Assembly: GCA_029785615.1 (NCBI GenBank)
Contig: JAFLZH010000002.1
Coordinates: forward strand, 91,214 to 155,213
From: Nitrososphaerota archaeon
Lineage (GTDB): Archaea > Thermoproteota > Nitrososphaeria > Nitrososphaerales > Gagatemarchaeaceae
Length of the DNA: 64,000 bases
Direction: 5' to 3'
Shown: positions 1-64,000 of the stretch, piece after piece
How the letters are laid out: the number at the start of each line of letters is the position of its first letter
Numbering within the stretch: position 1 is the first letter of the stretch
Program-made: the position numbers and the translations under genes
Notes under the pieces: model-generated
Told to the model about the DNA's origin: nothing
What the model saw: only the letters and a program-made list of their open reading frames with translations
The model's database searches: none

Positions 1-162
1 CGGGGAGCTTGTCGGAAGAAAGGACTGACTTCAGCTGTGTGGGACTCATGGCCCCGGCCCCACCCCAGCAGGTTAAATCGAATCGTGCACGAAACTGTGC
101 ATTGTGTCTCCGGTTCAGACGGTGCGGAAACCCTCAATAGCGCACGATTCCGGACACGGTTC

Positions 163-669
163 GTGTGGCCTAGCATCAGGAAGCAGTTCGAGAGGCAGGT
201 GGTCAGGCCAGATATTGTGAGGAAGATGATCGAGTGCGGGATGCGGGTCTCCGAAGACGAGAAGATCTACGTGGGGGACGTGGAGGTGGGTTTCACTGCT
301 GTAGCCAGGGCGGTGAAAGTGGACAGAAGGGTGGTGAAGCAGACGGTGCAGCAGATACGGCAGAACCGCTACCTCTACTCTCTCTTCTCAAGGACGGCCC
401 CCCTCGGGACCAGTTTAGTCGACGTCGTGAACATGCTGGGCTACACTGCTCTGATCATTCAGGCAGACCCCAAGTCCCCGGGGATCATGGCAGAGGTCGC
501 GGAGATACTCTCGCGTCATGGCATGGTGGTGAGGCAGGCGGTCGCGGAAGACCCGGAGATGGTGCACGACGCGAAGATGACGTTAGTGGTGGAGGGGCAG
601 CTCACCGGGCATGTCGTCGAGGAGCTCCATGGCCTGAAGGACGTCCGGAGCATAAAGATCCTGAAGTAG
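163..669 (+). CDS. ACT-domain regulator of amino acid metabolism
   Basis: Predicted 168-residue protein of the archaeal ACT-domain regulator type (COG2150-like). An N-terminal helical, HTH-like part (about residues 1-75, including VDRRVVKQTVQQIRQNRYLY) precedes a C-terminal ACT domain that begins near LIIQADPKSPGIMAEVAEIL. ACT domains bind amino acids, so a ligand-responsive regulatory role is likely; the ligand is not known. The frame is open upstream to base 37, but GTG 163 gives the normal family length and removes an atypical leader. The next gene starts one base after the stop, so the two are probably co-transcribed. A TATA-like ttaaat lies near base 73. Confidence 0.7.
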   Translation: MWPSIRKQFERQVVRPDIVRKMIECGMRVSEDEKIYVGDVEVGFTAVARAVKVDRRVVKQTVQQIRQNRYLYSLFSRTAPLGTSLVDVVNMLGYTALIIQADPKSPGIMAEVAEILSRHGMVVRQAVAEDPEMVHDAKMTLVVEGQLTGHVVEELHGLKDVRSIKILK

Positions 670-670
670 G

Positions 671-1627
671 ATGCCCCGCAAGTACGACGTGGCCGTGATG
701 CACGACTACTTCGTGGACAGGCTGGTCCATGTGAGGGGGCTCGAGAAGACCATGGCAGAGGTCGCGGAGAAAGCTGCGTCCGGAGGAGGCGGCATCCATG
801 GGGTGCCACAGGAGGAGATCAGGGGCGGGAACGCCGTGAACCTCGCCCACGCCCTGGCCCGCCTGGGCCTGAGGACCCTGCTGATTACCCACTGCGAACC
901 CGCACACGAGCACCTCCTGAAGAGCGCCTTCAGAGGGCTGAAGGCAGACCTGAAGGTGAAGCCTCTGCCGGCGGGGCTGACGGTCGCATTCGAGGAGAGC
1001 ACCAACGTGATGCTGTCCGACGGGAGGGGCGCCTCTGACTTCGGACCTTCGGCCCTCGACGAGGACGACTGGACGGGGCTCGAAGGCTCGAAAGTGGTCT
1101 GCTCGGTCAACTGGGCGGCGAACAGGCGGGGGACCGAGCTGCTGCAGGCGCTGAGGCGGCGCCTTGGCGCCGAGAAGACCATCTACATAGACCCGGCGGA
1201 CTTTCGGGACAGGCTGGACAGGTTCATGGCGCTTGCCAGGCTCATCTCGAAGGGGGGGCTCGTCGACTGGGTCAGCATGAACGAGTTCGAGAGCCTCTCG
1301 GCGGCCACCGCCATGGGGATCGAGTCCGCGGACAGGGCGTCCAGGTGCCTTTACCTTGCGAGGGCGCTCGGGGTCGTATTCGACATGCACTGCGTCGATG
1401 GGGCATACACCAGCGAAGGGACGAGGGTGACAGCCAGCTCCACAAGGTCGATCCGGACGCGCCGCCTCACGGGAGCCGGGGACGTCTGGGACGCGGCTTC
1501 CATCTATGGTAGGTTGAAGGAGATGGACGAGCAGGGGCGCCTAGGTTTCGCCAACAGGGCCGCCAAGCTCTACCTGGAAGGCAAAGATCCTGTTCCGCCT
1601 ACCTTGTCGGAGCTGAAGGGGCGCTAG
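671..1627 (+). CDS. PfkB-family carbohydrate kinase
   Basis: Predicted 318-residue ribokinase-fold kinase, expected to phosphorylate a sugar or nucleoside with ATP in the cytoplasm. The glycine-rich substrate lid segment (IRGGNAVNLAHALARLG, about residues 50-66) and the C-terminal signature LTGAGDVWDAA (about 266-276), with the catalytic Asp of GAGD, are both intact. The start ATG follows the upstream ACT-gene stop by one base, indicating an operon. The substrate cannot be read from sequence; the pairing with an ACT-domain regulator hints at amino-acid-linked control. It is not a close relative of the ribokinase at 11.6 kb. Confidence 0.8.
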   Translation: MPRKYDVAVMHDYFVDRLVHVRGLEKTMAEVAEKAASGGGGIHGVPQEEIRGGNAVNLAHALARLGLRTLLITHCEPAHEHLLKSAFRGLKADLKVKPLPAGLTVAFEESTNVMLSDGRGASDFGPSALDEDDWTGLEGSKVVCSVNWAANRRGTELLQALRRRLGAEKTIYIDPADFRDRLDRFMALARLISKGGLVDWVSMNEFESLSAATAMGIESADRASRCLYLARALGVVFDMHCVDGAYTSEGTRVTASSTRSIRTRRLTGAGDVWDAASIYGRLKEMDEQGRLGFANRAAKLYLEGKDPVPPTLSELKGR

Positions 1628-1630
1628 CTC

Positions 1631-2155
1631 CTACTTCTCCAGCATCCGCGAGAAGGTCCAGGCGACCGTGTTGAGGATCTCGTTGAGCCTCGCCTTCTCC
1701 CCGTAGTTCTCGATTATCAGCTTCCCTATGGACCCGTTGGCCTCTTCCACGTCGAACCTCAAGCCAGACCCCTTCGCGAGCTTGCCCGCCTTCATGAGCT
1801 CCTCGTCCTTGGATTTCATCCCCTCGAGTATCTTGCCGATCAGGAAGGACCTGAACGGCGGGGTGGTCGCCTTCAAAGCGACCCCTGAAGGCTCCACGGC
1901 GACGGCGTCCGAGGTTATCGTGGCGACAGCTATGACCTGGCCGCCCTTGTCTCTCTTCAGCTCGCGCGTCTCTGGGACGTCTTTGGATTCCGCGAGCATC
2001 TCTATGGCGGGCTTGAACGTAGACACCCTGAGCGTGGCGTCGACGTAGCCCAGAGTCTCGCTGAGCCTCTCTATCTCTTCCTGCAGCTGTGCTATCCTCC
2101 CCTCGAGCCAGAGCTTCAACTCCGCGGCCCTCTTCACTTCGGCGTCGGAGGACAT
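1631..2155 (-). CDS. conserved hypothetical protein, N-terminal coiled coil
   Basis: Predicted 174-residue soluble protein that I do not recognise. The first 45 residues are charged and heptad-like (LKLWLEGRIAQLQEEIERLS), consistent with a coiled coil. The rest is a mixed alpha/beta region ending KARLNEILNTVAWTFSRMLE, with no catalytic motif I can name. ATG 2155 is preferred over an upstream in-frame start at 2173 because it lies about 29 nt from a TATA-like box (minus strand, about 2179-2188). It is divergent from the membrane protein at 2243. No function is proposed. Confidence 0.6.
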   Translation of the reverse strand: MSSDAEVKRAAELKLWLEGRIAQLQEEIERLSETLGYVDATLRVSTFKPAIEMLAESKDVPETRELKRDKGGQVIAVATITSDAVAVEPSGVALKATTPPFRSFLIGKILEGMKSKDEELMKAGKLAKGSGLRFDVEEANGSIGKLIIENYGEKARLNEILNTVAWTFSRMLEK

Positions 2156-2242
2156 TGAATGCAGTCCGGACACGTCGCGCTAAAAACGTTAGTCGACGGC
2201 CTCGGAACAGGGGCCCGGAGCGATGAAAGTGTCAAGTCGGCA

Positions 2243-2989
2243 GTGGTTGGGGTGCCCCCGTTGCTGAGGCTGAAACGGAGGACATCAATCGTGGCTTCGG
2301 CCTCGGCCTTCGCCGCCGTGTATGCGGTGCTGGGGACCATCCCGATATCGAGGCTTGTCCTAGGCGCGGGCAACTTCCTCACCGCTAGCAACTTCGTCAC
2401 CCCCCTGGCGGGGATGATGTTCGGCCCCTATGTGGGGGGGTTCGCGGCCCTGATGGGGGACATCATGGACATCTATGCCGGCAGCGTAGCGTTCAACGGC
2501 ATCGGCATCTCGATTCTTGCGGCCGACCTTGCCACGGTGGCGGTGGCCGGCCTAGCATACAGTGGGAAGAGGAAGGCGGCCCTTGCGGTTCCTCTCATAG
2601 TCATCGCGCTGTATTGGGCCGACCCGATATCTGTGCTCTTCATCGGGCCGGTCCCCTTCACGTGGCTGCACGTGGCTTCCCTGTTCCCCCTGGCGGGGGC
2701 TCTGTGGCTGGAGGGCTCCGGGAGGATGTCAAAGCTCAACCCGGCGTTCGTGGTGAGCATCACATTCGCAGCCCTTCTCTGCGGACAGCTCACCGGGACC
2801 CTGGTCGGCCAGGAGCTTTCGGTGAGAGTGTTCGGGACGCTGTCACTGCAGGCCTGGCGGGGGACGGTCGAGCTCTTCTTCCCCCTTTATCCTCTAGAAC
2901 GCACGTTCTTCACCGCTGTGGGGTCGGCCATATCTCTCCCGGTCCTCCGCGCGGTCTCGCGGAGACGCAGCCAGAGCCCGCCAGCCTGA
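2243..2989 (+). CDS. membrane protein, ECF-transporter S-component-like
   Basis: Predicted polytopic membrane protein of about 248 residues with roughly six hydrophobic segments. The opening pattern (basic stretch LLRLKRRTS, then a hydrophobic helix and the loop LGAGNFLTASNFVTPLAGM) resembles substrate-binding S components of energy-coupling-factor vitamin transporters, which work with a shared ATPase and T component. No ATPase or T component is in the window. The substrate is unknown. The start is uncertain: GTG 2243 or GTG 2252 fits best, and the open frame continues upstream into the divergent gene's 5' end. Confidence 0.6.
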   Translation: MVGVPPLLRLKRRTSIVASASAFAAVYAVLGTIPISRLVLGAGNFLTASNFVTPLAGMMFGPYVGGFAALMGDIMDIYAGSVAFNGIGISILAADLATVAVAGLAYSGKRKAALAVPLIVIALYWADPISVLFIGPVPFTWLHVASLFPLAGALWLEGSGRMSKLNPAFVVSITFAALLCGQLTGTLVGQELSVRVFGTLSLQAWRGTVELFFPLYPLERTFFTAVGSAISLPVLRAVSRRRSQSPPA

Positions 2990-3046
2990 GGTTCGGCGGC
3001 TTCTTCGGGAGCACCCTTTAATGGTCTGACAGGAAGGCGGAGACTC

Positions 3047-4252
3047 ATGGCTGGCGAAGACGTCTCCCTCGCGGAGGCGGCCGAGCGCTTCCGGGGGCTG
3101 CTGCAGGAGCAGATCGAGAGAGCCAAGAGGATCAGCAGGCCCGTCGAGTGGCTGGACTACTCGAAGCTAGACAGAGTAGTGATCGGGGTCATCGGAGGAG
3201 ACGGCATCGGCCCCGTCATAGCGAAGGAGGCGACGAAGGTGATGGAGACACTCCTCCAAGACGAGCTCAAGGCCGGCAGGGTGGAGATCAGGGAGATAGG
3301 CGGGCTCACCATCGAGAACCGGGTCAAGCAACTGAAGTCGCTCCCCGAGGAGGTCCTTGCGGAGATCCGGAAGTGTCACGTCCTCCTGAAGGGGCCGACG
3401 ACCACCCCAGAAGCAGGGAGCGGGATGCCGAACATCGAGAGCGCGAACATCGCGATCAGGACGGCGTTCGACCTTTTCGCCAACGTGCGGCCCGTGAAGA
3501 TGCCGTCCGAGGGGATCGACTGGGTATTCTTCAGAGAGAACACCGAGGGGGAGTATGTCCTCGGCAGCAAGGGGTTCATGGCCACCCCTGACCTGGCCGT
3601 AGACTTCAAGGTAATCACCCGGCCGGGGGCGGAGAGGATAATCCGGCTCGCCTTCGAGCACGCTAGGAGAACGGGGAGGAAGCGGGTGACGGTCGTGACG
3701 AAGGCCAACGTGATCAAGGCCACCGACGGGCTGTTTCTGGACGCGGCGAAGCGCGTGGCAGGGGGCTTCCCGGAGATCAAGTGGGACAGCTGGTACATCG
3801 ATGTGTTCACCGCGAAGCTCATAGACGAGAAGAGGAGGCGCGACTTCGAGGTGGTCGTCCTCCCGAACCTCTACGGGGACATCGTGACCGACGAGGCCGC
3901 AGAGCTGCAGGGCGGGGTCGGAACCGCGGGGAGTGCCAACATCGGGGCGAGGTTCGGCATGTTTGAGGCGATCCATGGGTCGGCGCCGAGGATGGTCACC
4001 GAGGGGAGAGAGAGCTACGCGGACCCGCTCAGCCTCATGAGGGCGGCGGTCATGCTCCTCGAACACATCGGGATGCTGGAGAAGAGTAGAAGGCTCGCGA
4101 TGGCCCTCGACCTCTGCTCGTTATACGAACAGAAGGTGAAGATCACAGGGAGGTCCGACGGAGCGACAGCCGCACAGTTCGGGAGCTACGTGACCTCGGC
4201 GCTCTCCGATCCGCACCTCGACGAGAAGTGGGCATCCCATCAGAGAGGGTGA
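3047..4252 (+). CDS. icd: isocitrate/isopropylmalate dehydrogenase family, probably isocitrate dehydrogenase
   Basis: Predicted 401-residue beta-decarboxylating dehydrogenase. An approximately 45-residue N-terminal extension precedes the Rossmann-like start VVIGVIGGDGIGPVIAKEA. The substrate loop SANIAIRTAFDLFANVRP carries the Ser, Asn and two Arg positions typical of isocitrate dehydrogenases. RENTEGEYVLGSKG, the metal-binding NLYGDIVTDEAAELQGGVG and the cofactor loop AIHGSAPR are all present. Expected reaction: isocitrate to 2-oxoglutarate plus CO2 with NAD(P). Isopropylmalate or homoisocitrate as substrate cannot be excluded. A TATA-like ctttaatg lies about 29 nt upstream of the ATG, so the mRNA is probably leaderless. 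Confidence 0.82.
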   Translation: MAGEDVSLAEAAERFRGLLQEQIERAKRISRPVEWLDYSKLDRVVIGVIGGDGIGPVIAKEATKVMETLLQDELKAGRVEIREIGGLTIENRVKQLKSLPEEVLAEIRKCHVLLKGPTTTPEAGSGMPNIESANIAIRTAFDLFANVRPVKMPSEGIDWVFFRENTEGEYVLGSKGFMATPDLAVDFKVITRPGAERIIRLAFEHARRTGRKRVTVVTKANVIKATDGLFLDAAKRVAGGFPEIKWDSWYIDVFTAKLIDEKRRRDFEVVVLPNLYGDIVTDEAAELQGGVGTAGSANIGARFGMFEAIHGSAPRMVTEGRESYADPLSLMRAAVMLLEHIGMLEKSRRLAMALDLCSLYEQKVKITGRSDGATAAQFGSYVTSALSDPHLDEKWASHQRG

Positions 4253-4259
4253 GGCCCCG

Positions 4260-4532
4260 TCAGCCGTGGATGCGGAAGTCGCGGTGGTTTCTCGGAGAGG
4301 CCGCCTTTACGTCGACCCGGTCAACCCTGGCCCGGGGCGGGCCTAGCTTGGCCCAGTCTATGACCCTCTGAACCATCATATCATCCCCCTCCAAGAAAGC
4401 TTCCACGGAACCGTCCGGGAGGTTGCGGACCCAGCCGTGGACGCCTGCATCCGCCGCCAGCCTGACCATGCTCGCCCGGAAGGAGACGCCGTGGACGAGT
4501 CCCACTATCCTGACGCGGACCGCTCTGGTCAT
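4260..4532 (-). CDS. acyP: acylphosphatase
   Basis: Predicted 90-residue acylphosphatase, which hydrolyses carboxyl-phosphate bonds such as acetyl or aspartyl phosphate. The family signature is complete: the phosphate-binding loop GLVHGVSFRA with its catalytic Arg, and GWVRNLPDGSVEAFLEG with the catalytic Asn. ATG 4532 gives exactly the usual family length. It follows the marC-like gene by about 8 nt on the same strand, so the two are likely one transcript. It is convergent with the dehydrogenase that ends at 4252. Confidence 0.92.
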   Translation of the reverse strand: MTRAVRVRIVGLVHGVSFRASMVRLAADAGVHGWVRNLPDGSVEAFLEGDDMMVQRVIDWAKLGPPRARVDRVDVKAASPRNHRDFRIHG

Positions 4533-4540
4533 GGCCGCCA

Positions 4541-5158
4541 CTATAGCACGGGGAACAGTCCCTTCAGCCCTTCGGCTACGAATGCGACTGCCAGGGCCGC
4601 GATCAGCAGGGCGGTTATTCTGGAGAGGGCGACGGTCCCGTTCTGTCCCATGAACCTGCTCACCCAGTCGGAGCTGGAGAGGACGAAGTAGGCCACGGCT
4701 GCGTTGCACCCCACCACGAGCAGGGCCAGGAGCGGGCTGTAGGGAGGGGCAGATATGATGATCACCGTGGAGATCGCACCAGGTCCGGCCAGGAGGGGGG
4801 TGGCGAGCGGGAAGGCGGCGATGTCAGATGGGGCCAGCCCTCTCTGCCGGTCCTGCTCCCCCCTGAGGTGGTCGACGGCGACGATGAACAGTATGATCCC
4901 CCCTGCGACCCGGAAGTCGTTGATGTTGATGCCGAAGATTTCGAAGATCAGCCATCCGAAGAGCGCGAAGAGTACGAGTATGACAGTCGAGATGACGACC
5001 GCCTGCTTCACTATCTTCTTTCTGGATCCCCCGGACCCCTCGGTGAGCCCGATGAATATGGGGACCGTCCCCACGGCGTCGATTACAGCGAACAGAAGCA
5101 CGAAGGCCTCCACGAAGAGCCCGACGTCGAAGGCGAAGAAGGAAGCGAAAGCCGGCAT
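4541..5158 (-). CDS. marC: MarC-family integral membrane protein
   Basis: Predicted 205-residue membrane protein with six hydrophobic segments, of the MarC/YhgN family (UPF0056). Typical features are the N-terminal FVLLFAVIDAVGTVPIFIGL, the central FRVAGGIILFIVAVDHLRG and AAFPLATPLLAGPGAISTVI. The biochemical role of the family is unsettled. ATG 5158 lies 30 nt from a TATA-like box shared with the divergent Fe-S gene at 5215. Acylphosphatase follows downstream. Confidence 0.9.
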   Translation of the reverse strand: MPAFASFFAFDVGLFVEAFVLLFAVIDAVGTVPIFIGLTEGSGGSRKKIVKQAVVISTVILVLFALFGWLIFEIFGININDFRVAGGIILFIVAVDHLRGEQDRQRGLAPSDIAAFPLATPLLAGPGAISTVIIISAPPYSPLLALLVVGCNAAVAYFVLSSSDWVSRFMGQNGTVALSRITALLIAALAVAFVAEGLKGLFPVL

Positions 5159-5182
5159 CGCTACATGGCCTTCGCCGCCAAA

Positions 5183-5194
5183 CGGATAAATAAT
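5183..5194. promoter_or_regulatory. shared bidirectional TATA-like box
   Basis: The AT-rich stretch ggataaataat is about 26 nt from TTG 5215 on the plus strand and about 30 nt from ATG 5158 on the minus strand. One symmetric box could therefore drive both divergent genes, each with a leaderless mRNA. This is inferred from spacing only. Confidence 0.5.
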
Positions 5195-5214
5195 CAGTTG
5201 AGCACAATGAGCCG

Positions 5215-5526
5215 TTGTCCCAGGTAGATCAATCGGCCATCGACGCGGCCATGGCCAAGATCATGGACCCCGAGCTCGGGAGGCCCATCACCGACCTCAA
5301 GCTCATTGACAAGCTGGCGGTCAGCGGCGGTTCCGTGGACCTCGAATTCCACCTGACGGCGCCTTTCTGCCCCCCCATGTTCGCGCTGAAGATTGCCAGC
5401 GACATCAAGGCAGGATTGATGTCAGTACCTGGGGTCACCGAGGCCAGGGTCACCCTGCGCGGCCACTATCTGGCTGAAGCGGTCAACAAGCAGGTGAACA
5501 AGGCCGCCCCCGCCCCGGCGCAGTAG
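5215..5526 (+). CDS. MIP18/DUF59-family Fe-S assembly protein
   Basis: Predicted 103-residue DUF59 (SufT/PaaD/MIP18-like) protein. These act in iron-sulfur cluster assembly or delivery, often with ApbC/Mrp ATPases. Seen here: the acidic start IMDPELGRPITDLKLID, the hydrophobic strand GGSVDLEFHLTAPFCPPMF with the conserved Cys, and a helical C-terminus. The start is TTG 5215, about 26 nt from the TATA-like box; no ATG or GTG gives a full-length domain. The short Ala/Pro tail is atypical but harmless. Confidence 0.82.
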   Translation: MSQVDQSAIDAAMAKIMDPELGRPITDLKLIDKLAVSGGSVDLEFHLTAPFCPPMFALKIASDIKAGLMSVPGVTEARVTLRGHYLAEAVNKQVNKAAPAPAQ

Positions 5527-5578
5527 AGCCGCGGGCTCTCCGAATGACGTATAGAGAGCGGGTACCAGCCATAGAGAC

Positions 5579-6568
5579 GTGCCTGCGAGGAAGGCGATAG
5601 AGATGGGGAGGGGGACGATCCTGGTTTCGCTCCCCAAAGACTGGATCAGGAAGAACGGGATCAGAAAGGGGGCGGACCTTTCGGTGGAGGAGCTCTCTCC
5701 GCGCAAGCTGATCGTAAGGCCCTACGAGGGTGCTGAAGAGGAGCAGAGGCAGTTGGTCATCGAGCACACGGGGAAGGACTTCGCCCAGGTGGTCAACGAC
5801 GTCACCGGGGCGTACCTCCTGGGCTACGACCTGATTAAGGTCGTAGGCACGAAGACGATCACCAGGGAGGAGAGGCAGGTCATCAGGGACACCATGCGGA
5901 GGCTCGTCGGCCTGGAGGTGCTCGACGAGGACTCCAGGCGGATCACCCTGCAGTTCCTCCTCGAGCCGACCGCCATCACCCCTGAGAACATCGTCAGGAG
6001 GATGTCTGGGCTCCTAGACGGGATGCTCAAGGACACCGCAGACGCCCTCTCAAAGGGCGACTCCAAGCTGCTCACCCTCGTGAGCGAGCGGGACGACGAG
6101 GTGGACAGGCTCTACTTCCTCCTCGTCAGAGCAACGAGGGCGGCCATCGTCAGGGCAGAGGTCGCAGAGCGATACGGCCTCTCCCCGGTCGACCTCCTCG
6201 ACTACAGGGTCCTGGCGACCTTTCTCGAGAGCGCAGGGGACGCGGTCAGCGAGCTCTCGGCGAAGTTCCATGAAAGCCGAGTCCCGAAGCATCTCGCCAG
6301 AGAGTACTCGAGGTGCGTCGCCAAGCTGAAGGTGATGAACGACCTGGCCACCCAGGGGTTCCTGTCGAGACGGGCCGGGAGGCCTAGGACAGTCAACAGC
6401 CGGATGGATGCTATGGCGAAGGACGTCACGTCCAGCCTCGCCTCGATAGCGAAGGCAGCCGCCGGGGATAGCGCCAGCACGGCCGAAATCTTGGCTTCGC
6501 TGGAGCGGGTGAGCAAGCTGCTGGTGGACGTCTCGGACCTGGCTGTGATCACCCGGCAGGTGACCTAG
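5579..6568 (+). CDS. AbrB-type DNA-binding plus PhoU-like regulator
   Basis: Predicted 329-residue protein with an N-terminal SpoVT/AbrB-like swapped-hairpin domain (about residues 1-48: GRGTILVSLPKDWIRKNGIR) and two PhoU-like three-helix bundles over the remainder (ERDDEVDRLYFLLVRATRAA). This fusion is common in archaea and is annotated as a phosphate-uptake regulator. DNA binding plus metal-binding PhoU helices suggests control of phosphate transport, but no pst genes are in the window. GTG 5579 lies about 27 nt after a tatagag box. CTP synthase follows with its own promoter. Confidence 0.82.
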   Translation: MPARKAIEMGRGTILVSLPKDWIRKNGIRKGADLSVEELSPRKLIVRPYEGAEEEQRQLVIEHTGKDFAQVVNDVTGAYLLGYDLIKVVGTKTITREERQVIRDTMRRLVGLEVLDEDSRRITLQFLLEPTAITPENIVRRMSGLLDGMLKDTADALSKGDSKLLTLVSERDDEVDRLYFLLVRATRAAIVRAEVAERYGLSPVDLLDYRVLATFLESAGDAVSELSAKFHESRVPKHLAREYSRCVAKLKVMNDLATQGFLSRRAGRPRTVNSRMDAMAKDVTSSLASIAKAAAGDSASTAEILASLERVSKLLVDVSDLAVITRQVT

Positions 6569-6616
6569 GTCAAGAGCCTCGCAACCCTTAATTAACGTGA
6601 ACTGTAAAGTTGTAAC

Positions 6617-8245
6617 TTGCCCAAGTACCTGTTTGTCACCGGCGGGGTCATGTCGGGGCTAGGCAAAGGCATCATCACGTCTTCTGTCGCCAAGCTGCTC
6701 CAGTTGTCCGGGGTCAGGGCCACCTGCCTGAAAATCGACCCCTACCTCAACTTCGACGCCGGCACCATGAACCCCTATACCCACGGCGAAGTCTTCGTCA
6801 CCGACGACGGCGGAGAGACCGACATGGACATAGGAAACTACGAACGGTTCCTGAACAGAGACATGTCGAGGGCCAACAACATAACTACGGGCCAGATCTA
6901 CAAGAAAGTAATCGACGACGAGCGGAGGGGGCTGTTCCTGGGCAAGTCCGTGCAGATCATCCCGCACGTCACGGATGAGATCAAGAGGAGGATAAGGGAC
7001 CTGGCGGAGAAGGAGAAGGTCGACGTCCTGGTGGTGGAGTGCGGGGGGACGGTCGGGGACATAGAGAGCCTCCCCTTCCTTGAGGCGTTCAGGCAGATGA
7101 GGATGGAAGACGGCCCCTCGAAGACCCTCTTCCTCCACGTCAGCCTCGCGCCGGAGCTGTCTGTGGTGGGGGAGATGAAGACGAAGCCCACGCAGCATAG
7201 CGTCCAGGAGATGAGGAGGATAGGGGTCCAGCCCGACGTCATGGTGATACGCGGGTCCCGTCCGCTCCCCCCAGACGCCAAGGAGAAGATAGCGCTGTTC
7301 ACCAGCGTTCCGATAGAGAGCGTGGTCTCAGACCCAGACGTCGAGTCGATCTATCTGGTCCCCAGGCTCCTGGAAGGCGAAGGCGTCCTGGCACCGATCA
7401 GGAGGCAGCTCGGGCTGAAGGCAAGGGGCTCGATGCGCGCCTGGAACACGGTCGCCGACAGGTTCGTCGGCCACGGGTCGACGGTCAGGATCGCCATGGT
7501 GGGGAAGTACGCCAACCTGGCTGACAGCTATGTCAGCGTGAATCAGGCGCTCGCCCATGCTGGCGCGGTCAAGGGGGCAGACGTCAGCATATCCTGGATA
7601 GACTCCGAGACGATCGAGAAGGACGAGTCGCAGCTCCGCCAGATAGACGCCTACGACGGGGTCGTCCTCCCTCAGGGGTTCGGAGGGAGGGGGATAGAGG
7701 GGAAGATCGCCGCGGCCAACGTGGCGAGGGTGGACAAGGTACCGTTCCTAGGACTGTGCTACGGCTTCCAGCTGGCGAGCGTTTCCTTCGCCCGGAACGT
7801 CCTGGGGCTGAAGGGGGCCAACAGCACAGAGGTCGACCCGAAGACGCCGCACCCGGTGATCGACCTTCTCCCGGAGCAGCGAGACGTAGCCGACCTTGGC
7901 GGGACCATGAGGCTCGGGGGCCATGATGTCTTCATCGAAAGGCCCAGCAGGGCGTTTGACATTTATGGGGAGGAGAAGATCAGGGAGAGGCACAGGCACA
8001 GGTACGAGCTTAACCAGACGTACCTCAAGCGGTTCGAAGAGAAGGGGATGAGGTTCACCGCGTTCAGCGACGGCAGAAGGAGGGCAGAGGTGATGGAGCT
8101 CGAAGGGCACCCATTCTACATGGGGACGCAATACCACCCGGAGTACGTCAGCAGGCCCGAAAGGCCTGAGCCTATCTACGTCGCCTTCGTTGAGGCCTGC
8201 GTCAAGCGGGCCCGAAGGTCCAGGGCGCCCGAAAGGCGCCGATAG
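6617..8245 (+). CDS. pyrG: CTP synthase
   Basis: Predicted 542-residue CTP synthase, which aminates UTP to CTP using glutamine and ATP. The N-terminal synthetase domain begins YLFVTGGVMSGLGKGIITSS. The C-terminal class I glutamine amidotransferase domain carries the catalytic Cys in FLGLCYGFQLA and the His-x-Glu of QYHPEY. Length is typical. The start is TTG 6617, about 26 nt after cttaattaa, consistent with a leaderless mRNA. It is convergent and abutting with the ThiR-like gene. Confidence 0.96.
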   Translation: MPKYLFVTGGVMSGLGKGIITSSVAKLLQLSGVRATCLKIDPYLNFDAGTMNPYTHGEVFVTDDGGETDMDIGNYERFLNRDMSRANNITTGQIYKKVIDDERRGLFLGKSVQIIPHVTDEIKRRIRDLAEKEKVDVLVVECGGTVGDIESLPFLEAFRQMRMEDGPSKTLFLHVSLAPELSVVGEMKTKPTQHSVQEMRRIGVQPDVMVIRGSRPLPPDAKEKIALFTSVPIESVVSDPDVESIYLVPRLLEGEGVLAPIRRQLGLKARGSMRAWNTVADRFVGHGSTVRIAMVGKYANLADSYVSVNQALAHAGAVKGADVSISWIDSETIEKDESQLRQIDAYDGVVLPQGFGGRGIEGKIAAANVARVDKVPFLGLCYGFQLASVSFARNVLGLKGANSTEVDPKTPHPVIDLLPEQRDVADLGGTMRLGGHDVFIERPSRAFDIYGEEKIRERHRHRYELNQTYLKRFEEKGMRFTAFSDGRRRAEVMELEGHPFYMGTQYHPEYVSRPERPEPIYVAFVEACVKRARRSRAPERRR

Positions 8246-9160
8246 CTAGCTCGCCGAGTAGGACGCAGCCAGCCTCAAAGCCAGGGAGGCGACCTCGCGC
8301 GCGCCCGAAGCGAAGAGATACAGGTTGGGCTCTATGCCGTTCCCGCCTTCGTCAACCACGGCGTCGAATGCATCAGGCGAGCTCTCCAGCCTCCTCCGGA
8401 GGGCTTCGACCGTCGGGTCGTCCGTCGAGGCGCGCGACCGGCCGCCGACCGAGAGGACGCGCAGGCCAAACCGCTTCAGCACCGACGCGACCTTGTCGTC
8501 GTACCGCAGGTTGATGCAGGCCTTGAACTCTGGACGGACCGCCCGGGCGAGGAGCAGGACCCTGGCCATGTGTGCCGACGCCCCGGCCTCGGGCGGGAGC
8601 ATCGCCTTCGCCCTGCCCCGGACCTTCACGATCCGTCCGGGTATGGCCACCACGTCAGACGGGCTCGTCGCCTCTCCGGCCGCGAGGGCCAGATTGACAG
8701 ACACCTCAGGCATCACGCTGACGAAACTGGCCGCCGACTCCAGCAGTCGGACGGCCTCTGAGACGTCTGCCACGGCCCGGGCCTTGGCGCCGGCCTGGCC
8801 CCCATAGGCCCTGACGCATACGTCACAGTCGGCGAGGCCCGGATACAGCGTCCTGTGGGCACCGCAGGCGGCGCCGCTCCCGAGGATCCCCGTCCATATG
8901 GAGGCGAGGGTCCCGACCCCTTCCGCCGCACCGCTGGAGACAGCCGAAGCCAGTCGGGCAGAGTAGAGTTCGGCGTCAGCCTTGGAGACTGAGAACCGCG
9001 ACAGCGCAGAGTCGGCCTTGGCTGACCCTGACGAGAGATACATGCTGACAGAGGCTTGGGTCGTGCCGAGGAGCCGCGCGATTCTGCTCTGAGAGAGCCC
9101 CTGTGACCGTAACCGGATCGCGACCAGCTGGCGCATGGCTGGGAGGAAGAACTGGGACAT
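8246..9160 (-). CDS. ThiR-like thiamine regulator (HTH plus ThiN domain)
   Basis: Predicted 304-residue protein with an N-terminal XRE-like helix-turn-helix (RSQGLSQSRIARLLGTTQAS, within about residues 15-45), a linker with several Cys, and a C-terminal ThiN domain (from about GRIVKVRGRAKAMLPPEAGA to GGNGIEPNLYLFASGAREVA). This is the architecture of archaeal ThiR repressors, which sense thiamine phosphates through the ThiN domain. ThiN alone can also be a thiamine-phosphate synthase, so residual enzyme activity is possible. ATG 9160 lies 26 nt from a minus-strand aattatag box and is preferred over GTG 9193. Divergent transport genes support a role in thiamine control. Confidence 0.82.
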   Translation of the reverse strand: MSQFFLPAMRQLVAIRLRSQGLSQSRIARLLGTTQASVSMYLSSGSAKADSALSRFSVSKADAELYSARLASAVSSGAAEGVGTLASIWTGILGSGAACGAHRTLYPGLADCDVCVRAYGGQAGAKARAVADVSEAVRLLESAASFVSVMPEVSVNLALAAGEATSPSDVVAIPGRIVKVRGRAKAMLPPEAGASAHMARVLLLARAVRPEFKACINLRYDDKVASVLKRFGLRVLSVGGRSRASTDDPTVEALRRRLESSPDAFDAVVDEGGNGIEPNLYLFASGAREVASLALRLAASYSAS

Positions 9161-9193
9161 CAGCTCGTCAGGAGGCTGCACGCTATAATTCAC

Positions 9194-9211
9194 TTATTAG
9201 GTAACTTATAA
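9194..9211. promoter_or_regulatory. candidate ThiR operator
   Basis: Imperfect 18-bp palindrome TTATTAGGT-AACTTATAA (14 of 18 positions symmetric) in the short gap between the ThiR-like gene and the S component. Its right half includes the TATA-like cttataa that lies about 25 nt before GTG 9234. Binding there would block that promoter. Inferred from symmetry and position. Confidence 0.45.
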
Positions 9212-9233
9212 ACGAGTCCCCTGACGGAAGAGT

Positions 9234-9842
9234 GTGGGAGAGACAGGCCCGCGGCCCGCTGGCGCGCCCGGGGTTCGGCCAAGCATCAAACTGTCCGTGG
9301 TGACAGTGTTCTCCGCGCTGATAACCGCGAGCGTCGTGTTCTCAATCCCGCTGCCGCCCCCGGTCTACGAAATCACCTGGTCCCCCGCGATCATAATGGT
9401 GCTGGCGGTGTTGATAGACGTGCCCACAGCAGCCGCGGCCACCGGAATAGGCGGTTTCATAGGCGAGGCATACAACGTGGCATTCAAGGGAGGGGGGTCC
9501 CCCATCTACCCATTCGGGATGATCTGGGCCCGGGTCCCGGAGGTCATCATCATAGCGTGGGCCAGGAACCGTGGGACGAAGACGTTGGTCGCAGCCATGG
9601 TGTGCGCGACCGTATTTGAGACGCTTGCGTTCTTCTTCTCCGACTGGTTCTTCTACGCCTATGGCCTCTTTTCCTACAGCGTCCCTGCAGGGCAGTCGCC
9701 GCTCGGGCTCGCCTCGTTCGACTTCGCCACCATGGTGGACCTGGTCTACATCCCCGCCGCCCTCGCGATAATCCGGGCAGCCGCCCCCGCCTTCCGCAAG
9801 CTGGGGTTCATGCAGTACCACGGCGGAGCCGCCAAGCCTTGA
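9234..9842 (+). CDS. ECF S component, probable thiamine or precursor uptake
   Basis: Predicted 202-residue membrane protein with about five to six hydrophobic segments, resembling ECF S components (KLSVVTVFSALITASVVFSI; IPAALAIIRAAAPAFRK). Its divergent pairing with a ThiR-like regulator, and the downstream AIR-synthase/ThiL-superfamily gene, suggest uptake of thiamine or a precursor. The substrate is inferred from context alone. GTG 9234 lies about 25 nt after a TATA-like box. The stop overlaps the next gene's TTG start (TTGA), indicating translational coupling. Confidence 0.65.
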   Translation: MGETGPRPAGAPGVRPSIKLSVVTVFSALITASVVFSIPLPPPVYEITWSPAIIMVLAVLIDVPTAAAATGIGGFIGEAYNVAFKGGGSPIYPFGMIWARVPEVIIIAWARNRGTKTLVAAMVCATVFETLAFFFSDWFFYAYGLFSYSVPAGQSPLGLASFDFATMVDLVYIPAALAIIRAAAPAFRKLGFMQYHGGAAKP

Positions 9843-10882
9843 GCGCCGCTGGGAAGCTTCCACCGAGCTCGATGGAGGCCGTCTACGGGCACCTCGGCGC
9901 GCGGTCGGAGAAGGTCGTCCACGGTCCAGGCAAGGGACTCGACAACGGCGTGCTGCGCCTGGGCGGTGGTAAGGTCATGATAGTCTCGGCCGACCCGGTT
10001 TCGGTCATGCCGGTGGTGGGCATGAGGCGCTCTGCCTGGATGAGCGTGCACCTCATCGCGTCGGACTTCACCGCCGCGGGGGTGGACCCCGAGTTCGCTG
10101 TCTTCACCTATAACTTCCCACCAGATATGAAAGCCGGCGACAGGGTGGAGTACGTCGGCGCCATCGGGGACGAATGCGCGGAGCTCGGGATCACAATAGC
10201 AGCCGGCCACAGCGGGAGCTACCCGGGCGCAGGGTACACGGTGATCGGTGGGGGGGTGATGTTCGGACTCGCTCCCGATGACGGGTACGTCACCCCCTCC
10301 ATGGCGCGGGCGGGGGACGTCGTCCTGGTGACCAAGCATGCTGCCATAGAGGCGGCTGCGTCCTTGGCCTTGTCTTTCCCCGAGTTCACAGAGAGGGCGG
10401 TCGGCGGAAAGGAGGCCAGACTGGCCCGGTCCTTGCTCCAGCGGTGCTCCACGGTGGCCGACGCCAGGGCGGCCCGCAGGGCCGGACTGAAGACTGCTGT
10501 CACCTCCATGCACGACGCAACCGAGGGCGGGGTGCTGGGGGGGCTGGACGAGATGTCAGCGGCGTCAGGCAAGTCGTTCGTGGTGGACGCGGACAGGATC
10601 CCCGTCCCGCGGGAGGCAGCCGACGTCTGCGCTGCATTCGGCGTCGACCCTCTCCGCACCATGGGGGAGGGGGCGCTCCTCATCACCTGCAGGCCCGGCC
10701 GGGCGAAGAAGCTAGAGGAGACCCTCGGTGGATCGGGGGTCGGCGCGACGGCGGTTGGCCGAGTGTCAGCCGGGAAGGGCCTCTGGGTCAGCAGGGGGGA
10801 CGGTCGGCCGCGGCGATTCGAAGAGGCCCCAGATGCCTACTGGGCGGCATATGCCAGGGCTGCGGCCGAGGGGCTACGCTGA
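9839..10882 (+). CDS. AIR synthase/ThiL/HypE-superfamily protein
   Basis: Predicted 347-residue protein of the PurM/ThiL/HypE/SelD superfamily. Seen are the N-terminal ATP-binding half (GPGKGLDNGVLRLGGGKVMI; VHLIASDFTAAGVDPEFAVF) and the C-terminal half (TSMHDATEGGVLGGLDEMSA; FGVDPLRTMGEGALLITCRP). The subgroup is the archaeal AIR-synthase-related type, not classical ThiL. The thiamine-type operon suggests a kinase or ATP-dependent step in thiamine salvage, but this is inference. The start overlaps the upstream stop; ATG 9872 is an alternative start. Confidence 0.7.
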   Translation: MSAAGKLPPSSMEAVYGHLGARSEKVVHGPGKGLDNGVLRLGGGKVMIVSADPVSVMPVVGMRRSAWMSVHLIASDFTAAGVDPEFAVFTYNFPPDMKAGDRVEYVGAIGDECAELGITIAAGHSGSYPGAGYTVIGGGVMFGLAPDDGYVTPSMARAGDVVLVTKHAAIEAAASLALSFPEFTERAVGGKEARLARSLLQRCSTVADARAARRAGLKTAVTSMHDATEGGVLGGLDEMSAASGKSFVVDADRIPVPREAADVCAAFGVDPLRTMGEGALLITCRPGRAKKLEETLGGSGVGATAVGRVSAGKGLWVSRGDGRPRRFEEAPDAYWAAYARAAAEGLR

Positions 10883-10924
10883 ACCGAGAAAGCTCAATTA
10901 CGATGCCCCGCCGAGGGGCGAACC

Positions 10925-11611
10925 ATGGACAAGAGGCCCCCAGACCCGGAAGCGTTTGCGAAGAGGATACATGACACGTTGGTGGCACCCGAAGCCACGC
11001 TTTCTGACCTGAAGGCGTTCTGCGCCGCGGCGAGGGAGTACAGGTTCGGTGCCGTGGTGGTCCAGGGGTGCTGGGTGAAGCAGGCCAAGCAGTTCGTCGG
11101 GGACGACGTGAAGGTCTCTGCAGGGGTGGGATTCCCCATGGGAGGGGTGACCACCAGCGCGAAGGTGGCGGAGATCAGGGAGACCGCCGGGCTCGGCGCG
11201 GACATGTTCGACGTGATGCCCAACATAGGCTTCCTCAGGTCAGGGATGGATGAGGAGTTCAGGGACGAAGTGGCAGCGATGGTGGAAGAAGCCCGAGGCA
11301 GGCCCGTGAGGGTGATGCTGGAGTTCACGGTGCTCGACCGGGAGCAGAAGGTCAGGGCGGCGAAGCTGAGCGAGCAGGCCGGGGTGGCAGGGGTGAAGAA
11401 CTCGAGCGGTTGGGGGAGGGGTGGACCTGCGACGGTGGAGGACATCAGGCTCCTCAGGGAGTCGGTCAGCCCGAAGGTGCACGTGAAGGCGTCCGGCGGG
11501 ATTCGGGACCTCGACAACGCCCTCAGCCTGGTGGACGCCGGGGCCGACTACCTGGGGACGAGGGCCGGAGTGGCGATCATCGACGAGCTGAGGGAGCGGC
11601 TCGCCCGGTGA
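10925..11611 (+). CDS. deoC: deoxyribose-phosphate aldolase
   Basis: Predicted 228-residue DERA, which cleaves 2-deoxyribose 5-phosphate to glyceraldehyde 3-phosphate and acetaldehyde. The Schiff-base lysine is in AGVKNSSGWG, and the second active-site lysine is in VHVKASGGIRD; FDVMPNIGFLRSG is also typical. ATG 10925 lies about 29 nt after a caattac box. Ribokinase overlaps the stop by 4 nt, and a nucleoside hydrolase is next door. Together these form a (deoxy)nucleoside sugar catabolic set. Confidence 0.93.
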   Translation: MDKRPPDPEAFAKRIHDTLVAPEATLSDLKAFCAAAREYRFGAVVVQGCWVKQAKQFVGDDVKVSAGVGFPMGGVTTSAKVAEIRETAGLGADMFDVMPNIGFLRSGMDEEFRDEVAAMVEEARGRPVRVMLEFTVLDREQKVRAAKLSEQAGVAGVKNSSGWGRGGPATVEDIRLLRESVSPKVHVKASGGIRDLDNALSLVDAGADYLGTRAGVAIIDELRERLAR

Positions 11612-12513
11612 AGCCGATAGTAGTCGTAGGGAGCTACCTCACCGGGGTGACGATGCGGGTGGACCGCCTCCCGAAGATTGGGGAGACCGTGGCCGGTTCA
11701 AGGTACCAGCGGGTCCCCGGGGGAAAAGGCTCCAACCAGGCGGTGGCCGTCAGGAGGCTCGGAGGGAAGGCGAGCATCGTCGCCTGCGTCGGCTCGGACG
11801 AGGATGGCGACCAGGCCATGGCTATGTGGCTGCGGGAGGGCGTGGACACGGACCAGGTGAGACGGACATCCAAGCACACTGGCCTTGGCTTCGTGATGGT
11901 CGACGGCGAGGGTGCCAACTCCATAGTCATCGACCCTGGGGCAAGCTGGGAGCTGGCGCCGTCAGACATCGAAAGGGCCTCCGGGACCATTGCCCGGTCT
12001 GGGATCATGCTCGTGCAGCTGGAGATCCCCCCAGAGACAGTGGCCGCGGCTAGGCGGATCGCGAAGGAGCGCGGACTCACGGTCATCCTCAACCCGGCCC
12101 CATGCGTGGGAGGGGGCGCCGACCTCTCGGGCGTAGACATCGTCACCCCGAACGAGGAGGAGTTCCGGGAGCTCACTGGGGAGGCCGAGTTTGAGCCAGG
12201 AGCAAAGGCGCTCCTGGCCAGGGGGGCCGGGGCAGTCGTCGTCACGCTCGGCAGCCGCGGAGCCAGGGTGATGACTCGGGGGGACTCCTATTCTGTCCCC
12301 GCGCCCTCCGTGAGGGCTGTCGACTCCACAGGCGCCGGCGACGCTTTCAATGGCGCGCTGGCGGTGGCCCTCAGCGAGGGCGAGCCGCTGAGGCAGGCGG
12401 TGAGATTCGCGAACTATGCAGGGGCGCTCTGTGCCACAAAAGCAGAGGTCGTGGCCGCCATCCCCAGACGGGGAGAAGTAGACGGTTTCCTGAGGTCTGA
12501 CCCGCTGGAGTAG
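11608..12513 (+). CDS. rbsK: ribokinase-type sugar kinase
   Basis: Predicted 301-residue PfkB kinase close to ribokinase, phosphorylating ribose (or deoxyribose) with ATP. The N-terminal glycine motif PGGKGSNQAVAVRRLGG and the catalytic signature AVDSTGAGDAFNGALAVAL are both intact. GTG 11608 overlaps the deoC stop (GTGA), so translation is probably coupled. It is convergent with the nucleoside hydrolase that ends at 12516. Ribose freed by that hydrolase would be its natural substrate; this is inference. Confidence 0.88.
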   Translation: MKPIVVVGSYLTGVTMRVDRLPKIGETVAGSRYQRVPGGKGSNQAVAVRRLGGKASIVACVGSDEDGDQAMAMWLREGVDTDQVRRTSKHTGLGFVMVDGEGANSIVIDPGASWELAPSDIERASGTIARSGIMLVQLEIPPETVAAARRIAKERGLTVILNPAPCVGGGADLSGVDIVTPNEEEFRELTGEAEFEPGAKALLARGAGAVVVTLGSRGARVMTRGDSYSVPAPSVRAVDSTGAGDAFNGALAVALSEGEPLRQAVRFANYAGALCATKAEVVAAIPRRGEVDGFLRSDPLE

Positions 12514-12515
12514 CT

Positions 12516-13460
12516 CTAGACCCGGCCGCCCCTGAGCATCTCATACAGCATGCGGCGGAAGGCCTGCTGCGAGGCCTGGTAGACCACCCTCACGTTGGGC
12601 TTCTTTTTCAGGGCCCCCAGCTCGTCGACCCAGGTCACCCCCCTCGAGATTCCGTCGCCGGCGTCGACTTCGACGAAGCGGTCCCGGGTTTCGGTCGCTA
12701 CCTCCGGGTTCAGCACGATGGCCATGGTGATGCTGTCAGGGCAGCTGGTCCCGTCTATCCCCCGCTCGATCTCCATGAACTTTCTCACCTGCCTGTTCAC
12801 AGCCAGATAGAACTCCGACTCCTTGGTCTTCATCCTCTCGATCTCTTCCAGTTCGGGGACCCCGATGAGCCCGTGCCGCATCACTATCTCCCATCCCACC
12901 ATGGTGATCGGCATCCCCGAGTTCAGGACTATGCTTGCGGCGTCCGGGTCGACCCAGATGTTGAACTCGGCGGCCGGGGTGACGTTGCCGAGGTACTGGT
13001 TGGCGCCCCCCATGAAGTAGAACTCCTTCACCTTCTTGGCTATCCCCGGGTCTTTCCTCAGGGCGAGGGCGACGTTGGTCATGGGCGCTATCTCGACGAG
13101 CGTGATCTCTCCGGGGCTCTCGTTGATGGCGTCGATGATGGCGTCCACCGCGTGCTTTCGCTCGGGCCGCTGCCTGGCCCGGGGAAACATCGAGTTCCCC
13201 ATGCCGTCGGTCCCGTGGATGTCCTCCACGGTCCTCCACTCCTTGAGCAGAGGGTGCCTTGCACCAGGATAGACAGGGACCTTCCCGGACTCCCCCGCGA
13301 CCTCGATGGTGTAGAGGGCGTTCTCGACCTCCTGGTCGAAGTCGATGTTCCCGCAGTTGATGGTGATGCCCTCGAGCCTCGCGCCCTTCGCCCTCATCGC
13401 CATCATGATGGCGATCGTGTCGTCGCCCGCCGTGTCCGTGTCGAGGATGATCCGCTGCAA
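12516..13460 (-). CDS. inosine/uridine-preferring nucleoside hydrolase
   Basis: Predicted 314-residue nucleoside hydrolase, which splits ribonucleosides into base and ribose. The calcium- and ribose-binding N-terminal motif is intact (ILDTDTAGDDTIAIMMAM), as are GITINCGNIDFDQEVENAL and AAEFNIWVDPDAASIVL. The start TTG 13460 puts the DTD motif at residue 7, as in the family, and lies about 29 nt from a minus-strand TATA-like box. The longer upstream frame (to 13556) is rejected. Base specificity is not readable. Confidence 0.88.
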   Translation of the reverse strand: MQRIILDTDTAGDDTIAIMMAMRAKGARLEGITINCGNIDFDQEVENALYTIEVAGESGKVPVYPGARHPLLKEWRTVEDIHGTDGMGNSMFPRARQRPERKHAVDAIIDAINESPGEITLVEIAPMTNVALALRKDPGIAKKVKEFYFMGGANQYLGNVTPAAEFNIWVDPDAASIVLNSGMPITMVGWEIVMRHGLIGVPELEEIERMKTKESEFYLAVNRQVRKFMEIERGIDGTSCPDSITMAIVLNPEVATETRDRFVEVDAGDGISRGVTWVDELGALKKKPNVRVVYQASQQAFRRMLYEMLRGGRV

Positions 13461-13549
13461 GGCGTATGGGTACGGAGGGGCGGCTGATAAGAACGATGGC
13501 CGGCCCGCGGTGGCAACATCAATAGGGAGGGCGTCCGAGCGGCGGACGG

Positions 13550-14437
13550 ATGTCAACTACGGAGAAGGCGGCAAGGGTCCTGAAGTCGCTGAAGGACGAG
13601 GAGTGGAGGACCCTGGCAGGGGTAGAACGCGCGTCCACTGGATATGGGACCCCCGACGCCGGAAGGCTGTCGCGCATGAGCCGCCTCCCTCCTGAGAGGG
13701 TGAGTTTTGCCACGGGCGACCTGGAGAGGAAGGGGCTCCTGACGAGAAAGGGCCAGGGCTTCGCCCTGACGAGGGAGGGGGTGGAGGTGATGGCCCTGAA
13801 GGACTATGTGAAGAAGGACCTCATCTTCGCGCTGGGGGCAATCATCGCGAAGGGGAAGGAGTCAGACGTCTACGAGGCACTCAGTGAAGAAGGGTCGGCC
13901 TACGCCCTCAAGCTCTACAAGATAGGGAGGACGTCGTTCACTAGCGTCAGGAAGAAGCGGGCCAGGGAAGACGCGGCGTTCAGGAGCTGGATGACAGCCA
14001 ACTATGAAGCGGCAAGGCGGGAGTATCACGCCCTGAGGAAGCTTGAGGGGCTCTCCCCCTCGTTCCCCCGGGCCGTGGCATACAGCAGGAGCACTGTCCT
14101 GCTGGAGGAGGTCTCCGGGGTGAGGCTGTCCCAGCGTCCGGGCCTCGAGGACCAGAGTGGTGCCCTGGGCGTCATCCTCGGCCTCATGCGGACGGCGTAC
14201 ATGGTGGCCGGGCTGGTGAACGCCGACCTCAGCGAGTACAACATACTCACCGACGGCGCGTCATTCTGGCTGATCGACTGGCCTCAGGCGGTAGACGCCT
14301 CGCACCCCAACGGCAACGAGTTGCTGATGCACGACGTCAAGAGCGTCACCAGCTTCTTCAGGAGAGCCTATGGGATCACGGTGGACCCTCAGAAGGGCTT
14401 CGACTACGTCACAGGCAGGTCGCAGGCACTGGAGTAA
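13550..14437 (+). CDS. rio2: RIO2-type serine kinase/ATPase
   Basis: Predicted 295-residue RIO2 homolog, an atypical kinase/ATPase used in small-subunit ribosome maturation. An N-terminal winged helix (about 1-90; PPERVSFATGDLERKGLLTR) precedes the RIO kinase fold: nucleotide loop IIAKGKESDVYEAL, catalytic Lys in YALKLYKIGRTSF, catalytic loop NADLSEYNIL and metal-binding LIDWPQAV. The usual His before the catalytic Asp is Asn-Ala here. It is divergent from the nucleoside hydrolase, and a weak atcaatag box lies about 28 nt upstream. Confidence 0.93.
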   Translation: MSTTEKAARVLKSLKDEEWRTLAGVERASTGYGTPDAGRLSRMSRLPPERVSFATGDLERKGLLTRKGQGFALTREGVEVMALKDYVKKDLIFALGAIIAKGKESDVYEALSEEGSAYALKLYKIGRTSFTSVRKKRAREDAAFRSWMTANYEAARREYHALRKLEGLSPSFPRAVAYSRSTVLLEEVSGVRLSQRPGLEDQSGALGVILGLMRTAYMVAGLVNADLSEYNILTDGASFWLIDWPQAVDASHPNGNELLMHDVKSVTSFFRRAYGITVDPQKGFDYVTGRSQALE

Positions 14438-14464
14438 GACTGAGATATCCTTCGAGACGCGTGC

Positions 14465-14725
14465 CTACAGGCGGTCTTCTATCTTCACGTACAGCACGTT
14501 GTTGCCCCTGATCACGACCTTGCCGTAGTTCGCAATCTTGTTCCCGTTCTCCGACTCCTCGGCGTCGACCAGTATGACGTTCATGTAAGGGTCGACGTTG
14601 GCCATCTTCCCTCTGTACTCGATCTCGTTCTTCAAACGGACAGAGACCTGCTTGTTCATGGACTTCTGTAGTATGGTGAGAGGGCGCTTTGACTGCTGAG
14701 GTGGCTGGAACGGCTGTGGGCTCAC
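14465..14725 (-). CDS. Lsm/Sm-like RNA-binding protein
   Basis: Predicted 86-residue archaeal Sm protein, expected to form a ring that binds U-rich RNA. Sm1 is seen as SVRLKNEIEYRGKMANVDPY followed by MNVILVDAEE; Sm2 is IRGNNVLYVKI. GTG 14725 is the best start. It follows a minus-strand tttttaac box by about 34 nt, which appears shared with the divergent RadB-like gene. The frame is open further upstream, but that sequence looks non-coding. Confidence 0.88.
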   Translation of the reverse strand: MSPQPFQPPQQSKRPLTILQKSMNKQVSVRLKNEIEYRGKMANVDPYMNVILVDAEESENGNKIANYGKVVIRGNNVLYVKIEDRL

Positions 14726-14753
14726 TTTCGGATTCCGCGTGGCCCGACTCACA

Positions 14754-14762
14754 GTTAAAAAG
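14754..14762. promoter_or_regulatory. shared TATA-like box between lsm and radB-like gene
   Basis: The sequence gttaaaaag lies between two divergent genes. It is about 34 nt from the Lsm start. On the plus strand the expected leaderless start, 26-30 nt downstream, falls at 14784-14788, where an in-frame TAG is found instead of a start codon. Confidence 0.45.
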
Positions 14763-14789
14763 ACATCGGTGCTGAAACAGCTCGGATAG

Positions 14790-15503
14790 GGGGAGAAAAC
14801 GGCCGGGACCGAGACCGCCGCGGAAGCCATCAGGTGGGTCGCTTCGTTCCCCAGCTATACGTCAGGGTCCGAAGGGCTCGACGCACTGCTCTCCGGCGGA
14901 TACAGGGCCGGCACCCTGACTGAAATCTATGGGAGGAGCAACAGCGGCAAGTCACAGCTGGCGATGCAGGCGGCACTCTGCGCGGCCAGGAAGGGGGACA
15001 GCGTCCTGTACATCGACACCGAGGGAGCATTCAGGCCGGAGAGGCTCGAACAGATCGCCGGGGCCAGAGGGTGGGACACGGAGGGGGTCCTCGAGAGGGT
15101 GGTGTACATGAGGTCAGACTCTGCCCCGGAACAGATGGAGACCGTCAGGGGGATGCAAGGCAGGGGCGTGACAGCCAGATGCAGGCTGGTGGTCGTGGAC
15201 ACGCTCACGCGCAACTTCTCTGTGGCGCTCCCCGGGCGGTCCAACACCCCGAGCAGGCAGGGAGCCCTGGACATCCACCTGAGCGAGATGGCCAGAGACG
15301 CGTACGCCAATGCCAGGGCGTACCTCCTGACGAACCGGGTCACGTTCGGCGCCATCGGGGACGTCGGGATAGGAGGGAGGACTGTGGAGCAGCTGGTCCA
15401 CAGGTCCATCCTCCTCGAGCGTCAGGGCGGGAGGGTGACAGCGACCGCCTCACCCCCAAGGGCGAAGGCAACCCTGGAGATCGGGGTACTCGGGGTGACC
15501 TGA
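14790..15503 (+). CDS. RadB-like RecA-family recombinase paralog, start codon missing
   Basis: The open frame encodes a RecA-core protein of about 237 residues: EGLDALLSGGYRAGTLTEIY, Walker A GRSNSGKSQ, LYIDTEGAFRPERL, Walker B CRLVVVDTLTR, and LLTNRVTFG. It lacks the N-terminal HhH domain of RadA, as RadB proteins do. No ATG, GTG or TTG occurs in frame between the in-frame TAG at 14787 and the first ATG at 14964, which lies beyond Walker A. The TAG sits at the position expected for a leaderless start. Non-canonical initiation, start-codon loss or a sequencing error are all possible, so the start coordinate is nominal. Confidence 0.75.
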   Translation, partial: GEKTAGTETAAEAIRWVASFPSYTSGSEGLDALLSGGYRAGTLTEIYGRSNSGKSQLAMQAALCAARKGDSVLYIDTEGAFRPERLEQIAGARGWDTEGVLERVVYMRSDSAPEQMETVRGMQGRGVTARCRLVVVDTLTRNFSVALPGRSNTPSRQGALDIHLSEMARDAYANARAYLLTNRVTFGAIGDVGIGGRTVEQLVHRSILLERQGGRVTATASPPRAKATLEIGVLGVT

Positions 15504-15737
15504 AGCCGACGGGACCGCACGCCTGAAGCGAGGGCGTCGGCGGTCAGCCGCTGGAACTGCGGCAGGGTCAACTGGGTGCGGACGAGGTGCAGGGCCGCAG
15601 TGGCCGGCTGGCAGGTCGAGCCCGCAGAGAGCGCCGCGCGGCACAGGAGGCTCTGAGACCCGTGCGAGAGCAGGACATGGCTCGGGGCCGAGGATGGTTA
15701 AATATCTCAGGAAGTGCTGGTGTAAACGGGTAGGACT

Positions 15738-16055
15738 GTGCAGGCCAACATCATGTCGATACTAGACTCCCTTGTGAAGTCCGACCTTGATGAAGCGAAG
15801 CGGAAGATACAGGCGCTTCAGCCTGAAGTGAGGTCCGAGAAGGAGAGAGGGAGCCTGGCGGCGGCCGCCGGGATACTCACGAGCATGTCCAAAGGGAAGG
15901 ACGGGACGCTGCAGGCCTGGGACAGCGCCAAGGTGGAGAGGGCGGCGAAGTCCATCGCGTCGAGCCAGATGGCAGACGACTTCGATGCGGGCTACGCGGA
16001 CACTCTGCTGACCTACTCGAAGCTTACAGCGGGTACCCAGCAGTCTGCAGAGTGA
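15738..16055 (+). CDS. small conserved hypothetical protein
   Basis: Predicted 105-residue acidic/basic helical protein that I do not recognise. It opens with an amphipathic helix (SILDSLVKSDLDEAKRKIQA) and has no cysteines, metal motifs or membrane segments. A TATA-like ttaaatatc at about 15696-15704 supports transcription. GTG 15738 or ATG 15753 could be the start. The 234 nt upstream (15504-15737) contain no gene I can support. The 3' end overlaps the converging EMC6-like gene by about 30 nt. Confidence 0.6.
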   Translation: MQANIMSILDSLVKSDLDEAKRKIQALQPEVRSEKERGSLAAAAGILTSMSKGKDGTLQAWDSAKVERAAKSIASSQMADDFDAGYADTLLTYSKLTAGTQQSAE

Positions 16056-16368
16056 AGCCGAGCATCCAAGTGAACAGGAAGACCATCACATATCCGCCGA
16101 CACCGGTCGTGTAGACCTTCCCCTGCAGCTCCCTTGGAGCTCCCCGGTACCACCCATACAACGCGAGATAGTAGGAGATGAGATAGACGCCTATCCCTAT
16201 GCTGACCCCGAAGGACCAGTCGAAGCCGTAAGCCTGGTTGAGGGCCTGGGTACCGACCCCCGCGAGGGCCGCCATCCCTATCCTCGTCCAGTATAGCTTA
16301 TCAAACGCCGCCGTCGGCTGAGGCTTCGTGGCCGAATTATCCGGCTTTGAAGTCTTGGTGCTCGCCAA
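16024..16368 (-). CDS. small membrane protein, EMC6/Rab5IP-like
   Basis: Predicted 114-residue protein with a basic N-terminus and three hydrophobic segments. The pattern LYWTRIGMAALAGVGTQAL, VYLISYYLALYGWYRG and VYTTGVGGYVMVFLFTWMLG resembles the EMC6/Rab5-interacting family, an Oxa1-type insertase partner reported in archaea. Assignment is by eye and moderate. TTG 16368 is the only start that includes the basic N-terminus; a minus-strand attaac box lies about 36 nt upstream. Its 5' end overlaps the start of the divergent rqcH by about 41 nt and its 3' end overlaps the preceding gene. Confidence 0.55.
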   Translation of the reverse strand: MASTKTSKPDNSATKPQPTAAFDKLYWTRIGMAALAGVGTQALNQAYGFDWSFGVSIGIGVYLISYYLALYGWYRGAPRELQGKVYTTGVGGYVMVFLFTWMLGFTLQTAGYPL

Positions 16369-18112
16369 AGAAATCGACTCGACGTTGTGCGGAACCTACG
16401 TTAATAACATTTACAGAAGAGGAGGCGCCCAGCTCTTCCGTTTCAGGAGGCCAGGGGGCGAAGACGTGTGGCTGGTCGCGTCCCCGAAGAAGGGCGCCTG
16501 GATTTCAAGCAGGGTGCAGGAGAGGGACGACACGACGGAGTTCACTACGAAGCTGAGAGGAGAGCTGGAGAGGGCGAAGTTCGTCGGCGCTACGCAGCTG
16601 GGCCTGGACAGGGTGTTCCAGCTAGACCTGGATGGGAGGGAGCGGCGAAGGATGGTGGTCGAGCTGATGCCCCCGGGGAACATCATAGTGCTCGACCCAG
16701 AGGGCACGATCCGTCTCGCGCTGAACGAGGTACGCGCCGAGGCAAGGCGGGTGGTCAGGGGGGTCCCCTATCGGCCCCCGAGCCAGAGCAGGCGCAGCCC
16801 GCTCGAAGTCGGGCCTGAGGACGTCGAAGGGATGCTGAAGACGGAGACGACCCTTGGGAGGGCCATCGGCAGGCATATCGCACTCCCCAGGAAGTACGTC
16901 GCCGAGGCCCTGAAGAGGGTGGGCGCGACCGAGGGCGACCCGGCCTCGAGCTTCTTAGGGAGAGGCGCGGAGATAGCGAAGGCCGTCGAGGACATGGTCG
17001 CTGAAGCGAGGGAGAGGCCGCGGCCCTGCGTGTGCGGCACCCCCGCTGGGGACGAGATCTTCGCGTTCCCCCCGAGCGGGCTCAGCGTCAAAGAGGAGGC
17101 CGAGACGGTCTCCGAGCTCTGCGACCGCCTCTTCCTCGGGGAGGCGCTGTCTGAGCCTGTGCAGCCTGGCCCCGAGGAGGTGAAGCGGAGAGAGCTCGAG
17201 GCGACGGTCGCAAAGCTCAGGGAGGAAGCGGGGTCGCTGGTCGCAGAGGCAGCGAGGGCCCGGGCCGCCGCGGCCGAGGCCAGGGGTGCGACCCTGGAGT
17301 CGGCGCTGAATGTCCTGAGGGGTGCGGGAGTCAGGTCGCAGAAGGACCCGGTTTCTCCGGCGGCGGTGGCGTCGGCCCTCTACGACCGCGCCAAGGAGCT
17401 CGAATCGAAGTCTTCGCGGGGGCTTGAGGCGGCGGCCAAGCTCGAAAAGAAGGCATCCAGGGTGGCCCCCGGGGCCCCGGCGCGAAGCCGGACGCTGGCC
17501 AGGAGGAGGGGGGAGTGGTACGAGAAGTTCAGGTGGTTCGTCACAGTCGAGGGGAAGCTGGCGGTGGGTGGGAGGGACGCCCAGACCAACTCCGCGCTCC
17601 TCGGCAGGCACATGGACTCCAACGACACGGTGTTCCATGCCGACCTGTTCGGCTCGCCCTTCTTCATACTGAAGGGAGGAGCTGGACAGACCGAAGAAGA
17701 GGCCAGGCAGGTCGCCCAGGCAACAGTGGCGTTCAGCAGCGCCTGGAAGACAGGCCTCGGCTCCGCCGACGCCTACTGGGTGGCACCAGACCAGGTCGGC
17801 TCGGCTGCTCCCAGCGGCGAGTACCTGCCGCGAGGCTCCTTCGTGATCAGGGGGAAGAAGAACTTCATCTCGAGGATGATCGTCGAGGTGGCGGTGGGCC
17901 TGGACCAGGAAGGTCGGGTGATGGCCGGACCCGAGGACTCGGTCAGGAAGAGGTGCGCCAACTACGTCGTCCTGCGACCCCACAACGAGAAGGGCTCAGA
18001 GACAGCCAAGCGGGTCCTAAAGGACCTCGGCTCAGAGCCCAGGGAACCAACCCTCGAAGAAGTGCAGAGAGCGCTCCCCGCCGGGGGAGGAAAGGTCGTC
18101 AGACGAGGCTGA
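16328..18112 (+). CDS. rqcH: NFACT-family ribosome quality control factor (RqcH/Rqc2/Tae2 homolog)
   Basis: Predicted 594-residue archaeal RqcH. It is expected to bind obstructed large subunits and add C-terminal tails to stalled chains. The N-terminal NFACT-N domain has the conserved Asp-Arg in QLGLDRVFQLDLDG and VVELMPPGNIIVLD. A helical/coiled-coil middle (about residues 280-400, very Ala/Glu rich) is followed by NFACT-R (HMDSNDTVFHADLFGSPFFI; FVIRGKKNFIS). GTG 16328 lies about 28 nt after an agcttatcaa box inside the opposing EMC6-like gene. Confidence 0.9.
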   Translation: MAELSGFEVLVLAKEIDSTLCGTYVNNIYRRGGAQLFRFRRPGGEDVWLVASPKKGAWISSRVQERDDTTEFTTKLRGELERAKFVGATQLGLDRVFQLDLDGRERRRMVVELMPPGNIIVLDPEGTIRLALNEVRAEARRVVRGVPYRPPSQSRRSPLEVGPEDVEGMLKTETTLGRAIGRHIALPRKYVAEALKRVGATEGDPASSFLGRGAEIAKAVEDMVAEARERPRPCVCGTPAGDEIFAFPPSGLSVKEEAETVSELCDRLFLGEALSEPVQPGPEEVKRRELEATVAKLREEAGSLVAEAARARAAAAEARGATLESALNVLRGAGVRSQKDPVSPAAVASALYDRAKELESKSSRGLEAAAKLEKKASRVAPGAPARSRTLARRRGEWYEKFRWFVTVEGKLAVGGRDAQTNSALLGRHMDSNDTVFHADLFGSPFFILKGGAGQTEEEARQVAQATVAFSSAWKTGLGSADAYWVAPDQVGSAAPSGEYLPRGSFVIRGKKNFISRMIVEVAVGLDQEGRVMAGPEDSVRKRCANYVVLRPHNEKGSETAKRVLKDLGSEPREPTLEEVQRALPAGGGKVVRRG

Positions 18113-18120
18113 CCTCGCGA

Positions 18121-19941
18121 TCAGATGCACTCGGCGACGATCTCGGCCACATCGCGGACGTCCATCCCCGAGTTCGACACCTTGGTGGCATCGTCGAGCA
18201 TGGAGAGGCAGAAGGGACACTCGGTAGCGATGGTCTTCGCACCGGTCCCTGCGGCCTCCTGCGTCCTGATACCGGCTATGGACTCCTGCTGGGGGACCTT
18301 GAACCAGTAGTTGGACCCGCCCGCGCCGCAGCAGAAGGTCTTCTCCTTCCTCCTGCCCATCTCGCGCAGGTCGTCGACCGAAGCCTTGAGCATCGCCCTC
18401 GGCTGGTCGAAGACGCTGTTGTACCGCGAGGCGTAGCAGGCGTCGTGGAGGGTCACGGAGATCTTCTGCACCTTCTCTGGAGGGATGGACAACCTCCCTT
18501 CCCTGATGAGGTCTGAGATCAGCTGGGTGTGATAGACCACTTCGAACTCTCCCCCGAACTGGGGATATTCGTTCTTCAGCGCGTTGAAGCAGTGGGGGCA
18601 GGTGGCGATTATCTTCTTCACGCCGTAGGACTTCAGCTTCTCTATGTTCTGGAAGACGAGCTCCTGATACCGTCCCTCTTCGCCCAGCCTGCGAGCAGGG
18701 TCGCCGACGCACATCTCTTCCGCCCCCAGGATTGCGAAGGATACGCCAGCGCCCTTCAGTATCTTCGACAGCGCCTTCGCGATCCTCTGGGCCCGCTGGT
18801 CGAAGGAAGAGACGCAGCCGACCCAATAGAGATACTCGGCCTTCGGGTTTGATGACAGGGTGTCGATGCCCAGCCCCTCGGCCCAGGCGGCCCTGGTGGA
18901 GTTCTTGAAGCCGTATGGATTCTGGCTCTGGGCGAGGTTCGCAAGCATCCCTGACTTCTCTTTGTCCAGCCTCCCCTTGGAGACAAGCTCTCTTCGGAGG
19001 TCGTAGACCAGGTCGAGGTGCTTGACGCTCACCGGGCAGCTTGCTACGCATGCCCCGCAGGAGGTGCAGGACCAGAGCTCATCCTCCGACACCGAGGACA
19101 GCACCTCCGACTCTCTGCCGGTGCCGGTCCTGGAGAGGAGGCTGACCTTCCTGACGAGGACCCGAGGCGAGAGGGGACGCCCGGCTGCCGTCGCCGGGCA
19201 CGACGCCTCACAGGCCCCGATCTCTACGCAGGAGTCGAAGGACAGCGACTGGTCGGCGGGGAACTCTGAGACCTTGCTTACCCCCACGCGGATGGCCTCC
19301 GGGTCGGTCTTCCCTGCCATGACGTCCGCCAGGTTGAACGGGGCCCTGATGGAGTGTAGGGGGCGGTCGAACTTGGCGATCAGGTTGACGCTGGGCCTGG
19401 CGTAGTAGATAGTGATCAGGGTGTTCCTGAGGGCGCCCAAGAGGAGGTCCGCCCAGCCAAGGGCAGGGAACCAGAGGAGGACGAGCTCCGAGGTGGTGAG
19501 GGCGATGGCGCCCATGAGCACCAGCTGGAGGGTAGCCGACGCCGACGCGAAGCCCTCGGTGACCCCGAGCCCCCGACCTATCCGCATGCTCTGGGAGTAC
19601 CTCTGGACGCGCCATCCGAAGGCTACCACCAGACCGGCGACAAGCGGGACAGACGCGGCCCTGAAGATGTCCAGGAGGAGAAGGGCCCCGCCCATGAAGG
19701 GGGCGATGATCGCGTCGGCGATCGTAACCCCGACGCCGAGCGCAATGGACAGGTGCATCAGGAAGACCGGGTCCCCGGTCCTTAGGCGACGCATCTCGTC
19801 CCGGCCCAGGCCCGCGACCCGCCCCGGGCCGAGGCTGATGGACAGCCTGTGGGCAAGGGAGGCGCCTGCAAGAGCAAATGCGGCCACGCTGGCGAGGGAG
19901 AGCGCGTACGCGGCCAGGTACCCGACGTCGAGCCCAGCCAT
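18121..19941 (-). CDS. membrane Fe-S oxidoreductase, EtfD/HdrD-like (ETF:quinone oxidoreductase)
   Basis: Predicted 606-residue membrane protein: about five N-terminal transmembrane helices, two [4Fe-4S] ferredoxin-type clusters (SCVEIGACEASCP and CTSCGACVASCP), then two CCG (cysteine-rich) domains ending CCGAGGSNYWF and ATECPFCLSML. The first CCG copy has EMCVGD in place of a double Cys. This layout matches the membrane oxidoreductases that pass electrons from ETF to quinone (EtfD/EMO type). The downstream position of etfA, etfB and an acyl-CoA dehydrogenase on the same strand supports that role. ATG 19941 lies 26 nt from a ctataaa box. Confidence 0.82.
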   Translation of the reverse strand: MAGLDVGYLAAYALSLASVAAFALAGASLAHRLSISLGPGRVAGLGRDEMRRLRTGDPVFLMHLSIALGVGVTIADAIIAPFMGGALLLLDIFRAASVPLVAGLVVAFGWRVQRYSQSMRIGRGLGVTEGFASASATLQLVLMGAIALTTSELVLLWFPALGWADLLLGALRNTLITIYYARPSVNLIAKFDRPLHSIRAPFNLADVMAGKTDPEAIRVGVSKVSEFPADQSLSFDSCVEIGACEASCPATAAGRPLSPRVLVRKVSLLSRTGTGRESEVLSSVSEDELWSCTSCGACVASCPVSVKHLDLVYDLRRELVSKGRLDKEKSGMLANLAQSQNPYGFKNSTRAAWAEGLGIDTLSSNPKAEYLYWVGCVSSFDQRAQRIAKALSKILKGAGVSFAILGAEEMCVGDPARRLGEEGRYQELVFQNIEKLKSYGVKKIIATCPHCFNALKNEYPQFGGEFEVVYHTQLISDLIREGRLSIPPEKVQKISVTLHDACYASRYNSVFDQPRAMLKASVDDLREMGRRKEKTFCCGAGGSNYWFKVPQQESIAGIRTQEAAGTGAKTIATECPFCLSMLDDATKVSNSGMDVRDVAEIVAECI

Positions 19942-20000
19942 GCTTGTCACCGGGTGTCCCTCGGTTTATAGGGTGTTCGAGCCCGCAGGCGCCCGGGGGC

Positions 20001-20933
20001 TCATCGCCGCGCGGCGAGGGCGCGTTCGAGCGCTGGGATCACCTGGTAGAGGTCTCCCACTATGCCATAGTCTGACGCCTGGAAGATGGGGGCGTCCTTG
20101 TCCGTGTTTATTGAGGCGACGACCTTGGAGTCTTTCATCCCGGCCACGTGCTGCAGCTGGCCGGAGATGCCCACCGCTAGGTAGAGGTCTGGCTTGACAG
20201 TCACTCCAGTCAGCCCGATGTGGTGCTCCTCAGGCAGCCAGCCAAGGTCAGCTGACAGCGGACGTGAGCACCCGAGGGCGCCGCGCATGGCGGTAGCGAG
20301 CTCCGCCAGGATGGCCAGATCCTCCTTCTTCTTGACCCCCCTCCCGGCGGAGACGATCACCTTGGCGGACCTCAGGTCGACGGCGCCGGCGGGCTTCTTC
20401 TCCCTGCCGACGGTCTTCGTCTGGTCCGAGACCGGGCCGACGTCCTTCTCCTGGCTCTCCCCGGGCTGTGCGGCGGCTTTCGGGTAGGCGCCGACCTTCA
20501 CCGTCGCGACCGCGGGAAACTGGCACCTCACCTTCGCCACCACCTTCCCGGCGAAGACGTTCCGCTCCCCCGTCATTCCCTGGCCGTCGGACGCGAGCCC
20601 GGCCACCTCTGCCATGCACCCTATCCCGAGCTTTGCCGCCAGCCTCGACGCCACCTCCCTCCCGTCCCTCGTCGCCCCCAGCAGGACCGCCAAGGGCGCG
20701 AGGTCCTTTGCTGCCCGGGCGAGGGCCTCGGCCGCTACGGCGGGGGAGACCTCGTGACCGGCGGGCCCCTTCAGCAGGAGCCTCCCCCCCGAGCCCCTAG
20801 TCGCGGGCCGGACCGACCCGATGTCCACCATTCGGACCTCCGCCGACGCCCCCTGGGCTACCGCTGCTGCCGCTGTGGCGACTTCGTTGGCCACCGGCTC
20901 CGACTCGGAGTATACCCAGACCTGCCCGCTCAC
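20001..20933 (-). CDS. etfA: electron transfer flavoprotein alpha subunit
   Basis: Predicted 310-residue EtfA, the FAD-binding subunit that accepts electrons from acyl-CoA dehydrogenase. The C-terminal FAD domain shows VIVSAGRGVKKKEDL, VTVKPDLYLAVGISGQLQH and INTDKDAPIFQASDYGIVGD. A Lys/Ala-rich linker separates the domains. The start overlaps the etfB stop by 4 nt. It is co-directional with acd, and the EtfD-like gene begins about 60 nt downstream behind its own TATA-like box. Confidence 0.93.
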   Translation of the reverse strand: MSGQVWVYSESEPVANEVATAAAAVAQGASAEVRMVDIGSVRPATRGSGGRLLLKGPAGHEVSPAVAAEALARAAKDLAPLAVLLGATRDGREVASRLAAKLGIGCMAEVAGLASDGQGMTGERNVFAGKVVAKVRCQFPAVATVKVGAYPKAAAQPGESQEKDVGPVSDQTKTVGREKKPAGAVDLRSAKVIVSAGRGVKKKEDLAILAELATAMRGALGCSRPLSADLGWLPEEHHIGLTGVTVKPDLYLAVGISGQLQHVAGMKDSKVVASINTDKDAPIFQASDYGIVGDLYQVIPALERALAARR

Positions 20934-21694
20934 TTCAGGACACCCTCCTTCGATAGCGCGTCCAAGAGCTTCGCAGCGGCCTCGTCTGGGCTCCCATCGA
21001 TCATGACGTGCTTCCTCGCCGTGGGCTGGGACGACATCGACAGCACCTCGACCCCCCTGCGGCTCCCGGCCGGGGCGATCTCCTCGCCGTTGAGCTCTTC
21101 GACCGGTTTCTTGGAAGCCTGCATTATCTGGATGAGCGTCGGATAGCGCGGGTCGTTGATTTCGCTCACCACGGACGTGGCGAATGGGACAGCTGCTTCG
21201 ACTGACTCGACGCTGTCCTCGAGCGACCGTTCGATCTTCGCCGCTTTGCCGTCGATCTCTATCTTACGGGCGTAGCCCACATAAGGAATCCCCAGCAGCT
21301 CGCCGACCATCGGGGGGACCTGCCCCGTGTAGGTGTCCGACGCTCCCTCCGAGCATATGACCACGTCGAAGGGCCCGGACCTCTTCATGGCGGCTGCGAG
21401 CATGGTGGCGGTGCGGAGGGCGTCGATGGCCACCGTGTCGGCGGTCACCAGCACCCCTCTGTCGGCGCCCATGGCTAGGGCTTCCTTCAGCGTCTTCTTC
21501 GACTCTGTCCCGCCCACCATGAAGACCACCACCTCTCCCTGGTGGGCAGCCTTCAGCCTGAGCCCCTCTTCGACGGCGTTCTTGTCGAAGGTGCTCATCT
21601 TCCCGGCAGCCCCTGCCAGCAGCGGGCTCCCTCCAGGGCCGATTTTGAGCTCTGCCTCGTCGACGGCATGCTTCACGCAGACGGCGATCTTCAT
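20930..21694 (-). CDS. etfB: electron transfer flavoprotein beta subunit
   Basis: Predicted 254-residue EtfB, the partner that forms the AMP/FAD site with EtfA. Diagnostic parts are the start KIAVCVKHAVDEAELKIGP, the AVEEGLRLKA segment, ALAMGADRGVLVTA, and EGASDTYTGQVPPMVGELLG. It overlaps acd upstream and etfA downstream by 4 nt each, so acd-etfB-etfA form one operon. Confidence 0.93.
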   Translation of the reverse strand: MKIAVCVKHAVDEAELKIGPGGSPLLAGAAGKMSTFDKNAVEEGLRLKAAHQGEVVVFMVGGTESKKTLKEALAMGADRGVLVTADTVAIDALRTATMLAAAMKRSGPFDVVICSEGASDTYTGQVPPMVGELLGIPYVGYARKIEIDGKAAKIERSLEDSVESVEAAVPFATSVVSEINDPRYPTLIQIMQASKKPVEELNGEEIAPAGSRRGVEVLSMSSQPTARKHVMIDGSPDEAAAKLLDALSKEGVLK

Positions 21695-22860
21695 TGGGCC
21701 CTCGCCAGCTCTCGCCTGGATATCAGCATCCTGAGCACCTCAGAGGTGCCCTCGCCGATGGTCAACAGCCGGGCGTCCCTCCAGTGCCTGTGAATGTCCT
21801 CTGTGGTGTAGCCGTATCCGCCGTGTATCTGGATGGCGTCGTCGCATGCCTTCAGCGACATCTCGGTGGCGAAGACCTTGGCCTGTGACGCCTCTGACGA
21901 GTAGTCTCCTCCCAACTCCTTGATCCTCGACGCGTAGAGATAGAGGAGTCGGCCCGCGTTTATCCCTGTCTTGGTGTCAGCTATCTTCTCCCTGACGAGC
22001 TGGAAGTCCGAGATGGTCCTTCCGAAGGCGTGCCGCTGTCGCGCGTAGGCCAGCGCCTTGTCGTAGGCGAGCTGAGAGATGCCGACGTTGAGCGCCGCGA
22101 CCACTATCCTCGCCCCGTGGAGTATCGCCTTCGCGTAATCCGCCCCCTTCCCCTCCTCGCCGACCAGGTTCTCTTCGGGTATCCGGCAGTCAGAGAAGAT
22201 GACCTCGCGCGTCTTCGATCCCCTCATCCCAAGCTTCTTCAGCTCGGCGCCGAACTTCAGCCCGGCGCTGGGTGGCTCCAGCAGGAAGCAGGAAGGGCCC
22301 TTCGAGGTCTTGGCGAAGACCAGGTAGACGTTAGCCTCCCCGGCGTTGGTAATGAACATCTTTGAGCCGTTCACGACGTACTCCCCCGCGCGCTTTTCCG
22401 CAGTCGTGGCCATGTTGCCCGCGTCGGAGCCGGAGGCGGGCTCGGTAAGCGCGAACGAGGCTAGCCTCCGCCCCGTGATCATCGGCCCGAGATACCGCTC
22501 CCGCTGAGGTTCCGACCCGAACCTCAGCACCCCCTCCGCCACGGCGTTGTGTATCTCGACGCTCAGCGCTACGGAGGCGTCCGCGGTACCGAGGAGCTCC
22601 ACGGCCATGGCGTAGACTGAGAATGGGAGCCCGAGCCCTCCGTACTGGGCCGGGAACGGGATCAGGCTCATCCCCTGGGCGAAGAGCGCGCTCCTGGGCC
22701 TGTCTATCGGCTCATCTCCGGAGTCCAGCTTCGGGGAGAGCGGAAGAAGCTCCTTCTCCATGAAGGAGCCAAGGGAGGTCAGGACGTCAGAGTACTCCTG
22801 GTGCCTGCCCGGATGGAGCATCTGCATGAGCTGTCTGTGTTCGGCTGTGAATATCGTCAA
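21691..22860 (-). CDS. acd: acyl-CoA dehydrogenase
   Basis: Predicted 389-residue acyl-CoA dehydrogenase, which oxidises an acyl-CoA to the 2-enoyl-CoA and reduces ETF. FAD- and substrate-binding motifs are present (FALTEPASGSDAGNM; GGYGYTTEDIHRHWRDARLL). The catalytic Glu lies in TIGEGTSEVLRML. Chain or branch specificity is not readable. The start is TTG 22860, with a minus-strand attaaat box near 22894-22903. A perfect inverted repeat sits in the intergenic region shared with the divergent MmgE/PrpD gene. Confidence 0.92.
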   Translation of the reverse strand: MTIFTAEHRQLMQMLHPGRHQEYSDVLTSLGSFMEKELLPLSPKLDSGDEPIDRPRSALFAQGMSLIPFPAQYGGLGLPFSVYAMAVELLGTADASVALSVEIHNAVAEGVLRFGSEPQRERYLGPMITGRRLASFALTEPASGSDAGNMATTAEKRAGEYVVNGSKMFITNAGEANVYLVFAKTSKGPSCFLLEPPSAGLKFGAELKKLGMRGSKTREVIFSDCRIPEENLVGEEGKGADYAKAILHGARIVVAALNVGISQLAYDKALAYARQRHAFGRTISDFQLVREKIADTKTGINAGRLLYLYASRIKELGGDYSSEASQAKVFATEMSLKACDDAIQIHGGYGYTTEDIHRHWRDARLLTIGEGTSEVLRMLISRRELARAQ

Positions 22861-22900
22861 TTCGAGGCGCTGAGCCGCGTTCGCCCCACGACAGATTTAA

Positions 22901-22920
22901 TCGTTCTCACTAAAGAACGA
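22901..22920. promoter_or_regulatory. inverted-repeat candidate operator, acd / mmgE-prpD intergenic
   Basis: Perfect 7-bp arms TCGTTCT and AGAACGA separated by 6 nt. The repeat touches the minus-strand TATA-like box of acd and lies just upstream of the plus-strand cctattag box used by the gene at 22955. It is well placed to control both promoters. No cognate regulator is identified. Confidence 0.45.
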
Positions 22921-22954
22921 GAATTCCTATTAGAGCCAGGGGCGGACGCGGGTC

Positions 22955-24325
22955 GTGGACCTAGCCGGCCGCCTCGCAGAGTATGTGTCCTCTGTCAGGT
23001 ACCGGGCCTTGGACGCGGGCACCGTCAAGGAGATGAAGGCAAGAGTGGTAGACGCCGTAGGGTGCGCCATCGGCGCCTACCGCGAGAAACCCATCGCCAT
23101 GGCAAGGAAGGCAGTCCTGGGCCTGCGGAACGGCGGGCCATCGAGCGTCTTCGGGACGGGAGAACGCACCTCGCCCGACCTCGCCACGTTCGTGAACGGC
23201 TTCATGCTGCGGTACTTCGACTACAACGACACGTACCTGTCAAAGGAGCCCGCCCACCCCAGCGACAACATCGCCCCCTGCCTTGCGGTGGCGGAGGCGG
23301 AGGGCTCGACGGGGAAGGAGCTCATCTCAGCCGCGGTGGCGGCCTATGAAATCCAGTGCAGGCTCTGCGACGCGGCTGACATCAGGCACAGGGGGTGGGA
23401 CCACGTCAACTACGGGCTCGTGTCGTCGTCGCTGGCGGCGTCGAAGCTGATGGGGCTGGACGCGAAGCGGGCTGAGCAGGCGGTGAACATTGCGCTGAAC
23501 GGCCATGAGGCCATGCGCCAGGTCAGGGCCGGAGAGCTCTCTATGTGGAAGGGAGCCTCGTTCGCCAACGCCGCCAGGAACGGGGTGTTCGCGGCCGTCC
23601 TGGCCAGGGACGGCATAACGGGGCCGTCGCCCATCTTCGAGGGCGAGATGGGCTTCTTCAACCAGGTCTCGGGTCCATTCGACCTGGACACCGGCGAGTT
23701 CGGAGGACGCCATGGGAGGTACAAGGTGAAGGACACCTATGTGAAATACTGGCCCGCCGAGTACCACGCGCAGTCGGCCATCTGGGCCGCGCTGGCGGTG
23801 AGGGAGGGACTGAGGGGGCCGGAGGACGTGGAGTCTGTCCTGGTCGAAACGCACGAAGCTGGGTATACGATCCTGGGCAAGGACCCCGAGAAGTGGCGGC
23901 CCGCGACCAAGGAGACGGCGGACCACAGCCTCCCATACATGGTGGGCATGGCGCTCCTGGAGGGGAAGGTCGACAACGGGACATACTCTGAGCGGAAGAT
24001 CCGGTCCGAGAGGACCCTCCGGTTCCTGCAGAAGGTGAGGGTGAAGGAGGATCCAGGCCTGACGGCGCTCTACCCCGCGAAGGGGATGGCCAACAGGGTG
24101 ACCGTAGTCACGAAGTCTGGGGCCACCCTCTCGAAGGAGGTGGACGTCCCCCGGGGACACCCCCTGGATCCCATGGGGAGAGAGGAGCTGGAACAGAAGT
24201 TCATGTCCCTGACGGCCGGAAGGCTATCCCCCCGGAGGGCGAAGGAGCTCCTCGGCCTGCTGTGGAAGCTCGAAGCGGTCGAAGACATCGGAGAGGTCTT
24301 CCCTCTGATGAAAGCCTCGGCCTAG
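22955..24325 (+). CDS. MmgE/PrpD-family dehydratase
   Basis: Predicted 456-residue MmgE/PrpD protein; characterised members are 2-methylcitrate dehydratase, aconitate decarboxylase and related enzymes. Seen are the N-terminal helical domain (MKARVVDAVGCAIGAYREKP; VNGFMLRYFDYNDTYLSKEP, with conserved Asp/Asn; AHPSDNIAPCLAVAEAEG) and ALNGHEAMRQVRAGELSMWK. The substrate is unproven; its divergence from an acyl-CoA dehydrogenase operon fits propionyl or branched-chain metabolism. GTG 22955 lies about 25 nt after cctattag. Confidence 0.85.
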   Translation: MDLAGRLAEYVSSVRYRALDAGTVKEMKARVVDAVGCAIGAYREKPIAMARKAVLGLRNGGPSSVFGTGERTSPDLATFVNGFMLRYFDYNDTYLSKEPAHPSDNIAPCLAVAEAEGSTGKELISAAVAAYEIQCRLCDAADIRHRGWDHVNYGLVSSSLAASKLMGLDAKRAEQAVNIALNGHEAMRQVRAGELSMWKGASFANAARNGVFAAVLARDGITGPSPIFEGEMGFFNQVSGPFDLDTGEFGGRHGRYKVKDTYVKYWPAEYHAQSAIWAALAVREGLRGPEDVESVLVETHEAGYTILGKDPEKWRPATKETADHSLPYMVGMALLEGKVDNGTYSERKIRSERTLRFLQKVRVKEDPGLTALYPAKGMANRVTVVTKSGATLSKEVDVPRGHPLDPMGREELEQKFMSLTAGRLSPRRAKELLGLLWKLEAVEDIGEVFPLMKASA

Positions 24326-24370
24326 CCGCGCCTGTCTGACCTATATCATCGTCCGGCGTCCCCCCTGGTC

Positions 24371-25144
24371 ATGGAGTCTGAGGAGCTCCTCAGGGAGGCT
24401 TTCGGCCTGAACTCCTACGAGTCGAAGCTCTACATCACCCTGCTGGGCCGCGGGATGAAGGCAGGCGAAGCGGCCCAGGCTTCGGGGGTCCCCCAGTCGC
24501 GCACCTACGACACCCTGCGCTCTCTCGAGCAGAAGGGATTCGTCGTGGAGTCCGACGGGGTCTACCAGTCTGCGACCCCTTCGGCCGCCCTCGGCTCCAG
24601 GATAGCGAAGTACGTGGCGGACTTCGAGGCCAGCCTCGCGGGGAGGCAGTCCGCCATGAAGAAGATAGTCGTGGAGCTGGAGCCGCTCGCGGGGCCCGGG
24701 CACGGAGAGCAGGAGCCCGTGATGCTGAAGGGATTGGAGAGCATCGCCGCAGCCTTCCTCGAGGTCCTCCGCGCCTCGGAGGACGCATTCCTCCTCGTGA
24801 GGAAGGGGATCGAAGCCAAGACAGCGTTCCTAGGGGTCCTGGGGCAGGCGAGCAGGAAGCCGAAGAGCGTCAAACTCATGATCCCGGCGAATCAGAGGCT
24901 GTCGCAGGCTGAGCTGCGGGACGCCCAGAAGCGCGGGCTGGAGGTACGCCGGTCCGAGGGCGTCCTCCTCGACATGATGGCCGGGGACCGGGGCGGGGTC
25001 ATCATAGGGGTCCCCGCCAGGGGCAAGGACGAGTCGTTCGCAGCGGTGGCGATATGGGTGAGGAGCCCCTCGTTCGCCATGTCGGTTATCGAGTCCCTCG
25101 AACAACAGTGGAAGGCCGCCCGGCCCCTTCAGGGGAACCCCTAA
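24371..25144 (+). CDS. TrmB-family transcriptional regulator
   Basis: Predicted 257-residue TrmB-type regulator. The N-terminal winged helix (residues about 5-75: LNSYESKLYITLLGRGMKAG; ASGVPQSRTYDTLRSLEQKG) is classic TrmB. The C-terminal effector-like domain (from about 110) carries a short helix and a PLD-like fold but no clear sugar-binding signature. The ATG lies 27 nt after acctatatc. Its stop codon overlaps a 22-bp palindrome that recurs at a second promoter 2 kb away, so it is the likely regulator of both. Confidence 0.88.
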   Translation: MESEELLREAFGLNSYESKLYITLLGRGMKAGEAAQASGVPQSRTYDTLRSLEQKGFVVESDGVYQSATPSAALGSRIAKYVADFEASLAGRQSAMKKIVVELEPLAGPGHGEQEPVMLKGLESIAAAFLEVLRASEDAFLLVRKGIEAKTAFLGVLGQASRKPKSVKLMIPANQRLSQAELRDAQKRGLEVRRSEGVLLDMMAGDRGGVIIGVPARGKDESFAAVAIWVRSPSFAMSVIESLEQQWKAARPLQGNP

Positions 25145-25165
25145 TTACCACTATCTAGTGGTAAT
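25144..25165. promoter_or_regulatory. palindromic operator, copy 1 (TrmB regulon candidate)
   Basis: Perfect palindrome ATTACCACT-N4-AGTGGTAAT (9-bp arms). It begins at the TrmB stop codon and ends 3 nt before GTG 25169, directly after a ctaatta TATA-like box. Binding would cover the transcription start. The same arms occur at 27163-27184 with the same geometry. Confidence 0.7.
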
Positions 25166-25168
25166 CAT

Positions 25169-26158
25169 GTGAAGCTCGCCCTGGGTTTCAACCCGATAAT
25201 CAGCGTGAGGGACGCCGTGGCCGAGGCGTCGCGCGCAGACTCCCTAGGCTACGACTCGGTCTGGATGCACGAGAGCTTGTACCAGAGGGACGTGGTCACT
25301 TATATCTCAGCCATGGCGTCTGGCACTACGAGGGTCAAGCTCGGTTCCGGGGTGATAAACACGTTCACCCGCCACCCTGTCACCACGGCGACGACCTTCG
25401 CCACGCTCTCCGAGCTGTCAGGGGGGAGGGTGACGCTCGGGCTTGGGCTCGGGAGCTTCCCGACAGTCCCGCTCATAGGCCACCGGATCTTCCCCGTCGG
25501 AGAGACGAAGCCGATCCGCAGGATAAGGGAGTACGTCGAGGTGGTCAAGAAGACCTGGGAAGGGGAGAGGGTCGAGTTCGACGGCGACTTCTTCCAGGTC
25601 CATGGCCTCGCCCTGGGTTTCGAGGTGGCCCACGCGATACCGATCTTCGTGGCTTCCCTTTCGCCGAGGACGCAGGCGTTCGCAGCCACCGTCGCCGACG
25701 GCGTGATCCTCTCCCCAGCCCTGGGCACGGCCCGCGGGACCGAGGCCATGGTAGAGAACGTCAAACGGGGGGAAGCTAAACGGGGCCGAGGGGTGGAGCG
25801 GGCGTCCTACCTGCTGACCTCGGTGGGCCGGGACCCCGCCAGGGCTGCCCAGGCAGTCAAGGACTACTACTTCTTCGCCTACCAGCTGTCCGAGGTGATA
25901 CAGCCCGAGACACTCTCCTCCTACGGGGTGACGGAGGAGGACCTCCGCCCGTTGAAGGAGGCATGGAGGAGAGGGGACGAAGCAGGGGCGCGGCGGCTTA
26001 TCCCTGAGGAAGCCGTAGAGGCGCTCACGGTCACAGGTACGCCGGACCACGCCATCGAAAGGATCAAGGAGTACAGGAAAGCGGGCGTCACCCTCCCCAT
26101 ACTGATGCCGATAGGGGACGTGAGCTACGCGGTCAACGAACTCGCGCCGGAAGCGTGA
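25169..26158 (+). CDS. LLM-class flavin/F420-dependent oxidoreductase
   Basis: Predicted 329-residue luciferase-like TIM barrel, of the type that includes methylene-tetrahydromethanopterin reductase and F420-dependent dehydrogenases. Seen are the start LALGFNPIISVRDAVAEASR, DSVWMHESLYQRDVVTYISA, NTFTRHPVTTATTFATLSEL and the cofactor region RVTLGLGLGSFP. Substrate and cofactor (FMN or F420) cannot be decided. GTG 25169 follows the palindromic operator by 3 nt, so it is probably repressed by the adjacent TrmB protein. Confidence 0.85.
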   Translation: MKLALGFNPIISVRDAVAEASRADSLGYDSVWMHESLYQRDVVTYISAMASGTTRVKLGSGVINTFTRHPVTTATTFATLSELSGGRVTLGLGLGSFPTVPLIGHRIFPVGETKPIRRIREYVEVVKKTWEGERVEFDGDFFQVHGLALGFEVAHAIPIFVASLSPRTQAFAATVADGVILSPALGTARGTEAMVENVKRGEAKRGRGVERASYLLTSVGRDPARAAQAVKDYYFFAYQLSEVIQPETLSSYGVTEEDLRPLKEAWRRGDEAGARRLIPEEAVEALTVTGTPDHAIERIKEYRKAGVTLPILMPIGDVSYAVNELAPEA

Positions 26159-26170
26159 GGCGGTCGGCCT

Positions 26171-27157
26171 CTAGACAACTGGCAGAAAGATGGCGAGCGC
26201 CAGGGACACCATGTACAGGACTGAGAACTGAAGCGCCAGGGCCGCTGTCTTCGGGTCGGCGTTGTCTGGGATCGGCCCCCTGAACATCCTCCACAGCGGA
26301 AAGGCACTGGGGAGGGTGACGAGGACGAGGAGGGACCAGGCACTGACGAAACCCGAAAGGACCTCGGCTAGGACGAAGGCGTATGCAACGCCCAGGAGCC
26401 ATCCGTAGGCCCTGGAGGCAGCCTTCAGTCCCAGGCGGACGGCAATCGTCCTCGTGTTGACCGACCCGTCGTAGTCGATGTCCCTGATGTTGTTGGCGAG
26501 GAGGACCAGGGCGACGAAGATGCCGATTGGGACTGCGCCCACCAGAGGGACCCAGGAGAAGGCCCTGGCCTGCACCAGGTAGGCGCCCAGCGGGATGAGG
26601 AGCCCCCACATGACGAACACGGTCGCCTCGCCCGCGCCCCTGGCTTTCAGGACTACCGGGTCGGCGGTGTATAGGACGCTCCCCAGCACGCCAGCCGCTG
26701 TGATGAACAGGATTACCGGCCCGGCGACCGACGCGAGGTAGGCGGCCGCGATGAGCGTGACGGCATAGAGGCCCAGGGCGAAGTACAATATGGTGGAAGG
26801 GCGGACCTCGCCGGCCGCGCCCGGATGCAGCCTGTACCTAGTAGTCGGCGCACCTTCCTTGTCTACCCCGTGCCTGACGTCATAGTAGTCGTTGAGGATG
26901 TTGGTCGCCGCGTGGAAGGCCACCATCCCCCCAAGGGTCAGGAGATAGAGCGGGAGGTCGAATTCTCCGGCCAGGGTCGCGAAGAGGGTGCCCATGGTGA
27001 CCGACGAAAAGGTCATCGTGAAGGACCAGGGCCTGGCAGAAAGAAGCGCTGTCCTAGCGCCGAGACTACGGCGCGGGGCCGTCGAGGCGGCCAGGGCCGC
27101 ACCGGCGATGGGGCGGAACGAATCCCTCGGCGCGGCGCCTGATGACCTTGTCAGCAT
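26171..27157 (-). CDS. UbiA-family prenyltransferase (MenA-like)
   Basis: Predicted 328-residue UbiA-superfamily membrane enzyme with about eight transmembrane helices. The first Asp-rich motif is seen in NILNDYYDVRHGVDKEGAP and the second in NNIRDIDYDGSVNTRT, the Mg-prenyl-diphosphate sites. The pattern is closest to MenA-type aromatic prenyltransferases used for menaquinone, but lipid UbiA enzymes are related. ATG 27157 lies about 28 nt from a minus-strand ttaatatta box. The second copy of the TrmB-type palindrome lies between box and start. Confidence 0.85.
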   Translation of the reverse strand: MLTRSSGAAPRDSFRPIAGAALAASTAPRRSLGARTALLSARPWSFTMTFSSVTMGTLFATLAGEFDLPLYLLTLGGMVAFHAATNILNDYYDVRHGVDKEGAPTTRYRLHPGAAGEVRPSTILYFALGLYAVTLIAAAYLASVAGPVILFITAAGVLGSVLYTADPVVLKARGAGEATVFVMWGLLIPLGAYLVQARAFSWVPLVGAVPIGIFVALVLLANNIRDIDYDGSVNTRTIAVRLGLKAASRAYGWLLGVAYAFVLAEVLSGFVSAWSLLVLVTLPSAFPLWRMFRGPIPDNADPKTAALALQFSVLYMVSLALAIFLPVV

Positions 27158-27162
27158 GTGTG

Positions 27163-27184
27163 ATTACCACCTGCCAGTAGTAAT
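27163..27184. promoter_or_regulatory. palindromic operator, copy 2 (TrmB regulon candidate)
   Basis: ATTACCAC-N6-GTAGTAAT, matching copy 1 (ATTACCAC-N6-GTGGTAAT) in all but one arm base. It sits between the TATA-like box and start of the UbiA gene, 5 nt from the ATG. It is also upstream of the divergent CPBP gene. Confidence 0.68.
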
Positions 27185-27281
27185 ATTAAGATTGACAGAG
27201 CGTGACTTCGGGGACGGAACCCCAGGCAAGGGTCCGCAGCTGTGCGATGAGGATTTAACGTCGGCCCTGTGGGGAGAGAAA

Positions 27282-27899
27282 GTGGACAAGGCGCGAAGGT
27301 CCGCGCTGGGGCTGGCCATTGTCGCGGCCGGGATGATGCCACTCTTCTTCCTCCCCAAGGACGACTTTGCCCTATCGACCTTCATAGCCACAGGGTGCAT
27401 GGCCGCGGTGGCCGTGGCGTCGGGCGGCTACCGCAGGCTCTTCGCTCCCCGGGTGTGGACCCTGGGGGTGGGGGCGGTGTCGGCCGCAGGGCTCTATGCC
27501 CTGTTCTACGCCGGGAACCTAGCCGTAGTGGCGTTCCATCCCCTCGGCGTCGGGGCCCAGGCGGAGACGTCCATCTACGCTCTGATAGCGTCATCGGGCA
27601 ACTTGCTCCCGCTGCAGGTCCTTGTGCTGGCCTGTGACTCCGTAGGCTTCGAGTCGTACTTCAGAGGGACGCTGCAGTCTCTCGCGGCACCCAGGCTCGG
27701 GCCAGCGGCCCCCTTTGCCGTGGCCGCCGTGGACGCTCTGATCCACGCCGCCAGCTTCAACATCCTCTGGGTCGTCGCCACGTTCCTCGCCGACTCCGTC
27801 TGGGGCCTCACATACTACCGGACCGGCGACCTGAGCTCGAGCATGCTGAGCCACTTCGCGTGGGACGTCGCGATATTCATGGTCGCCCCCATAGGCTGA
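27282..27899 (+). CDS. CPBP-type intramembrane protease-like protein
   Basis: Predicted 205-residue membrane protein with about six hydrophobic segments, resembling CPBP (Abi/Rce1) proteases. The first motif is altered: GFESYFRGTLQS has one Glu where EExxFR is usual. The FxxxH motif appears as VDALIH, and the last motif is SHFAWD (HxxxD). Activity is therefore uncertain. GTG 27282 lies 27 nt after a ggatttaacg box; the longer upstream frame crosses the UbiA promoter and is rejected. Confidence 0.7.
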   Translation: MDKARRSALGLAIVAAGMMPLFFLPKDDFALSTFIATGCMAAVAVASGGYRRLFAPRVWTLGVGAVSAAGLYALFYAGNLAVVAFHPLGVGAQAETSIYALIASSGNLLPLQVLVLACDSVGFESYFRGTLQSLAAPRLGPAAPFAVAAVDALIHAASFNILWVVATFLADSVWGLTYYRTGDLSSSMLSHFAWDVAIFMVAPIG

Positions 27900-27961
27900 G
27901 GCGCACAGGGGCAGGACCAGTCTCCGCCTCGGCGCTTATAACTCCCAGAAAGGCGCGGTGA

Positions 27962-29923
27962 GTGGATACGATGCCTGAAGGGAAGCTGCTCTGGGAGCCC
28001 GACTCGGGCTTCGTCAGGAAGACCGCCATGACAGCCTACACGAAGTGGCTGGAGAAGCGAGGCTTCGCCTTTGAAGGATACGACGACCTTTGGCGTTGGT
28101 CAGTGGAAGACCTGGAGGGATTCTGGGGGTCCATCTGGAAGTACTTCGACGTGGCGGGCGCCGACTATCCGGTGCTGGCGGAGAGGAAGATGCCCGGAGC
28201 CAAGTGGTTCGAGGGGGCCGAACTCAACTTCGCCGAACGCGTCTTCGCCAGGGAGAGAGAAGGACCGGCGCTCATATGCAGAGGGGAACGCGGCTCAGAG
28301 AAGACGGTCACATGGCAGGAGCTGCGGAAGAAGACGGCGGCCCTGGCCACGAGGCTGAAGGAGTCCGGCGTGGAGCGCGGGGACAGGGTGGCGGCGTTCC
28401 TTTCGAACGGGGCCGAGGCCGTTGTGGGCGTCCTGGCCACGGCGAGCATTGGAGCCGTCTGGTCGAGTTGCCCTCCTGAGTTCGGCACACAGTCGGTGAT
28501 AGACAGGTTCGGTCAGATACGCCCGAAGGTCCTAATCGCGGCCGACGGCTACGGCTACGGAGGCAAGTGGACCGACAGGACAGAGGAGGTCGCTTCGGTA
28601 GTGAAGGCGATCCCAAGCATAGAGAAGACCGTCGCGGTTTCCGGCGGGAGCAGAAGCAGGGGGATCCAGGGGGCGGAGGACTGGGAGGAAGCGACGGAAG
28701 GCAAGTCAGGATTCGACAGTGAGTTCGTACCCTTCGACCACCCGCTTTGGGTCCTCTACTCGTCGGGGACCACGGGACTCCCGAAGCCGATTGTGCACTC
28801 TCATGGAGGGATACTCGTGGAGCTCCTGAAAGCTCTGGCGCTGCACAACGATGTGAGGGAAGGAGACCGCTTCTTCTGGTATACCACGACCGGGTGGATG
28901 ATGTGGAACTACCTCGTGGGGGGCCTGCTCCATGGCGCCACGCTCGTCCTTTACAGCGGCCACCCCGCCTGGCCGCACCCTGACTCCCTCTGGTCTGTGA
29001 TGGAGCAGACAAAGACGACATACATGGGTACAAGCGCCGCCTACATCTCAGGCTGCGCGAAGGCCGGGATCGAGCCGCGGAGCACACACAGGCTGGGCTC
29101 ACTCAGGGGGATCGGCTCTACTGGGTCGCCGCTCTCGACGGACGGCTTCGAATGGGTGTACGCCAAGGCGAAAGAGGACGTCTGGCTCGAGTCGCTCAGC
29201 GGCGGGACTGACGTGTGCACCGCCTTCGTCACCGGGTCGCCGACCCTCCCCGTCCACTCAGGGGAGCTGCAGTGCAGGGCCCTGGGGGCCAGCGTCAAGG
29301 CCTTCGACGACGGCGGGGCACCGGTGGTGGGGAAGGTGGGTGAACTGGTCATCACCGAGCCGATGCCCAGCATGCCTGTGTTCTTCTGGGGGGACGAGGA
29401 CGGGAGCCGCTACAGGGAGAGCTACTTCGACGCGTTCCCGGGGGTCTGGAGGCACGGGGACTGGATCAAAGTGACCAGCCGTGGGACGTGTGTCATCTAC
29501 GGCCGCTCCGACGCCACGATAAAGAGGCAGGGGGTGCGGATAGGGACCAGCGAAGTCTACAGGGCCGTCGAGAAGGTGCCTGAGGTCTCGGACTCCCTCG
29601 TGCTCGATGTCCCCACCGGCTTGGGAGGAGACGAGATGGTCCTTTTCGTGTCTCTGAAGGAGGGCACATCACTGGACCAGGAGCTCCTCACGAAGATCAG
29701 GGCTCAGATAAAGTCTGACCTTTCGCCGCGGTATCTCCCCGAGAAGGTGGTCGCCGTCCCTGCCATCCCCCGGACCCTGAATGGGAAGAAGCTCGAGGTG
29801 CCCGTGAAGCGGATCCTCGCCGGGGCTGACCCCGACCGGGTCTTGAACAGGGGGTCCCTGGCAGACCCTGCTTCTCTGGACTACTTCGTGAAGCTGGCAA
29901 AGGAGACCGCCGCAGGCGCCTAG
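27962..29923 (+). CDS. acetoacetyl-CoA synthetase (acyl-CoA ligase)
   Basis: Predicted 653-residue acetoacetate-CoA ligase of the AMP-forming family. An ACS N-terminal segment (MPGAKWFEGAELNFAERVF) precedes the P-loop-like motif LYSSGTTGLPKPIVHSHGG. Further motifs are the adenylate-binding TTTGWMMWNYLVGGL, the hinge YGRSDATIKRQGVRIGTSEV and the catalytic Lys in PRTLNGKKLEVP. Expected reaction: acetoacetate plus CoA and ATP to acetoacetyl-CoA. The downstream thiolase genes fit ketone-body or fatty-acid use. GTG 27962 lies about 24 nt after cttataac; ATG 27971 is an alternative. Confidence 0.88.
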   Translation: MDTMPEGKLLWEPDSGFVRKTAMTAYTKWLEKRGFAFEGYDDLWRWSVEDLEGFWGSIWKYFDVAGADYPVLAERKMPGAKWFEGAELNFAERVFAREREGPALICRGERGSEKTVTWQELRKKTAALATRLKESGVERGDRVAAFLSNGAEAVVGVLATASIGAVWSSCPPEFGTQSVIDRFGQIRPKVLIAADGYGYGGKWTDRTEEVASVVKAIPSIEKTVAVSGGSRSRGIQGAEDWEEATEGKSGFDSEFVPFDHPLWVLYSSGTTGLPKPIVHSHGGILVELLKALALHNDVREGDRFFWYTTTGWMMWNYLVGGLLHGATLVLYSGHPAWPHPDSLWSVMEQTKTTYMGTSAAYISGCAKAGIEPRSTHRLGSLRGIGSTGSPLSTDGFEWVYAKAKEDVWLESLSGGTDVCTAFVTGSPTLPVHSGELQCRALGASVKAFDDGGAPVVGKVGELVITEPMPSMPVFFWGDEDGSRYRESYFDAFPGVWRHGDWIKVTSRGTCVIYGRSDATIKRQGVRIGTSEVYRAVEKVPEVSDSLVLDVPTGLGGDEMVLFVSLKEGTSLDQELLTKIRAQIKSDLSPRYLPEKVVAVPAIPRTLNGKKLEVPVKRILAGADPDRVLNRGSLADPASLDYFVKLAKETAAGA

Positions 29924-29970
29924 GCGCATTTTGGAAGGAAATTAATACCTGTGCCGAGCCGGCGGAAGTA

Positions 29971-31323
29971 ATGCCGGCGCCTAGGAAGGTCTACATGATA
30001 TCCGGCGGCGTGACCAAGTTCGCCAAGGCACACCCGGACATGGACTTCCGCCTGATGGTCAAGCGGGCCTTCGACTACGCCATGAAGGACATCCCCGAAC
30101 TCAGGACGTCGGACATCGAAAGCAGCAGGATTTCTTACTTCTCGGACCACTTCGCACGGCAGTTGAAAGCCGCCTCGATGGTCCAAGACTATCTTGGCCT
30201 CAACCCGAAGGATTCGCGGAGGATCGAGTGGGGAGGAGCCACCGGCGGGCAGGCGATCCAGGCGGGGTGGGAGACGGTCGCCAGCGGGAGGAACGAGGTC
30301 TGCCTGGTCGCAGGCTTCGAGACAATGTCGCACGTCGAAACCTGGAAGGGGAACGAGTTCATCGCCCTCGCCTCAGACACCAACTTCGACTACCCTGTGG
30401 GAGGGTTCTACACCGGCTACTATGCGCTCATGGTCCAGCGGCACATCTACGAGTACCTGAGGAAGACGAAGTTCGCCCACGTCAAGGACGAGAAGAAGGC
30501 GCAGAGGGAGGCCACCCAAGAGGCGAAGAGAATCATGGCCATGGTCTCCGTGAAGAACCACGTCAACGCGGAGCACAACCCGTACTCCCAGTATCCTGAG
30601 AAGCTGACGATGAAGGAAGCCCTCGGGAGGGAGATGGTGGCCTATCCGCTGAACAGGCCAATGATATGCACCATGAGCGACGGAGCCGCGGTGGCCATAC
30701 TAGCCTCCGAGGACGTCGCTTTCAAGTACACAGACCACCCCGTGCTGATCAAGGGGGTCGGGTGCGGGACAGACACCATGAGGCTGGCAGACAGGCCCCA
30801 CGGGAGCGTGCCGCTCTTCCCATGGGAAGAGGCTGGATACTACTCCGACCTGAGGTATCCCGGCGTCCATTCTTTCCGCGCAGGGAGGGCCGCGGCACTC
30901 GAGGCGTACAAGAACTCAGGCATAAGGGACCCGAAGAAGGAGCTGGACTTCGTCGAGCTCCACGACGCCTACGCGAGCTCAGAGATACAGACGTACGAGG
31001 ACATCGGCCTGTGCAGGTACGGGGAAGGATACGAGTTCGTGGACCAGGGCCACCCGTTCCTCGAGGACATAGACTATGGGCTGGACCTCCCCCACAGGGG
31101 GACCATACCAGTCAACCCCTCTGGAGGGCTGATCGCCTGCGGGCACCCGGTGGGGGCGACCGGGATAATGCAGGGGGTCTTCGCGTTCTGGCAGCTTCAG
31201 GGAAGCATACGCAAGCACTTCGGGAACGACAAGCTCCAGATTAGAGGCGCGAAGCGCGGGCTGATTCACTCCCACGCTGGGACCGGGAGCTCGGTGACCG
31301 TCACGATCATGGAGAGGGCCTAG
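29971..31323 (+). CDS. thiolase-superfamily protein (SCP-x type) lacking the nucleophilic cysteine
   Basis: Predicted 450-residue thiolase-fold protein paired with a DUF35 protein. The C-terminal motifs are normal for the SCP-x group (ELHDAYASSEIQTYEDIGLC; NPSGGLIACGHPVGATGI; IHSHAGTGSS). Where condensing thiolases have Cys in (A/S)CASG, this protein has IEWGGATGGQAI, so the acyl-accepting Cys is absent. DUF35-partnered thiolase-like aldolases such as Ltp2 also lack it, making a lyase/aldolase or channelling role possible. ATG 29971 follows a gaaattaatac box by about 30 nt. The next gene starts one base after the stop. Confidence 0.78.
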   Translation: MPAPRKVYMISGGVTKFAKAHPDMDFRLMVKRAFDYAMKDIPELRTSDIESSRISYFSDHFARQLKAASMVQDYLGLNPKDSRRIEWGGATGGQAIQAGWETVASGRNEVCLVAGFETMSHVETWKGNEFIALASDTNFDYPVGGFYTGYYALMVQRHIYEYLRKTKFAHVKDEKKAQREATQEAKRIMAMVSVKNHVNAEHNPYSQYPEKLTMKEALGREMVAYPLNRPMICTMSDGAAVAILASEDVAFKYTDHPVLIKGVGCGTDTMRLADRPHGSVPLFPWEEAGYYSDLRYPGVHSFRAGRAAALEAYKNSGIRDPKKELDFVELHDAYASSEIQTYEDIGLCRYGEGYEFVDQGHPFLEDIDYGLDLPHRGTIPVNPSGGLIACGHPVGATGIMQGVFAFWQLQGSIRKHFGNDKLQIRGAKRGLIHSHAGTGSSVTVTIMERA

Positions 31324-31324
31324 C

Positions 31325-31858
31325 TTGGCCCAGCCGAGGAAGTTCACGAAGTTCAGGGACGTGATGAAAGAGGTCAACACCAAGGGCGCTGCCCTCTACA
31401 AGAACCCTGCGGGGACCGAGGACCTCGTCATACTCTCCCCCTACGCCATCAACTACATCCACAGCTACGCGGAGGACTCGCCATTCTTCCTCGGGCTGGC
31501 GAAAGGGAAGATCCTGGGGAGCGAGTGCAAGAGCTGCCACTACAGGTATGCCACGCCGCGGAGCCACTGCATGGCCTGCGGGGCCGAGACGGAGTGGTTC
31601 GCCCTCCCGAAGGAGGGGCGGGTACACTCCTGGACGACCTGCTACTACGGAGGGGAAGAGTTCCTGAAGGAGACCCCATTCAACCTGGCGCTGGTCGAGT
31701 TCGACGGTGTGGACACGCTCCTCCTGACGAGGCTGAAAGATGCCAAGGAGGCAGACATATTCATCGGGATGAAGGTGAAGGCTGTGTTCCGCCACCCCCC
31801 GCGGTATCTCATCTCCGACGTGCACTTCGTGCCCTCGGAGAAGCCAAGGAAGAAGTGA
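31325..31858 (+). CDS. DUF35 OB-fold/zinc-ribbon partner protein
   Basis: Predicted 177-residue DUF35 protein. A rubredoxin-like zinc ribbon (CKSCHYRYATPRSHCMACG, four Cys) precedes an OB-fold (GRVHSWTTCYYGGEEFLKET; FNLALVEFDGVDTLLLTRL). Archaeal DUF35 proteins bridge thiolase and HMG-CoA synthase, and in actinobacteria they form the CoA channel of thiolase-like aldolases. TTG 31325 lies one base after the thiolase-like stop, so the two form a co-translated pair. The N-terminal extension of about 45 residues is longer than usual. Confidence 0.88.
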   Translation: MAQPRKFTKFRDVMKEVNTKGAALYKNPAGTEDLVILSPYAINYIHSYAEDSPFFLGLAKGKILGSECKSCHYRYATPRSHCMACGAETEWFALPKEGRVHSWTTCYYGGEEFLKETPFNLALVEFDGVDTLLLTRLKDAKEADIFIGMKVKAVFRHPPRYLISDVHFVPSEKPRKK

Positions 31859-31867
31859 ACCCGACCC

Positions 31868-32782
31868 CTAGGGGCTGACAGGGGTCAGCCACTTCGAGTA
31901 GCGTCTGACCTTCCCGTGGATGGTCTGCTCGTAGAGCTTCGCCAGTCTGTCCGTGATCGGGGTCCCGTTGTCTCCGATCTGCCTGCCGTCAATCTCGCTC
32001 ACCCTGGCGATTCCGGCCGCGGTGCCGCTGAAGAAGACCTCGTCGGAGGTGTAGAGCTCCTCCTTGGTGGCGTCGTTCCTGTAGAAGGTGATCTTCTCGT
32101 CGCGGGCGAACTGGATGACTGTGTCTCGGGTTATCCCCCGCAGTATCCCTGAGCTGGCGGGAGGGGTGCTGAGGATGCCGTCCTTGACCCGGAATATGTT
32201 CTCCCCCGGTCCCTCGGCCACCATGCCATTGACGTTCAGGAGAATCGCCTCGTCGTACCCCGCCGCCACGGCCTGCATCTTGGCCAGGGCCGAGTTGGCG
32301 TAGTTGGCCGCGCACTTCGCCTGCACCGGCATCGCCCTCGAGTCGATCCTGACCCAGTTGGTGATGGTCGCCCTCACCCCCTTCTTTGAGGCGTCGCCGA
32401 GGTAGGCCCCCCACTCCCAGGATGCGATCGCCACTGATATCTTGCTGGTAAGCGGGTTGAGGCCCATCTCCCCGTAGCCCGTGTACGCTATGGGACGGAG
32501 GTAGCACTCCTCCGCCGGGTTGTTCCTGACGAGGTCCACGCAGGCCTGGGCTATCTCCTTCGCCGAGAAGCCCAGGTTCATCCGGTAGATCTTCGCGCTG
32601 TTCATGAGGCGCTCGATGTGTTCAGGGAGCCTGAAGATCGCGGTCCCGCTGGGTGTCTTGAACGCCCTGATACCTTCGAATATCGCCATGCCGTAGTGTA
32701 GCCCGTGAGTGAGGACGTGTATCTTCGCGTCGTCCCAGGGGACAAGCTTCCCGTCCATCCAGATCTCCTTTTGCGGCTTCAT
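31868..32782 (-). CDS. ilvE: branched-chain amino acid aminotransferase
   Basis: Predicted 304-residue class IV aminotransferase that interconverts Leu/Ile/Val and their 2-oxo acids with glutamate/2-oxoglutarate. Seen are IWMDGKLVPWDDAKIHVLTH, HYGMAIFEGIRAF, LRPIAYTGYG, the PLP-Lys region QAKCAANYANSALAKMQA and EGPGENIF. ATG 32782 lies about 30 nt from a minus-strand ctaaatac box; a much longer upstream frame is rejected. It is divergent from the thiolase at 32868. Confidence 0.93.
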   Translation of the reverse strand: MKPQKEIWMDGKLVPWDDAKIHVLTHGLHYGMAIFEGIRAFKTPSGTAIFRLPEHIERLMNSAKIYRMNLGFSAKEIAQACVDLVRNNPAEECYLRPIAYTGYGEMGLNPLTSKISVAIASWEWGAYLGDASKKGVRATITNWVRIDSRAMPVQAKCAANYANSALAKMQAVAAGYDEAILLNVNGMVAEGPGENIFRVKDGILSTPPASSGILRGITRDTVIQFARDEKITFYRNDATKEELYTSDEVFFSGTAAGIARVSEIDGRQIGDNGTPITDRLAKLYEQTIHGKVRRYSKWLTPVSP

Positions 32783-32867
32783 ACCTGAACTCGGCCCTGG
32801 GGATTCGGTATTTAGGGAAAGCGATTTCCGCTGACCGGTTCCGTTTAAAACGAAGTATTGACGAAGT

Positions 32868-34052
32868 ATGGCCATGGCCGAACCAGTCATACTGTCTGCC
32901 TGCAGGACCCCCATCGGGAAGTTCGGGAAGAGCTTGGTGGGGGTGGCGGCCACCAAGCTCGGGGCCCTGGTCATAGAAGAGGCGATGAGGAGGGCCAAAG
33001 TCGCCCCTGGGGAAGTCGACGAAGTGATTATGGGGAACGTCGTGTCGGCGGGCCTCGGCCAGAATCCTGCGAGGCAGGCCGCCGTGCACGCGGGGGTGCC
33101 TTTCGGCGTGGGTTCGTTCACGGTCAACAAAGTCTGCGGGTCCGGCCTGAAGGCAGTGATGCTGGCCGCGCAGTCGGTCAAAGCCGGGGACAACGAAGTC
33201 GTGGTCGCCGGGGGGATGGAGAACATGAGCAACGTCCCGTACCTCGCCAAGGGCGTCAGGTGGGGGACGAAGTTCGGGGACGCGCGCCTCCTCGACGGCA
33301 TGATAGTGGACGGCCTTTGGGACGCCTATCATGACTACCACATGGGGGTCACGGGCGAAAACGTGGCCAGGAGGTTCCACATCTCGAGAGAGGAGGCGGA
33401 CGAGTTCGCCTACTCCAGCCACATGAAGGCGGCCAAGGCCTCCGAAGAGGGCGCGTTCGATCTGGAGAAGGTGAAGGTGAGGGTCAAGCGCGAGGGAGGG
33501 GAGATCGCCGAGTTCTCGGTCGACGAATGCGTGAGAGAGGACACCACCCGGGAGAAGCTGGCCAGGCTCAAGCCGGTCTTCAAACCAGACGGCGTGCTGA
33601 CCGCGGGGAACTCATCTCAGCTGAGCGACGGCGCCTCGGCCCTTGTCATCGCGTCGCAGGAGGCCGCGGACAGGCTGGGAGCCAAACCGCTCGCGAAGGT
33701 CATAGGGTACGAGACCGGAGGGCTCGAGCCTGCGAGGGTCATGGAGGCGCCCATCCCTACGACGAAGGCGCTCCTCAGGAGGCTGAAGATGGACGTCGGC
33801 GACATCGACGTCTTCGAGCACAACGAGGCATATTCCACGGCGTCCATAGCCGTAAGGAGGGCCCTAGGCGTCGACCAGTCCAGGTTCAACGTCTGGGGCG
33901 GGGCCGTGGCGCTCGGGCACCCCATCGGGTGCAGCGGGGCGCGGGTGCTCACCACGCTGATCTACGGGCTGAAAAGGAAGGGCAGGAAGACAGGTCTTGC
34001 GACGCTCTGCCTGGGCGGCGGGAACGCTGTCTCTATGGTTGTGGAGGCTTGA
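32868..34052 (+). CDS. acetyl-CoA C-acetyltransferase (thiolase)
   Basis: Predicted 394-residue thiolase with a complete active site: nucleophilic Cys in VNKVCGSGLKAVML, His in DVFEHNEAYS, GHPIGCSGARV and the second catalytic Cys in ATLCLGGGNA. It interconverts two acetyl-CoA and acetoacetyl-CoA, or cleaves 3-oxoacyl-CoA. A gtttaaaac box lies 21 nt before ATG 32868 and 26 nt before ATG 32874, so the second ATG may be the true start. The 3' end overlaps the converging acyl-CoA ligase by 20 nt. Confidence 0.94.
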   Translation: MAMAEPVILSACRTPIGKFGKSLVGVAATKLGALVIEEAMRRAKVAPGEVDEVIMGNVVSAGLGQNPARQAAVHAGVPFGVGSFTVNKVCGSGLKAVMLAAQSVKAGDNEVVVAGGMENMSNVPYLAKGVRWGTKFGDARLLDGMIVDGLWDAYHDYHMGVTGENVARRFHISREEADEFAYSSHMKAAKASEEGAFDLEKVKVRVKREGGEIAEFSVDECVREDTTREKLARLKPVFKPDGVLTAGNSSQLSDGASALVIASQEAADRLGAKPLAKVIGYETGGLEPARVMEAPIPTTKALLRRLKMDVGDIDVFEHNEAYSTASIAVRRALGVDQSRFNVWGGAVALGHPIGCSGARVLTTLIYGLKRKGRKTGLATLCLGGGNAVSMVVEA

Positions 34053-35715
34053 GCTCCCTTAGCTTCCTGCGGAGGACCTTCCCTATCAGGGTCTTCGGCA
34101 GCTCCTGGACGAACTCCACCTCCTTGGGGACCTTGAACTTCGCGAGCCTCTCCTGACAGAACGCCGTGATCTCCTGGGCGGTGACCTTCTTGGCAGGGTC
34201 CTTCAGGACCACGAACGCCTTCACGGCCTCACCGCTGAAGTCGTCGGGGATTCCGACGACCCCGGCCTCCTTCACGTCGGGGTGCTCGAAGAGGACGTCC
34301 TCCACCTCTCTCGGGTACACCTTGAGCCCGCCCACGTTCACCATGTCCTTCTTCCTGTCCACGATGTAGAAGTAGCCTTCGGGGTCCATCTTGGCCACGT
34401 CGCCGGTGATGAACCATCCGTCCTTCAGGACGGCGTCTGTCTCCTCCTTCTGGTTCCAGTAGCCCTTCATGACCTGCGGCCCCTTCACGGCGAGCTCTCC
34501 GACCTCGCCCGCCTTGAGGACCTTGTCCCTGTCTGACAGGTCGACTATCATGGCGTCCGTCTCGCTGAACGGGGGCCCGATGGACCCGTCCTTCACGACC
34601 CCGCCGCTCACGGGGTTGCAGTGCGTCACGGGGCTGGTCTCCGAGAGCCCGTACCCTTCGACGAGGTTCCCCCCGGTCAGCTCGATGAACTTCTTCCTGA
34701 CAGCCGGTGGGAGGGCCGACCCGCCCGAGAGGCAGGCACGGACGGAGCGCAGGTTGAACTTGCTTGCTTCGGGCTTGCTGTTGATGGCCACGTACATGGC
34801 AGGCGCACCGGAGAAGATGGTCACCTTCTGGCTCTGGATGGTCTTCATCACCTCGTCCACGTGGAAGCTGGGGAGCAGCACCATCGCCGCGCCCGCTGCC
34901 AGGGGGGCGTTCATGGTGACCGTGAGCCCGTAGATGTGGTAGAGCGGGAGGACGCAGAGAGAGATGTCGCGCCCTGTGATGGGGAAGAGGGAGACGCCGT
35001 ACTCCGCGTTGGAGACGAGGTTGTAGTGGGTGAGCATAGCGCCCTTCGACACCCCTGTGGTCCCCCCGGTGTACTGCAGGACTGCGACGTCGCTGACAGG
35101 GTCGACAGAAGCGTAGGTCGCGATGGGGGCGCTGGACCCGACAAGGTCCACGAAGTCGAGGGTGTCGCGCCGGGGGACATCCTTGATCCCGGCGAGGCCC
35201 GCGAGGCGCCTCTTCAGGCCCGGCAGGTAGTCCCCGAGCCCGGTGACTACGACATGCCTGAGGCTGAGCCTCCCCCGGCACCCTTCGAGGCTGCTGAACA
35301 GATCCATCCCCCTGGCTACCGTCCGACTCGCAACGACTACCTCCGCACCCGAGTCCCTCAGCTGGTGCTCCAGCTCCCTCTCCTTGTAGACCGGGTTGCA
35401 CATGACGACGATCCCTCCGCACTTCAGGGTCCCGAAATAGGCGATGACCAGCTGCGGGATGTTCGGGAGGAAGACAGCCACCCTGTCCCCTTTCTTTACG
35501 CCGAGCCCCACCAGCGCGGATGCGAACCTGGAAGAGAGCTCGTCCACCTCGGCGTACGTGAAGTCCCTTCCCTGGTAGTGGAGGCAACGATCCCTGGGAT
35601 GCAGCTTTGCAGAGTCGGTCAGGAGCGCATAGAGCGGCCTGACCCGAGGCCGTGGGACAGAGTACCTGTTCCCGACCTGCGCCTTGAGCCATGGACGCTC
35701 GAGAGGCTCCGGCAT
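34033..35715 (-). CDS. long-chain fatty-acid-CoA ligase
   Basis: Predicted 560-residue AMP-forming acyl-CoA synthetase. The nucleotide motif is LQYTGGTTGVSKGAMLTHYN, followed by VEGYGLSETSPVTHCNP, the Asp of GWFITGDVAKMDPEGYFYI, the hinge IVDRKKDMVNVGGLKVYPRE and the catalytic Lys in PKTLIGKVLRRKL. The FadD-like pattern suggests medium or long-chain substrates feeding the acyl-CoA dehydrogenase/ETF system upstream. ATG 35715 lies about 29 nt from a minus-strand cttaagg box. Confidence 0.92.
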   Translation of the reverse strand: MPEPLERPWLKAQVGNRYSVPRPRVRPLYALLTDSAKLHPRDRCLHYQGRDFTYAEVDELSSRFASALVGLGVKKGDRVAVFLPNIPQLVIAYFGTLKCGGIVVMCNPVYKERELEHQLRDSGAEVVVASRTVARGMDLFSSLEGCRGRLSLRHVVVTGLGDYLPGLKRRLAGLAGIKDVPRRDTLDFVDLVGSSAPIATYASVDPVSDVAVLQYTGGTTGVSKGAMLTHYNLVSNAEYGVSLFPITGRDISLCVLPLYHIYGLTVTMNAPLAAGAAMVLLPSFHVDEVMKTIQSQKVTIFSGAPAMYVAINSKPEASKFNLRSVRACLSGGSALPPAVRKKFIELTGGNLVEGYGLSETSPVTHCNPVSGGVVKDGSIGPPFSETDAMIVDLSDRDKVLKAGEVGELAVKGPQVMKGYWNQKEETDAVLKDGWFITGDVAKMDPEGYFYIVDRKKDMVNVGGLKVYPREVEDVLFEHPDVKEAGVVGIPDDFSGEAVKAFVVLKDPAKKVTAQEITAFCQERLAKFKVPKEVEFVQELPKTLIGKVLRRKLRELKPPQP

Positions 35716-35819
35716 AGGCCGCCAACGGCTCAATACACGCCTTAAGGATATCCCCGAAGCGCCAGCGAGGCGGTCTAGGCTTAAGTATGGACAGCCAGGG
35801 CGATGAGTCGAGCCCGAAC

Positions 35820-36941
35820 ATGCCTCAGACAGAGGAGAAATATCTCGTCCTCTGCGTCGACAGGGACGACGACCTCGGATCAAAGGCCAGGGTCGAGTCT
35901 CCGGTGGTGGGAAGGAAGGCGGCGGTGGAGGCGGCGACCAAGCTGGCGCTCGCAGACCCCGAGGAGGCCGACGCCAACGCTATCTTCGCGGCGGTCAAGA
36001 AGTACGACGAGTTGGTCGAATCGAACACCCCCTGCGAGGTCGCGGTGGTGTGCGGCGACCCTGACAGAGGTTTCCAGGCCGACAGGAGGGTCGGGAGGCA
36101 GGTGAGGTCGATCGTCCAGGGCGGGTCCTACTCCGGTGTGGTGCTGGTGTCCGACGGAGGCGAGGACGAGCAGGTGATACCCGTAATCCAGAGCCAAAAG
36201 CCGATCGTTTCGGTGCACAGGGTGACGGTCAAGCACAGCCAGACGGTGGAAGAGACCTACGAGATCCTCGGCCGGTACCTTAGGATGCTGGTGTTCGACC
36301 CCCACTATTCGAAGTACGCGCTGGGGGTCCCTGGGCTCATCCTCGTCCTGGCAGGGATCCTTATAGTCGCCAACAGGACATTCGAGGCAGGGATCGCAGC
36401 CCTCCTCATCATAGGCGGGGCGTTCCTGGTCAGGGGGTTCAGCATAGACAGGAACGTCACCGGCCTGCTTCACAGGGGCCCTACCGGCTTCCTCAGGTTC
36501 TTCTCTCTGGTGGCCGGGATAATCGTGGCCCTGGTGGGCATCCTCACAGGGTACGGCTCCATGCTCAGTGACACGGTGGCGGTCAAAGCCATATCAGCCA
36601 ACCCGGCGAACATCCTGGTCTACGGAGGGGTGCTCGTGGGGAACTTCATCGGAGGGAGCATAGACTTCGTGTGGGGAGGCATAGCCATCTACGCCGCCGG
36701 AGCCCTGCTGTCTCACCTTGCCAGGGGGAGCGCCCGCTGGAACAGGGACGTCTTCGTCCTGGTGATGCTGGCCATACTGTATCTCCCGCTTCAGACGTTC
36801 TCAGCCTACCTCGTGAGCGGAAACGCCCAGTCGATCTTCCTGCTGGTCTCCGCTGTCCTCGTGGGCCTGGCTGCAATCTTCGCGCTCACCACAGCCATTT
36901 ATCCGCGGGTCCGGGTCAGGGGCCCTGCGGAAAACGAATAG
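35820..36941 (+). CDS. DUF373 membrane protein
   Basis: Predicted 373-residue archaeal DUF373 protein of unknown function. A soluble N-terminal part opens with the family mark KYLVLCVDRDDDLGSKARVE and continues to about residue 160, followed by six hydrophobic segments. ATG 35820 puts the VDRDDD motif near the N-terminus as usual. An upstream ATG at 35787 overlaps the TATA-like cttaagta and is unlikely. The cis-prenyltransferase starts 3 nt after its stop, so co-transcription is expected. Confidence 0.82.
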   Translation: MPQTEEKYLVLCVDRDDDLGSKARVESPVVGRKAAVEAATKLALADPEEADANAIFAAVKKYDELVESNTPCEVAVVCGDPDRGFQADRRVGRQVRSIVQGGSYSGVVLVSDGGEDEQVIPVIQSQKPIVSVHRVTVKHSQTVEETYEILGRYLRMLVFDPHYSKYALGVPGLILVLAGILIVANRTFEAGIAALLIIGGAFLVRGFSIDRNVTGLLHRGPTGFLRFFSLVAGIIVALVGILTGYGSMLSDTVAVKAISANPANILVYGGVLVGNFIGGSIDFVWGGIAIYAAGALLSHLARGSARWNRDVFVLVMLAILYLPLQTFSAYLVSGNAQSIFLLVSAVLVGLAAIFALTTAIYPRVRVRGPAENE

Positions 36942-36944
36942 CAC

Positions 36945-37727
36945 ATGTTAGAGTCAGCGCTGAGGTACCTGGGCGCATACAAGGTCTACGAGGGGAGGCT
37001 GAAGGCCCAGGTCGAAGGGGACGAGATACCGGGACACGTAGGCATCATCCTGGACGGGAACAGGCGCTGGGCTCAGATTCAGGGGATATCCAACGGGCTA
37101 GGCCACGAGGAAGGGGCGAACAGGGCGGAGGAGCTCCTTGACTGGTGCCACGACCTGGGGATCAAGACAGTCACGCTGTATGTGCTGTCCACGGAGAACC
37201 TGGACAGGACCCCGAAGGAGCTGGCTGCCCTGTTCCGCCTCATCGAGGCGAGGCTCAACAGGCTGCTCAGCGACGCTAGGATATCGAAGTACAAGGTCAA
37301 CGTCAGGGCCATCGGGCACCTTGACCTCCTCCCCCAGTCGATCGTCGACCTCCTTCGGGCCATCGAGAGAAAGACGGAAGGTTACAGCGACCACTACCTC
37401 AACATCGCAGTCGCCTATGGAGGACGCGCGGAGATCACCGACGTTGTACGGTCCGTCGCCCAGGACGTGAAGAGCGGGAAGCTGAGCCCGGAGGCCATAA
37501 CCGAAGACACCGTCTCGAGGAGGCTCTACACGGCCTATCTCCCCAACCAAGAGCCGGACCTCATAATCAGGACGTCGGGGGAAGAGAGGACGAGCGGGTT
37601 CCTCCTCTGGCAGGGCGCCTACTCGGAGTTGGTGTTCGTGGACGTCTTCTGGCCTGCCTTCCGGTACATCGACCTGCTCAGGGCCATCAGGACCTACCAG
37701 AAGCGGAGACGAAGGTATGGCCGATAA
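36945..37727 (+). CDS. uppS: cis-prenyltransferase (undecaprenyl/polyprenyl diphosphate synthase)
   Basis: Predicted 260-residue Z-type isoprenyl transferase, making the polyprenyl diphosphate carrier used for glycan assembly. The catalytic region is VGIILDGNRRWAQIQG with the Asp that binds Mg. LYVLSTENLDRTPKEL and the C-terminal signature LIIRTSGEERTSGFLLWQGA are present. Length and motifs are normal. It is in an operon with DUF373, a pairing that hints at a membrane lipid-carrier link. Confidence 0.94.
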   Translation: MLESALRYLGAYKVYEGRLKAQVEGDEIPGHVGIILDGNRRWAQIQGISNGLGHEEGANRAEELLDWCHDLGIKTVTLYVLSTENLDRTPKELAALFRLIEARLNRLLSDARISKYKVNVRAIGHLDLLPQSIVDLLRAIERKTEGYSDHYLNIAVAYGGRAEITDVVRSVAQDVKSGKLSPEAITEDTVSRRLYTAYLPNQEPDLIIRTSGEERTSGFLLWQGAYSELVFVDVFWPAFRYIDLLRAIRTYQKRRRRYGR

Positions 37728-37765
37728 GAAAACATATAGCATGACCTGGTGAGAGGGAGCCCAAG

Positions 37766-38221
37766 TTGAAGGTAACCCTCGGTACGCTCAAGGGCAAGGG
37801 GGATGAGCTGGCGGCGTTCCTGGAGCCGCGGGTCGGCACCAAACCTTCTGTCTCTGGCGACTCCATGGAGATAGAGGACGAGGGCCTCAGGGACGGAGTG
37901 AAGCCCAGGGACGTGAAGACCTACATCAAGCGTTTCCTGTTCATGAACGGGGTCAGAAAGAAGTACAGGGTGTTCGTCGCTGGGAAAGAACTCACGATTC
38001 AAGAGATAGTGCTGGGAGAAGAGTCCGAAGAGGAGAAGGAGAAGAAGACGCCGAAGGAACCCGAAGCCGTCGAGGATACACCGAAGGCCCCGGAGGCCGA
38101 GCCCAAGGAGGAAGAAGCGAAGGCCCCCGAGTCTGAGAAGCCCGAAGGCTCTGGAGAGAAGCCGAAGAAGGCAGCCCCCAAGAAGCCTAGGGCAAGGAAG
38201 AAGAAGTCAGAAGAGCCCTAG
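37766..38221 (+). CDS. eL22-like protein with acidic/Lys-rich tail
   Basis: Predicted 151-residue protein. The first 85 residues follow the order of eukaryotic ribosomal protein eL22: a strand KVTLGTL, FLEPRVGTKPSV, SMEIEDEG, then VKTYIKRFLFMNGVRKKYRV and FVAGKELTIQEI. The remainder is a low-complexity Glu/Lys/Pro/Ala tail. The match is by eye and needs profile comparison. TTG 37766 lies about 30 nt after an acatatag box. The stop overlaps the converging gene by 4 nt. Confidence 0.5.
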   Translation: MKVTLGTLKGKGDELAAFLEPRVGTKPSVSGDSMEIEDEGLRDGVKPRDVKTYIKRFLFMNGVRKKYRVFVAGKELTIQEIVLGEESEEEKEKKTPKEPEAVEDTPKAPEAEPKEEEAKAPESEKPEGSGEKPKKAAPKKPRARKKKSEEP

Positions 38222-38664
38222 GCAGGCCTAGGTCTCCGCGCCCGCTTCAGCCGCTTGGCCCTGAGTAGGGCCCTCAGATAGTTCCTTGATTCGCGTAGCC
38301 CTTTCAACGACTGGCGGAAGTCGCCGAGGGAGAAGTCGCCTGACCCCTTCCTGAGGCTGCTCAGGGCGAACTTGAGCGCCTGCCTCTCGTCGGGTACGGC
38401 GTACTGCTTCAGCTCGACGAAGCGGCCAGGGTTCTCCTCGTCTAGGTCGAGCCTGATGAAGCCGATGCTCTTCTCCACCATCAGGTAGGCGATCCAGACA
38501 GATCGGATCTGCTCTTCGGAAGGCTCCCCCGATATGGAAGCCAGGGCCGCCTCCAGCCTCGAGGCTGCGTCTGCGAGGTCTTTGGCAGTCTCCTCCCTCC
38601 ACTCGCTCAGGGTCGAAACGGGCTCCCTCCGCAGGAACGCATCAAGGGTTGCTTCCTCTTCCGA
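38218..38664 (-). CDS. conserved hypothetical, helical; start unresolved
   Basis: The open frame encodes up to about 148 residues: FLRREPVSTLSEWREETAKD, then IRSVWIAYLMVEKSIGFIRL, VELKQYAVPDERQALKFALS and a basic tail. I do not recognise it. No ATG, GTG or TTG occurs in frame from the stop at 38665 down to ATG 38481. A TATA-like box at 38663-38675 predicts a leaderless start near 38642-38645, where TTG and ATG do exist but in another frame that stops after about 12 codons. A small frameshift at the 5' end (real or sequencing) or non-canonical initiation would explain this. The minimal product starts at 38481 (87 residues). Confidence 0.5.
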   Translation of the reverse strand, partial: SEEEATLDAFLRREPVSTLSEWREETAKDLADAASRLEAALASISGEPSEEQIRSVWIAYLMVEKSIGFIRLDLDEENPGRFVELKQYAVPDERQALKFALSSLRKGSGDFSLGDFRQSLKGLRESRNYLRALLRAKRLKRARRPRPA

Positions 38665-38675
38665 TTATTTATAAC
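38663..38675. promoter_or_regulatory. shared bidirectional TATA-like box
   Basis: gattatttataac is about 29 nt from TTG 38700 (plus) and about 26 nt from the TTG/ATG at 38645/38642 (minus). Such symmetry is also seen at 5183-5194. Inferred from spacing. Confidence 0.45.
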
Positions 38676-38699
38676 CAAGACAGGGGCGGCCGGCGATGG

Positions 38700-39377
38700 T
38701 TGCCGAAGAAGGAAGACCAGAGGATCGGAGGCGCATGCTACATCGGCCTGGACTCCCTGCTCGACCTCGGGAGACTATCCTGCGCGCTCGAGAGGGCCCC
38801 GTTCCCCCTCTTCGCGTTCAAGCAGGGGAAGGCGACGAGGATCGCCGCCCAGGCGGACCTGTTCATGGGGACCCCTATCTTCTACTACTTCGACAACGGG
38901 ACAGTCGACGAGTTTCTCGCATACAGGATAACCGGGGAGGGCGAGGAGGTGCAGTTCGTGAGCTCGGCCAGCAACGCGTCGTACCTCTACGCGCCAGTGA
39001 TAAGGGTCCAGAAGATGCCCAAGCCCCTGGAAGAGAAGAACGGATTCCAGGACAAGTTCATGTCCGTCGAGGTGGAGAACGTGCCGAGCCTCGTGAAAGT
39101 GGGCGCCTACAAGACCCTCTTCGAGGAGCCGCCTCTCCCTCTGTTCGCATTCAGAGAAGGGAGCGGATGGATTCTCGGGACCTTCGCCCGCATCGACGAC
39201 TATGAAGAGGCATCCATATTCTTCTACGCGCGGCTGAAGGATGAGCCCTCGGGGTTCCTGAAGTACACCTACGACAGGATAACTGAGACCACCTACGTCA
39301 AGCGCACGGACGAGCCTGGGTTCCACTACATCAAGGTGGTGAAGCTCATGGGGGGCCACCCTCTGGTGGAGTTCTGA
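38700..39377 (+). CDS. hypothetical protein with internal duplication
   Basis: Predicted 225-residue soluble protein that I do not recognise. It contains two related halves: PFPLFAFKQGKATRIAAQAD followed by FYYFDNG and FLAYRIT, and PLPLFAFREGSGWILGTFAR followed by FFYARLKD and YTYDRIT. This indicates an ancient tandem duplication of a roughly 100-residue beta-rich unit. TTG 38700 is chosen because it lies about 29 nt from the TATA-like box and begins PKKEDQRIGG. The 3' end overlaps the converging Nudix gene by 32 nt. Confidence 0.6.
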   Translation: MPKKEDQRIGGACYIGLDSLLDLGRLSCALERAPFPLFAFKQGKATRIAAQADLFMGTPIFYYFDNGTVDEFLAYRITGEGEEVQFVSSASNASYLYAPVIRVQKMPKPLEEKNGFQDKFMSVEVENVPSLVKVGAYKTLFEEPPLPLFAFREGSGWILGTFARIDDYEEASIFFYARLKDEPSGFLKYTYDRITETTYVKRTDEPGFHYIKVVKLMGGHPLVEF

Positions 39378-39786
39378 GCCCGTCCCTCACGAACTTCTCG
39401 GCGTCTGTCAGCGTGAACTTTGAGTTGTCGTAGGACGCCCTGTGCAGCGCTTCGCCGTACCTGAACCATCCGAAGCCCTGGTGCTCGAAGGATATCTTCA
39501 CGCTCTCGGTGTCCGTGGACGCGAGCATGTACACGACCTGCTTGTGCACGTTCTTCCTGCCGCGGCGGTAGTAGTACTCTATCACCTTCCTGAAGCCCGG
39601 GATTATCTTGATCCGCTTCAGCCCCGTCTCTTCTTCTACCTCTCTCAGGACGGTCTGTAGCTCGCTCTCCCCCTTTTCGACGCCCCCCTTGGGGAAGTCC
39701 CACCGGCCGGCGTTTAGCAGCAGCAGGTACATCCTCCCTCCAGGCGTGTCCCTGAAGACCACCGCCCCGGCTGACTTCTCCTCCAC
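39346..39786 (-). CDS. Nudix hydrolase, diadenosine-tetraphosphatase type
   Basis: Predicted 146-residue Nudix protein with an intact Nudix box GGVEKGESELQTVLREVEEE followed by TGL. The start SAGAVVFRDTPGGRMYLLLL and RWDFPKGG are typical of Ap4A hydrolases, which clear dinucleoside polyphosphates. Substrate assignment is by similarity only. GTG 39786 lies about 26 nt from a minus-strand atattaat box. Confidence 0.88.
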   Translation of the reverse strand: MEEKSAGAVVFRDTPGGRMYLLLLNAGRWDFPKGGVEKGESELQTVLREVEEETGLKRIKIIPGFRKVIEYYYRRGRKNVHKQVVYMLASTDTESVKISFEHQGFGWFRYGEALHRASYDNSKFTLTDAEKFVRDGLRTPPEGGPP

Positions 39787-39888
39787 GGCCGCAGCGACAG
39801 CGGCGACGGATTAATATGATTCACCGGTAGTCGGGCGGCTGATGCCCCTGGGGGAACCGTTCAGGCACGATAGCCCGCGGGACTCGGA

Positions 39889-40212
39889 ATGAGAGCGATA
39901 GGAATGCGGTTCGTGGAGCGGCTGAAGCTGAAGGTCCAGAAAGAGAACCTGTGGTTCTTCATCCTGCTCCTCCTCTCGACCGAAGAGAGGTACGGCTTCG
40001 AGCTCAGGGCGTTGATCAACGAGAAGTTCGGGTTCTGGAGCGGGAGCGTGACGGCGTACCGCGTCCTCTACGACCTCGAGGGGTCAGGGATGGTGAGGGC
40101 CGAGGCGAAGGACAGGCGGAAGTACTACCAGATCACCGAACTCGGCCGCCAGGAGGTGAAGGAGGCCAAGGCGTTCCTGCAGACCCTCCTGACGGAGCAA
40201 AAGACAGGCTGA
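39889..40212 (+). CDS. PadR-family transcriptional regulator
   Basis: Predicted 107-residue single winged-helix protein of the PadR type: NLWFFILLLLSTEERYGFEL, the wing-helix FWSGSVTAYRVLYDLEGSGM and the wing RRKYYQITELGRQEV. It lacks the longer C-terminal dimerisation domain of class I PadR, so it is the short subtype. ATG 39904 is an alternative start. A perfect 9-bp-arm palindrome lies 3 nt past its stop and just before the Ino1 promoter, so Ino1 is the likely target. Confidence 0.85.
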   Translation: MRAIGMRFVERLKLKVQKENLWFFILLLLSTEERYGFELRALINEKFGFWSGSVTAYRVLYDLEGSGMVRAEAKDRRKYYQITELGRQEVKEAKAFLQTLLTEQKTG

Positions 40213-40214
40213 GT

Positions 40215-40236
40215 CTATTTTACAATAGTAAAATAG
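40215..40236. promoter_or_regulatory. palindromic operator upstream of ino1 (PadR candidate)
   Basis: Perfect palindrome CTATTTTAC-N4-GTAAAATAG. It starts 3 nt after the PadR stop and ends about 5 nt before the tgatatac TATA-like box of ino1. Its position over the BRE region suggests transcription control of ino1. Confidence 0.65.
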
Positions 40237-40271
40237 GGGCTGATATACCCTCGGCGACGAGGGAGCGATAG

Positions 40272-41333
40272 ATGGCCAAGATCAAGGTAGCCGTTGCCGG
40301 TGTGGGCAACTGCGCCTCGGCGCTGGTCCAGGGCCTCCGTTACTACTCGAAGAACGGGCCGGACGAGGGCCTGACCTACTGGAACGTTGGGGGATACACC
40401 CCCAAGGACCTGGAGTTCGTCGCCGCCTTCGACGTCAACGCGAAGAAGGTGGGCAAGGACCTCTCTCAGGCGATTTTCCAGCCGCCAAACAACACAGTCA
40501 AGGTTGCCGATGTCCCCAGCATGGGGGTCAAGGTGATGAAGGGCCCGGTGCTCGACGGCATAGGGAAGTATCTCAAAGACGTCGTGCCGCTCTCGCCCCA
40601 GCCGGCTAAGGACATCGTGCAGGAGCTGAAGGACAGCGGCACCGATGTCCTGGTGAACTATCTCCCGGTGGGGAGCACCGCCGCGACCCAGGCCTACGCC
40701 GAGGCAGCCCTGAAGGCGAAGGTCGCCTTCGTGAACGCAATACCGGTGTTCATCGCATCAGACGAGCGCTGGTCCGGCAGGTTCGCGGCCGCCGGGCTCC
40801 CCGTGGCCGGGGACGACGTCATGAGCCAGGTCGGGGCTACAGTACTCCACAAGACGCTGGTCAAGATGGCCATAGACAGGGGGGTGAAGGTGGACGAGAC
40901 GTATCAGCTGAACATAGGAGGGGATACCGACTTCCTGAACATGTTGGAAGAGAGCAGGCTGAAGGACAAGAGAGAGAGCAAGACCAGCGCGGTGAGGGCC
41001 ATGTCACCCTACGAGGTGCCGACGAGGATAGGGCCGAGCGACTACGTCCCCTTCCTCGACAATGACAAGGTGTGCTACATCTGGTTGAAGGGGAGGTACT
41101 TCGGCGGAAGCGTAGTGAAGGTCGACGTGAAGCTGCACGTGGTCGACGCCTACGACAGCGGCGGCGTGATGGTCGACGCCATCCGTGGGACGAAGGTCGC
41201 GCTGGACCGCGGGGTCTCGGGGCAGCTCGAGAGCCTCTCGGCCTACTGCTTCAAACACCCCCCGACCCAGATGCCCTACCCCGCCGCAAAGGCCGCCTTC
41301 GAAGAGTTTACTTCAGGGAAGCGGGAACGGTAG
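40272..41333 (+). CDS. ino1: myo-inositol-1-phosphate synthase
   Basis: Predicted 353-residue Ino1, which converts glucose 6-phosphate to L-myo-inositol 1-phosphate with NAD, feeding archaeal inositol phospholipids or solutes. Seen are the NAD-binding start KVAVAGVGNCASALVQGLRY, VNYLPVGSTAATQAYAEAAL, NAIPVFIASDERW, GDDVMSQVGATVLHKTL and NIGGDTDFLNM. ATG 40272 lies 27 nt after a tgatata box and below the PadR-type palindrome. The 3' end overlaps the converging surface protein by 26 nt. Confidence 0.94.
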   Translation: MAKIKVAVAGVGNCASALVQGLRYYSKNGPDEGLTYWNVGGYTPKDLEFVAAFDVNAKKVGKDLSQAIFQPPNNTVKVADVPSMGVKVMKGPVLDGIGKYLKDVVPLSPQPAKDIVQELKDSGTDVLVNYLPVGSTAATQAYAEAALKAKVAFVNAIPVFIASDERWSGRFAAAGLPVAGDDVMSQVGATVLHKTLVKMAIDRGVKVDETYQLNIGGDTDFLNMLEESRLKDKRESKTSAVRAMSPYEVPTRIGPSDYVPFLDNDKVCYIWLKGRYFGGSVVKVDVKLHVVDAYDSGGVMVDAIRGTKVALDRGVSGQLESLSAYCFKHPPTQMPYPAAKAAFEEFTSGKRER

Positions 41334-44037
41334 CCGCCGCCTTCCTGACGTAGAAGGCCGCGGCGAGCACGGCTATCAGCACGAAGACAGACGGGATAGT
41401 ATAGCGGATCAGTACGTTCGCCGTGATGGTCAACGAAGAGGGTGCGGAGGGCACATCCCCGTTGATCGTGGCCCCGTCGTAGACGAAGGTGAGCTTGGCG
41501 CCGCTCAGTGGGATCGTCTGACCGGACCCGGCCACTACGCTGGCGTTGGCCACGGCCACTCCCCGGGGTCCCAGGCTGGAGAAGTAGACCGTGATCCCCT
41601 TGGACGTGGCCTGCATATTCTGCAGGTCGGAGAAGGTCAGCCCGATCGGTAAGGGGAGGGTGAAGTTCACGCCCGACACCTGGACGGCAGACGGGTTGGT
41701 TATCCGCACCGAGAGTGTGAACGTCTTCCCTTCCTCCGGAGTCGAGGGGGAAGATGTCAGGGCCGCCGAGAGCGGCTGATATATTTGGACGGTCGAGGAG
41801 CCTCCCTTGACTGAGAAGGAGGTCCCTCCGAAGTAGAAGGAAGCCGAGACCGGGGCAGCAGACCGGTTCCCATAGCCCTGAAACGTTGACACGTGGTAGG
41901 AGAATGTGACGTTCCCTCTGTCGCCGATCGACCCCACTGTCTGGCGCAAGACGGAGCTGGAGTTAGTCAGCGAGTCGAAGGAGTCCGGGGTAGTGCTCAC
42001 GGTCGCGTTGTAGACAGGGGTGGGCCCGTGGTTCTCAGCCACGACGGACACCAGGGACGTCATCCCGCTGAAGAGCTCCTGAGGCGAGTACTGCTTGGTC
42101 AACGCCAGCCCTGCGGGGACCGGGACCGGGCCCGACGAGCCGGACACTGAGGCCCCGGCCGCCTGGCCGGTGAAGGTGAACGGCTGGAGCATGTAGTTGG
42201 TTCCGCTTGTGAGGTTGTAGCTCATCGAAGTCCGAATCGTGGTCGAGGCGTTGAGCGTCTTGTAAGATATGGTGACTGTGCCGGACGAGCAGCTGATCCC
42301 TAGGCCGCTGACGTGACCGCACCCCAGCCCGGCCGGGAGAGTGCCGGTAGCCACGAAGTCGGACACCCCCACCGGGGCTATGTCTGATGCGGCGAAGTTG
42401 AGCGTGAGGTTGGTCTCGCTCGCGGAGAGGGCGTTGAACGAGGGGGACACTTCGAGCATAGGCAGCGCGACCTGCATGCCGCTCTGCGAGAAGACGTCCG
42501 CGACCGTGTTCGTGGTGGCATTGAGCGCGACCCCCGCAGGGTTCTGGTAGACCACGTTGTAAGACCGCGTGACGTTGATGTCGGTCATGCTCGGCGCCGA
42601 CTGCGAGACAGTTACGGTCGCGGTCCCACCCCCTGCTGCCAAGCCTGGCACCGACTTGCCGGCAACGACCACCGAAGACGCGGGCTGGGTCCCCACGTTG
42701 ACTAGTGTTATGTTGAACAGCTGGGTCTTGCCGACCGGCTTGCCGAGGCTCCCGGACGGGGAAGGCTGAAGGGTCGCGTATACCACTGCGTTGTCAGCCC
42801 CCAGCGACAGCCTGATGGGGTTGATGTTCGCTGTCGCGTTGAAGGTCGCTCCACTGACCTGGTACTGATACCTGACCACAGAGGCTGGGATCGTGACTGA
42901 ACCAGGGGCAGTCCCCGTGTACTCGAGCCTGTAGACCGGGGTGATGCTGCCCGACGGTGCCAGCGATATCGAGCTCACCGAATCGTTGCCGCCTAGGAAG
43001 GTGAACTCACCCGTGCTCTTCCACCAGTTGTCTGAGAAGGAGAGGCTGGTGATGGTCGCGGTAGGCGAGAGGTTGGCGAAGGTGAGTGTCACGGCAAGGT
43101 CCCCGTTGGTGTAAAGGACGCCCACGTCAACCGCCCTGGTGGCGAGCAGTGGAGCCGGCTGCTCGACGATGGTTGCGTTGGTGCTGTGCAGGGTGTGCCC
43201 CGGGGCGAGAGTCAGCGAGTAGGTCCCGGTGAAGGCGGCGACGTCGTTGCTTATCGTTGCCTTGTCATGGGAGCTTATCGTCCCGCCCAGTACCTTCACG
43301 CGGATGTCTGAAGAGGAGCTGCCGGGCGCGGCCGTCAACGAGGTCACCGCGCTGCCGAAGAGCGCGGCTACGTTCAAGCTCCCCGCGGAGGTGAGGGCTG
43401 AGGGCGTGATGGAACCGACCACCAGATTGTGAGTGAATCCGTTGCCGGAGGCCGACTTCGCCCCTTCCAGCACGACGAAGGGGGACCCGGAGGAGGTGAG
43501 AAGCGACGCCGATATGGCCTTGGTGAACCCCCCCTCAGACCTAGGAAGGAACCCGCTGAGGAGCGTCACAGGGACAAGTCTGGAGAAGGAGACAGGGCTG
43601 AAGAACGAGTACACCCCGGTGCCGTTCGACATCGAGACGAAGTCGGTGAGGAGATACGAGTCCAGGGCGTCAGCGGCCGCCGAGGCGTGCGAAAAGGAGT
43701 CGGCGCCCACCGTCAGGAACATCCCCTGGGGGACGATGGAAGGGACGGGCAGAAGGTTGTACCCCTGCGGGCCGAACACCTGGAAGTCGGAGCTCCAGCC
43801 CAGGGTGCTGATCGCTGTGACGTTGTACCAGCTGAGCCCCGGGGTCGACTCCAGGGCCGAGAGGTGGCTGGAGCCGTTCACGCCGTCGAAGGTGAAGTAC
43901 CATAGGGCGTTCGAGCCCGCCACGTAGACGTTGAGCTTCTCCGAGTAGGGGCTCTGGGCGTGGGCCAGCTGCAGTGGGACCGCCGAGAAGACCATGAGGG
44001 CAACGATGACGAACGCTAACAGCCTGGAGTGCTTCAA
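41308..44037 (-). CDS. large secreted/cell-surface protein with C-terminal membrane anchor
   Basis: Predicted 909-residue surface protein. A Sec signal peptide (LLAFVIVALMVFSAVPLQLA, cleavage probably after AHA) is followed by about 840 Ser/Thr/Gly-rich residues of beta-sandwich type with many N-glycosylation sequons. Repeated units look like DUF11/CARDB-type domains (for example GKPVGKTQLFNITLVNVGTQ; NPSAVQVSGVNFTLPLPIGL). One C-terminal transmembrane helix (SVFVLIAVLAAAFYVRKAAA) anchors it. An S-layer or adhesin-like role is inferred. A minus-strand ttttatatgg box lies about 32 nt from the ATG. Confidence 0.75.
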   Translation of the reverse strand: MKHSRLLAFVIVALMVFSAVPLQLAHAQSPYSEKLNVYVAGSNALWYFTFDGVNGSSHLSALESTPGLSWYNVTAISTLGWSSDFQVFGPQGYNLLPVPSIVPQGMFLTVGADSFSHASAAADALDSYLLTDFVSMSNGTGVYSFFSPVSFSRLVPVTLLSGFLPRSEGGFTKAISASLLTSSGSPFVVLEGAKSASGNGFTHNLVVGSITPSALTSAGSLNVAALFGSAVTSLTAAPGSSSSDIRVKVLGGTISSHDKATISNDVAAFTGTYSLTLAPGHTLHSTNATIVEQPAPLLATRAVDVGVLYTNGDLAVTLTFANLSPTATITSLSFSDNWWKSTGEFTFLGGNDSVSSISLAPSGSITPVYRLEYTGTAPGSVTIPASVVRYQYQVSGATFNATANINPIRLSLGADNAVVYATLQPSPSGSLGKPVGKTQLFNITLVNVGTQPASSVVVAGKSVPGLAAGGGTATVTVSQSAPSMTDINVTRSYNVVYQNPAGVALNATTNTVADVFSQSGMQVALPMLEVSPSFNALSASETNLTLNFAASDIAPVGVSDFVATGTLPAGLGCGHVSGLGISCSSGTVTISYKTLNASTTIRTSMSYNLTSGTNYMLQPFTFTGQAAGASVSGSSGPVPVPAGLALTKQYSPQELFSGMTSLVSVVAENHGPTPVYNATVSTTPDSFDSLTNSSSVLRQTVGSIGDRGNVTFSYHVSTFQGYGNRSAAPVSASFYFGGTSFSVKGGSSTVQIYQPLSAALTSSPSTPEEGKTFTLSVRITNPSAVQVSGVNFTLPLPIGLTFSDLQNMQATSKGITVYFSSLGPRGVAVANASVVAGSGQTIPLSGAKLTFVYDGATINGDVPSAPSSLTITANVLIRYTIPSVFVLIAVLAAAFYVRKAAATVPASLK

Positions 44038-44090
44038 ACGAGACGAAGGAGGGCGCCCCGTTCACCATATAAAACCGTTTGAGGGATTGG

Positions 44091-46583
44091 TCATCGCTTT
44101 CTGGGCGTCTCTTCCGAAGGGTCGTCGACCCCCCGGTCGTTGAGGACGAAGACCGTGTCCCTCTCAGGATGGTATGGGCTGTCCACCATCCTGGCTATGC
44201 GGTTCTTGGCAGCCTTCCTGAGGTACAGCCTGTAGGTGCTCGTGTGAGCGACCACGTGCCCGCCAGTGGGCCTGGTGGGGTCCCCGAAGAAGGAGTCCGG
44301 GGCGGCCTGCACCTGGTTCGTGACCACCACGGCTATGTTGTAGATTTCTGCTGTCCTCAGGAGCTGGTGCATGAAGCGGTTGAGCCTCTGCTGCCTTTCG
44401 GCGAGGGTCCCCCTCCCGAGGAACTCGGCCCTGTAATGCGCAACGGCGCTGTCCAGGATGACCAGCTTCACCTTGTTGGGCTCGATGATGCGTCCGAGGT
44501 CTTTCACGATGAGCTCCTGGTGCGCGCTGTTGTAGGCCCTGGCCACGGTGATACGAGAGAGTACCTTCTCGGCGTCCATCCCCCTGGCCTCGGCTATCTC
44601 CTGTATCCTCTCCGGCCTGAAGGTGCCTTCGGTGTCGATGTAGATCGACCCTGCGTCCAGTCCTCCCTCCCCCCTTGGCTGCTGCGCCATGACGCAGAGG
44701 GTGTGACAGATCTGGCTGTTGTGGAGTATGGTCGGGATGTTGCCACTGACGAACGCGTGGCCTTCCGGTACCTCGAAGTCGTACACGTAGTCGTTGTACT
44801 TCTCTTCACGTATCTCCGTTATCGTGTCCCAGTTGAACTCCATCGCTTTCTCGAGCGCATCCACGGCGCCTTCAAGCATCTGGATGCGCCTCTCGGCCTC
44901 TTTGGCCGCGGCCGTTTTGAAGGCCGCAATCCTCTCTTCCGGGAGCCCGCGCTTGAAGTAGTTATTGAAACCCGCCTTTGAAACGCCGAGGGGTTTAGCC
45001 AGGACGTTTGCTGAGAACGACAGCGAAAGCGCATACCTCCGGAAACCGTCCGGGGATTCGAGCTCGGCCCGCTGTAGATCCCTCAGGTTCCGGGCAAGCG
45101 AATCGGAGACGCTTTTCAGGAAGTTGACTGCCGCCTCCACCTGGGCGTCGGTCATCCCAGTCTTGCCGTACGCTGACCTGGCCAGCGCCTCGTAGAGGAC
45201 ACCGTTCTTCCTCAGAACGCCCTCGCGTCTGATGTGTCTCGAAGAAACAGCAGACCTGTACGTCGCCCTAAGCAGGTCCCCTGCAGGGGTGCCGTACTTG
45301 CTGTTCCTCGCCTTCACCCTCCGGACTCTCTTGCTCTTGAAAGGGACCTGTGACATCTTGTCCCTATCTGAGCCGGCGACATGCAACCTGTAGTGGGGCC
45401 CCGTGCCTGCGTCTTCGACGCTGAAGGTCGATGATATGCCGAGCCTAGAAAGAAGATACGATACCCCTTCAATCAGCACTTTACTGTCCGAGGAAACTTC
45501 GACGTCTGGGCCTTGGACGCGCCCATCCCCCTCGAAGTAGCCCGCGAGGAAGTAACGTACGATGTCGTCGCTGCCATTGAGAACGCAGTCGGGAACGCAC
45601 TTCGAATAGGAGTCGCACTCGATCAGCTTCCCGAGCAGCCTCTTCACCGGAGACCTGAGCAGAATCAAGGCGGAACGGTCTTCCCTGCGGGAGATGGTCG
45701 GCTCGAAACCAAATCTGTTCTTGAGATACTCCTTCGTCCATACGACCAGTTTCTCGTCGGTGTTCGTAATTGACAGGGGGTTCCTCGTCCCTTCTGCCAC
45801 AAAGAACCCAAGGAAGAAGGCGTCGTCGTCCGTGATGTCAGACCTCCCCGATATGACCAACGTCTTTGGGGTCGCGATCTTGTCGCCGACCGAAAGGGAG
45901 GCCGAAGGGACCCATTGGATACCACTGCCTGAGAAGACCATCGCCATATGGAGCCTGGCGAGCCTCAGGTCTCTCCCGCGCTCTGTCTTGACTACCAGAA
46001 TTGATGAAACGCGCTCCCGGTAGAGGTACGATGCCGGAGTGGGTCGCGAGTTCAGGCCGACGACGTTGACCCCTTTGAGCGGGACGACGTAACCTGAGTC
46101 GAGGGGCTTCTCGCCATACAGGCCCTTGTACTTCTCATAGGTCGCTGCGATCGGCTCGAAGTGCATGTTGGCATCGTTGCTGTAGAGAACCTTCGTGTCT
46201 CCGCCGACGCACTTTCCGCTCCCGAACTCGCCGAAAAATTCGGTCATCGCCCAGGTCTCGATGCCCCCACCCAGGAGGTCGTCGAGGTTCTTGGAACCTG
46301 TGGAGACCCTGTCGATGGCCTTCCGCTTGACTAGGAGGTCCGCGGCGTTGATGAAGTCAGGCTCGAGCCGGTGCAGCTCCACCAGCTTCTTTCTGGCCTT
46401 GTTGTTCAGCTCTACCGCCTTGGAGACGTCGATGTCTACGGCGTCGGCGATGTCCATGGGCCCCGAGGTGGCCAGGTCGAGTATCGTCTCGATCCCGGCG
46501 TCCTTCAGCTTGGCCTTGGTGGCAGGCCCTACACCCGGGAGGGTGTCGAGCTCCAGGTCGTCTCCGACTTCGGCTTCAGGCAA
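44091..46583 (-). CDS. radA: RadA recombinase, interrupted by an in-frame intein
   Basis: Precursor of 830 residues; splicing would give a normal 332-residue RadA, the archaeal Rad51 homolog for strand exchange. The N-extein (residues 1-124) has the HhH domain (LPGVGPATKAKLKDAGIETI) and Walker A up to FGEFGSGK. The C-extein resumes SQICHTL and contains SIYIDTEGTFRPERIQEIAE, Walker B VKLVILDSAVAHYRAEF and VVVTNQVQAAPDSFFGD. The start TTG 46583 lies 28 nt from a minus-strand cttatcta box. The recombinase cannot bind ATP until the intein is removed. Confidence 0.94.
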   Translation of the reverse strand: MPEAEVGDDLELDTLPGVGPATKAKLKDAGIETILDLATSGPMDIADAVDIDVSKAVELNNKARKKLVELHRLEPDFINAADLLVKRKAIDRVSTGSKNLDDLLGGGIETWAMTEFFGEFGSGKCVGGDTKVLYSNDANMHFEPIAATYEKYKGLYGEKPLDSGYVVPLKGVNVVGLNSRPTPASYLYRERVSSILVVKTERGRDLRLARLHMAMVFSGSGIQWVPSASLSVGDKIATPKTLVISGRSDITDDDAFFLGFFVAEGTRNPLSITNTDEKLVVWTKEYLKNRFGFEPTISRREDRSALILLRSPVKRLLGKLIECDSYSKCVPDCVLNGSDDIVRYFLAGYFEGDGRVQGPDVEVSSDSKVLIEGVSYLLSRLGISSTFSVEDAGTGPHYRLHVAGSDRDKMSQVPFKSKRVRRVKARNSKYGTPAGDLLRATYRSAVSSRHIRREGVLRKNGVLYEALARSAYGKTGMTDAQVEAAVNFLKSVSDSLARNLRDLQRAELESPDGFRRYALSLSFSANVLAKPLGVSKAGFNNYFKRGLPEERIAAFKTAAAKEAERRIQMLEGAVDALEKAMEFNWDTITEIREEKYNDYVYDFEVPEGHAFVSGNIPTILHNSQICHTLCVMAQQPRGEGGLDAGSIYIDTEGTFRPERIQEIAEARGMDAEKVLSRITVARAYNSAHQELIVKDLGRIIEPNKVKLVILDSAVAHYRAEFLGRGTLAERQQRLNRFMHQLLRTAEIYNIAVVVTNQVQAAPDSFFGDPTRPTGGHVVAHTSTYRLYLRKAAKNRIARMVDSPYHPERDTVFVLNDRGVDDPSEETPRKR
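44718..46211 (-). mobile_element. RadA intein with LAGLIDADG homing endonuclease
   Basis: In-frame 498-residue intein inserted between Lys and Ser of the Walker A motif (GSGK/SQ). It begins with Cys (CVGGDTKVLYSND), ends with His-Asn (PTILHN), and the next extein residue is Ser, so all class 1 splicing residues are present. Two dodecapeptide motifs, FFLGFFVAEG and YFLAGYFEGDG, retain acidic residues, so the endonuclease may be active. The same RadA position is a known insertion site in other archaea. Confidence 0.93.
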
Positions 46584-46620
46584 CGAAGTGCGCGAGGCTC
46601 TTCCGGTAGATAAGCATGCT

Positions 46621-47916
46621 TCAGGGAGAGATGCGTGAAAGTGTTCTAGGGAACAGGCTGGCCGAGCGGATGTGCTTCAGCCCGGCGATCCATCGCGTCG
46701 TCCTCTCCACCCCGATACCGAAGCCGGAGTGAGGAGGCATGCCGAACTTTCTCAGCTCCAGGTACCATGCGAATGACTCGGTGGGGAGGTCCTGGCTCGA
46801 AATCCTCTCCATGAGCTGAGCGTATTCGTGTATCCTCTGCCCTCCGGTTGCGAGTTCCCCGACCCCCTCGGGGGCGATCAGGTCGGCCGACTTCGTCACG
46901 TTCGGCCTGTCCGGGTAGGTCATGTGGTAGAACGACCTCGCGGTGAGAGGGTAGTCGGTGATGAAGAATGGAGCGTCCTGGGTCTGGCTCACGGCCCTCT
47001 CCGCTTCTGTGGGGAGGTCGTCCCCCCACTCGAACCCGAAGCCCTTGCTCTCGGCGATGGACCGGGCCTCGTCGTAGGATATCCTGGCGAACGGGATCCC
47101 GGGCTGCTTGAGCTTCCTGCCGAGGGTCTTCAGGTCAGTCTGTCTGTTCGCCAGCACCCTCTCCACCATCATGGAAAGGAGCTCCTCCTGGACCCTCATG
47201 TTGTCCGCCTGCTCGGCGAAGGCCTGCTCGGCCTCGATCATCCAGAACTCGGTCAGGTGTTTCGCTGTCTTCGACTTCTCCGCCCTGAACGCGGGCTGGA
47301 ATATCCATACCTTCTGCAGCGCGGGGAGGGCGGCCTCCTCGTAGAACTGCGCGCTCTGGCTCAGGCTGGCCTTCTTCCCGAAATAGTCGACCGAGAAGAG
47401 GGTCGACCCGCCCTCGACGGCGGCCTGGACGAAGGTAGGAGCGCTGATCAGGTGGAACCCGTTCTGTCTGAAGTAGTCGAACGCCGCCCCTATCACCTCC
47501 TCCCTTATCCTCATTGCCGCGATGGCCTTGGGGCCACGGATGCTGAGGTGCCTCTTGTCGAAGAGGAAGGACGACGACTTGACCGCGGTCCTGGTTATCG
47601 GCCAGCTCTCGGCGGGCGCCACTATGGTGAACTCGCTGGCGGAGACTTCCTTCCCCCCGGGGGCGCGCCTGTCGTCGCGGACCTCACCCCTCGCCACCAC
47701 CGCCGACTCCTTGGTGGCGCCCTTCGCCGCGTCGTAGGCGGCGTCCGCAGACCCCTTACGCACTGACACCTGGACGAACCCGGTGCCGTCCCTGACGAGG
47801 ACGAAGATGAGCCCTCCCACCGTGTGCTTCCTGGCCACCCAGCCTCTGACCTCTACGGCCTTCGGCGTCCGTCCTTCGATGATCTCGGATGCGCTCGAGG
47901 GCGCGAAGACATCCAC
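46621..47916 (-). CDS. asnS: asparaginyl-tRNA synthetase
   Basis: Predicted 431-residue class IIb synthetase. An N-terminal OB-fold anticodon domain (VEVRGWVARKHTVGGLIFVL) precedes the catalytic core: motif 2 FRAEKSKTAKHLTEFWMIEA, which favours AsnRS over AspRS, and motif 3 GFGIGVERTTRWIAG. It charges tRNA-Asn with asparagine. A non-discriminating AspRS is less likely. GTG 47916 lies about 27 nt from a minus-strand gcttttagc box near 47943. Confidence 0.88.
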   Translation of the reverse strand: MDVFAPSSASEIIEGRTPKAVEVRGWVARKHTVGGLIFVLVRDGTGFVQVSVRKGSADAAYDAAKGATKESAVVARGEVRDDRRAPGGKEVSASEFTIVAPAESWPITRTAVKSSSFLFDKRHLSIRGPKAIAAMRIREEVIGAAFDYFRQNGFHLISAPTFVQAAVEGGSTLFSVDYFGKKASLSQSAQFYEEAALPALQKVWIFQPAFRAEKSKTAKHLTEFWMIEAEQAFAEQADNMRVQEELLSMMVERVLANRQTDLKTLGRKLKQPGIPFARISYDEARSIAESKGFGFEWGDDLPTEAERAVSQTQDAPFFITDYPLTARSFYHMTYPDRPNVTKSADLIAPEGVGELATGGQRIHEYAQLMERISSQDLPTESFAWYLELRKFGMPPHSGFGIGVERTTRWIAGLKHIRSASLFPRTLSRISP

Positions 47917-47976
47917 GGTTCGGGCTCGGCCCGCTCATGCTAAAAGCGTGACGTGCGAGGACTCAACGTTATAGGT

Positions 47977-47996
47977 GCCTCCGGCCGACCGGAGGC
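47977..47996 (+). promoter_or_regulatory. perfect hairpin before ThiI-like gene start
   Basis: GCCTCCGG-CCGA-CCGGAGGC, an 8-bp perfect stem with a 4-nt loop. It lies 7 nt upstream of the preferred TTG start 48004 and would be in a 5' leader of about 35 nt. If translation starts at GTG 47953 instead, it is within the coding sequence. Confidence 0.4.
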
Positions 47997-48003
47997 AAAT
48001 CCA

Positions 48004-48972
48004 TTGCCTCGGAGAGCGACTATAGCGAGGTGGGCCGGAAGCGGGAGCATCGCCGACCTGCAGTCCTCGGCGGAGCACATGCTCGGCGCGGAGGGCATCA
48101 GGGGGGAAGTGGAGAGGCTCGGAAGCTCTCTCGTCGTCTCTGGGCCCGAGCCTGCCCGGGCGTGCACCCTCTTCAGGCACCTTCCGGGGGTCAGCTGGCT
48201 CGCCGCAGGCTATGCCGTCCACGGGGCCGCAGAGCTCTCAACCGCGGCTGGGGAGCTGGCCAGAAGATACCTCCGCGGAGGCGGGACATTCGCCGTCGAG
48301 GCAGAGGTCACCACCGGCGCGGCCGCCTCCGACCTGGAAGGGGCGCTCACCTCCCACGTCTTGGACTTGAAGGGCGCTCGGGTGTCCTCTTCGTCTCCAC
48401 GGGTCACGTTCAGGGCGGCCCTGGACACAGCAGGTGGCGCCGTGGGGGTGGAGCTGTGCCGGGGTCCTGGGGGAGTCCCGACAGGCAGGAACGGCGCGTC
48501 ATGCCTGGTCTCCGGAGGGAGGCACAGCTCGGTCATGGCGTGGCAGGCCGTGCTCATGGGGTACAGGGTGCGCCTCGTCCATGCTGCGGAAGGTGGAGAC
48601 GGGCTGCTCGCTGCGGCAGAGCTCTACTCTGAGCTTTCCTACCGGTCTGACCCCCGATGGCTGAGCCTTTCGGTGATCGAGGAGGGGCAGGTCTGGCAGG
48701 GGCTCCGCAGACTTTCCCCAGGGGGGCGCGACCCGGTCTTCTGCGGCCTCACCGCGTCTACGGGGAGGTCGACCTGGCTTGCTGAAACTGGGGCGGCGAG
48801 CCCGCTATACCTCCTCTCCACGGAGTGGTTCGACTCTGAATTCAAGAAACTGGGCATTAGAGAATGTAGGTCGGCCCCTGATCGAGGCCCTGCTAGACCC
48901 GCGAAGATTGTCGTGAAATCGTTCGGAGGCAGAAGGGCAGACGTCAGCGAGGTCCTCGACGGCCTCTCGTAG
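48004..48972 (+). CDS. ThiI-like THUMP/PP-loop paralog, degenerate
   Basis: Predicted 322-residue protein with the ThiI layout: an N-terminal ferredoxin-like/THUMP part (about 1-165) and a Rossmann PP-loop-like domain starting CLVSGGRHSSVMAWQAVLMG. The PP-loop signature SGGxDS is altered to SGGRHSS, and the C-terminal thiolation residues are not evident. It may bind tRNA without 4-thiouridine activity; this is inference. A canonical ThiI is at 55.4 kb. TTG 48004 matches the family's short N-terminus; GTG 47953 is an upstream alternative. Its 3' end overlaps the converging glycosyltransferase gene by about 29 nt. Confidence 0.6.
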   Translation: MPRRATIARWAGSGSIADLQSSAEHMLGAEGIRGEVERLGSSLVVSGPEPARACTLFRHLPGVSWLAAGYAVHGAAELSTAAGELARRYLRGGGTFAVEAEVTTGAAASDLEGALTSHVLDLKGARVSSSSPRVTFRAALDTAGGAVGVELCRGPGGVPTGRNGASCLVSGGRHSSVMAWQAVLMGYRVRLVHAAEGGDGLLAAAELYSELSYRSDPRWLSLSVIEEGQVWQGLRRLSPGGRDPVFCGLTASTGRSTWLAETGAASPLYLLSTEWFDSEFKKLGIRECRSAPDRGPARPAKIVVKSFGGRRADVSEVLDGLS

Positions 48973-50110
48973 CGGCCGACTCGAGTTCGGCCACCATAGA
49001 ATCCTTGGCATCGTACTCGGCAGCCAGACCGCCGAGGACGGACGCCCTGATGCGATACCTCTCGTCTGAGAGCCTGGCGAGGGACTGTTCGAGGACGTCG
49101 AAGGTCAACTCTTCCTGTTTCACGACGAGCGAGACGCCCAACCTCGCTGCCTTGTCTGCGTTCCCCTCCTGCTCGGGCTGCTTCGGGATCGGCACGAGGA
49201 TCGACGGCTTCGCCGCGAGCATCGTCTGGCCCACGGTCCCATGCCCCGCCCTGGACACGACGAGGTCGCAGTTGCGGAAGTAGAAGCCGGCGATCTCGCA
49301 CCATCCGTAGAACCAGCCGCCTGGGATGTGGATCGCAGTCGTGTTCCCTGCGGGGTCGCCTCCGGTCACCACGAAGACATACCTGTCGCTCAGCCCTTCT
49401 GAGAGCTCCAGGGCCTTACGCAGGAATGGGAGCCTGGTCCTGGGGGGGCCGGATACCTGCCAGAAGACCTTGGTCCTGGTGTCCCTGACGAACTCTTGTG
49501 CGGGCCCGTCGGGGGCCGTCCCCCCGGCAGGGGAGATGAAGCCTACGTAGCGTGCCTTGGCCACGCCACTCCCCCACAGGTTCTTCTCGCTGACGGTGTA
49601 GGGCGGAGGCAGGTCTGGGAGGAAGATGCCATCGCTCAGCTTCCACAGCCTTCCCATGCCGGTTGAGATGCCGACGGAGAGCAGCCTGGACAGGGGGTTT
49701 GTCTTGGAGTGCGAGCTGGTCAGGTTGAGCTGGTTCAGGACTGTGAACGTCGGAAGACGGAGGATCTTCCCGGCGAGCACCGTTGGCAGCGCAGAGTCTC
49801 CCAGGACGGCGTCAGGCGCGAATCTCCTGATGTTGGCGAGTTCGCCTGCAAGCTGCCTGTACGACCTCGCCAAGATGGCTGGCGTGTCCAGGAGGGTCTC
49901 CTTCACCAGGAACTCGCCGTCCTCTGAATAGCGCACGTCCGCTAGCGGGAGGCTGTTGCACCTGTACCCTCTGCCCCTGACGAGCTCCGCCGCCTCCCCC
50001 GAGGACGAGAACTCTACCTTCGCGCCTCGTGCAGAGAGCGCGCCCGCCATCTCCAGCATCCTGCTGGCGTGGCCGAGACCAGAGCCGAAGCAGCCAATAT
50101 ACACCTTCAT
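48944..50110 (-). CDS. glycosyltransferase, GT28/MurG-like
   Basis: Predicted 388-residue GT-B glycosyltransferase. The N-terminal loop is YIGCFGSGLGHASRMLEMAG. The C-terminal donor-nucleotide region is DLVVSRAGHGTVGQTMLAAK, then PIPKQPEQEGNADKAARLGV, typical of GT28/GT1 enzymes using UDP-sugars. The acceptor is unknown. ATG 50110 overlaps the AMMECR1 stop (ATGA), indicating an operon. A longer upstream frame is a shadow of AMMECR1. Confidence 0.85.
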   Translation of the reverse strand: MKVYIGCFGSGLGHASRMLEMAGALSARGAKVEFSSSGEAAELVRGRGYRCNSLPLADVRYSEDGEFLVKETLLDTPAILARSYRQLAGELANIRRFAPDAVLGDSALPTVLAGKILRLPTFTVLNQLNLTSSHSKTNPLSRLLSVGISTGMGRLWKLSDGIFLPDLPPPYTVSEKNLWGSGVAKARYVGFISPAGGTAPDGPAQEFVRDTRTKVFWQVSGPPRTRLPFLRKALELSEGLSDRYVFVVTGGDPAGNTTAIHIPGGWFYGWCEIAGFYFRNCDLVVSRAGHGTVGQTMLAAKPSILVPIPKQPEQEGNADKAARLGVSLVVKQEELTFDVLEQSLARLSDERYRIRASVLGGLAAEYDAKDSMVAELESAATRGRRGPR

Positions 50111-50727
50111 CTCCGGGTCGCTTGTTCCACCCTTTCGGCGGTCCCGCCCGGCGAGGTCTCCGCGAAAATCTCTGCCTGGAAGACCTGCACCCTGGTCCCT
50201 TCTCTGAGCCAAGCATCCATTGGCAGCCCGGCTTTCGCGCAAGCCTCGGAGAGGAATGCTTCCCGGTCCCATCCCTGCTCGGTGGCGACCTGGGGCAAGA
50301 GGAGCCCACTGGCGTAGCGGTTGGAGACGATCAGGCCGTCCACGCCCAGCTTGATCTTCGAAGGGAGGTCCTTGCGGGCGGGGGCTGAGATGTCTCTGGG
50401 AGCGGTCAGCACGCTCACCTCTATCACTATGTGGTCGAGCTCCTCGGCGGCTATGGGGGACGGGAAACGTGGGTCTTCCGAGGCAAAGACAGCCACGTCC
50501 CTTATGGCCCGGCCCAGGGGCTTGACGGCCTCAGGGTAGCCTATGCAGCCTCTGAGGGCCTTCGTCCCCTCCAGTTCGGTGTTGACGGTGACGAAGACGC
50601 CATGTTTCTCGGAGAAGACTCCCGAGTCCGGGGGCCGTGAAGGAGGGGGCACCCTCCTGACGTGTGCCTCAAGGGTCTCCCTCGCCAGCGCTACCGCCGT
50701 CTTCCCCTCGGCGATTGTTAGTGGCAA
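50107..50727 (-). CDS. AMMECR1-domain protein
   Basis: Predicted 206-residue AMMECR1-family protein of unknown biochemical role. The family block LRGCIGYPEAVKPLGRAIRD is present, with FASEDPRFPSPIAAEELDHI and the ISVLT-like IVIEVSVLTAP. Start TTG 50727 gives a complete N-terminal helix but overlaps the upstream Mut7-C gene by about 59 nt, an unusually long overlap. The downstream glycosyltransferase is translationally coupled. Confidence 0.9.
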   Translation of the reverse strand: MPLTIAEGKTAVALARETLEAHVRRVPPPSRPPDSGVFSEKHGVFVTVNTELEGTKALRGCIGYPEAVKPLGRAIRDVAVFASEDPRFPSPIAAEELDHIVIEVSVLTAPRDISAPARKDLPSKIKLGVDGLIVSNRYASGLLLPQVATEQGWDREAFLSEACAKAGLPMDAWLREGTRVQVFQAEIFAETSPGGTAERVEQATRR

Positions 50728-51217
50728 GCTGCTTCTGACCGAGGCGGCCCGCGAGCGACCTTAACTTTTTCCAGTGGCTCCCCTTCCAGTAGACATGGCC
50801 ACATCTGACACACCTGAAGAACGCTCTGTGGCTTCGCTGCACGCTGGCAGGGACCTCCGCCGACACCCCTGCCTTCCCCACCCTTTCGAGGGCGCTCCCG
50901 CACAGCGAACAGAGCGGATCGCCCGTGACCAATGCCAGGCCCAACGGTCCCGCGGCGTCCGCTATCTCAGAAAGTCTCTTGCCGTCGCTCCCCCCTCTCA
51001 GCAGGATCGCGGGGACCCCCCTCGCCCTGGCGAAGCCCGCCAGTTCGCGGTCGGCGGTCAGAACGACCCTCCCTTCCGTGGCCGCGAATCTGACCAGCTG
51101 GGCGTCCTCCCCGCTGCCATAGTAGGAGGTGTCGAAGCCCAGCGCCCTGAGCTTTCTCGCCAGCGACCCGAGCATGGCGTCCGCGGCGAAGGTCGGTCTC
51201 GCCCTACCAGTCGCCAT
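50669..51217 (-). CDS. Mut7-C RNase-like protein with zinc ribbon
   Basis: Predicted 182-residue Mut7-C (PIN-like, DUF82) protein, a putative RNase. The N-terminal fold has FAADAMLGSLARKLRALGFD, VLTADRELAGFARARGVPAI and acidic residues of a PIN-type site. A C-terminal zinc ribbon follows (CSLCGSALE and CVRCGHVYWKGSHW). The ATG is at 51217. It heads the minus-strand group Mut7-C, AMMECR1, glycosyltransferase and lies 12 nt after the TyrRS C-terminal remnant. Confidence 0.85.
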   Translation of the reverse strand: MATGRARPTFAADAMLGSLARKLRALGFDTSYYGSGEDAQLVRFAATEGRVVLTADRELAGFARARGVPAILLRGGSDGKRLSEIADAAGPLGLALVTGDPLCSLCGSALERVGKAGVSAEVPASVQRSHRAFFRCVRCGHVYWKGSHWKKLRSLAGRLGQKQLATNNRRGEDGGSAGEGDP

Positions 51218-51229
51218 GGGGCGCAGGAC

Positions 51230-51664
51230 CTACCTTGTGGTCTCCGCGGTCTTCACGGACTCGTAGAGCCTGCGCGCCGCAGGGTCTTTCTCGAAGTGTT
51301 CCCTGATTGGCGCGATTATGGCGTCGAGGGCGCCGGCCACCCCCTTTTTGAGGTCAGCCGGGTGCAGCTTGCCAGCCAGGTACGCCTCTTCAAGCTCCGC
51401 ATAGGCGGTAAACTCTACCGTTCCGCCGTACTTCTCCGGCCTTTCTATCCTGAGGGTCTTTAGCTTCCTGAAGATGATGTACTTCGAGTAGTCCATCAGC
51501 GCATTGCCTGCCGCGACCTTGGGCGGGCAGTAGGCCGAGTTCACCTTGCGGGAAATCACTTCGACCCCGTCGTGGACGAAGATGGAACTCTCAGGCTTGC
51601 TCTTACTCATCTTGCTCGCTATCTCCGAGTCCAGGGCACGCATGTCAGGGCAAAACACTTTCAC
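51230..51664 (-). pseudogene. tyrS: host tyrS remnant, C-terminal part
   Basis: Encodes up to 144 residues of a tyrosyl-tRNA synthetase from just before KMSKS (SEIASKMSKSKPESSIFVHD) to the natural C-terminus (GKLHPADLKKG; PIREHFEKDPAARRLYESVK). The catalytic Rossmann core is missing and the next bases upstream belong to the insert. The matching N-terminal piece is at 54086-54289 on the same strand. GC and codon use match the host. A GTG at 51664 could in theory start a peptide, but no promoter at the usual spacing serves it. Confidence 0.88.
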
Positions 51665-51733
51665 ACACGTCTCGAGGCAGATGGCACGGGAACGCCTGAT
51701 GCTTTTATCGATTATGAATGACTACAATTCGAC

Positions 51734-52843
51734 GTGTTGGACGAGGTCATCCTACGCGGCACGGCAGAGCCCTGGGAGAACGATTACTCGGACATCAAGC
51801 GATGCTGGCTCTGCGACCTCCCCAGCGAAGCAGAGATTTGCTCATACTGCACAATAAAACCAAAGCCAAAGCGCCAACCCTCTGAGCTGAGGTGGCCGCC
51901 ATCAGAGGGTGACCTGGAAAAGCTCTACAATGATTCGGGGATGAGCCTTCATGATATCGCCAGATTCGTGGGCAGGGGATACGCTACTGTCCATTATTGG
52001 TTTCGCAAGTACGACTTGGTGAGAAGAAACCGTGAGGAAGCGTCGAGGTCGATCGTGAGAAAGTATCCGGTAAGAGGGTTTTCTGGCCGCATTTCAGAGA
52101 AGGCATACATGTTTGGGATTGCATTTGGCGATTTGCACGTCAAAAAATCGCACAAATCGATTGAGGTCTACACATCTACGAGCGTACCTTCGATGGTTGA
52201 TCTGTTGATAGACACGTTCGCCAAATACGCTCGGGCCAAGATTACACCCACTATCTATTATTTGAAGGGGAAGAAAATTGGCGGATGGCGTGTAAGGGCG
52301 TTCTTGGATCGGTCTTTCGCCTTCCTCCTAGAGAAGTACTCCGCTACCGTGCCTGATTGGGTCACATCATCAGATGATACATTTTGGTCATTTCTCGCTG
52401 GGCTTTTCGACTCGGAAGGCCATTCCGGAATATACAACAGCGAGAGACACCACGGAGGTTCTACAACACAACTGACTATAGTCAACACGAATCTGAAACT
52501 TATTCGATGGCTTCGTTCACGAATGGAGGCGCGTGGTTTCCATCCGATAATCTCATCAGAACGATCTAACACAAGTGTATGGTACAGGCTGGAATTCGGA
52601 CGGAGAGAAGAGCTTCAAACGCTACTCAGGATTCTACCGTCCCGTCATCCAAAGAAGAAGGTCGTCGCCCGACTGTTGCTCAAGATACCTACAAGGATGG
52701 ATGCGGAAACAAGTTCGAGAATTATCCAGGAATACAAGTTGCTAAAGCAGGCGATGAAGGAGGATGACAGAAGACAGGGGTTGTCTTCCATCTTTGTCCT
52801 TGAACAAACGTTTCACTCGAAGGACCAGAAGGACCAAGGCTAG
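51734..52843 (+). CDS. free-standing LAGLIDADG homing endonuclease-like protein
   Basis: Predicted 369-residue protein: an N-terminal zinc-ribbon-like motif (CWLC at 24-27 and CSYC at 36-39), a helix-turn-helix (SLHDIARFVGRGYATVHYWF, about 71-90), then two dodecapeptide motifs, AYMFGIAFGDLHV (124-136) and FLAGLFDSEGHSG (220-232). Both motifs keep an acidic residue, so DNA cleavage is plausible. GTG 51734 lies 28 nt after cttttatcg. Third-position A/T is much more common than in neighbours, indicating recent transfer. Its natural target is inferred to be the deleted core of the host tyrS. Confidence 0.88.
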   Translation: MLDEVILRGTAEPWENDYSDIKRCWLCDLPSEAEICSYCTIKPKPKRQPSELRWPPSEGDLEKLYNDSGMSLHDIARFVGRGYATVHYWFRKYDLVRRNREEASRSIVRKYPVRGFSGRISEKAYMFGIAFGDLHVKKSHKSIEVYTSTSVPSMVDLLIDTFAKYARAKITPTIYYLKGKKIGGWRVRAFLDRSFAFLLEKYSATVPDWVTSSDDTFWSFLAGLFDSEGHSGIYNSERHHGGSTTQLTIVNTNLKLIRWLRSRMEARGFHPIISSERSNTSVWYRLEFGRREELQTLLRILPSRHPKKKVVARLLLKIPTRMDAETSSRIIQEYKLLKQAMKEDDRRQGLSSIFVLEQTFHSKDQKDQG

Positions 52844-52921
52844 CCTCGGTGGAGACGGGGAGACGGGGTCGTGCGAATCCAATCCCGCAAATGCTCTTTA
52901 AGAGCGCTCGAGAGCCGTAGT

Positions 52922-54013
52922 ATGTTGGCTTCGAGATTGGAATCCCTCAAGGCGACTCCAACTGAGGAGTTGCTCCAAGCGGATGAGTTTGCGGAACTTG
53001 TGGAACGGGAAACCCGTCCGAAGATGTACGTCGGGTTTGAAATCAGCGGGCAAGTGCACCTTGGCACGGGGATATTGAGCATGGCGAAAGTGAGAGACTT
53101 TCAAAGGGCCGGGTTCGAATGCACAATTTTCCTAGCCGATTGGCACAGTTGGTTGAATGGAAAGTTGAATGGAGACTTGGAGACCATTAGAGAGGTCGCA
53201 GGTGGCTATTTCAAAGCGGCGCTCGGAATCGGACTGAAGAGTGCCGGGGGCGATTCGGAATCTGTTAAGTTCGTAATGGGGAGCCAAATCTATGACCAGG
53301 AATATTGGGCACGCTTAGTCAATGTCTGCAAGAACCTGACGCTCAAGAGGGTCCAAAGGATGATCACCATTATGGGTCGCAAGGAGGGTGAAGAAACCAA
53401 CTTCGCCCAGTTAGTCTATCCACCGATGCAAATAGCGGATATTTTCCAACTCGGTGTGCACGTCGCCCAAGGAGGCATGGATCAGCGCAAAGCCCATGTA
53501 GGCGCAAGGGAGGTGGCTGACAAACTGGGGTTGCAGAAGCCGTTGGCTTTGCATCATCATCTACTCCTGGGCCTTACAGCGAGCGGTAGATCAATGCTGC
53601 CTTCTGGCGGGGATTTAACCGAACTCAAGACTGAGTTGAAAATGAGCAAGAGCAAGCCCCGTTCGGCCATATTCATCCATGATTCCCCTGAGGAAATAGA
53701 ACGGAAGATTATGGCAGGGTACTGCCCTGAGAAGGAAACTGAGCTCAACCCGGTGATTGACATACTTGAGTACGTTGTGCTCCCTGTAAAGCACAGGATT
53801 AAGATTGAACGTTCTCAGAAATATGGGGGAGACTTTGAGGTAAGGGACGCGGCAGAACTCAAATCAGCCTATGCCCAAGGCAACTTACACCCGCTTGACC
53901 TGAAAATATCCACAATCAGGCTCTTGGTAGATTTGTTGCGACCAGCACGAGAATTCTTTGAGGGCCACAGAGAATTGCTCTCGGTATTCCCCCGGGTCCA
54001 GACCAAAGAGTAA
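52922..54013 (+). CDS. tyrS: tyrosyl-tRNA synthetase, horizontally acquired, full length
   Basis: Predicted 363-residue class I TyrRS, apparently the only complete one here. The HIGH-equivalent is SGQVHLGTG (residues 42-50). Tyr and ATP pocket segments are FLADWHSWLNGKLNGDLETI and QGGMDQRKAHVGARE (about 183-197), with KMSKSK at about 240. ATG 52922 lies about 23 nt after a ctctttaagag box. The upstream in-frame extension to 52871 is rejected. It is opposite in strand to, and clearly diverged from, the host remnant (compare GNLHPLDLK with GKLHPADLK). Lower GC than neighbours indicates acquisition with the endonuclease. Confidence 0.94.
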   Translation: MLASRLESLKATPTEELLQADEFAELVERETRPKMYVGFEISGQVHLGTGILSMAKVRDFQRAGFECTIFLADWHSWLNGKLNGDLETIREVAGGYFKAALGIGLKSAGGDSESVKFVMGSQIYDQEYWARLVNVCKNLTLKRVQRMITIMGRKEGEETNFAQLVYPPMQIADIFQLGVHVAQGGMDQRKAHVGAREVADKLGLQKPLALHHHLLLGLTASGRSMLPSGGDLTELKTELKMSKSKPRSAIFIHDSPEEIERKIMAGYCPEKETELNPVIDILEYVVLPVKHRIKIERSQKYGGDFEVRDAAELKSAYAQGNLHPLDLKISTIRLLVDLLRPAREFFEGHRELLSVFPRVQTKE

Positions 54014-54025
54014 TCCTGATTACTC
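54008..54025. repeat. perfect palindrome at the tyrS stop codon
   Basis: GAGTAATC-CT-GATTACTC, 8-bp perfect arms enclosing the TAA stop of the acquired tyrS. It could be a protein-binding site, a transcript-end structure or a relic of an element boundary. No further copy was noticed in the window. Confidence 0.45.
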
Positions 54026-54085
54026 GAAGAACGATTCGACTCTGAAGTGGACATCGCAGTTTTAGACGGCGATTCCTTCATCAAG

Positions 54086-54289
54086 CTAAAGACATGTTCG
54101 CCTTAGGCTACTGCAGATTTGAATTGGAAATGGGACTTCGCCGAATTGAAAGTGTGTAAGCCCGCTGGGCTCGAAACCGTCGTAGGCCGTCGGGTGCTCA
54201 TTCGTCTCGAGCAGAGCCCTCAGCTCGGCCTCCGTGATCACCTCCTCCCCCACCCCCTTGACAAGCTCCAGCCTCGATTCCAGGTCCAT
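54086..54289 (-). pseudogene. tyrS: host tyrS remnant, N-terminal part
   Basis: The first 50 residues are an intact TyrRS N-terminus, from MDLESRLELV to GFEPSGLTHFQFG, ending exactly at the HIGH-equivalent (HFQFG, residues 46-50; the same numbering as HLGTG in the acquired enzyme). Then 17 unrelated residues precede a stop. ATG 54289 still lies 26 nt from a minus-strand gttttaacc box, so a 67-residue dead-end peptide may be made. Host-like GC holds up to about base 54155. Confidence 0.87.
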
Positions 54290-54405
54290 CTGCACCCGGT
54301 CTCCGCGGCTCCGGTTAAAACAGTTGACAGCGAGGGGTGTAGGATGCGACCCAGCAGCTAGAAAGTCTTAACTACGTTCAGGAGCGGCTGGCTTTCCGAA
54401 TTCTA

Positions 54406-54879
54406 TTGCCCAACGCGAGGCACTGGGTGTACGGAGCCGCGATAGCTACCTATGTCCTCAGCGTCTGGGGTGCCTACGTCACCGTAGGCGACTTCGGTGC
54501 CGGGTGCGGGACGGGGTTGGGAGCCAGCTGGCCTCTCTGCAACGGCGCCCTCTTCCCGAGCTTCGCCCACTACGCCACCCTGATAGAGTATATCCACAGG
54601 ATGCTGAGCGTGGTCGCGGGGCTGGTGATTCTCTACGCCACCGTCAAGGTCTGGAGGGTGAAGCCGAGGCCGTCCCTCCCGTCCAAGCTCATGCTCCTAG
54701 CCATTGTGCTGATACCCATCCAGGTCGGAATCGGCGGAGGGGTCATAGCGTCAGGGCTGGCCCCGACCGTCGCGACGACGCACTTCGCCTTCGCCCTCGT
54801 GATCTTGGCGATCATAGTCTTCGCGGGGGCCCTGATGTTCGCGGAAGCGAGGCAAAGGGGCCTGCCAGCGAAGAGTTAG
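54406..54879 (+). CDS. ctaA: heme A synthase-like protein (half-size CtaA/Cox15)
   Basis: Predicted 157-residue membrane protein with four transmembrane helices, matching half-size archaeal CtaA that dimerises to oxidise heme O to heme A. Conserved histidines are in LIEYIHRMLSVVAGL and VATTHFAFAL. A Cys pair in the extracytoplasmic loop (GAGCGTGLGASWPLC) resembles the CtaA disulfide loop. It implies an aa3-type terminal oxidase. TTG 54406 is the likely start. CtaB is at 56.7 kb. Bases 54880-55060 hold nothing I can identify. Confidence 0.86.
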   Translation: MPNARHWVYGAAIATYVLSVWGAYVTVGDFGAGCGTGLGASWPLCNGALFPSFAHYATLIEYIHRMLSVVAGLVILYATVKVWRVKPRPSLPSKLMLLAIVLIPIQVGIGGGVIASGLAPTVATTHFAFALVILAIIVFAGALMFAEARQRGLPAKS

Positions 54880-55060
54880 CGCCGCCGTCGCCGCTCCTCG
54901 GGACGCCTGACCTGCTGGAGCAGGACCTCAGGACGTCGAGGCTACGGCCGCGAGGGACAGCCCTTTGACGGGCGAGGAGGCGGCAGCGTGTGTTGTGAGC
55001 GACCGCGGGAGACGCGTCAAATCCAGGCCCAGCGCCGCCATCAGAGAGCCGAGTTCTAGC

Positions 55061-55396
55061 CTATGCTTTCTTGATCAGGGTCTCGACCTTCGACTTCAGC
55101 ACCGTCGAAGGGACGGCCCCCACCACTATGTCTTCCACTTTGCCCTTCGAGAAGAACATGACGGTGGGGATGCTCATTATGCCGAACTGCGACGCGAGTT
55201 CCTGGTTGGCGTCCGTGTCCACCTTCACGAACTTTACTCTGCCGTCATACTCCTTGGAGAGCTGATGGATCACCGGCTCCATCATCTTGCAGGGGCCGCA
55301 CCAGTCGGCGTAAAAGTCCACGACCACAGGCTGGGAGGCTTTCACGACCGCGTCCTGGAACCCGCTCGACTTCACTGAGATAACTGAATCTGTCAT
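55061..55396 (-). CDS. trxA: thioredoxin
   Basis: Predicted 111-residue thioredoxin with the redox site VDFYADWCGPCKMMEPVI, the cis-Pro loop MSIPTVMFFSKG and the buried Asp. It is a general disulfide reductant. ATG 55396 lies about 30 nt from a minus-strand ttcataaatc box that overlaps the 3' end of thiI; a longer frame is rejected. It follows ThiI on the same strand. Confidence 0.94.
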   Translation of the reverse strand: MTDSVISVKSSGFQDAVVKASQPVVVDFYADWCGPCKMMEPVIHQLSKEYDGRVKFVKVDTDANQELASQFGIMSIPTVMFFSKGKVEDIVVGAVPSTVLKSKVETLIKKA

Positions 55397-55421
55397 GTGC
55401 TGAACCAACCCGTTTCCCTGT

Positions 55422-56645
55422 TCATAAATCTGCCTTGGGCCCGACTGCACAGGCCCTGGGCATGGACTCGGCCAGGTTGGAGCTCTTCAGCACGTCCCCG
55501 ACCGGGTTGTAGGAGACCAGGGTACCCTGGTCGAGAACCGTCTGCACTAGTTCCGGGAGCCTCAGCCTCCGGACGTATTCGTCGACAAGGTCAGACTTGA
55601 CCCGCGTCCGAGGATGTCTGGTTATGATGGCGCAGCAGTCTTTGTACTCCTCAAGAGAGAGGTCGTACGTCGAGATGCGCCTGGCCATGCCTATGATCTC
55701 GTCCTTGTCGTAGGCAAGGAGCGGCCTGAGTATCGGCAAAGAGGAGCCGTGGTCGAAGGACGCCAGGTTCCACAGAGTCTGGGAGGCCGCCTGGGAGAGG
55801 GAGTCGCCGGTAGAGACGGCGACGGCGCCGAGGGCAGGCGCCAGCGCCTCCGCGGTCATCCGCATGAATCTTCGGAAGAGCGACGGCTCAAGGTCCCCCG
55901 GCCCCTCGGCGGTTGCCAGCTGGTACTCCGCGAATGGGATTAGGATCAAGGTGCTCTTCCCACCATAGGAAGAGAGTACCTTGACCTGCTTTGTGACCTT
56001 GCTGTCCAGAGCATTCCTGGGGGTCGGCGCGAGATAGAAGTGGAGGTAGACGGGCACGCATCCCCGCTTCATCAGGAGCCACGCCGCCACCGGGGAGTCG
56101 ATTCCTCCGGAAAAGAGATGCAGGACCCGGCCTGCCGTCCCCACAGGGAGACCGCCTGGTCCGGGGGTCTTGTTGGAATAGACGAACGCGTTGGACTTCG
56201 TCACGTCGACACGGATCACGACCTCCGGATTGGTGAGATCCACCTTCATCCCTGTCTCCTCCTGGACGGCTGCCCCAAGCCTCACCGCCAGATCCCTCGA
56301 GGTCAACGGGTAACCCTTGTCGGAGCGCCTCGGCTCGACCTTGAAGGTTCTCCCACTCGACGTCCTGGCCGCGTCTAGCACCGCCCGCCGGATCGTGCCA
56401 AAGTCGAGCCCCACCGGCGTGACCTCCGAGAACCAGGCTATGCCGAAGGTCCTCCTCAGCCGTGCCGTGACTTCCTGGGTGGTCCCAGCCGCGTTGACCA
56501 CGAACCTCCCCTCTCTGAGCTCGACCTCGGGGGCGAGCCCGCTCAGCGACCGGGCTATGTTCCTGCGGAGCACGCGGACAAACTCGGGCCTGTTCTTCCC
56601 CTTCAAAGCGACCTCAGAGTAGTGGACCACGTATGCGGGGGCCAT
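55422..56645 (-). CDS. thiI: tRNA 4-thiouridine sulfurtransferase (ThiI, no rhodanese)
   Basis: Predicted 407-residue ThiI: NFLD (VVHYSEVALKGKNRPEFVRV), THUMP, and the PP-loop AANH domain with HLFSGGIDSPVAAWLLMKRG, where the SGGIDS motif is intact. It activates U8 of tRNA for thiolation and may serve thiazole synthesis. The rhodanese domain of bacterial ThiI is absent, as usual in archaea; sulfide or another carrier must supply sulfur. DEIIGMARRISTYDLSLEEY and CCAIITRHPRTRVK match the C-terminal domain. Confidence 0.93.
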   Translation of the reverse strand: MAPAYVVHYSEVALKGKNRPEFVRVLRRNIARSLSGLAPEVELREGRFVVNAAGTTQEVTARLRRTFGIAWFSEVTPVGLDFGTIRRAVLDAARTSSGRTFKVEPRRSDKGYPLTSRDLAVRLGAAVQEETGMKVDLTNPEVVIRVDVTKSNAFVYSNKTPGPGGLPVGTAGRVLHLFSGGIDSPVAAWLLMKRGCVPVYLHFYLAPTPRNALDSKVTKQVKVLSSYGGKSTLILIPFAEYQLATAEGPGDLEPSLFRRFMRMTAEALAPALGAVAVSTGDSLSQAASQTLWNLASFDHGSSLPILRPLLAYDKDEIIGMARRISTYDLSLEEYKDCCAIITRHPRTRVKSDLVDEYVRRLRLPELVQTVLDQGTLVSYNPVGDVLKSSNLAESMPRACAVGPKADL

Positions 56646-56699
56646 GGGCAGGTTCGGCCTCCGCCTGAGCGACGATTAAGCCGTTCGGCCTGGGAAAGG

Positions 56700-57566
56700 T
56701 CAGCGCAGGACTGCGGCCACCATCGCGACCAGGAAAATGATCGCAAGGTACGGGCTTGAGAACTTGAACGCTAGCCATGCGTTGTCCTTGGTCGGGTCCC
56801 TGAAGAGCTTGATGTTGGTCCCCAAGAGCAGCAGGTCGAAGACGAGAGCAGCAGCGAGGTATACGAAGAACCCAGGGCCGCGGAAGTAGAACACGTATGC
56901 GAGGCTCACGGGTATGAGGAGGAGGGTGTTGAAGACGATATATCTCGAAGCAGCCACGGGGCCGACCACCGACGGGAGCATCGGCACGTTGACAGCAGAG
57001 TAATCCTCCTCGGTGATGACTGCGAGGGACCAGAAGTGGCTCGGGGTCCACACGAAGACGAGGGCGCCGAGCAGCCAGCCAACTTCCGCGCTGCTGTAGG
57101 TGACGGCGTACCACCCCGCCAGGGCCGCGCAGCTGCCTGCAAACCCGCCCAGCACGATGTTCCAGCTCGTCCTGGGCTTGAGGAAGAGGGTGTAGACAGG
57201 GACATAGACGAAGGCGCCGAGGGCGATGAAGAAGGTCGCGAAGAAGTCCAGCGTGAGGGCCGCGACCACGATCCCGGCGGCGAGCAGCCCGAGTCCCAGC
57301 ATGAGGGCATGCGACGGCTGCACTATCCTCCCGGCCGGGAGCGGCCTCCCCATCGTCCTCTTCATCTTCGCGTCCATTCCCATCTCGAGATAGCTGTTCA
57401 ACGCCAGGGCTCCGCTGGATGCCAGCGCCCCCCCCACAAGCACCCCGGCCAGGGTCAGGAGCGGAGGGAGCCCCCTCGCTGCGACGACGGCTGAACCCAG
57501 AGCAGCCATGAGAAGCAGCGGCGTGATCTTCGGCTTCGTGAGGGCGAGATAGTCAGAGAAGCTCAA
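56700..57566 (-). CDS. ctaB: protoheme IX farnesyltransferase (heme O synthase)
   Basis: Predicted 288-residue UbiA-type membrane enzyme with about eight helices. The first Asp-rich motif is ALNSYLEMGMDAKMKRTMGR, characteristic of CtaB/Cox10 (NxxxDxxxD). The second loop contains YSAVNVPMLPSVVGP and DLLLLGTNIKLFRDPTKDNA. It converts heme B to heme O, feeding CtaA. TTG 57566 lies about 27 nt from a minus-strand gcatac-rich box. Confidence 0.92.
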   Translation of the reverse strand: MSFSDYLALTKPKITPLLLMAALGSAVVAARGLPPLLTLAGVLVGGALASSGALALNSYLEMGMDAKMKRTMGRPLPAGRIVQPSHALMLGLGLLAAGIVVAALTLDFFATFFIALGAFVYVPVYTLFLKPRTSWNIVLGGFAGSCAALAGWYAVTYSSAEVGWLLGALVFVWTPSHFWSLAVITEEDYSAVNVPMLPSVVGPVAASRYIVFNTLLLIPVSLAYVFYFRGPGFFVYLAAALVFDLLLLGTNIKLFRDPTKDNAWLAFKFSSPYLAIIFLVAMVAAVLR

Positions 57567-57692
57567 ACAATCGACTCCGGTTGTGCTTGGGCGTATGCGT
57601 TGTGTATTTTGGTCTTGCTCGTGCGGCTCTGGGCGGCTACGCGTGCCAGACCGTTGAAACGCTTAAGAAATCTCTGCATTCTGGGCGACCGT

Positions 57693-57850
57693 CCCGCGGT
57701 AGCTCAGCCTGGTAGTCCCCTAGAGGGGCCAATAGCTTCCGGCTGTAGAGGTCGGCCATCGGCTGACCCGTCCAGCCTACACAGGCCACAGTGACCGGAG
57801 TGTCGCAGGCTCAAAAGGTGCCTTGGCACCTGACAATCCTGCCCGCGGGA
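57693..57850 (+). tRNA. tRNA-Tyr (GTA anticodon) with three predicted introns
   Basis: Acceptor CCCGCGG (57693-57699) pairs perfectly with CCGCGGG (57843-57849); discriminator A57850; CCA is not encoded. C1:G72 is the archaeal/eukaryal Tyr identity pair. The D stem GCTC pairs with GAGC only after removal of about 18 nt (57716-57733). The anticodon stem TCCGG/CCGGA (57738-57742, 57795-57799) has anticodon GTA at 57745-57747 and a 45-nt intron (57749-57793) at the canonical 37/38 site. The T stem GCAGG/CCTGC (57805-57809, 57838-57842) encloses a 28-nt loop, implying a 21-nt intron containing AGGTGCC-TT-GGCACCT. The mature length is 74 nt. A gcttaagaa box lies about 29 nt upstream. Confidence 0.9.
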
Positions 57851-57958
57851 CACACTACTGCTGCGCGTGCGCTCCCCGTCACCTCCATCCGCGGTGTGGC
57901 GCCAGGCCCGGTGCTCAAGGAACCGTTTTATCCCCCGCTTGTGCGGGCTGAAAGAGCG

Positions 57959-58504
57959 TTGAGTTCAGCGTCCCAGAAGAGCACGAAGGCCAAGAAGAGA
58001 GGGGCCAAGGTGGTCGAAGAGATGGAGAAGACGGTCAAGAAGGAAGTGAAGAGGGTGGAAAAGGCGGCGCACGAAACGCCGAAGAGGCCGAAGGCGAAGG
58101 CTCTGGGTCCGACAGGGAAGGTCCCCGCCGCCTCGGTCTTGTCCAGGCACGGGACGGAGATGATTGCGAGGGAGGGGAGAGGCTTCTCAATCGGCGAGCT
58201 GTCCGGCGCAGGGCTCACCCCGGCGGGGGCTGCGGAGTGGGGGGCGAGGGTCGACTACAGGAGAAGGAGTGTCATCGAATCGAACGTGAGCGCCCTCAAG
58301 GGGTGGGCCGCCCGGCCTGCTGCCGCGGCCAAGGCGGAGACCGAGCCTGAGAAGGCAGGCAGAGTCCTGGAGAGAGTCGGAGAGGAAGTGGTCGTGGAGG
58401 CTGAGAAGGCCGAGAAGGTTGTGAAGAGGGCGGCCAAGAAGGTCGAGAAGGGGGCCAAGCAGAAGCTTGAGAAGAAGCCCCGGGCCAAGAAGTCCGGGGC
58501 GTAG
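57959..58504 (+). CDS. large-subunit ribosomal protein eL13-like, with charged extensions
   Basis: Predicted 181-residue protein. The core GRGFSIGELSGAGLTPAGAA and ARVDYRRRSVIESNVSALKG is the eL13 signature. It is flanked by long Lys/Glu/Ala-rich helical stretches on both sides (for example KTVKKEVKRVEKAAHETPKR and KAEKVVKRAAKKVEKGAKQK), giving more than twice the core length. TTG 57959 lies about 30 nt after a gttttatcc box. Upstream in-frame sequence overlaps the tRNA and is non-coding. Confidence 0.8.
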   Translation: MSSASQKSTKAKKRGAKVVEEMEKTVKKEVKRVEKAAHETPKRPKAKALGPTGKVPAASVLSRHGTEMIAREGRGFSIGELSGAGLTPAGAAEWGARVDYRRRSVIESNVSALKGWAARPAAAAKAETEPEKAGRVLERVGEEVVVEAEKAEKVVKRAAKKVEKGAKQKLEKKPRAKKSGA

Positions 58505-58505
58505 C

Positions 58506-59417
58506 TCACTCCTCCGAGCGTATCGCCATGTACAGGTACTGCTGGGCGTAGCCTGCGTACCCGCCGAAGTAGCCTCTGACGGAGGCAGAAAGCCTCACGT
58601 AGTCCCCGGCGGCCATCCTGACCTTACCCTCGCGCTTCAGTCGCGCCCTGAGAGACGAGTCCATCAGCCGGGGGTACGACCGAGCCACCGCCCTCGCTAT
58701 CCACACGTCTATGGGGAAGGCCTCGTCCTTCCCGCACGAGTACAGGAGGACGCAGTCTGCCACCTTGGGCCCGACCCCCAGGAGCACCTTCTCCCCGAAC
58801 AGCTCCCTGAGGAGCAGCCTCCGCGACTCCTCGTAGGGGAGCGAAGCGACAGCGCTGAAGTCGACGTCCCCCCTCGCGACCGAAGCCGCGACTTTTTTGA
58901 GGAATGGCGCCCTGTACCCCAGGCCGCAACCCCGGAGGTCAGAGACGGTCGAACCGCCCAGCGCTTGGGGGCTAGGGAAGCGGTGGTAGACATCCCCCTC
59001 GAACTCGAAGGCCTCGCCGTACTTCGCGCAGACGGCCTCCACCATCTTCTCTATGCGAGGGATGTTGGCGTTGGTCGCCAGGACGAAGGACGCCAGGCAC
59101 TCCCATCTGTCCTGCCTGATCAGCCTGAGTCCATAGAACCGCTCCACGGCTCGGGTGATGGGGTCGTCCCTGGAGATAGAAGCGAGCACATGCTCTAGAT
59201 CCTCGTCCAGCCTGAAGTAGTCCGACACCCATGAAGCGCCGAGCGCGCCTGTACTGGACACGCACTTCAGGACGTCACCCTCCTGCCGCACCTTGAGCAC
59301 TCCGCCTCCGACGACCCCGTACCACCAGTCTCCCCTCCTGCTCCACCTGAACGCCTGCCCGCTGACGAGTGTGTGCTCCAGGCTGAACGGCGAGCTGATC
59401 GGCACGGTGAACTCCAT
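58506..59417 (-). CDS. ogg: 8-oxoguanine DNA glycosylase/AP lyase (OGG1 type)
   Basis: Predicted 303-residue HhH-GPD glycosylase of the OGG1 family, which excises 8-oxoguanine. The N-terminal domain has LVSGQAFRWSRRGDWWYGVV. The HhH-GPD core shows ECLASFVLATNANIPRIEKM, the catalytic Lys in LLGVGPKVADCVLLYS and the Asp in AFPIDVWIARAV. ATG 59417 gives the expected length. It is divergent from the aminotransferase at 59506. Confidence 0.93.
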   Translation of the reverse strand: MEFTVPISSPFSLEHTLVSGQAFRWSRRGDWWYGVVGGGVLKVRQEGDVLKCVSSTGALGASWVSDYFRLDEDLEHVLASISRDDPITRAVERFYGLRLIRQDRWECLASFVLATNANIPRIEKMVEAVCAKYGEAFEFEGDVYHRFPSPQALGGSTVSDLRGCGLGYRAPFLKKVAASVARGDVDFSAVASLPYEESRRLLLRELFGEKVLLGVGPKVADCVLLYSCGKDEAFPIDVWIARAVARSYPRLMDSSLRARLKREGKVRMAAGDYVRLSASVRGYFGGYAGYAQQYLYMAIRSEE

Positions 59418-59505
59418 CCCGGTGTGGCGGTTCGGTGCTCCCGCGCTGATATATCCTTGCGGATGGGATGCAGTTGAAATACATGCCCGGAGGCCGGGGA
59501 CACCC

Positions 59506-60810
59506 ATGCCTGGCTCCTATCCCGAGGCCACGCGGCGCTCGGGCAAGCTCTTCGAGCGGGCGAAGAAGGTGTTCGCAGGGGGGGTCAACCACAACGCCCG
59601 GTTCTACCAGCCCTACCCCCTTTTCGTGAGCAGGGCCGGGGCCCAGCACGTCTGGGACGCGGATGGGAACAGGTACACTGACTACTGGATGGGGCACATG
59701 GCCCTGATTCTCGGCCACTCGCCGAGGCCGGTTGTGGACGCGCTCCGCGGGCAGATCGGCCGCGGGACCCACTATGGGATGGGGAGCGGCCTCTCCGTCG
59801 AGCTCGCTGAGGAGATACAGAAGACGGTGCCCTGTGCGGAGATGATGCGCTTCTGCAACACTGGCGCTGAGGCTACCATGTACCTCGTGAGGCTCGCCAG
59901 GGGGTACACCGGCAAAAGGACAGTCATCAAGATGGCCGGAGGATGGCATGGTTACAACACGGAGCTGAACAAGGGGGTCCACAGGCCCTTCGACAAGTCG
60001 GAGAGCGCGGGCATCCTTGGAGAGGAGCAGGCATTCGTCAAGAACGTGAGGTTCAACGACCTGGGGGCGGCCGAGCATACGATCAAGGAGGCCGAAGGGG
60101 ACGCGGCTCTGATCTTCCTCGAGCCGGTGCTTGGGGCAGGGGGGTGCGTCCCGGCGGACCCAGACTACCTGAAGGGTCTGAGAGAGCTGGCGGACAGGCA
60201 CGGAGTGCTCCTCGCGTTCGACGAGATCATAACAGGCTTCCGCGTCTCGTTGGGCGGGGCGCAGGGATACTACGGGGTGACACCCGACCTAGCCTCCTTC
60301 GGGAAGATCGCAGGCGGGGGGCTCCCGCTCGGCCTGGTGGCTGGTCGGAAGGAGATCATCTCCCTCGCGGACCCGACGAGGAAGGAGAACTTCGTGTCGA
60401 TCGGCGGAGGGACGTTCTCGGAGAACCCCCTGAGCATGGCCGCGGGGCTCGCGACGGTGAGGCATCTGAGAAGGCACGCGGGGAGCGTCTATCCAATGCT
60501 CGACAAGGCAGGGAGAGGCATGAGGAAGGCGGTGGACAAGGTCTTCGCAGCCGAGGGCGTCGACGCGCACACCACAGGCCTGGGCTCGCTCTTCCTCACC
60601 CACTTCGGCGTGGCGCCCAAGAACGCCGAGGAGTCTGCAGAAGGGGACAAGAAGGCGAGGCTGGACTATTGCCTCGAGCTGATGACCAAGGGCATCTTCG
60701 TCCTCCCGGGGCACCCCGGAGGGATCTCGACGTGCCACACGCCACAGGACCTGAAGGAGTTCGTCGAGCAGAGCGGCAAGTTCGCCGCAAGGCTGTCCAA
60801 GGCAAGGTAA
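59506..60810 (+). CDS. hemL: glutamate-1-semialdehyde 2,1-aminomutase-like class III aminotransferase
   Basis: Predicted 434-residue class III PLP enzyme close to GSA aminomutase, the step that makes 5-aminolevulinate. Seen are VFAGGVNHNARFYQPYPLFV, MRFCNTGAEATMYLVRLARG, the PLP Asp in GVLLAFDEIITGFRVS and the PLP Lys in LASFGKIAGGGLPLGLVAGR. Heme use (CtaA, CtaB) fits, but no other tetrapyrrole genes are nearby, so another class III aminomutase role is possible. ATG 59506 lies about 28 nt after a gaaataca box. Confidence 0.82.
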   Translation: MPGSYPEATRRSGKLFERAKKVFAGGVNHNARFYQPYPLFVSRAGAQHVWDADGNRYTDYWMGHMALILGHSPRPVVDALRGQIGRGTHYGMGSGLSVELAEEIQKTVPCAEMMRFCNTGAEATMYLVRLARGYTGKRTVIKMAGGWHGYNTELNKGVHRPFDKSESAGILGEEQAFVKNVRFNDLGAAEHTIKEAEGDAALIFLEPVLGAGGCVPADPDYLKGLRELADRHGVLLAFDEIITGFRVSLGGAQGYYGVTPDLASFGKIAGGGLPLGLVAGRKEIISLADPTRKENFVSIGGGTFSENPLSMAAGLATVRHLRRHAGSVYPMLDKAGRGMRKAVDKVFAAEGVDAHTTGLGSLFLTHFGVAPKNAEESAEGDKKARLDYCLELMTKGIFVLPGHPGGISTCHTPQDLKEFVEQSGKFAARLSKAR

Positions 60811-60930
60811 GGACAAGGCGCCCTGCCCTCGTCATGTCAGGCTCCTGGCGGCTGCGGACGCCGCCGGCCCTGTTGTTGGAGAGGATGCTTTGCGCGTGCG
60901 CGGTTCACAAAAAGGCTGTAGGGAAAGTAC

Positions 60931-61536
60931 TCACTTTGAGACTTTCCCAAATCTTGCGTCTGCTTCCGACCAGTTGATTACGTTCCACCAAGCCTCGACG
61001 TATCTCGCTTTGTCGTTGAGGTACTGGGCATAAAACGAGTGCTCCCAGAGGTCTGAGCACACGATGACGTGCGCTTGTGCGATGTGGTTCAGATTGTGTT
61101 TCTCTACCTGAGATATGATGAGCTGTTCGCTGACCGGCTCGTAGATCAACATCGCCCAGCCGCTTCCCTCTACGGTCTTGGATGCGTCCGAGAACTGAGC
61201 CTTGAACTTGTCGAACCCGCCGAAGTCCTTGTTGATCTGGTCCGCGAGCTTCCCACCGGGGGCGCCACCGCCCTTGCCGGCAGGGGCCATGTTCGGCCAG
61301 AAGAGGGAGTGGAGTATGTGGCCGTCCGCGTTGAATCCGAAGTCTCGGAGCACCCCTTTGATGTCAATCTGGATCTCGCCCTTCCTGGCCTTCTCCAGCT
61401 TCTCCATCGCGGCGTTGGCCCCGCTGACGTAGCCCTGGTGGTGCTTGTCGTGGTGCAGAGTCATGATCTGCTTCGAGATGTGCGGCTCGAGCGCCTCGTA
61501 TGTGTAAGGCAGTGGTGGAAGTGTGTATGTCTTCAT
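60931..61536 (-). CDS. sodA: superoxide dismutase (Fe/Mn)
   Basis: Predicted 201-residue Fe/Mn SOD, which converts superoxide to peroxide and oxygen. All four metal ligands are seen: His in MTLHHDKHHQGYV and in DGHILHSLFWPNM, and Asp and His in CSDLWEHSFYAQY. The dimer and active-site segment WWNVINWSEADARF is normal. ATG 61536 lies about 31 nt from a minus-strand tttttacgc box. Supports an aerobic lifestyle. Bases 60811-60930 hold nothing recognised. Confidence 0.96.
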   Translation of the reverse strand: MKTYTLPPLPYTYEALEPHISKQIMTLHHDKHHQGYVSGANAAMEKLEKARKGEIQIDIKGVLRDFGFNADGHILHSLFWPNMAPAGKGGGAPGGKLADQINKDFGGFDKFKAQFSDASKTVEGSGWAMLIYEPVSEQLIISQVEKHNLNHIAQAHVIVCSDLWEHSFYAQYLNDKARYVEAWWNVINWSEADARFGKVSK

Positions 61537-61639
61537 CGGAGCGAGCCGAAGGCCATTGCGTAAAAATGTTGCCTTCAGGCGCACCCCCGACCCGCCGTCC
61601 CTGAGCCTGCCGGTCCCGGCCCGTCTGCTGTGATGACTT

Positions 61640-62305
61640 CTAGGCGGCGACCGACTGCTTCGATTTCTTGGCCCTGTCCCAGTCGTCGAGAAAGCGCTTC
61701 AGCCCCGAGTCAGTGAGGGGGTGCTGCATCATCTTCTCCATGACCTCGGGGGGCATCGTGGCGATGTCCGCCCCCACCTTCGCCGCTTCGAGGACGTGCT
61801 GCGGGTGCCTTATGCTCCCCACGAGGACCTCGGCCTTCATCCCGTAGTTGTCCCGGATCTTTACAAGGTCCTCCACCAGCTCCATCCCTCGCTGCCCTAT
61901 GTCGTCCAGCCTGCCTATGAACGGGCTGATGAAAGATGCCCCCGCCTTGGCGGCCAGGAGACCCTGGTTCGCCGAGAAGACGAGCGTCATGTTGACTCTC
62001 ATCCCCATGCCGCTTATGGCCTTCGTGGCCCTGAGGCCCTCCGGGATTATCGGTATCTTCACCACCACGTTGGGGGCTATGGTCGAGATCCTCTTGGCCT
62101 CGGCGACCATCCCGTCGAAGTCCGTGGCCACCACCTCGGCGCTCACGTCTCCCTTGACCTCCTTGCAGATCGCCGCTATGATCTCCTCGAACTCCCCCGG
62201 CTCCTTGGCCACCAGGGTGGGGTTCGTGGTGATCCCGTCGACCACCCCCATCTGGTTGAGCCTCCTTATCTGCGCCAGGTTAGCCGTGTCGAGGAAGAGC
62301 TTCAT
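61640..62305 (-). CDS. tal: transaldolase (TalC/MipB type)
   Basis: Predicted 221-residue small transaldolase. The Schiff-base Lys is in NVVVKIPIIPEGLRA. The start KLFLDTANLAQIRRLNQMGV, DGITTNPTLVAKE, ASFISPFIGRLDDIGQRGM and the C-terminal LTDSGLKRFLDDW are typical. It transfers dihydroxyacetone units in the non-oxidative pentose phosphate pathway; fructose-6-phosphate aldolase activity is a close alternative. It lies just downstream of transketolase and RPE on the same strand. Confidence 0.93.
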   Translation of the reverse strand: MKLFLDTANLAQIRRLNQMGVVDGITTNPTLVAKEPGEFEEIIAAICKEVKGDVSAEVVATDFDGMVAEAKRISTIAPNVVVKIPIIPEGLRATKAISGMGMRVNMTLVFSANQGLLAAKAGASFISPFIGRLDDIGQRGMELVEDLVKIRDNYGMKAEVLVGSIRHPQHVLEAAKVGADIATMPPEVMEKMMQHPLTDSGLKRFLDDWDRAKKSKQSVAA

Positions 62306-62338
62306 CGTGTCGGAGTTTTCGGGTTTTGATAATTAAGC

Positions 62339-63277
62339 CTACTGCCCCTTCAGCCCGAGGGCGGCCTGCTCGATGTTCGCCGCCGTCAGCCCGTACTTGC
62401 GGAGCAGCTCCCCTGCTTCGCCGCTCTCCCCGAAGGTGTCCATCACGCCGACGCGGCGCATGGGGACCGGATACTGCTCGCCGAGGACCTCTGCCACCGC
62501 AGAGCCCATCCCGCCCATGATGTTGTGTTCCTCGGCCGTCACCACCCGCCCGCAGCGCCGGGCGAGCTTGACCAGGACCTCGGAGTCTATGGGCTTGATG
62601 GTGTGCAGGTCCACCACCGACGCTGCTACCCCCTTCGCCTTGAGGGACTCGGCAGCCTTGAGCGCCTCGGGGACCATTATCCCGCAGGCGACTATGGCCA
62701 GGTCCCCTCCCTCCCTCAGGACATTTGCCCTGCCGAGCTCGTACTGGAAGCCGGCGTCGTAGACGACCGGGGTGGACGACCTCGTCAGCCGGACGTAGAA
62801 GGGCCCCGGGATGGCCGCTATCGCCTTGACGGAGGCCCTGGTGGAGACGGCGTCCGCGGGCACGATGACCTTCATCTTTGGCACCGCCCTCATTATCGCT
62901 ATGTCCTCGACCTGCTGGTGGGACGCCCCGTCGGGCCCCACGGAGATCCCTCCGTGCGAGCAGACGATCTTTACGTTGAGGTTCGGATACGCGATGTTGT
63001 TGCGTATCTGGTCCACCGACTTGCCCGGGACGAAGATGGCGTACGTCCCGGCGAAGGCGACCTTTCCGGCCAGGGCCATCCCCGCGGCGATGGAGACGAG
63101 GTTCTGTTCCGCGATCCCCACGTTGAAGAACCGCTCGGGGAACTTGCTCGCGAAGACCCCGGATTTCAGCGACCCCGTGGTGTCCGCCCCCACGACGACC
63201 ACATCGGGGTTGGTGGCCCCAAGGTCCAAGAGGGCCTCGCCGTAGGCGTCTCTCATGGCCGCGGTCTTCGAAAGCAT
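62339..63277 (-). CDS. tktB: transketolase, C-terminal subunit
   Basis: Predicted 312-residue pyrimidine-binding half of a split transketolase. Seen are VVVGADTTGSLKSGVFASKF, RFFNVGIAEQNLVSIAAGMA (with the catalytic Glu of GIAEQN), HGGISVGPDGASHQQVEDIA, FYVRLTRS and VVTAEEHNIMGGMGSAVAEV. It works with an N-terminal TPP-diphosphate subunit whose 3' end is probably at 63968-64000. ATG 63277 overlaps the rpe stop by one base (TAATG). Confidence 0.94.
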   Translation of the reverse strand: MLSKTAAMRDAYGEALLDLGATNPDVVVVGADTTGSLKSGVFASKFPERFFNVGIAEQNLVSIAAGMALAGKVAFAGTYAIFVPGKSVDQIRNNIAYPNLNVKIVCSHGGISVGPDGASHQQVEDIAIMRAVPKMKVIVPADAVSTRASVKAIAAIPGPFYVRLTRSSTPVVYDAGFQYELGRANVLREGGDLAIVACGIMVPEALKAAESLKAKGVAASVVDLHTIKPIDSEVLVKLARRCGRVVTAEEHNIMGGMGSAVAEVLGEQYPVPMRRVGVMDTFGESGEAGELLRKYGLTAANIEQAALGLKGQ

Positions 63278-63963
63278 TACGTCGGCCTCCGCGCCCTCTC
63301 GGCCTCTGCCTTCAGCACCGATATAGCTCTGACAGGGTCTTTCTTGGCGTATACCCCTGCGCCAGCCACTAGGACGTTCCCTCCCCTCTTCACGACCTCG
63401 CCCGCGTTCTCCGGCTCGACGCCTCCGTCGACCTCGATGTCCGTCCCCAGCCCCCGCTCCCTCACAAGGGTGCTCAGGCGCTGGAGCTTGGGCATCACGG
63501 ACATGTCCATCCTCTGGCCGCTGAACCCGGGGTTGACAGTCATTACCACCAGCGTTGATATCTTGTCCAGGCGGTCCGCGGCCCACTGTGGCAGGTCCGT
63601 CTGGGGCTTGATGGCGACGCCCACTTCCTTCCCCCTCGCCCTGACCGTCTTGTGGAGTTCGTCGAACATCCCGCCGTCGAGGACCTCGGCGTGGAACGTG
63701 AGGAGGTCAGACCCGGCGTCGAGGAACTTGTCGACGTATGCGTCAGGCCTGGCGATCATGAGATGGGTGTCGAACTTCAGGTCGGTAAGGTGCCTGAGCG
63801 CCTTCACGGTCCCTGGCCCGAAGGTGATGTTGGGGGCGAAGTTCCCGTCTATGACGTCGAGGTGAATCTGGTCGGCCTTCCCCTCGACAGATATCTCCAC
63901 CGCCCTCTCGAGGTTCCCAAGGTTCCAGGCGAGTACCGACGGGGCTATCCTGATCCCGTTCAT
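63277..63963 (-). CDS. rpe: ribulose-phosphate 3-epimerase
   Basis: Predicted 228-residue RPE, interconverting ribulose 5-phosphate and xylulose 5-phosphate. Motifs are APSVLAWNLGNLERAV, IHLDVIDGNFAPNITFGP with metal ligands His and Asp, FDTHLMIARPDAYVDKFLDA, MTVNPGFSGQRM and DIEVDGGVEPENAGEVVKRG. It is coupled to transketolase C downstream and to a partial gene upstream. An operon order tktN-rpe-tktC is inferred. Confidence 0.95.
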   Translation of the reverse strand: MNGIRIAPSVLAWNLGNLERAVEISVEGKADQIHLDVIDGNFAPNITFGPGTVKALRHLTDLKFDTHLMIARPDAYVDKFLDAGSDLLTFHAEVLDGGMFDELHKTVRARGKEVGVAIKPQTDLPQWAADRLDKISTLVVMTVNPGFSGQRMDMSVMPKLQRLSTLVRERGLGTDIEVDGGVEPENAGEVVKRGGNVLVAGAGVYAKKDPVRAISVLKAEAERARRPT

Positions 63964-63967
63964 CCCA

Positions 63968-64000
63968 TCACCCTAGCTCGCTCAGGACGTCACGGAGCTT
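63968..64000 (-). CDS. partial gene, C-terminus; probably transketolase N-terminal subunit
   Basis: The last ten codons (KLRDVLSELG) and stop of a gene that continues past the window edge. It ends 4 nt before the rpe start, so it is in the same operon. Its identity as the N-terminal transketolase subunit is inferred from the presence of the C-terminal subunit alone. Confidence 0.4.
   Translation of the reverse strand, partial: KLRDVLSELG

What the first reader, a model, noticed from the sequence alone, without database searches (positions are those of the whole stretch)
51230..54289. Host TyrRS gene destroyed and replaced by an endonuclease-plus-TyrRS insert: a natural 'cleave-and-rescue' element
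On the minus strand the host tyrS survives only as residues 1-50 (ending at the HIGH-equivalent HFQFG) and a C-terminal piece starting just before KMSKS. About 170 core residues are missing. Between them, on the plus strand, lies lower-GC DNA with a LAGLIDADG endonuclease-like gene and a full-length divergent TyrRS. TyrRS is essential, so the insert can be fixed only because it supplies its own TyrRS. Logic: the nuclease cuts resident tyrS, repair copies in the element, and the host becomes dependent on it. Synthetic cleave-and-rescue drives use this logic. A homing-nuclease gene linked to a replacement gene segment is also known for Allomyces mitochondrial atp6. I know of no archaeal case with a whole aminoacyl-tRNA synthetase.
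Basis: partly seen in the sequence, partly recalled or inferred. Interest (0 to 1): 0.95.

Follow-up and report, generated by a model that had tools for sequence, protein, structure and literature searches.

The report
Nuclease-plus-synthetase insert replacing archaeal tyrS
In an uncultured archaeon, a foreign stretch of DNA carrying a predicted DNA-cutting (homing) enzyme gene and a complete tyrosyl-tRNA synthetase gene sits where the core of the cell's own synthetase gene used to be, so the cell likely now depends on the newcomer, and the pair would be able to spread much as engineered 'home-and-rescue' gene drives do.

Summary
Host tyrS survives only as residues 1-50 and 228-362. The middle 177 residues (about 530 bp) are replaced by a 2.5-kb, 50%-GC, inverted insert with an intact LAGLIDADG-type nuclease gene and an intact TyrRS 42% identical to the host type. 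The 17 same-genus loci fetched all have an uninterrupted tyrS in the same place. Three near-identical assemblies share the insert; in each, the searches found one intact TyrRS, the insert's, plus a TrpRS. On a tree the fragments group with the genus, the insert TyrRS with a remote clade. Fragment dN/dS is as low as between intact genes, so the event is recent. Two other nuclease homologues appear to share a contig with this TyrRS clade. Remoter kin sit 3'-to-3' beside full-length conserved genes in 26 of 32 places. Best reading: a homing element that likely cuts tyrS and brings a recoded whole replacement. Cleavage, spread and dependence are untested. Known precedents (Allomyces, Glomus mitochondria) replace gene ends in frame; this is a whole-gene chromosomal variant.

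The parts
54139..54289 (-). N-terminal remnant of host tyrS (residues 1-50, up to the HIGH-equivalent; last 25 bp unusually diverged)
   Evidence: NF006330 positions 1-47; 89-91% DNA identity with L034/L029 over this piece and the DNA upstream of it
51230..51637 (-). C-terminal remnant of host tyrS (residues 228-362, KMSKS included)
   Evidence: NF006330 positions 217-337; 84% DNA identity with L029/L034 over this piece and the start of the next gene, 86-87% in protein
51638..54138 (.). Foreign insert that replaces about 530 bp of tyrS; 50.1% GC against 63.0% in the window
   Evidence: breakpoints from alignment to intact L029/L034; GC
51734..52843 (+). Putative homing endonuclease: paired cysteines at the N end, HTH region, two LAGLIDADG-like motifs (acidic residues D133, D226 and E228 invariant in the alignment); GTG start assumed
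52922..54013 (+). Complete foreign TyrRS (363 aa), motifs HLGTG and KMSKS present
   Evidence: NF006330 410 bits; solved TyrRS 2cyc and 7fg6 matched over nearly the whole length; tree
51638..51733 (.). Left end of the insert, outside the called genes
   Evidence: not aligned to L029/L034; GC 48%
54014..54138 (.). Right end of the insert, outside the called genes
   Evidence: not aligned to L029/L034; GC 44%
50669..51217 (-). Flanking host gene (Mut7-C family), found beside tyrS in all 17 same-genus loci
54406..54879 (+). Flanking host gene (COX15/CtaA), same neighbour in the four nearest relatives (86-97% identical)

Best explanation
A foreign two-gene DNA segment (predicted LAGLIDADG homing endonuclease plus a complete, divergent TyrRS) has replaced the catalytic core of the host tyrS, most likely because the endonuclease cut that core and the break was repaired with the segment, which would rescue the cell by supplying its own TyrRS. 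Shown: the replacement, its extent, the empty site in relatives, the foreign origin of the TyrRS, no other TyrRS found in the three assemblies, and its recency. Inferred: cleavage of tyrS, repair by copying, rescue by the insert TyrRS, and spread through the species. As it stands the locus has the anatomy of a homing cassette: 151 bp and 408 bp of host tyrS (plus neighbouring genes) form arms around the nuclease and a recoded rescue gene that shares only 51% of its DNA with host tyrS. A cell with intact tyrS that received it would be cut in the part the cassette lacks and could survive only by copying it in.
For: Uninterrupted tyrS with the same Mut7-C neighbour in 17 of 17 same-genus loci. 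Breakpoints are clean, about 530 bp lost. One intact TyrRS plus one TrpRS found in each of three assemblies. Host fragments group with the genus (five rows, SH-aLRT 98), insert TyrRS in a remote clade (13 rows, 99). dN/dS of the C fragment is 0.12 and 0.15 to G024 and G022, against 0.15 between those two intact genes. The nuclease model matches PI-PfuI, I-DmoI and I-SceI at E 4e-9 to 1.5e-7. Nuclease P0003 and TyrRS P0011 (79%) share a longest-contig length of 90,919 and the name Nitrososphaerota archaeon; P0006 and P0012 share 2,701. Remoter nucleases lie 3'-to-3' beside full-length, stop-free ferredoxin, NuoD, RtcB or MCM genes in 26 of 32 distinct places, as free-standing homing nucleases would. 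A TyrRS landing inside tyrS by chance is about 1 in 1,300 (1.09 kb of 1.39 Mb). Rescue gene: 51-52% DNA identity to host tyrS, longest shared run 17-18 bases.
Against: No cleavage data, and the target site is unknown. Only one insertion event is seen: the two other carriers are 99.9% identical over 13-18 kb, so they are the same lineage. Six of the eight other close nuclease homologues show no matching contig length among the 120 TyrRS listed out of 6,251. TyrRS P0009 (94%) and P0010 (90%) show no matching nuclease. In the element the nuclease lies upstream of TyrRS on the same strand, not 3'-to-3' as in its remoter kin. Many of those kin may descend from a few old sites (RtcB also lies in seven of the ferredoxin loci). 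The insert is inverted and replaces about 530 bp, so the first event was not a simple gene conversion from a homologous allele. The genome is a 90.9%-complete draft.
Confidence: 0.6

Rival explanations
1. Ectopic one-off: the nuclease is an ordinary free-standing homing gene that lived beside tyrS of the donor lineage; on transfer it cut the host tyrS once, and the break was closed with the nuclease-TyrRS DNA by end joining. No drive followed; the state became fixed by drift or because reversal is impossible.
For: Inverted orientation and a loss of about 530 bp fit end joining; the two ends share no exact direct run over 6 bp and no inverted run over 9 bp; remoter nucleases sit beside unbroken genes; only one event seen.
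Against: Does not by itself explain presence in all three assemblies of the lineage, though with three samples that is weak.
Confidence: 0.25
2. Ordinary horizontal transfer: a foreign TyrRS arrived with a passenger nuclease and landed in tyrS by chance; the nuclease has no part in it.
For: Synthetase genes are known to be transferred (general knowledge); two haloarchaeal plasmids carry a TyrRS gene; P0009 and P0010 show no nuclease partner.
Against: Landing in tyrS itself is about 1 in 1,300 by chance; the nuclease-TyrRS linkage seems to recur; nuclease kin are tied to particular genes.
Confidence: 0.1
3. Old decay: host tyrS became redundant after a second TyrRS arrived, and then decayed and collected inserts.
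For: None found; only the general possibility.
Against: Both remnants are open and as constrained as intact genes; the only second TyrRS found lies inside the broken gene.
Confidence: 0.03
4. Assembly or binning artefact.
For: Draft MAGs; no reads seen.
Against: Three assemblies agree across both junctions, 99.98% over 18,001 bp and 99.94% over 12,991 bp.
Confidence: 0.02

Closest known systems
Gene-replacing mobile ORFs of fungal mitochondria (Allomyces macrogynus atp6; Glomus sp. atp6, atp9, cox2, nad3; PMC3630166, passages read)
   Same: An endonuclease gene inserted in an essential gene together with foreign coding sequence that takes over from the native part; the native remnant stays and still resembles relatives.
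   Different: There only the C-terminal end is replaced, fused with the host gene. Here a whole gene is supplied, inverted, with no fusion, in an archaeal chromosome, and 177 core residues are deleted.
Free-standing homing endonucleases / intronless homing in T4-like phages (PMC2988022, passages read)
   Same: A nuclease outside introns and inteins, placed near a target gene; [quoted passage not shown]
   Different: There, as far as the passages say, the target is exchanged for a homologous allele. Here the target gene is broken and its function is taken over by a 42%-identical enzyme.
Engineered home-and-rescue (HomeR, PMC7968924, passages read) and cleave-and-rescue (PMC7951863, passages read) drives
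   Same: Nuclease plus recoded copy of an essential gene (HomeR: at the target locus); loss-of-function alleles are lethal without the rescue.
   Different: Engineered Cas9 systems in insects. Here the nuclease is LAGLIDADG-like, its target is inferred, and spread has not been observed.

Membership tests
LAGLIDADG homing endonucleases | Two LAGLIDADG motifs with acidic catalytic residues | tested here: met
   Stretches FGIAFGD (D133) and LAGLFDSEG (D226, E228), acidic residues invariant in the 8 aligned sequences; reading them as catalytic is recalled knowledge
LAGLIDADG homing endonucleases | LAGLIDADG fold | tested here: met
   Model pLDDT 77; best PDB hits PI-PfuI, I-OnuI variants, bI3 maturase, I-Tsp061I, with I-DmoI and I-SceI below. 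TM-scores are modest (0.31-0.42 by query, up to 0.65 by target in the 50 rows shown)
LAGLIDADG homing endonucleases | Pfam curated cut-off | tested here: inconclusive
   Own sequence 18.3 bits against 22.5; 6 of the 7 other homologues carry PF14528
LAGLIDADG homing endonucleases | Site-specific double-strand cleavage | not testable with these tools
   -
Free-standing homing endonucleases (intronless homing) | Gene outside an intron or intein | tested here: met
   No Rfam family over 50500-55200; opposite strand to the host gene, no in-frame fusion
Free-standing homing endonucleases (intronless homing) | Present/absent at the same site in close relatives | tested here: met
   Empty, uninterrupted site in 17 of 17 same-genus loci
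Free-standing homing endonucleases (intronless homing) | Cleaves the allele that lacks it; flanks co-converted | not testable with these tools
   Only a diverged 25-bp stretch at the right junction hints at repair
Allomyces/Glomus gene-replacing mobile ORFs | Insert restores an in-frame hybrid of the host gene | tested here: not met
   Insert TyrRS is complete and inverted
Allomyces/Glomus gene-replacing mobile ORFs | Foreign coding sequence linked to an endonuclease gene | tested here: met
   Tree; linked genes
Home-and-rescue / cleave-and-rescue drive (as a mode of action) | Recoded functional rescue gene at the destroyed target | tested here: inconclusive
   Met in sequence: intact motifs, 51-52% DNA identity; enzyme activity untested
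Home-and-rescue / cleave-and-rescue drive (as a mode of action) | Nuclease targets the essential gene | not testable with these tools
   Inferred from location and from kin
Home-and-rescue / cleave-and-rescue drive (as a mode of action) | Biased spread | tested here: inconclusive
   Insert in 3 of 3 assemblies of the lineage; element-type TyrRS in none of the 43 other genomes of the family, 6 of which gave no TyrRS match at all

The most novel reading that the evidence does not exclude
A natural, self-propagating whole-gene home-and-rescue drive in a cellular chromosome: a LAGLIDADG nuclease that destroys an essential aminoacyl-tRNA synthetase gene and carries a recoded, phylogenetically remote synthetase as the antidote, so that the host becomes addicted to it. 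It would be one branch of a wider archaeal family of gene-addressed free-standing nucleases, and a route by which essential enzymes are replaced by foreign versions.
Probability: 0.4. Interest if true: 0.95.

Novelty: new variant of a known kind. Interest (0 to 1): 0.83.

Why it matters
Gene drives that break an essential gene and carry the cure were designed by engineers. A natural one in archaea would show that the logic evolves unaided. It would also give a concrete mechanism for an old puzzle: how essential aminoacyl-tRNA synthetase genes come to be displaced by foreign versions, with an aggressive nuclease rather than an advantage of the enzyme driving the swap. The system makes this directly testable, because near relatives with the intact target are known.

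Tried and rejected
Rejected: old decay, chimera, a second host-type tyrS (none found), intron or in-frame intein. Terminal repeats of a transposon: between the two ends the longest exact direct run is 6 bp and the longest inverted run 9 bp, reached in 10 of 500 shuffles; two searches looked within each end and within the whole region. A weak resemblance of the right end to the host C fragment (above 300 of 300 shuffles in both scorings, but 32 comparisons were made and intact relatives gave no such result) was left open. G162 and G085 first looked like independent carriers and were dropped as such. G107, whose tyrS looked split, is cut only by contig ends.

Led nowhere: viral contigs with the nuclease alignment (1 weak hit) and with the TyrRS alignment, P0003 and the insert TyrRS (none); nuclease in phages and plasmids (none); TyrRS in phages (none). 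Search for the donor TyrRS clade at E 1e-95: class 2 of 400, order 3 of 400, class again 1 of 304; family 3 of 46 by identity; phylum, with P0014, 44 of 398, of which only G000 (70%) exceeds 54% identity. All clade hits are this lineage, and the samples overlap. The contigs of P0003/P0011 and P0006/P0012 could not be opened. Papers: nine searches were answered; among the titles and abstract openings listed none was a natural nuclease-synthetase replacement; several lists were capped, and most subscription journals are not held.

Rows dropped: for the tree, 95 of 119 candidate proteins passed a motif and length filter; one joined host-fragment row was then added. For nuclease neighbours 38 loci were used, 32 distinct; further matches without a fetched neighbourhood were not examined, and the four neighbour families counted were chosen after seeing the neighbours. 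Six of the 32 places have none of the four.

After the one-time check I added (TrpRS identity, names of flanking genes, place of the low-GC windows, junction mismatches, stops in neighbour genes).
Full report
WHAT IS THERE. On the minus strand the host tyrS is broken. Residues 1-50 lie at 54139-54289 and residues 228-362 at 51230-51637. They match the TyrRS model NF006330 at positions 1-47 and 217-337. Alignment with two same-genus genomes that have the whole gene (L029 = G022, L034 = G024) gives sharp limits: in L029 530 bp are missing, and here 2,501 bp (51638-54138) stand in their place. In L034 the whole gene is 362 residues, of which 177 are gone here, including most of the catalytic domain. 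The insert has 50.1% GC in a 63.0% GC window, and the eight lowest of 123 2.5-kb windows all overlap it. On its plus strand it carries a 369-residue nuclease-like ORF (51734-52843) and, 78 bp further on, a 363-residue TyrRS (52922-54013; NF006330 410 bits, cut-off 220). No Rfam family matches around it.

THE EMPTY SITE. The neighbours here are a TIGR00296/AmmeMemoSam_A protein, Mut7-C, tyrS, COX15, thioredoxin and ThiI. In all 17 same-genus loci fetched, Mut7-C stands beside an uninterrupted tyrS reading frame. In the nearest four, COX15 (86-97% identical) stands on the other side. So the ancestral locus was intact, and the insertion belongs to this lineage.

NOT AN ARTEFACT, NO SECOND COPY FOUND. 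Two further assemblies, G162 (a 115,134-bp contig, the length of JAFMAI010000003.1, FK2_bin.173) and G085 (12,991 bp, the length of JAJZIG010000039.1, LSA3.bin14), match the window over 18,001 bp at 99.98% and over 12,991 bp at 99.94%, both junctions included. They argue against a chimera, but being the same lineage they are not independent insertions. PF00579 searches find in each of the three the insert TyrRS, one TrpRS (over the TIGR00233 cut-off in all three) and the host C fragment; G000 has one further match below the cut-off. The completeness values are 90.9, 65 and 90%.

THE INSERT TyrRS IS FOREIGN. In a tree of 96 rows the joined host fragments fall in a five-row clade of the genus (SH-aLRT 98). 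The insert TyrRS falls in a 13-row clade with proteins P0009-P0019 and P0021 (99), known from metagenome-type sources and NCBI records, one of them a MAG named Nitrososphaerota archaeon. Identity between insert and host type is 42% in protein and 51-52% in DNA over aligned codons, with a longest shared run of 17-18 bases. HLGTG and KMSKS are present, and the protein aligns over nearly its whole length with solved TyrRSs. At the thresholds used, no other sampled genome of the class, order, phylum or family has a TyrRS of this clade.

RECENCY. dN/dS of the C fragment against G022 and G024 is 0.15 and 0.12; between those two intact genes it is 0.15. For the N fragment the values are 0.18, 0.12 and 0.37, on few sites. 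Both remnants are open. The gene was therefore likely under selection for nearly all of its separate history. The low GC of the insert agrees.

THE NUCLEASE. Seven homologues align with it at 46-63% identity, with D133, D226 and E228 invariant in two LAGLIDADG-like stretches. The model (mean pLDDT 77) is most like PI-PfuI, I-OnuI variants, bI3 maturase and I-Tsp061I, with I-DmoI and I-SceI further down. Before the nuclease core lie an HTH region (weak Pfam) and paired cysteines. Two of the eight other close homologues (P0002-P0008, P0129) have a longest contig of the same length as a TyrRS of the insert's clade: P0003 and P0011 at 90,919, P0006 and P0012 at 2,701. That is indirect evidence that the pair recurs. 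For the other six no such match is among the 120 TyrRS listed (of 6,251). TyrRS P0009 (94%) and P0010 (90%) have no matching nuclease either.

A WIDER RULE. More distant nucleases (mostly 26-36% identical) occur in the same family and in other archaea. Of 32 distinct places examined, 26 have the nuclease close to the 3' end, on the opposite strand, of a conserved gene: 13 a 4Fe-4S ferredoxin, 10 a NuoD-like 49-kDa subunit, 2 RtcB, 1 methylmalonyl-CoA mutase. These genes align full length without stops; one NuoD (L083, the same place as L058) has a 34-residue gap. The other six places have none of the four. RtcB also lies in seven of the distinct ferredoxin loci, so several places may go back to a few old sites. 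This is how free-standing homing nucleases would sit by their targets, and it makes tyrS the natural target of the present subfamily. The element departs from the rule in two ways: its nuclease is upstream of its TyrRS on the same strand, and the host gene is broken.

MECHANISM. Shown: replacement, extent, foreign TyrRS, the only TyrRS found, recency. Inferred: the nuclease cut the tyrS core; the break was repaired with the nuclease-TyrRS DNA (first time by end joining or another ectopic path, as the inversion and the loss of about 530 bp suggest); cells lived because the newcomer supplied TyrRS; thereafter the locus, with 151-bp and 408-bp tyrS arms plus neighbouring genes, can convert intact alleles, and badly repaired alleles are lethal. 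The main rival is that the first step happened but no drive followed. Landing of a TyrRS in tyrS by chance (1.09 kb of 1.39 Mb) is unlikely.

AGAINST. One event only; no cleavage data; unknown target; incomplete genomes; weak and indirect linkage elsewhere; departure from the wider placement rule.

KNOWN KINDS. Allomyces atp6 and four Glomus genes (PMC3630166, passages read) have endonuclease ORFs that bring a foreign C-terminal end fused to the host gene. T4 free-standing nucleases (PMC2988022, passages read) co-convert flanks. HomeR and ClvR drives (PMC7968924, PMC7951863, passages read) are engineered. None of these is a whole-gene, inverted, chromosomal replacement of an aminoacyl-tRNA synthetase, and among the titles and abstract openings listed there was no such case.

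Noticed in passing
L162, L164, L165, L167, L168, L171-L177, L079, L082 and others: A family of HTH-LAGLIDADG nucleases in archaea lies 3'-to-3' beside full-length conserved genes (ferredoxin, NuoD, RtcB, methylmalonyl-CoA mutase) in 26 of 32 distinct places; gene-addressed free-standing nucleases that seem worth their own study.
   Followed up: partly
window 54139-54163: The last 25 bp of the host N fragment differ from L029 at 7 and from L034 at 8 positions, against 9 in the preceding 126 bp for each; it may mark repair at the cut or sequence from a donor.
   Followed up: partly
window 54018-54093 and 51456-51493: Two short inverted similarities (18 nt at 89%, 15 nt at 87%), in matching order, between the insert's right end and the host C fragment; possibly chance.
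   Followed up: partly
G000, G085, G162: Three genomes of a set described as one per species are 99.9% identical over 13-18 kb at this locus.
   Followed up: no
NC_019976.1 30889-31836; NZ_CP082247.1 571740-572663: Two haloarchaeal plasmids carry an annotated tyrosine--tRNA ligase, 33% identical to the insert's.
   Followed up: no
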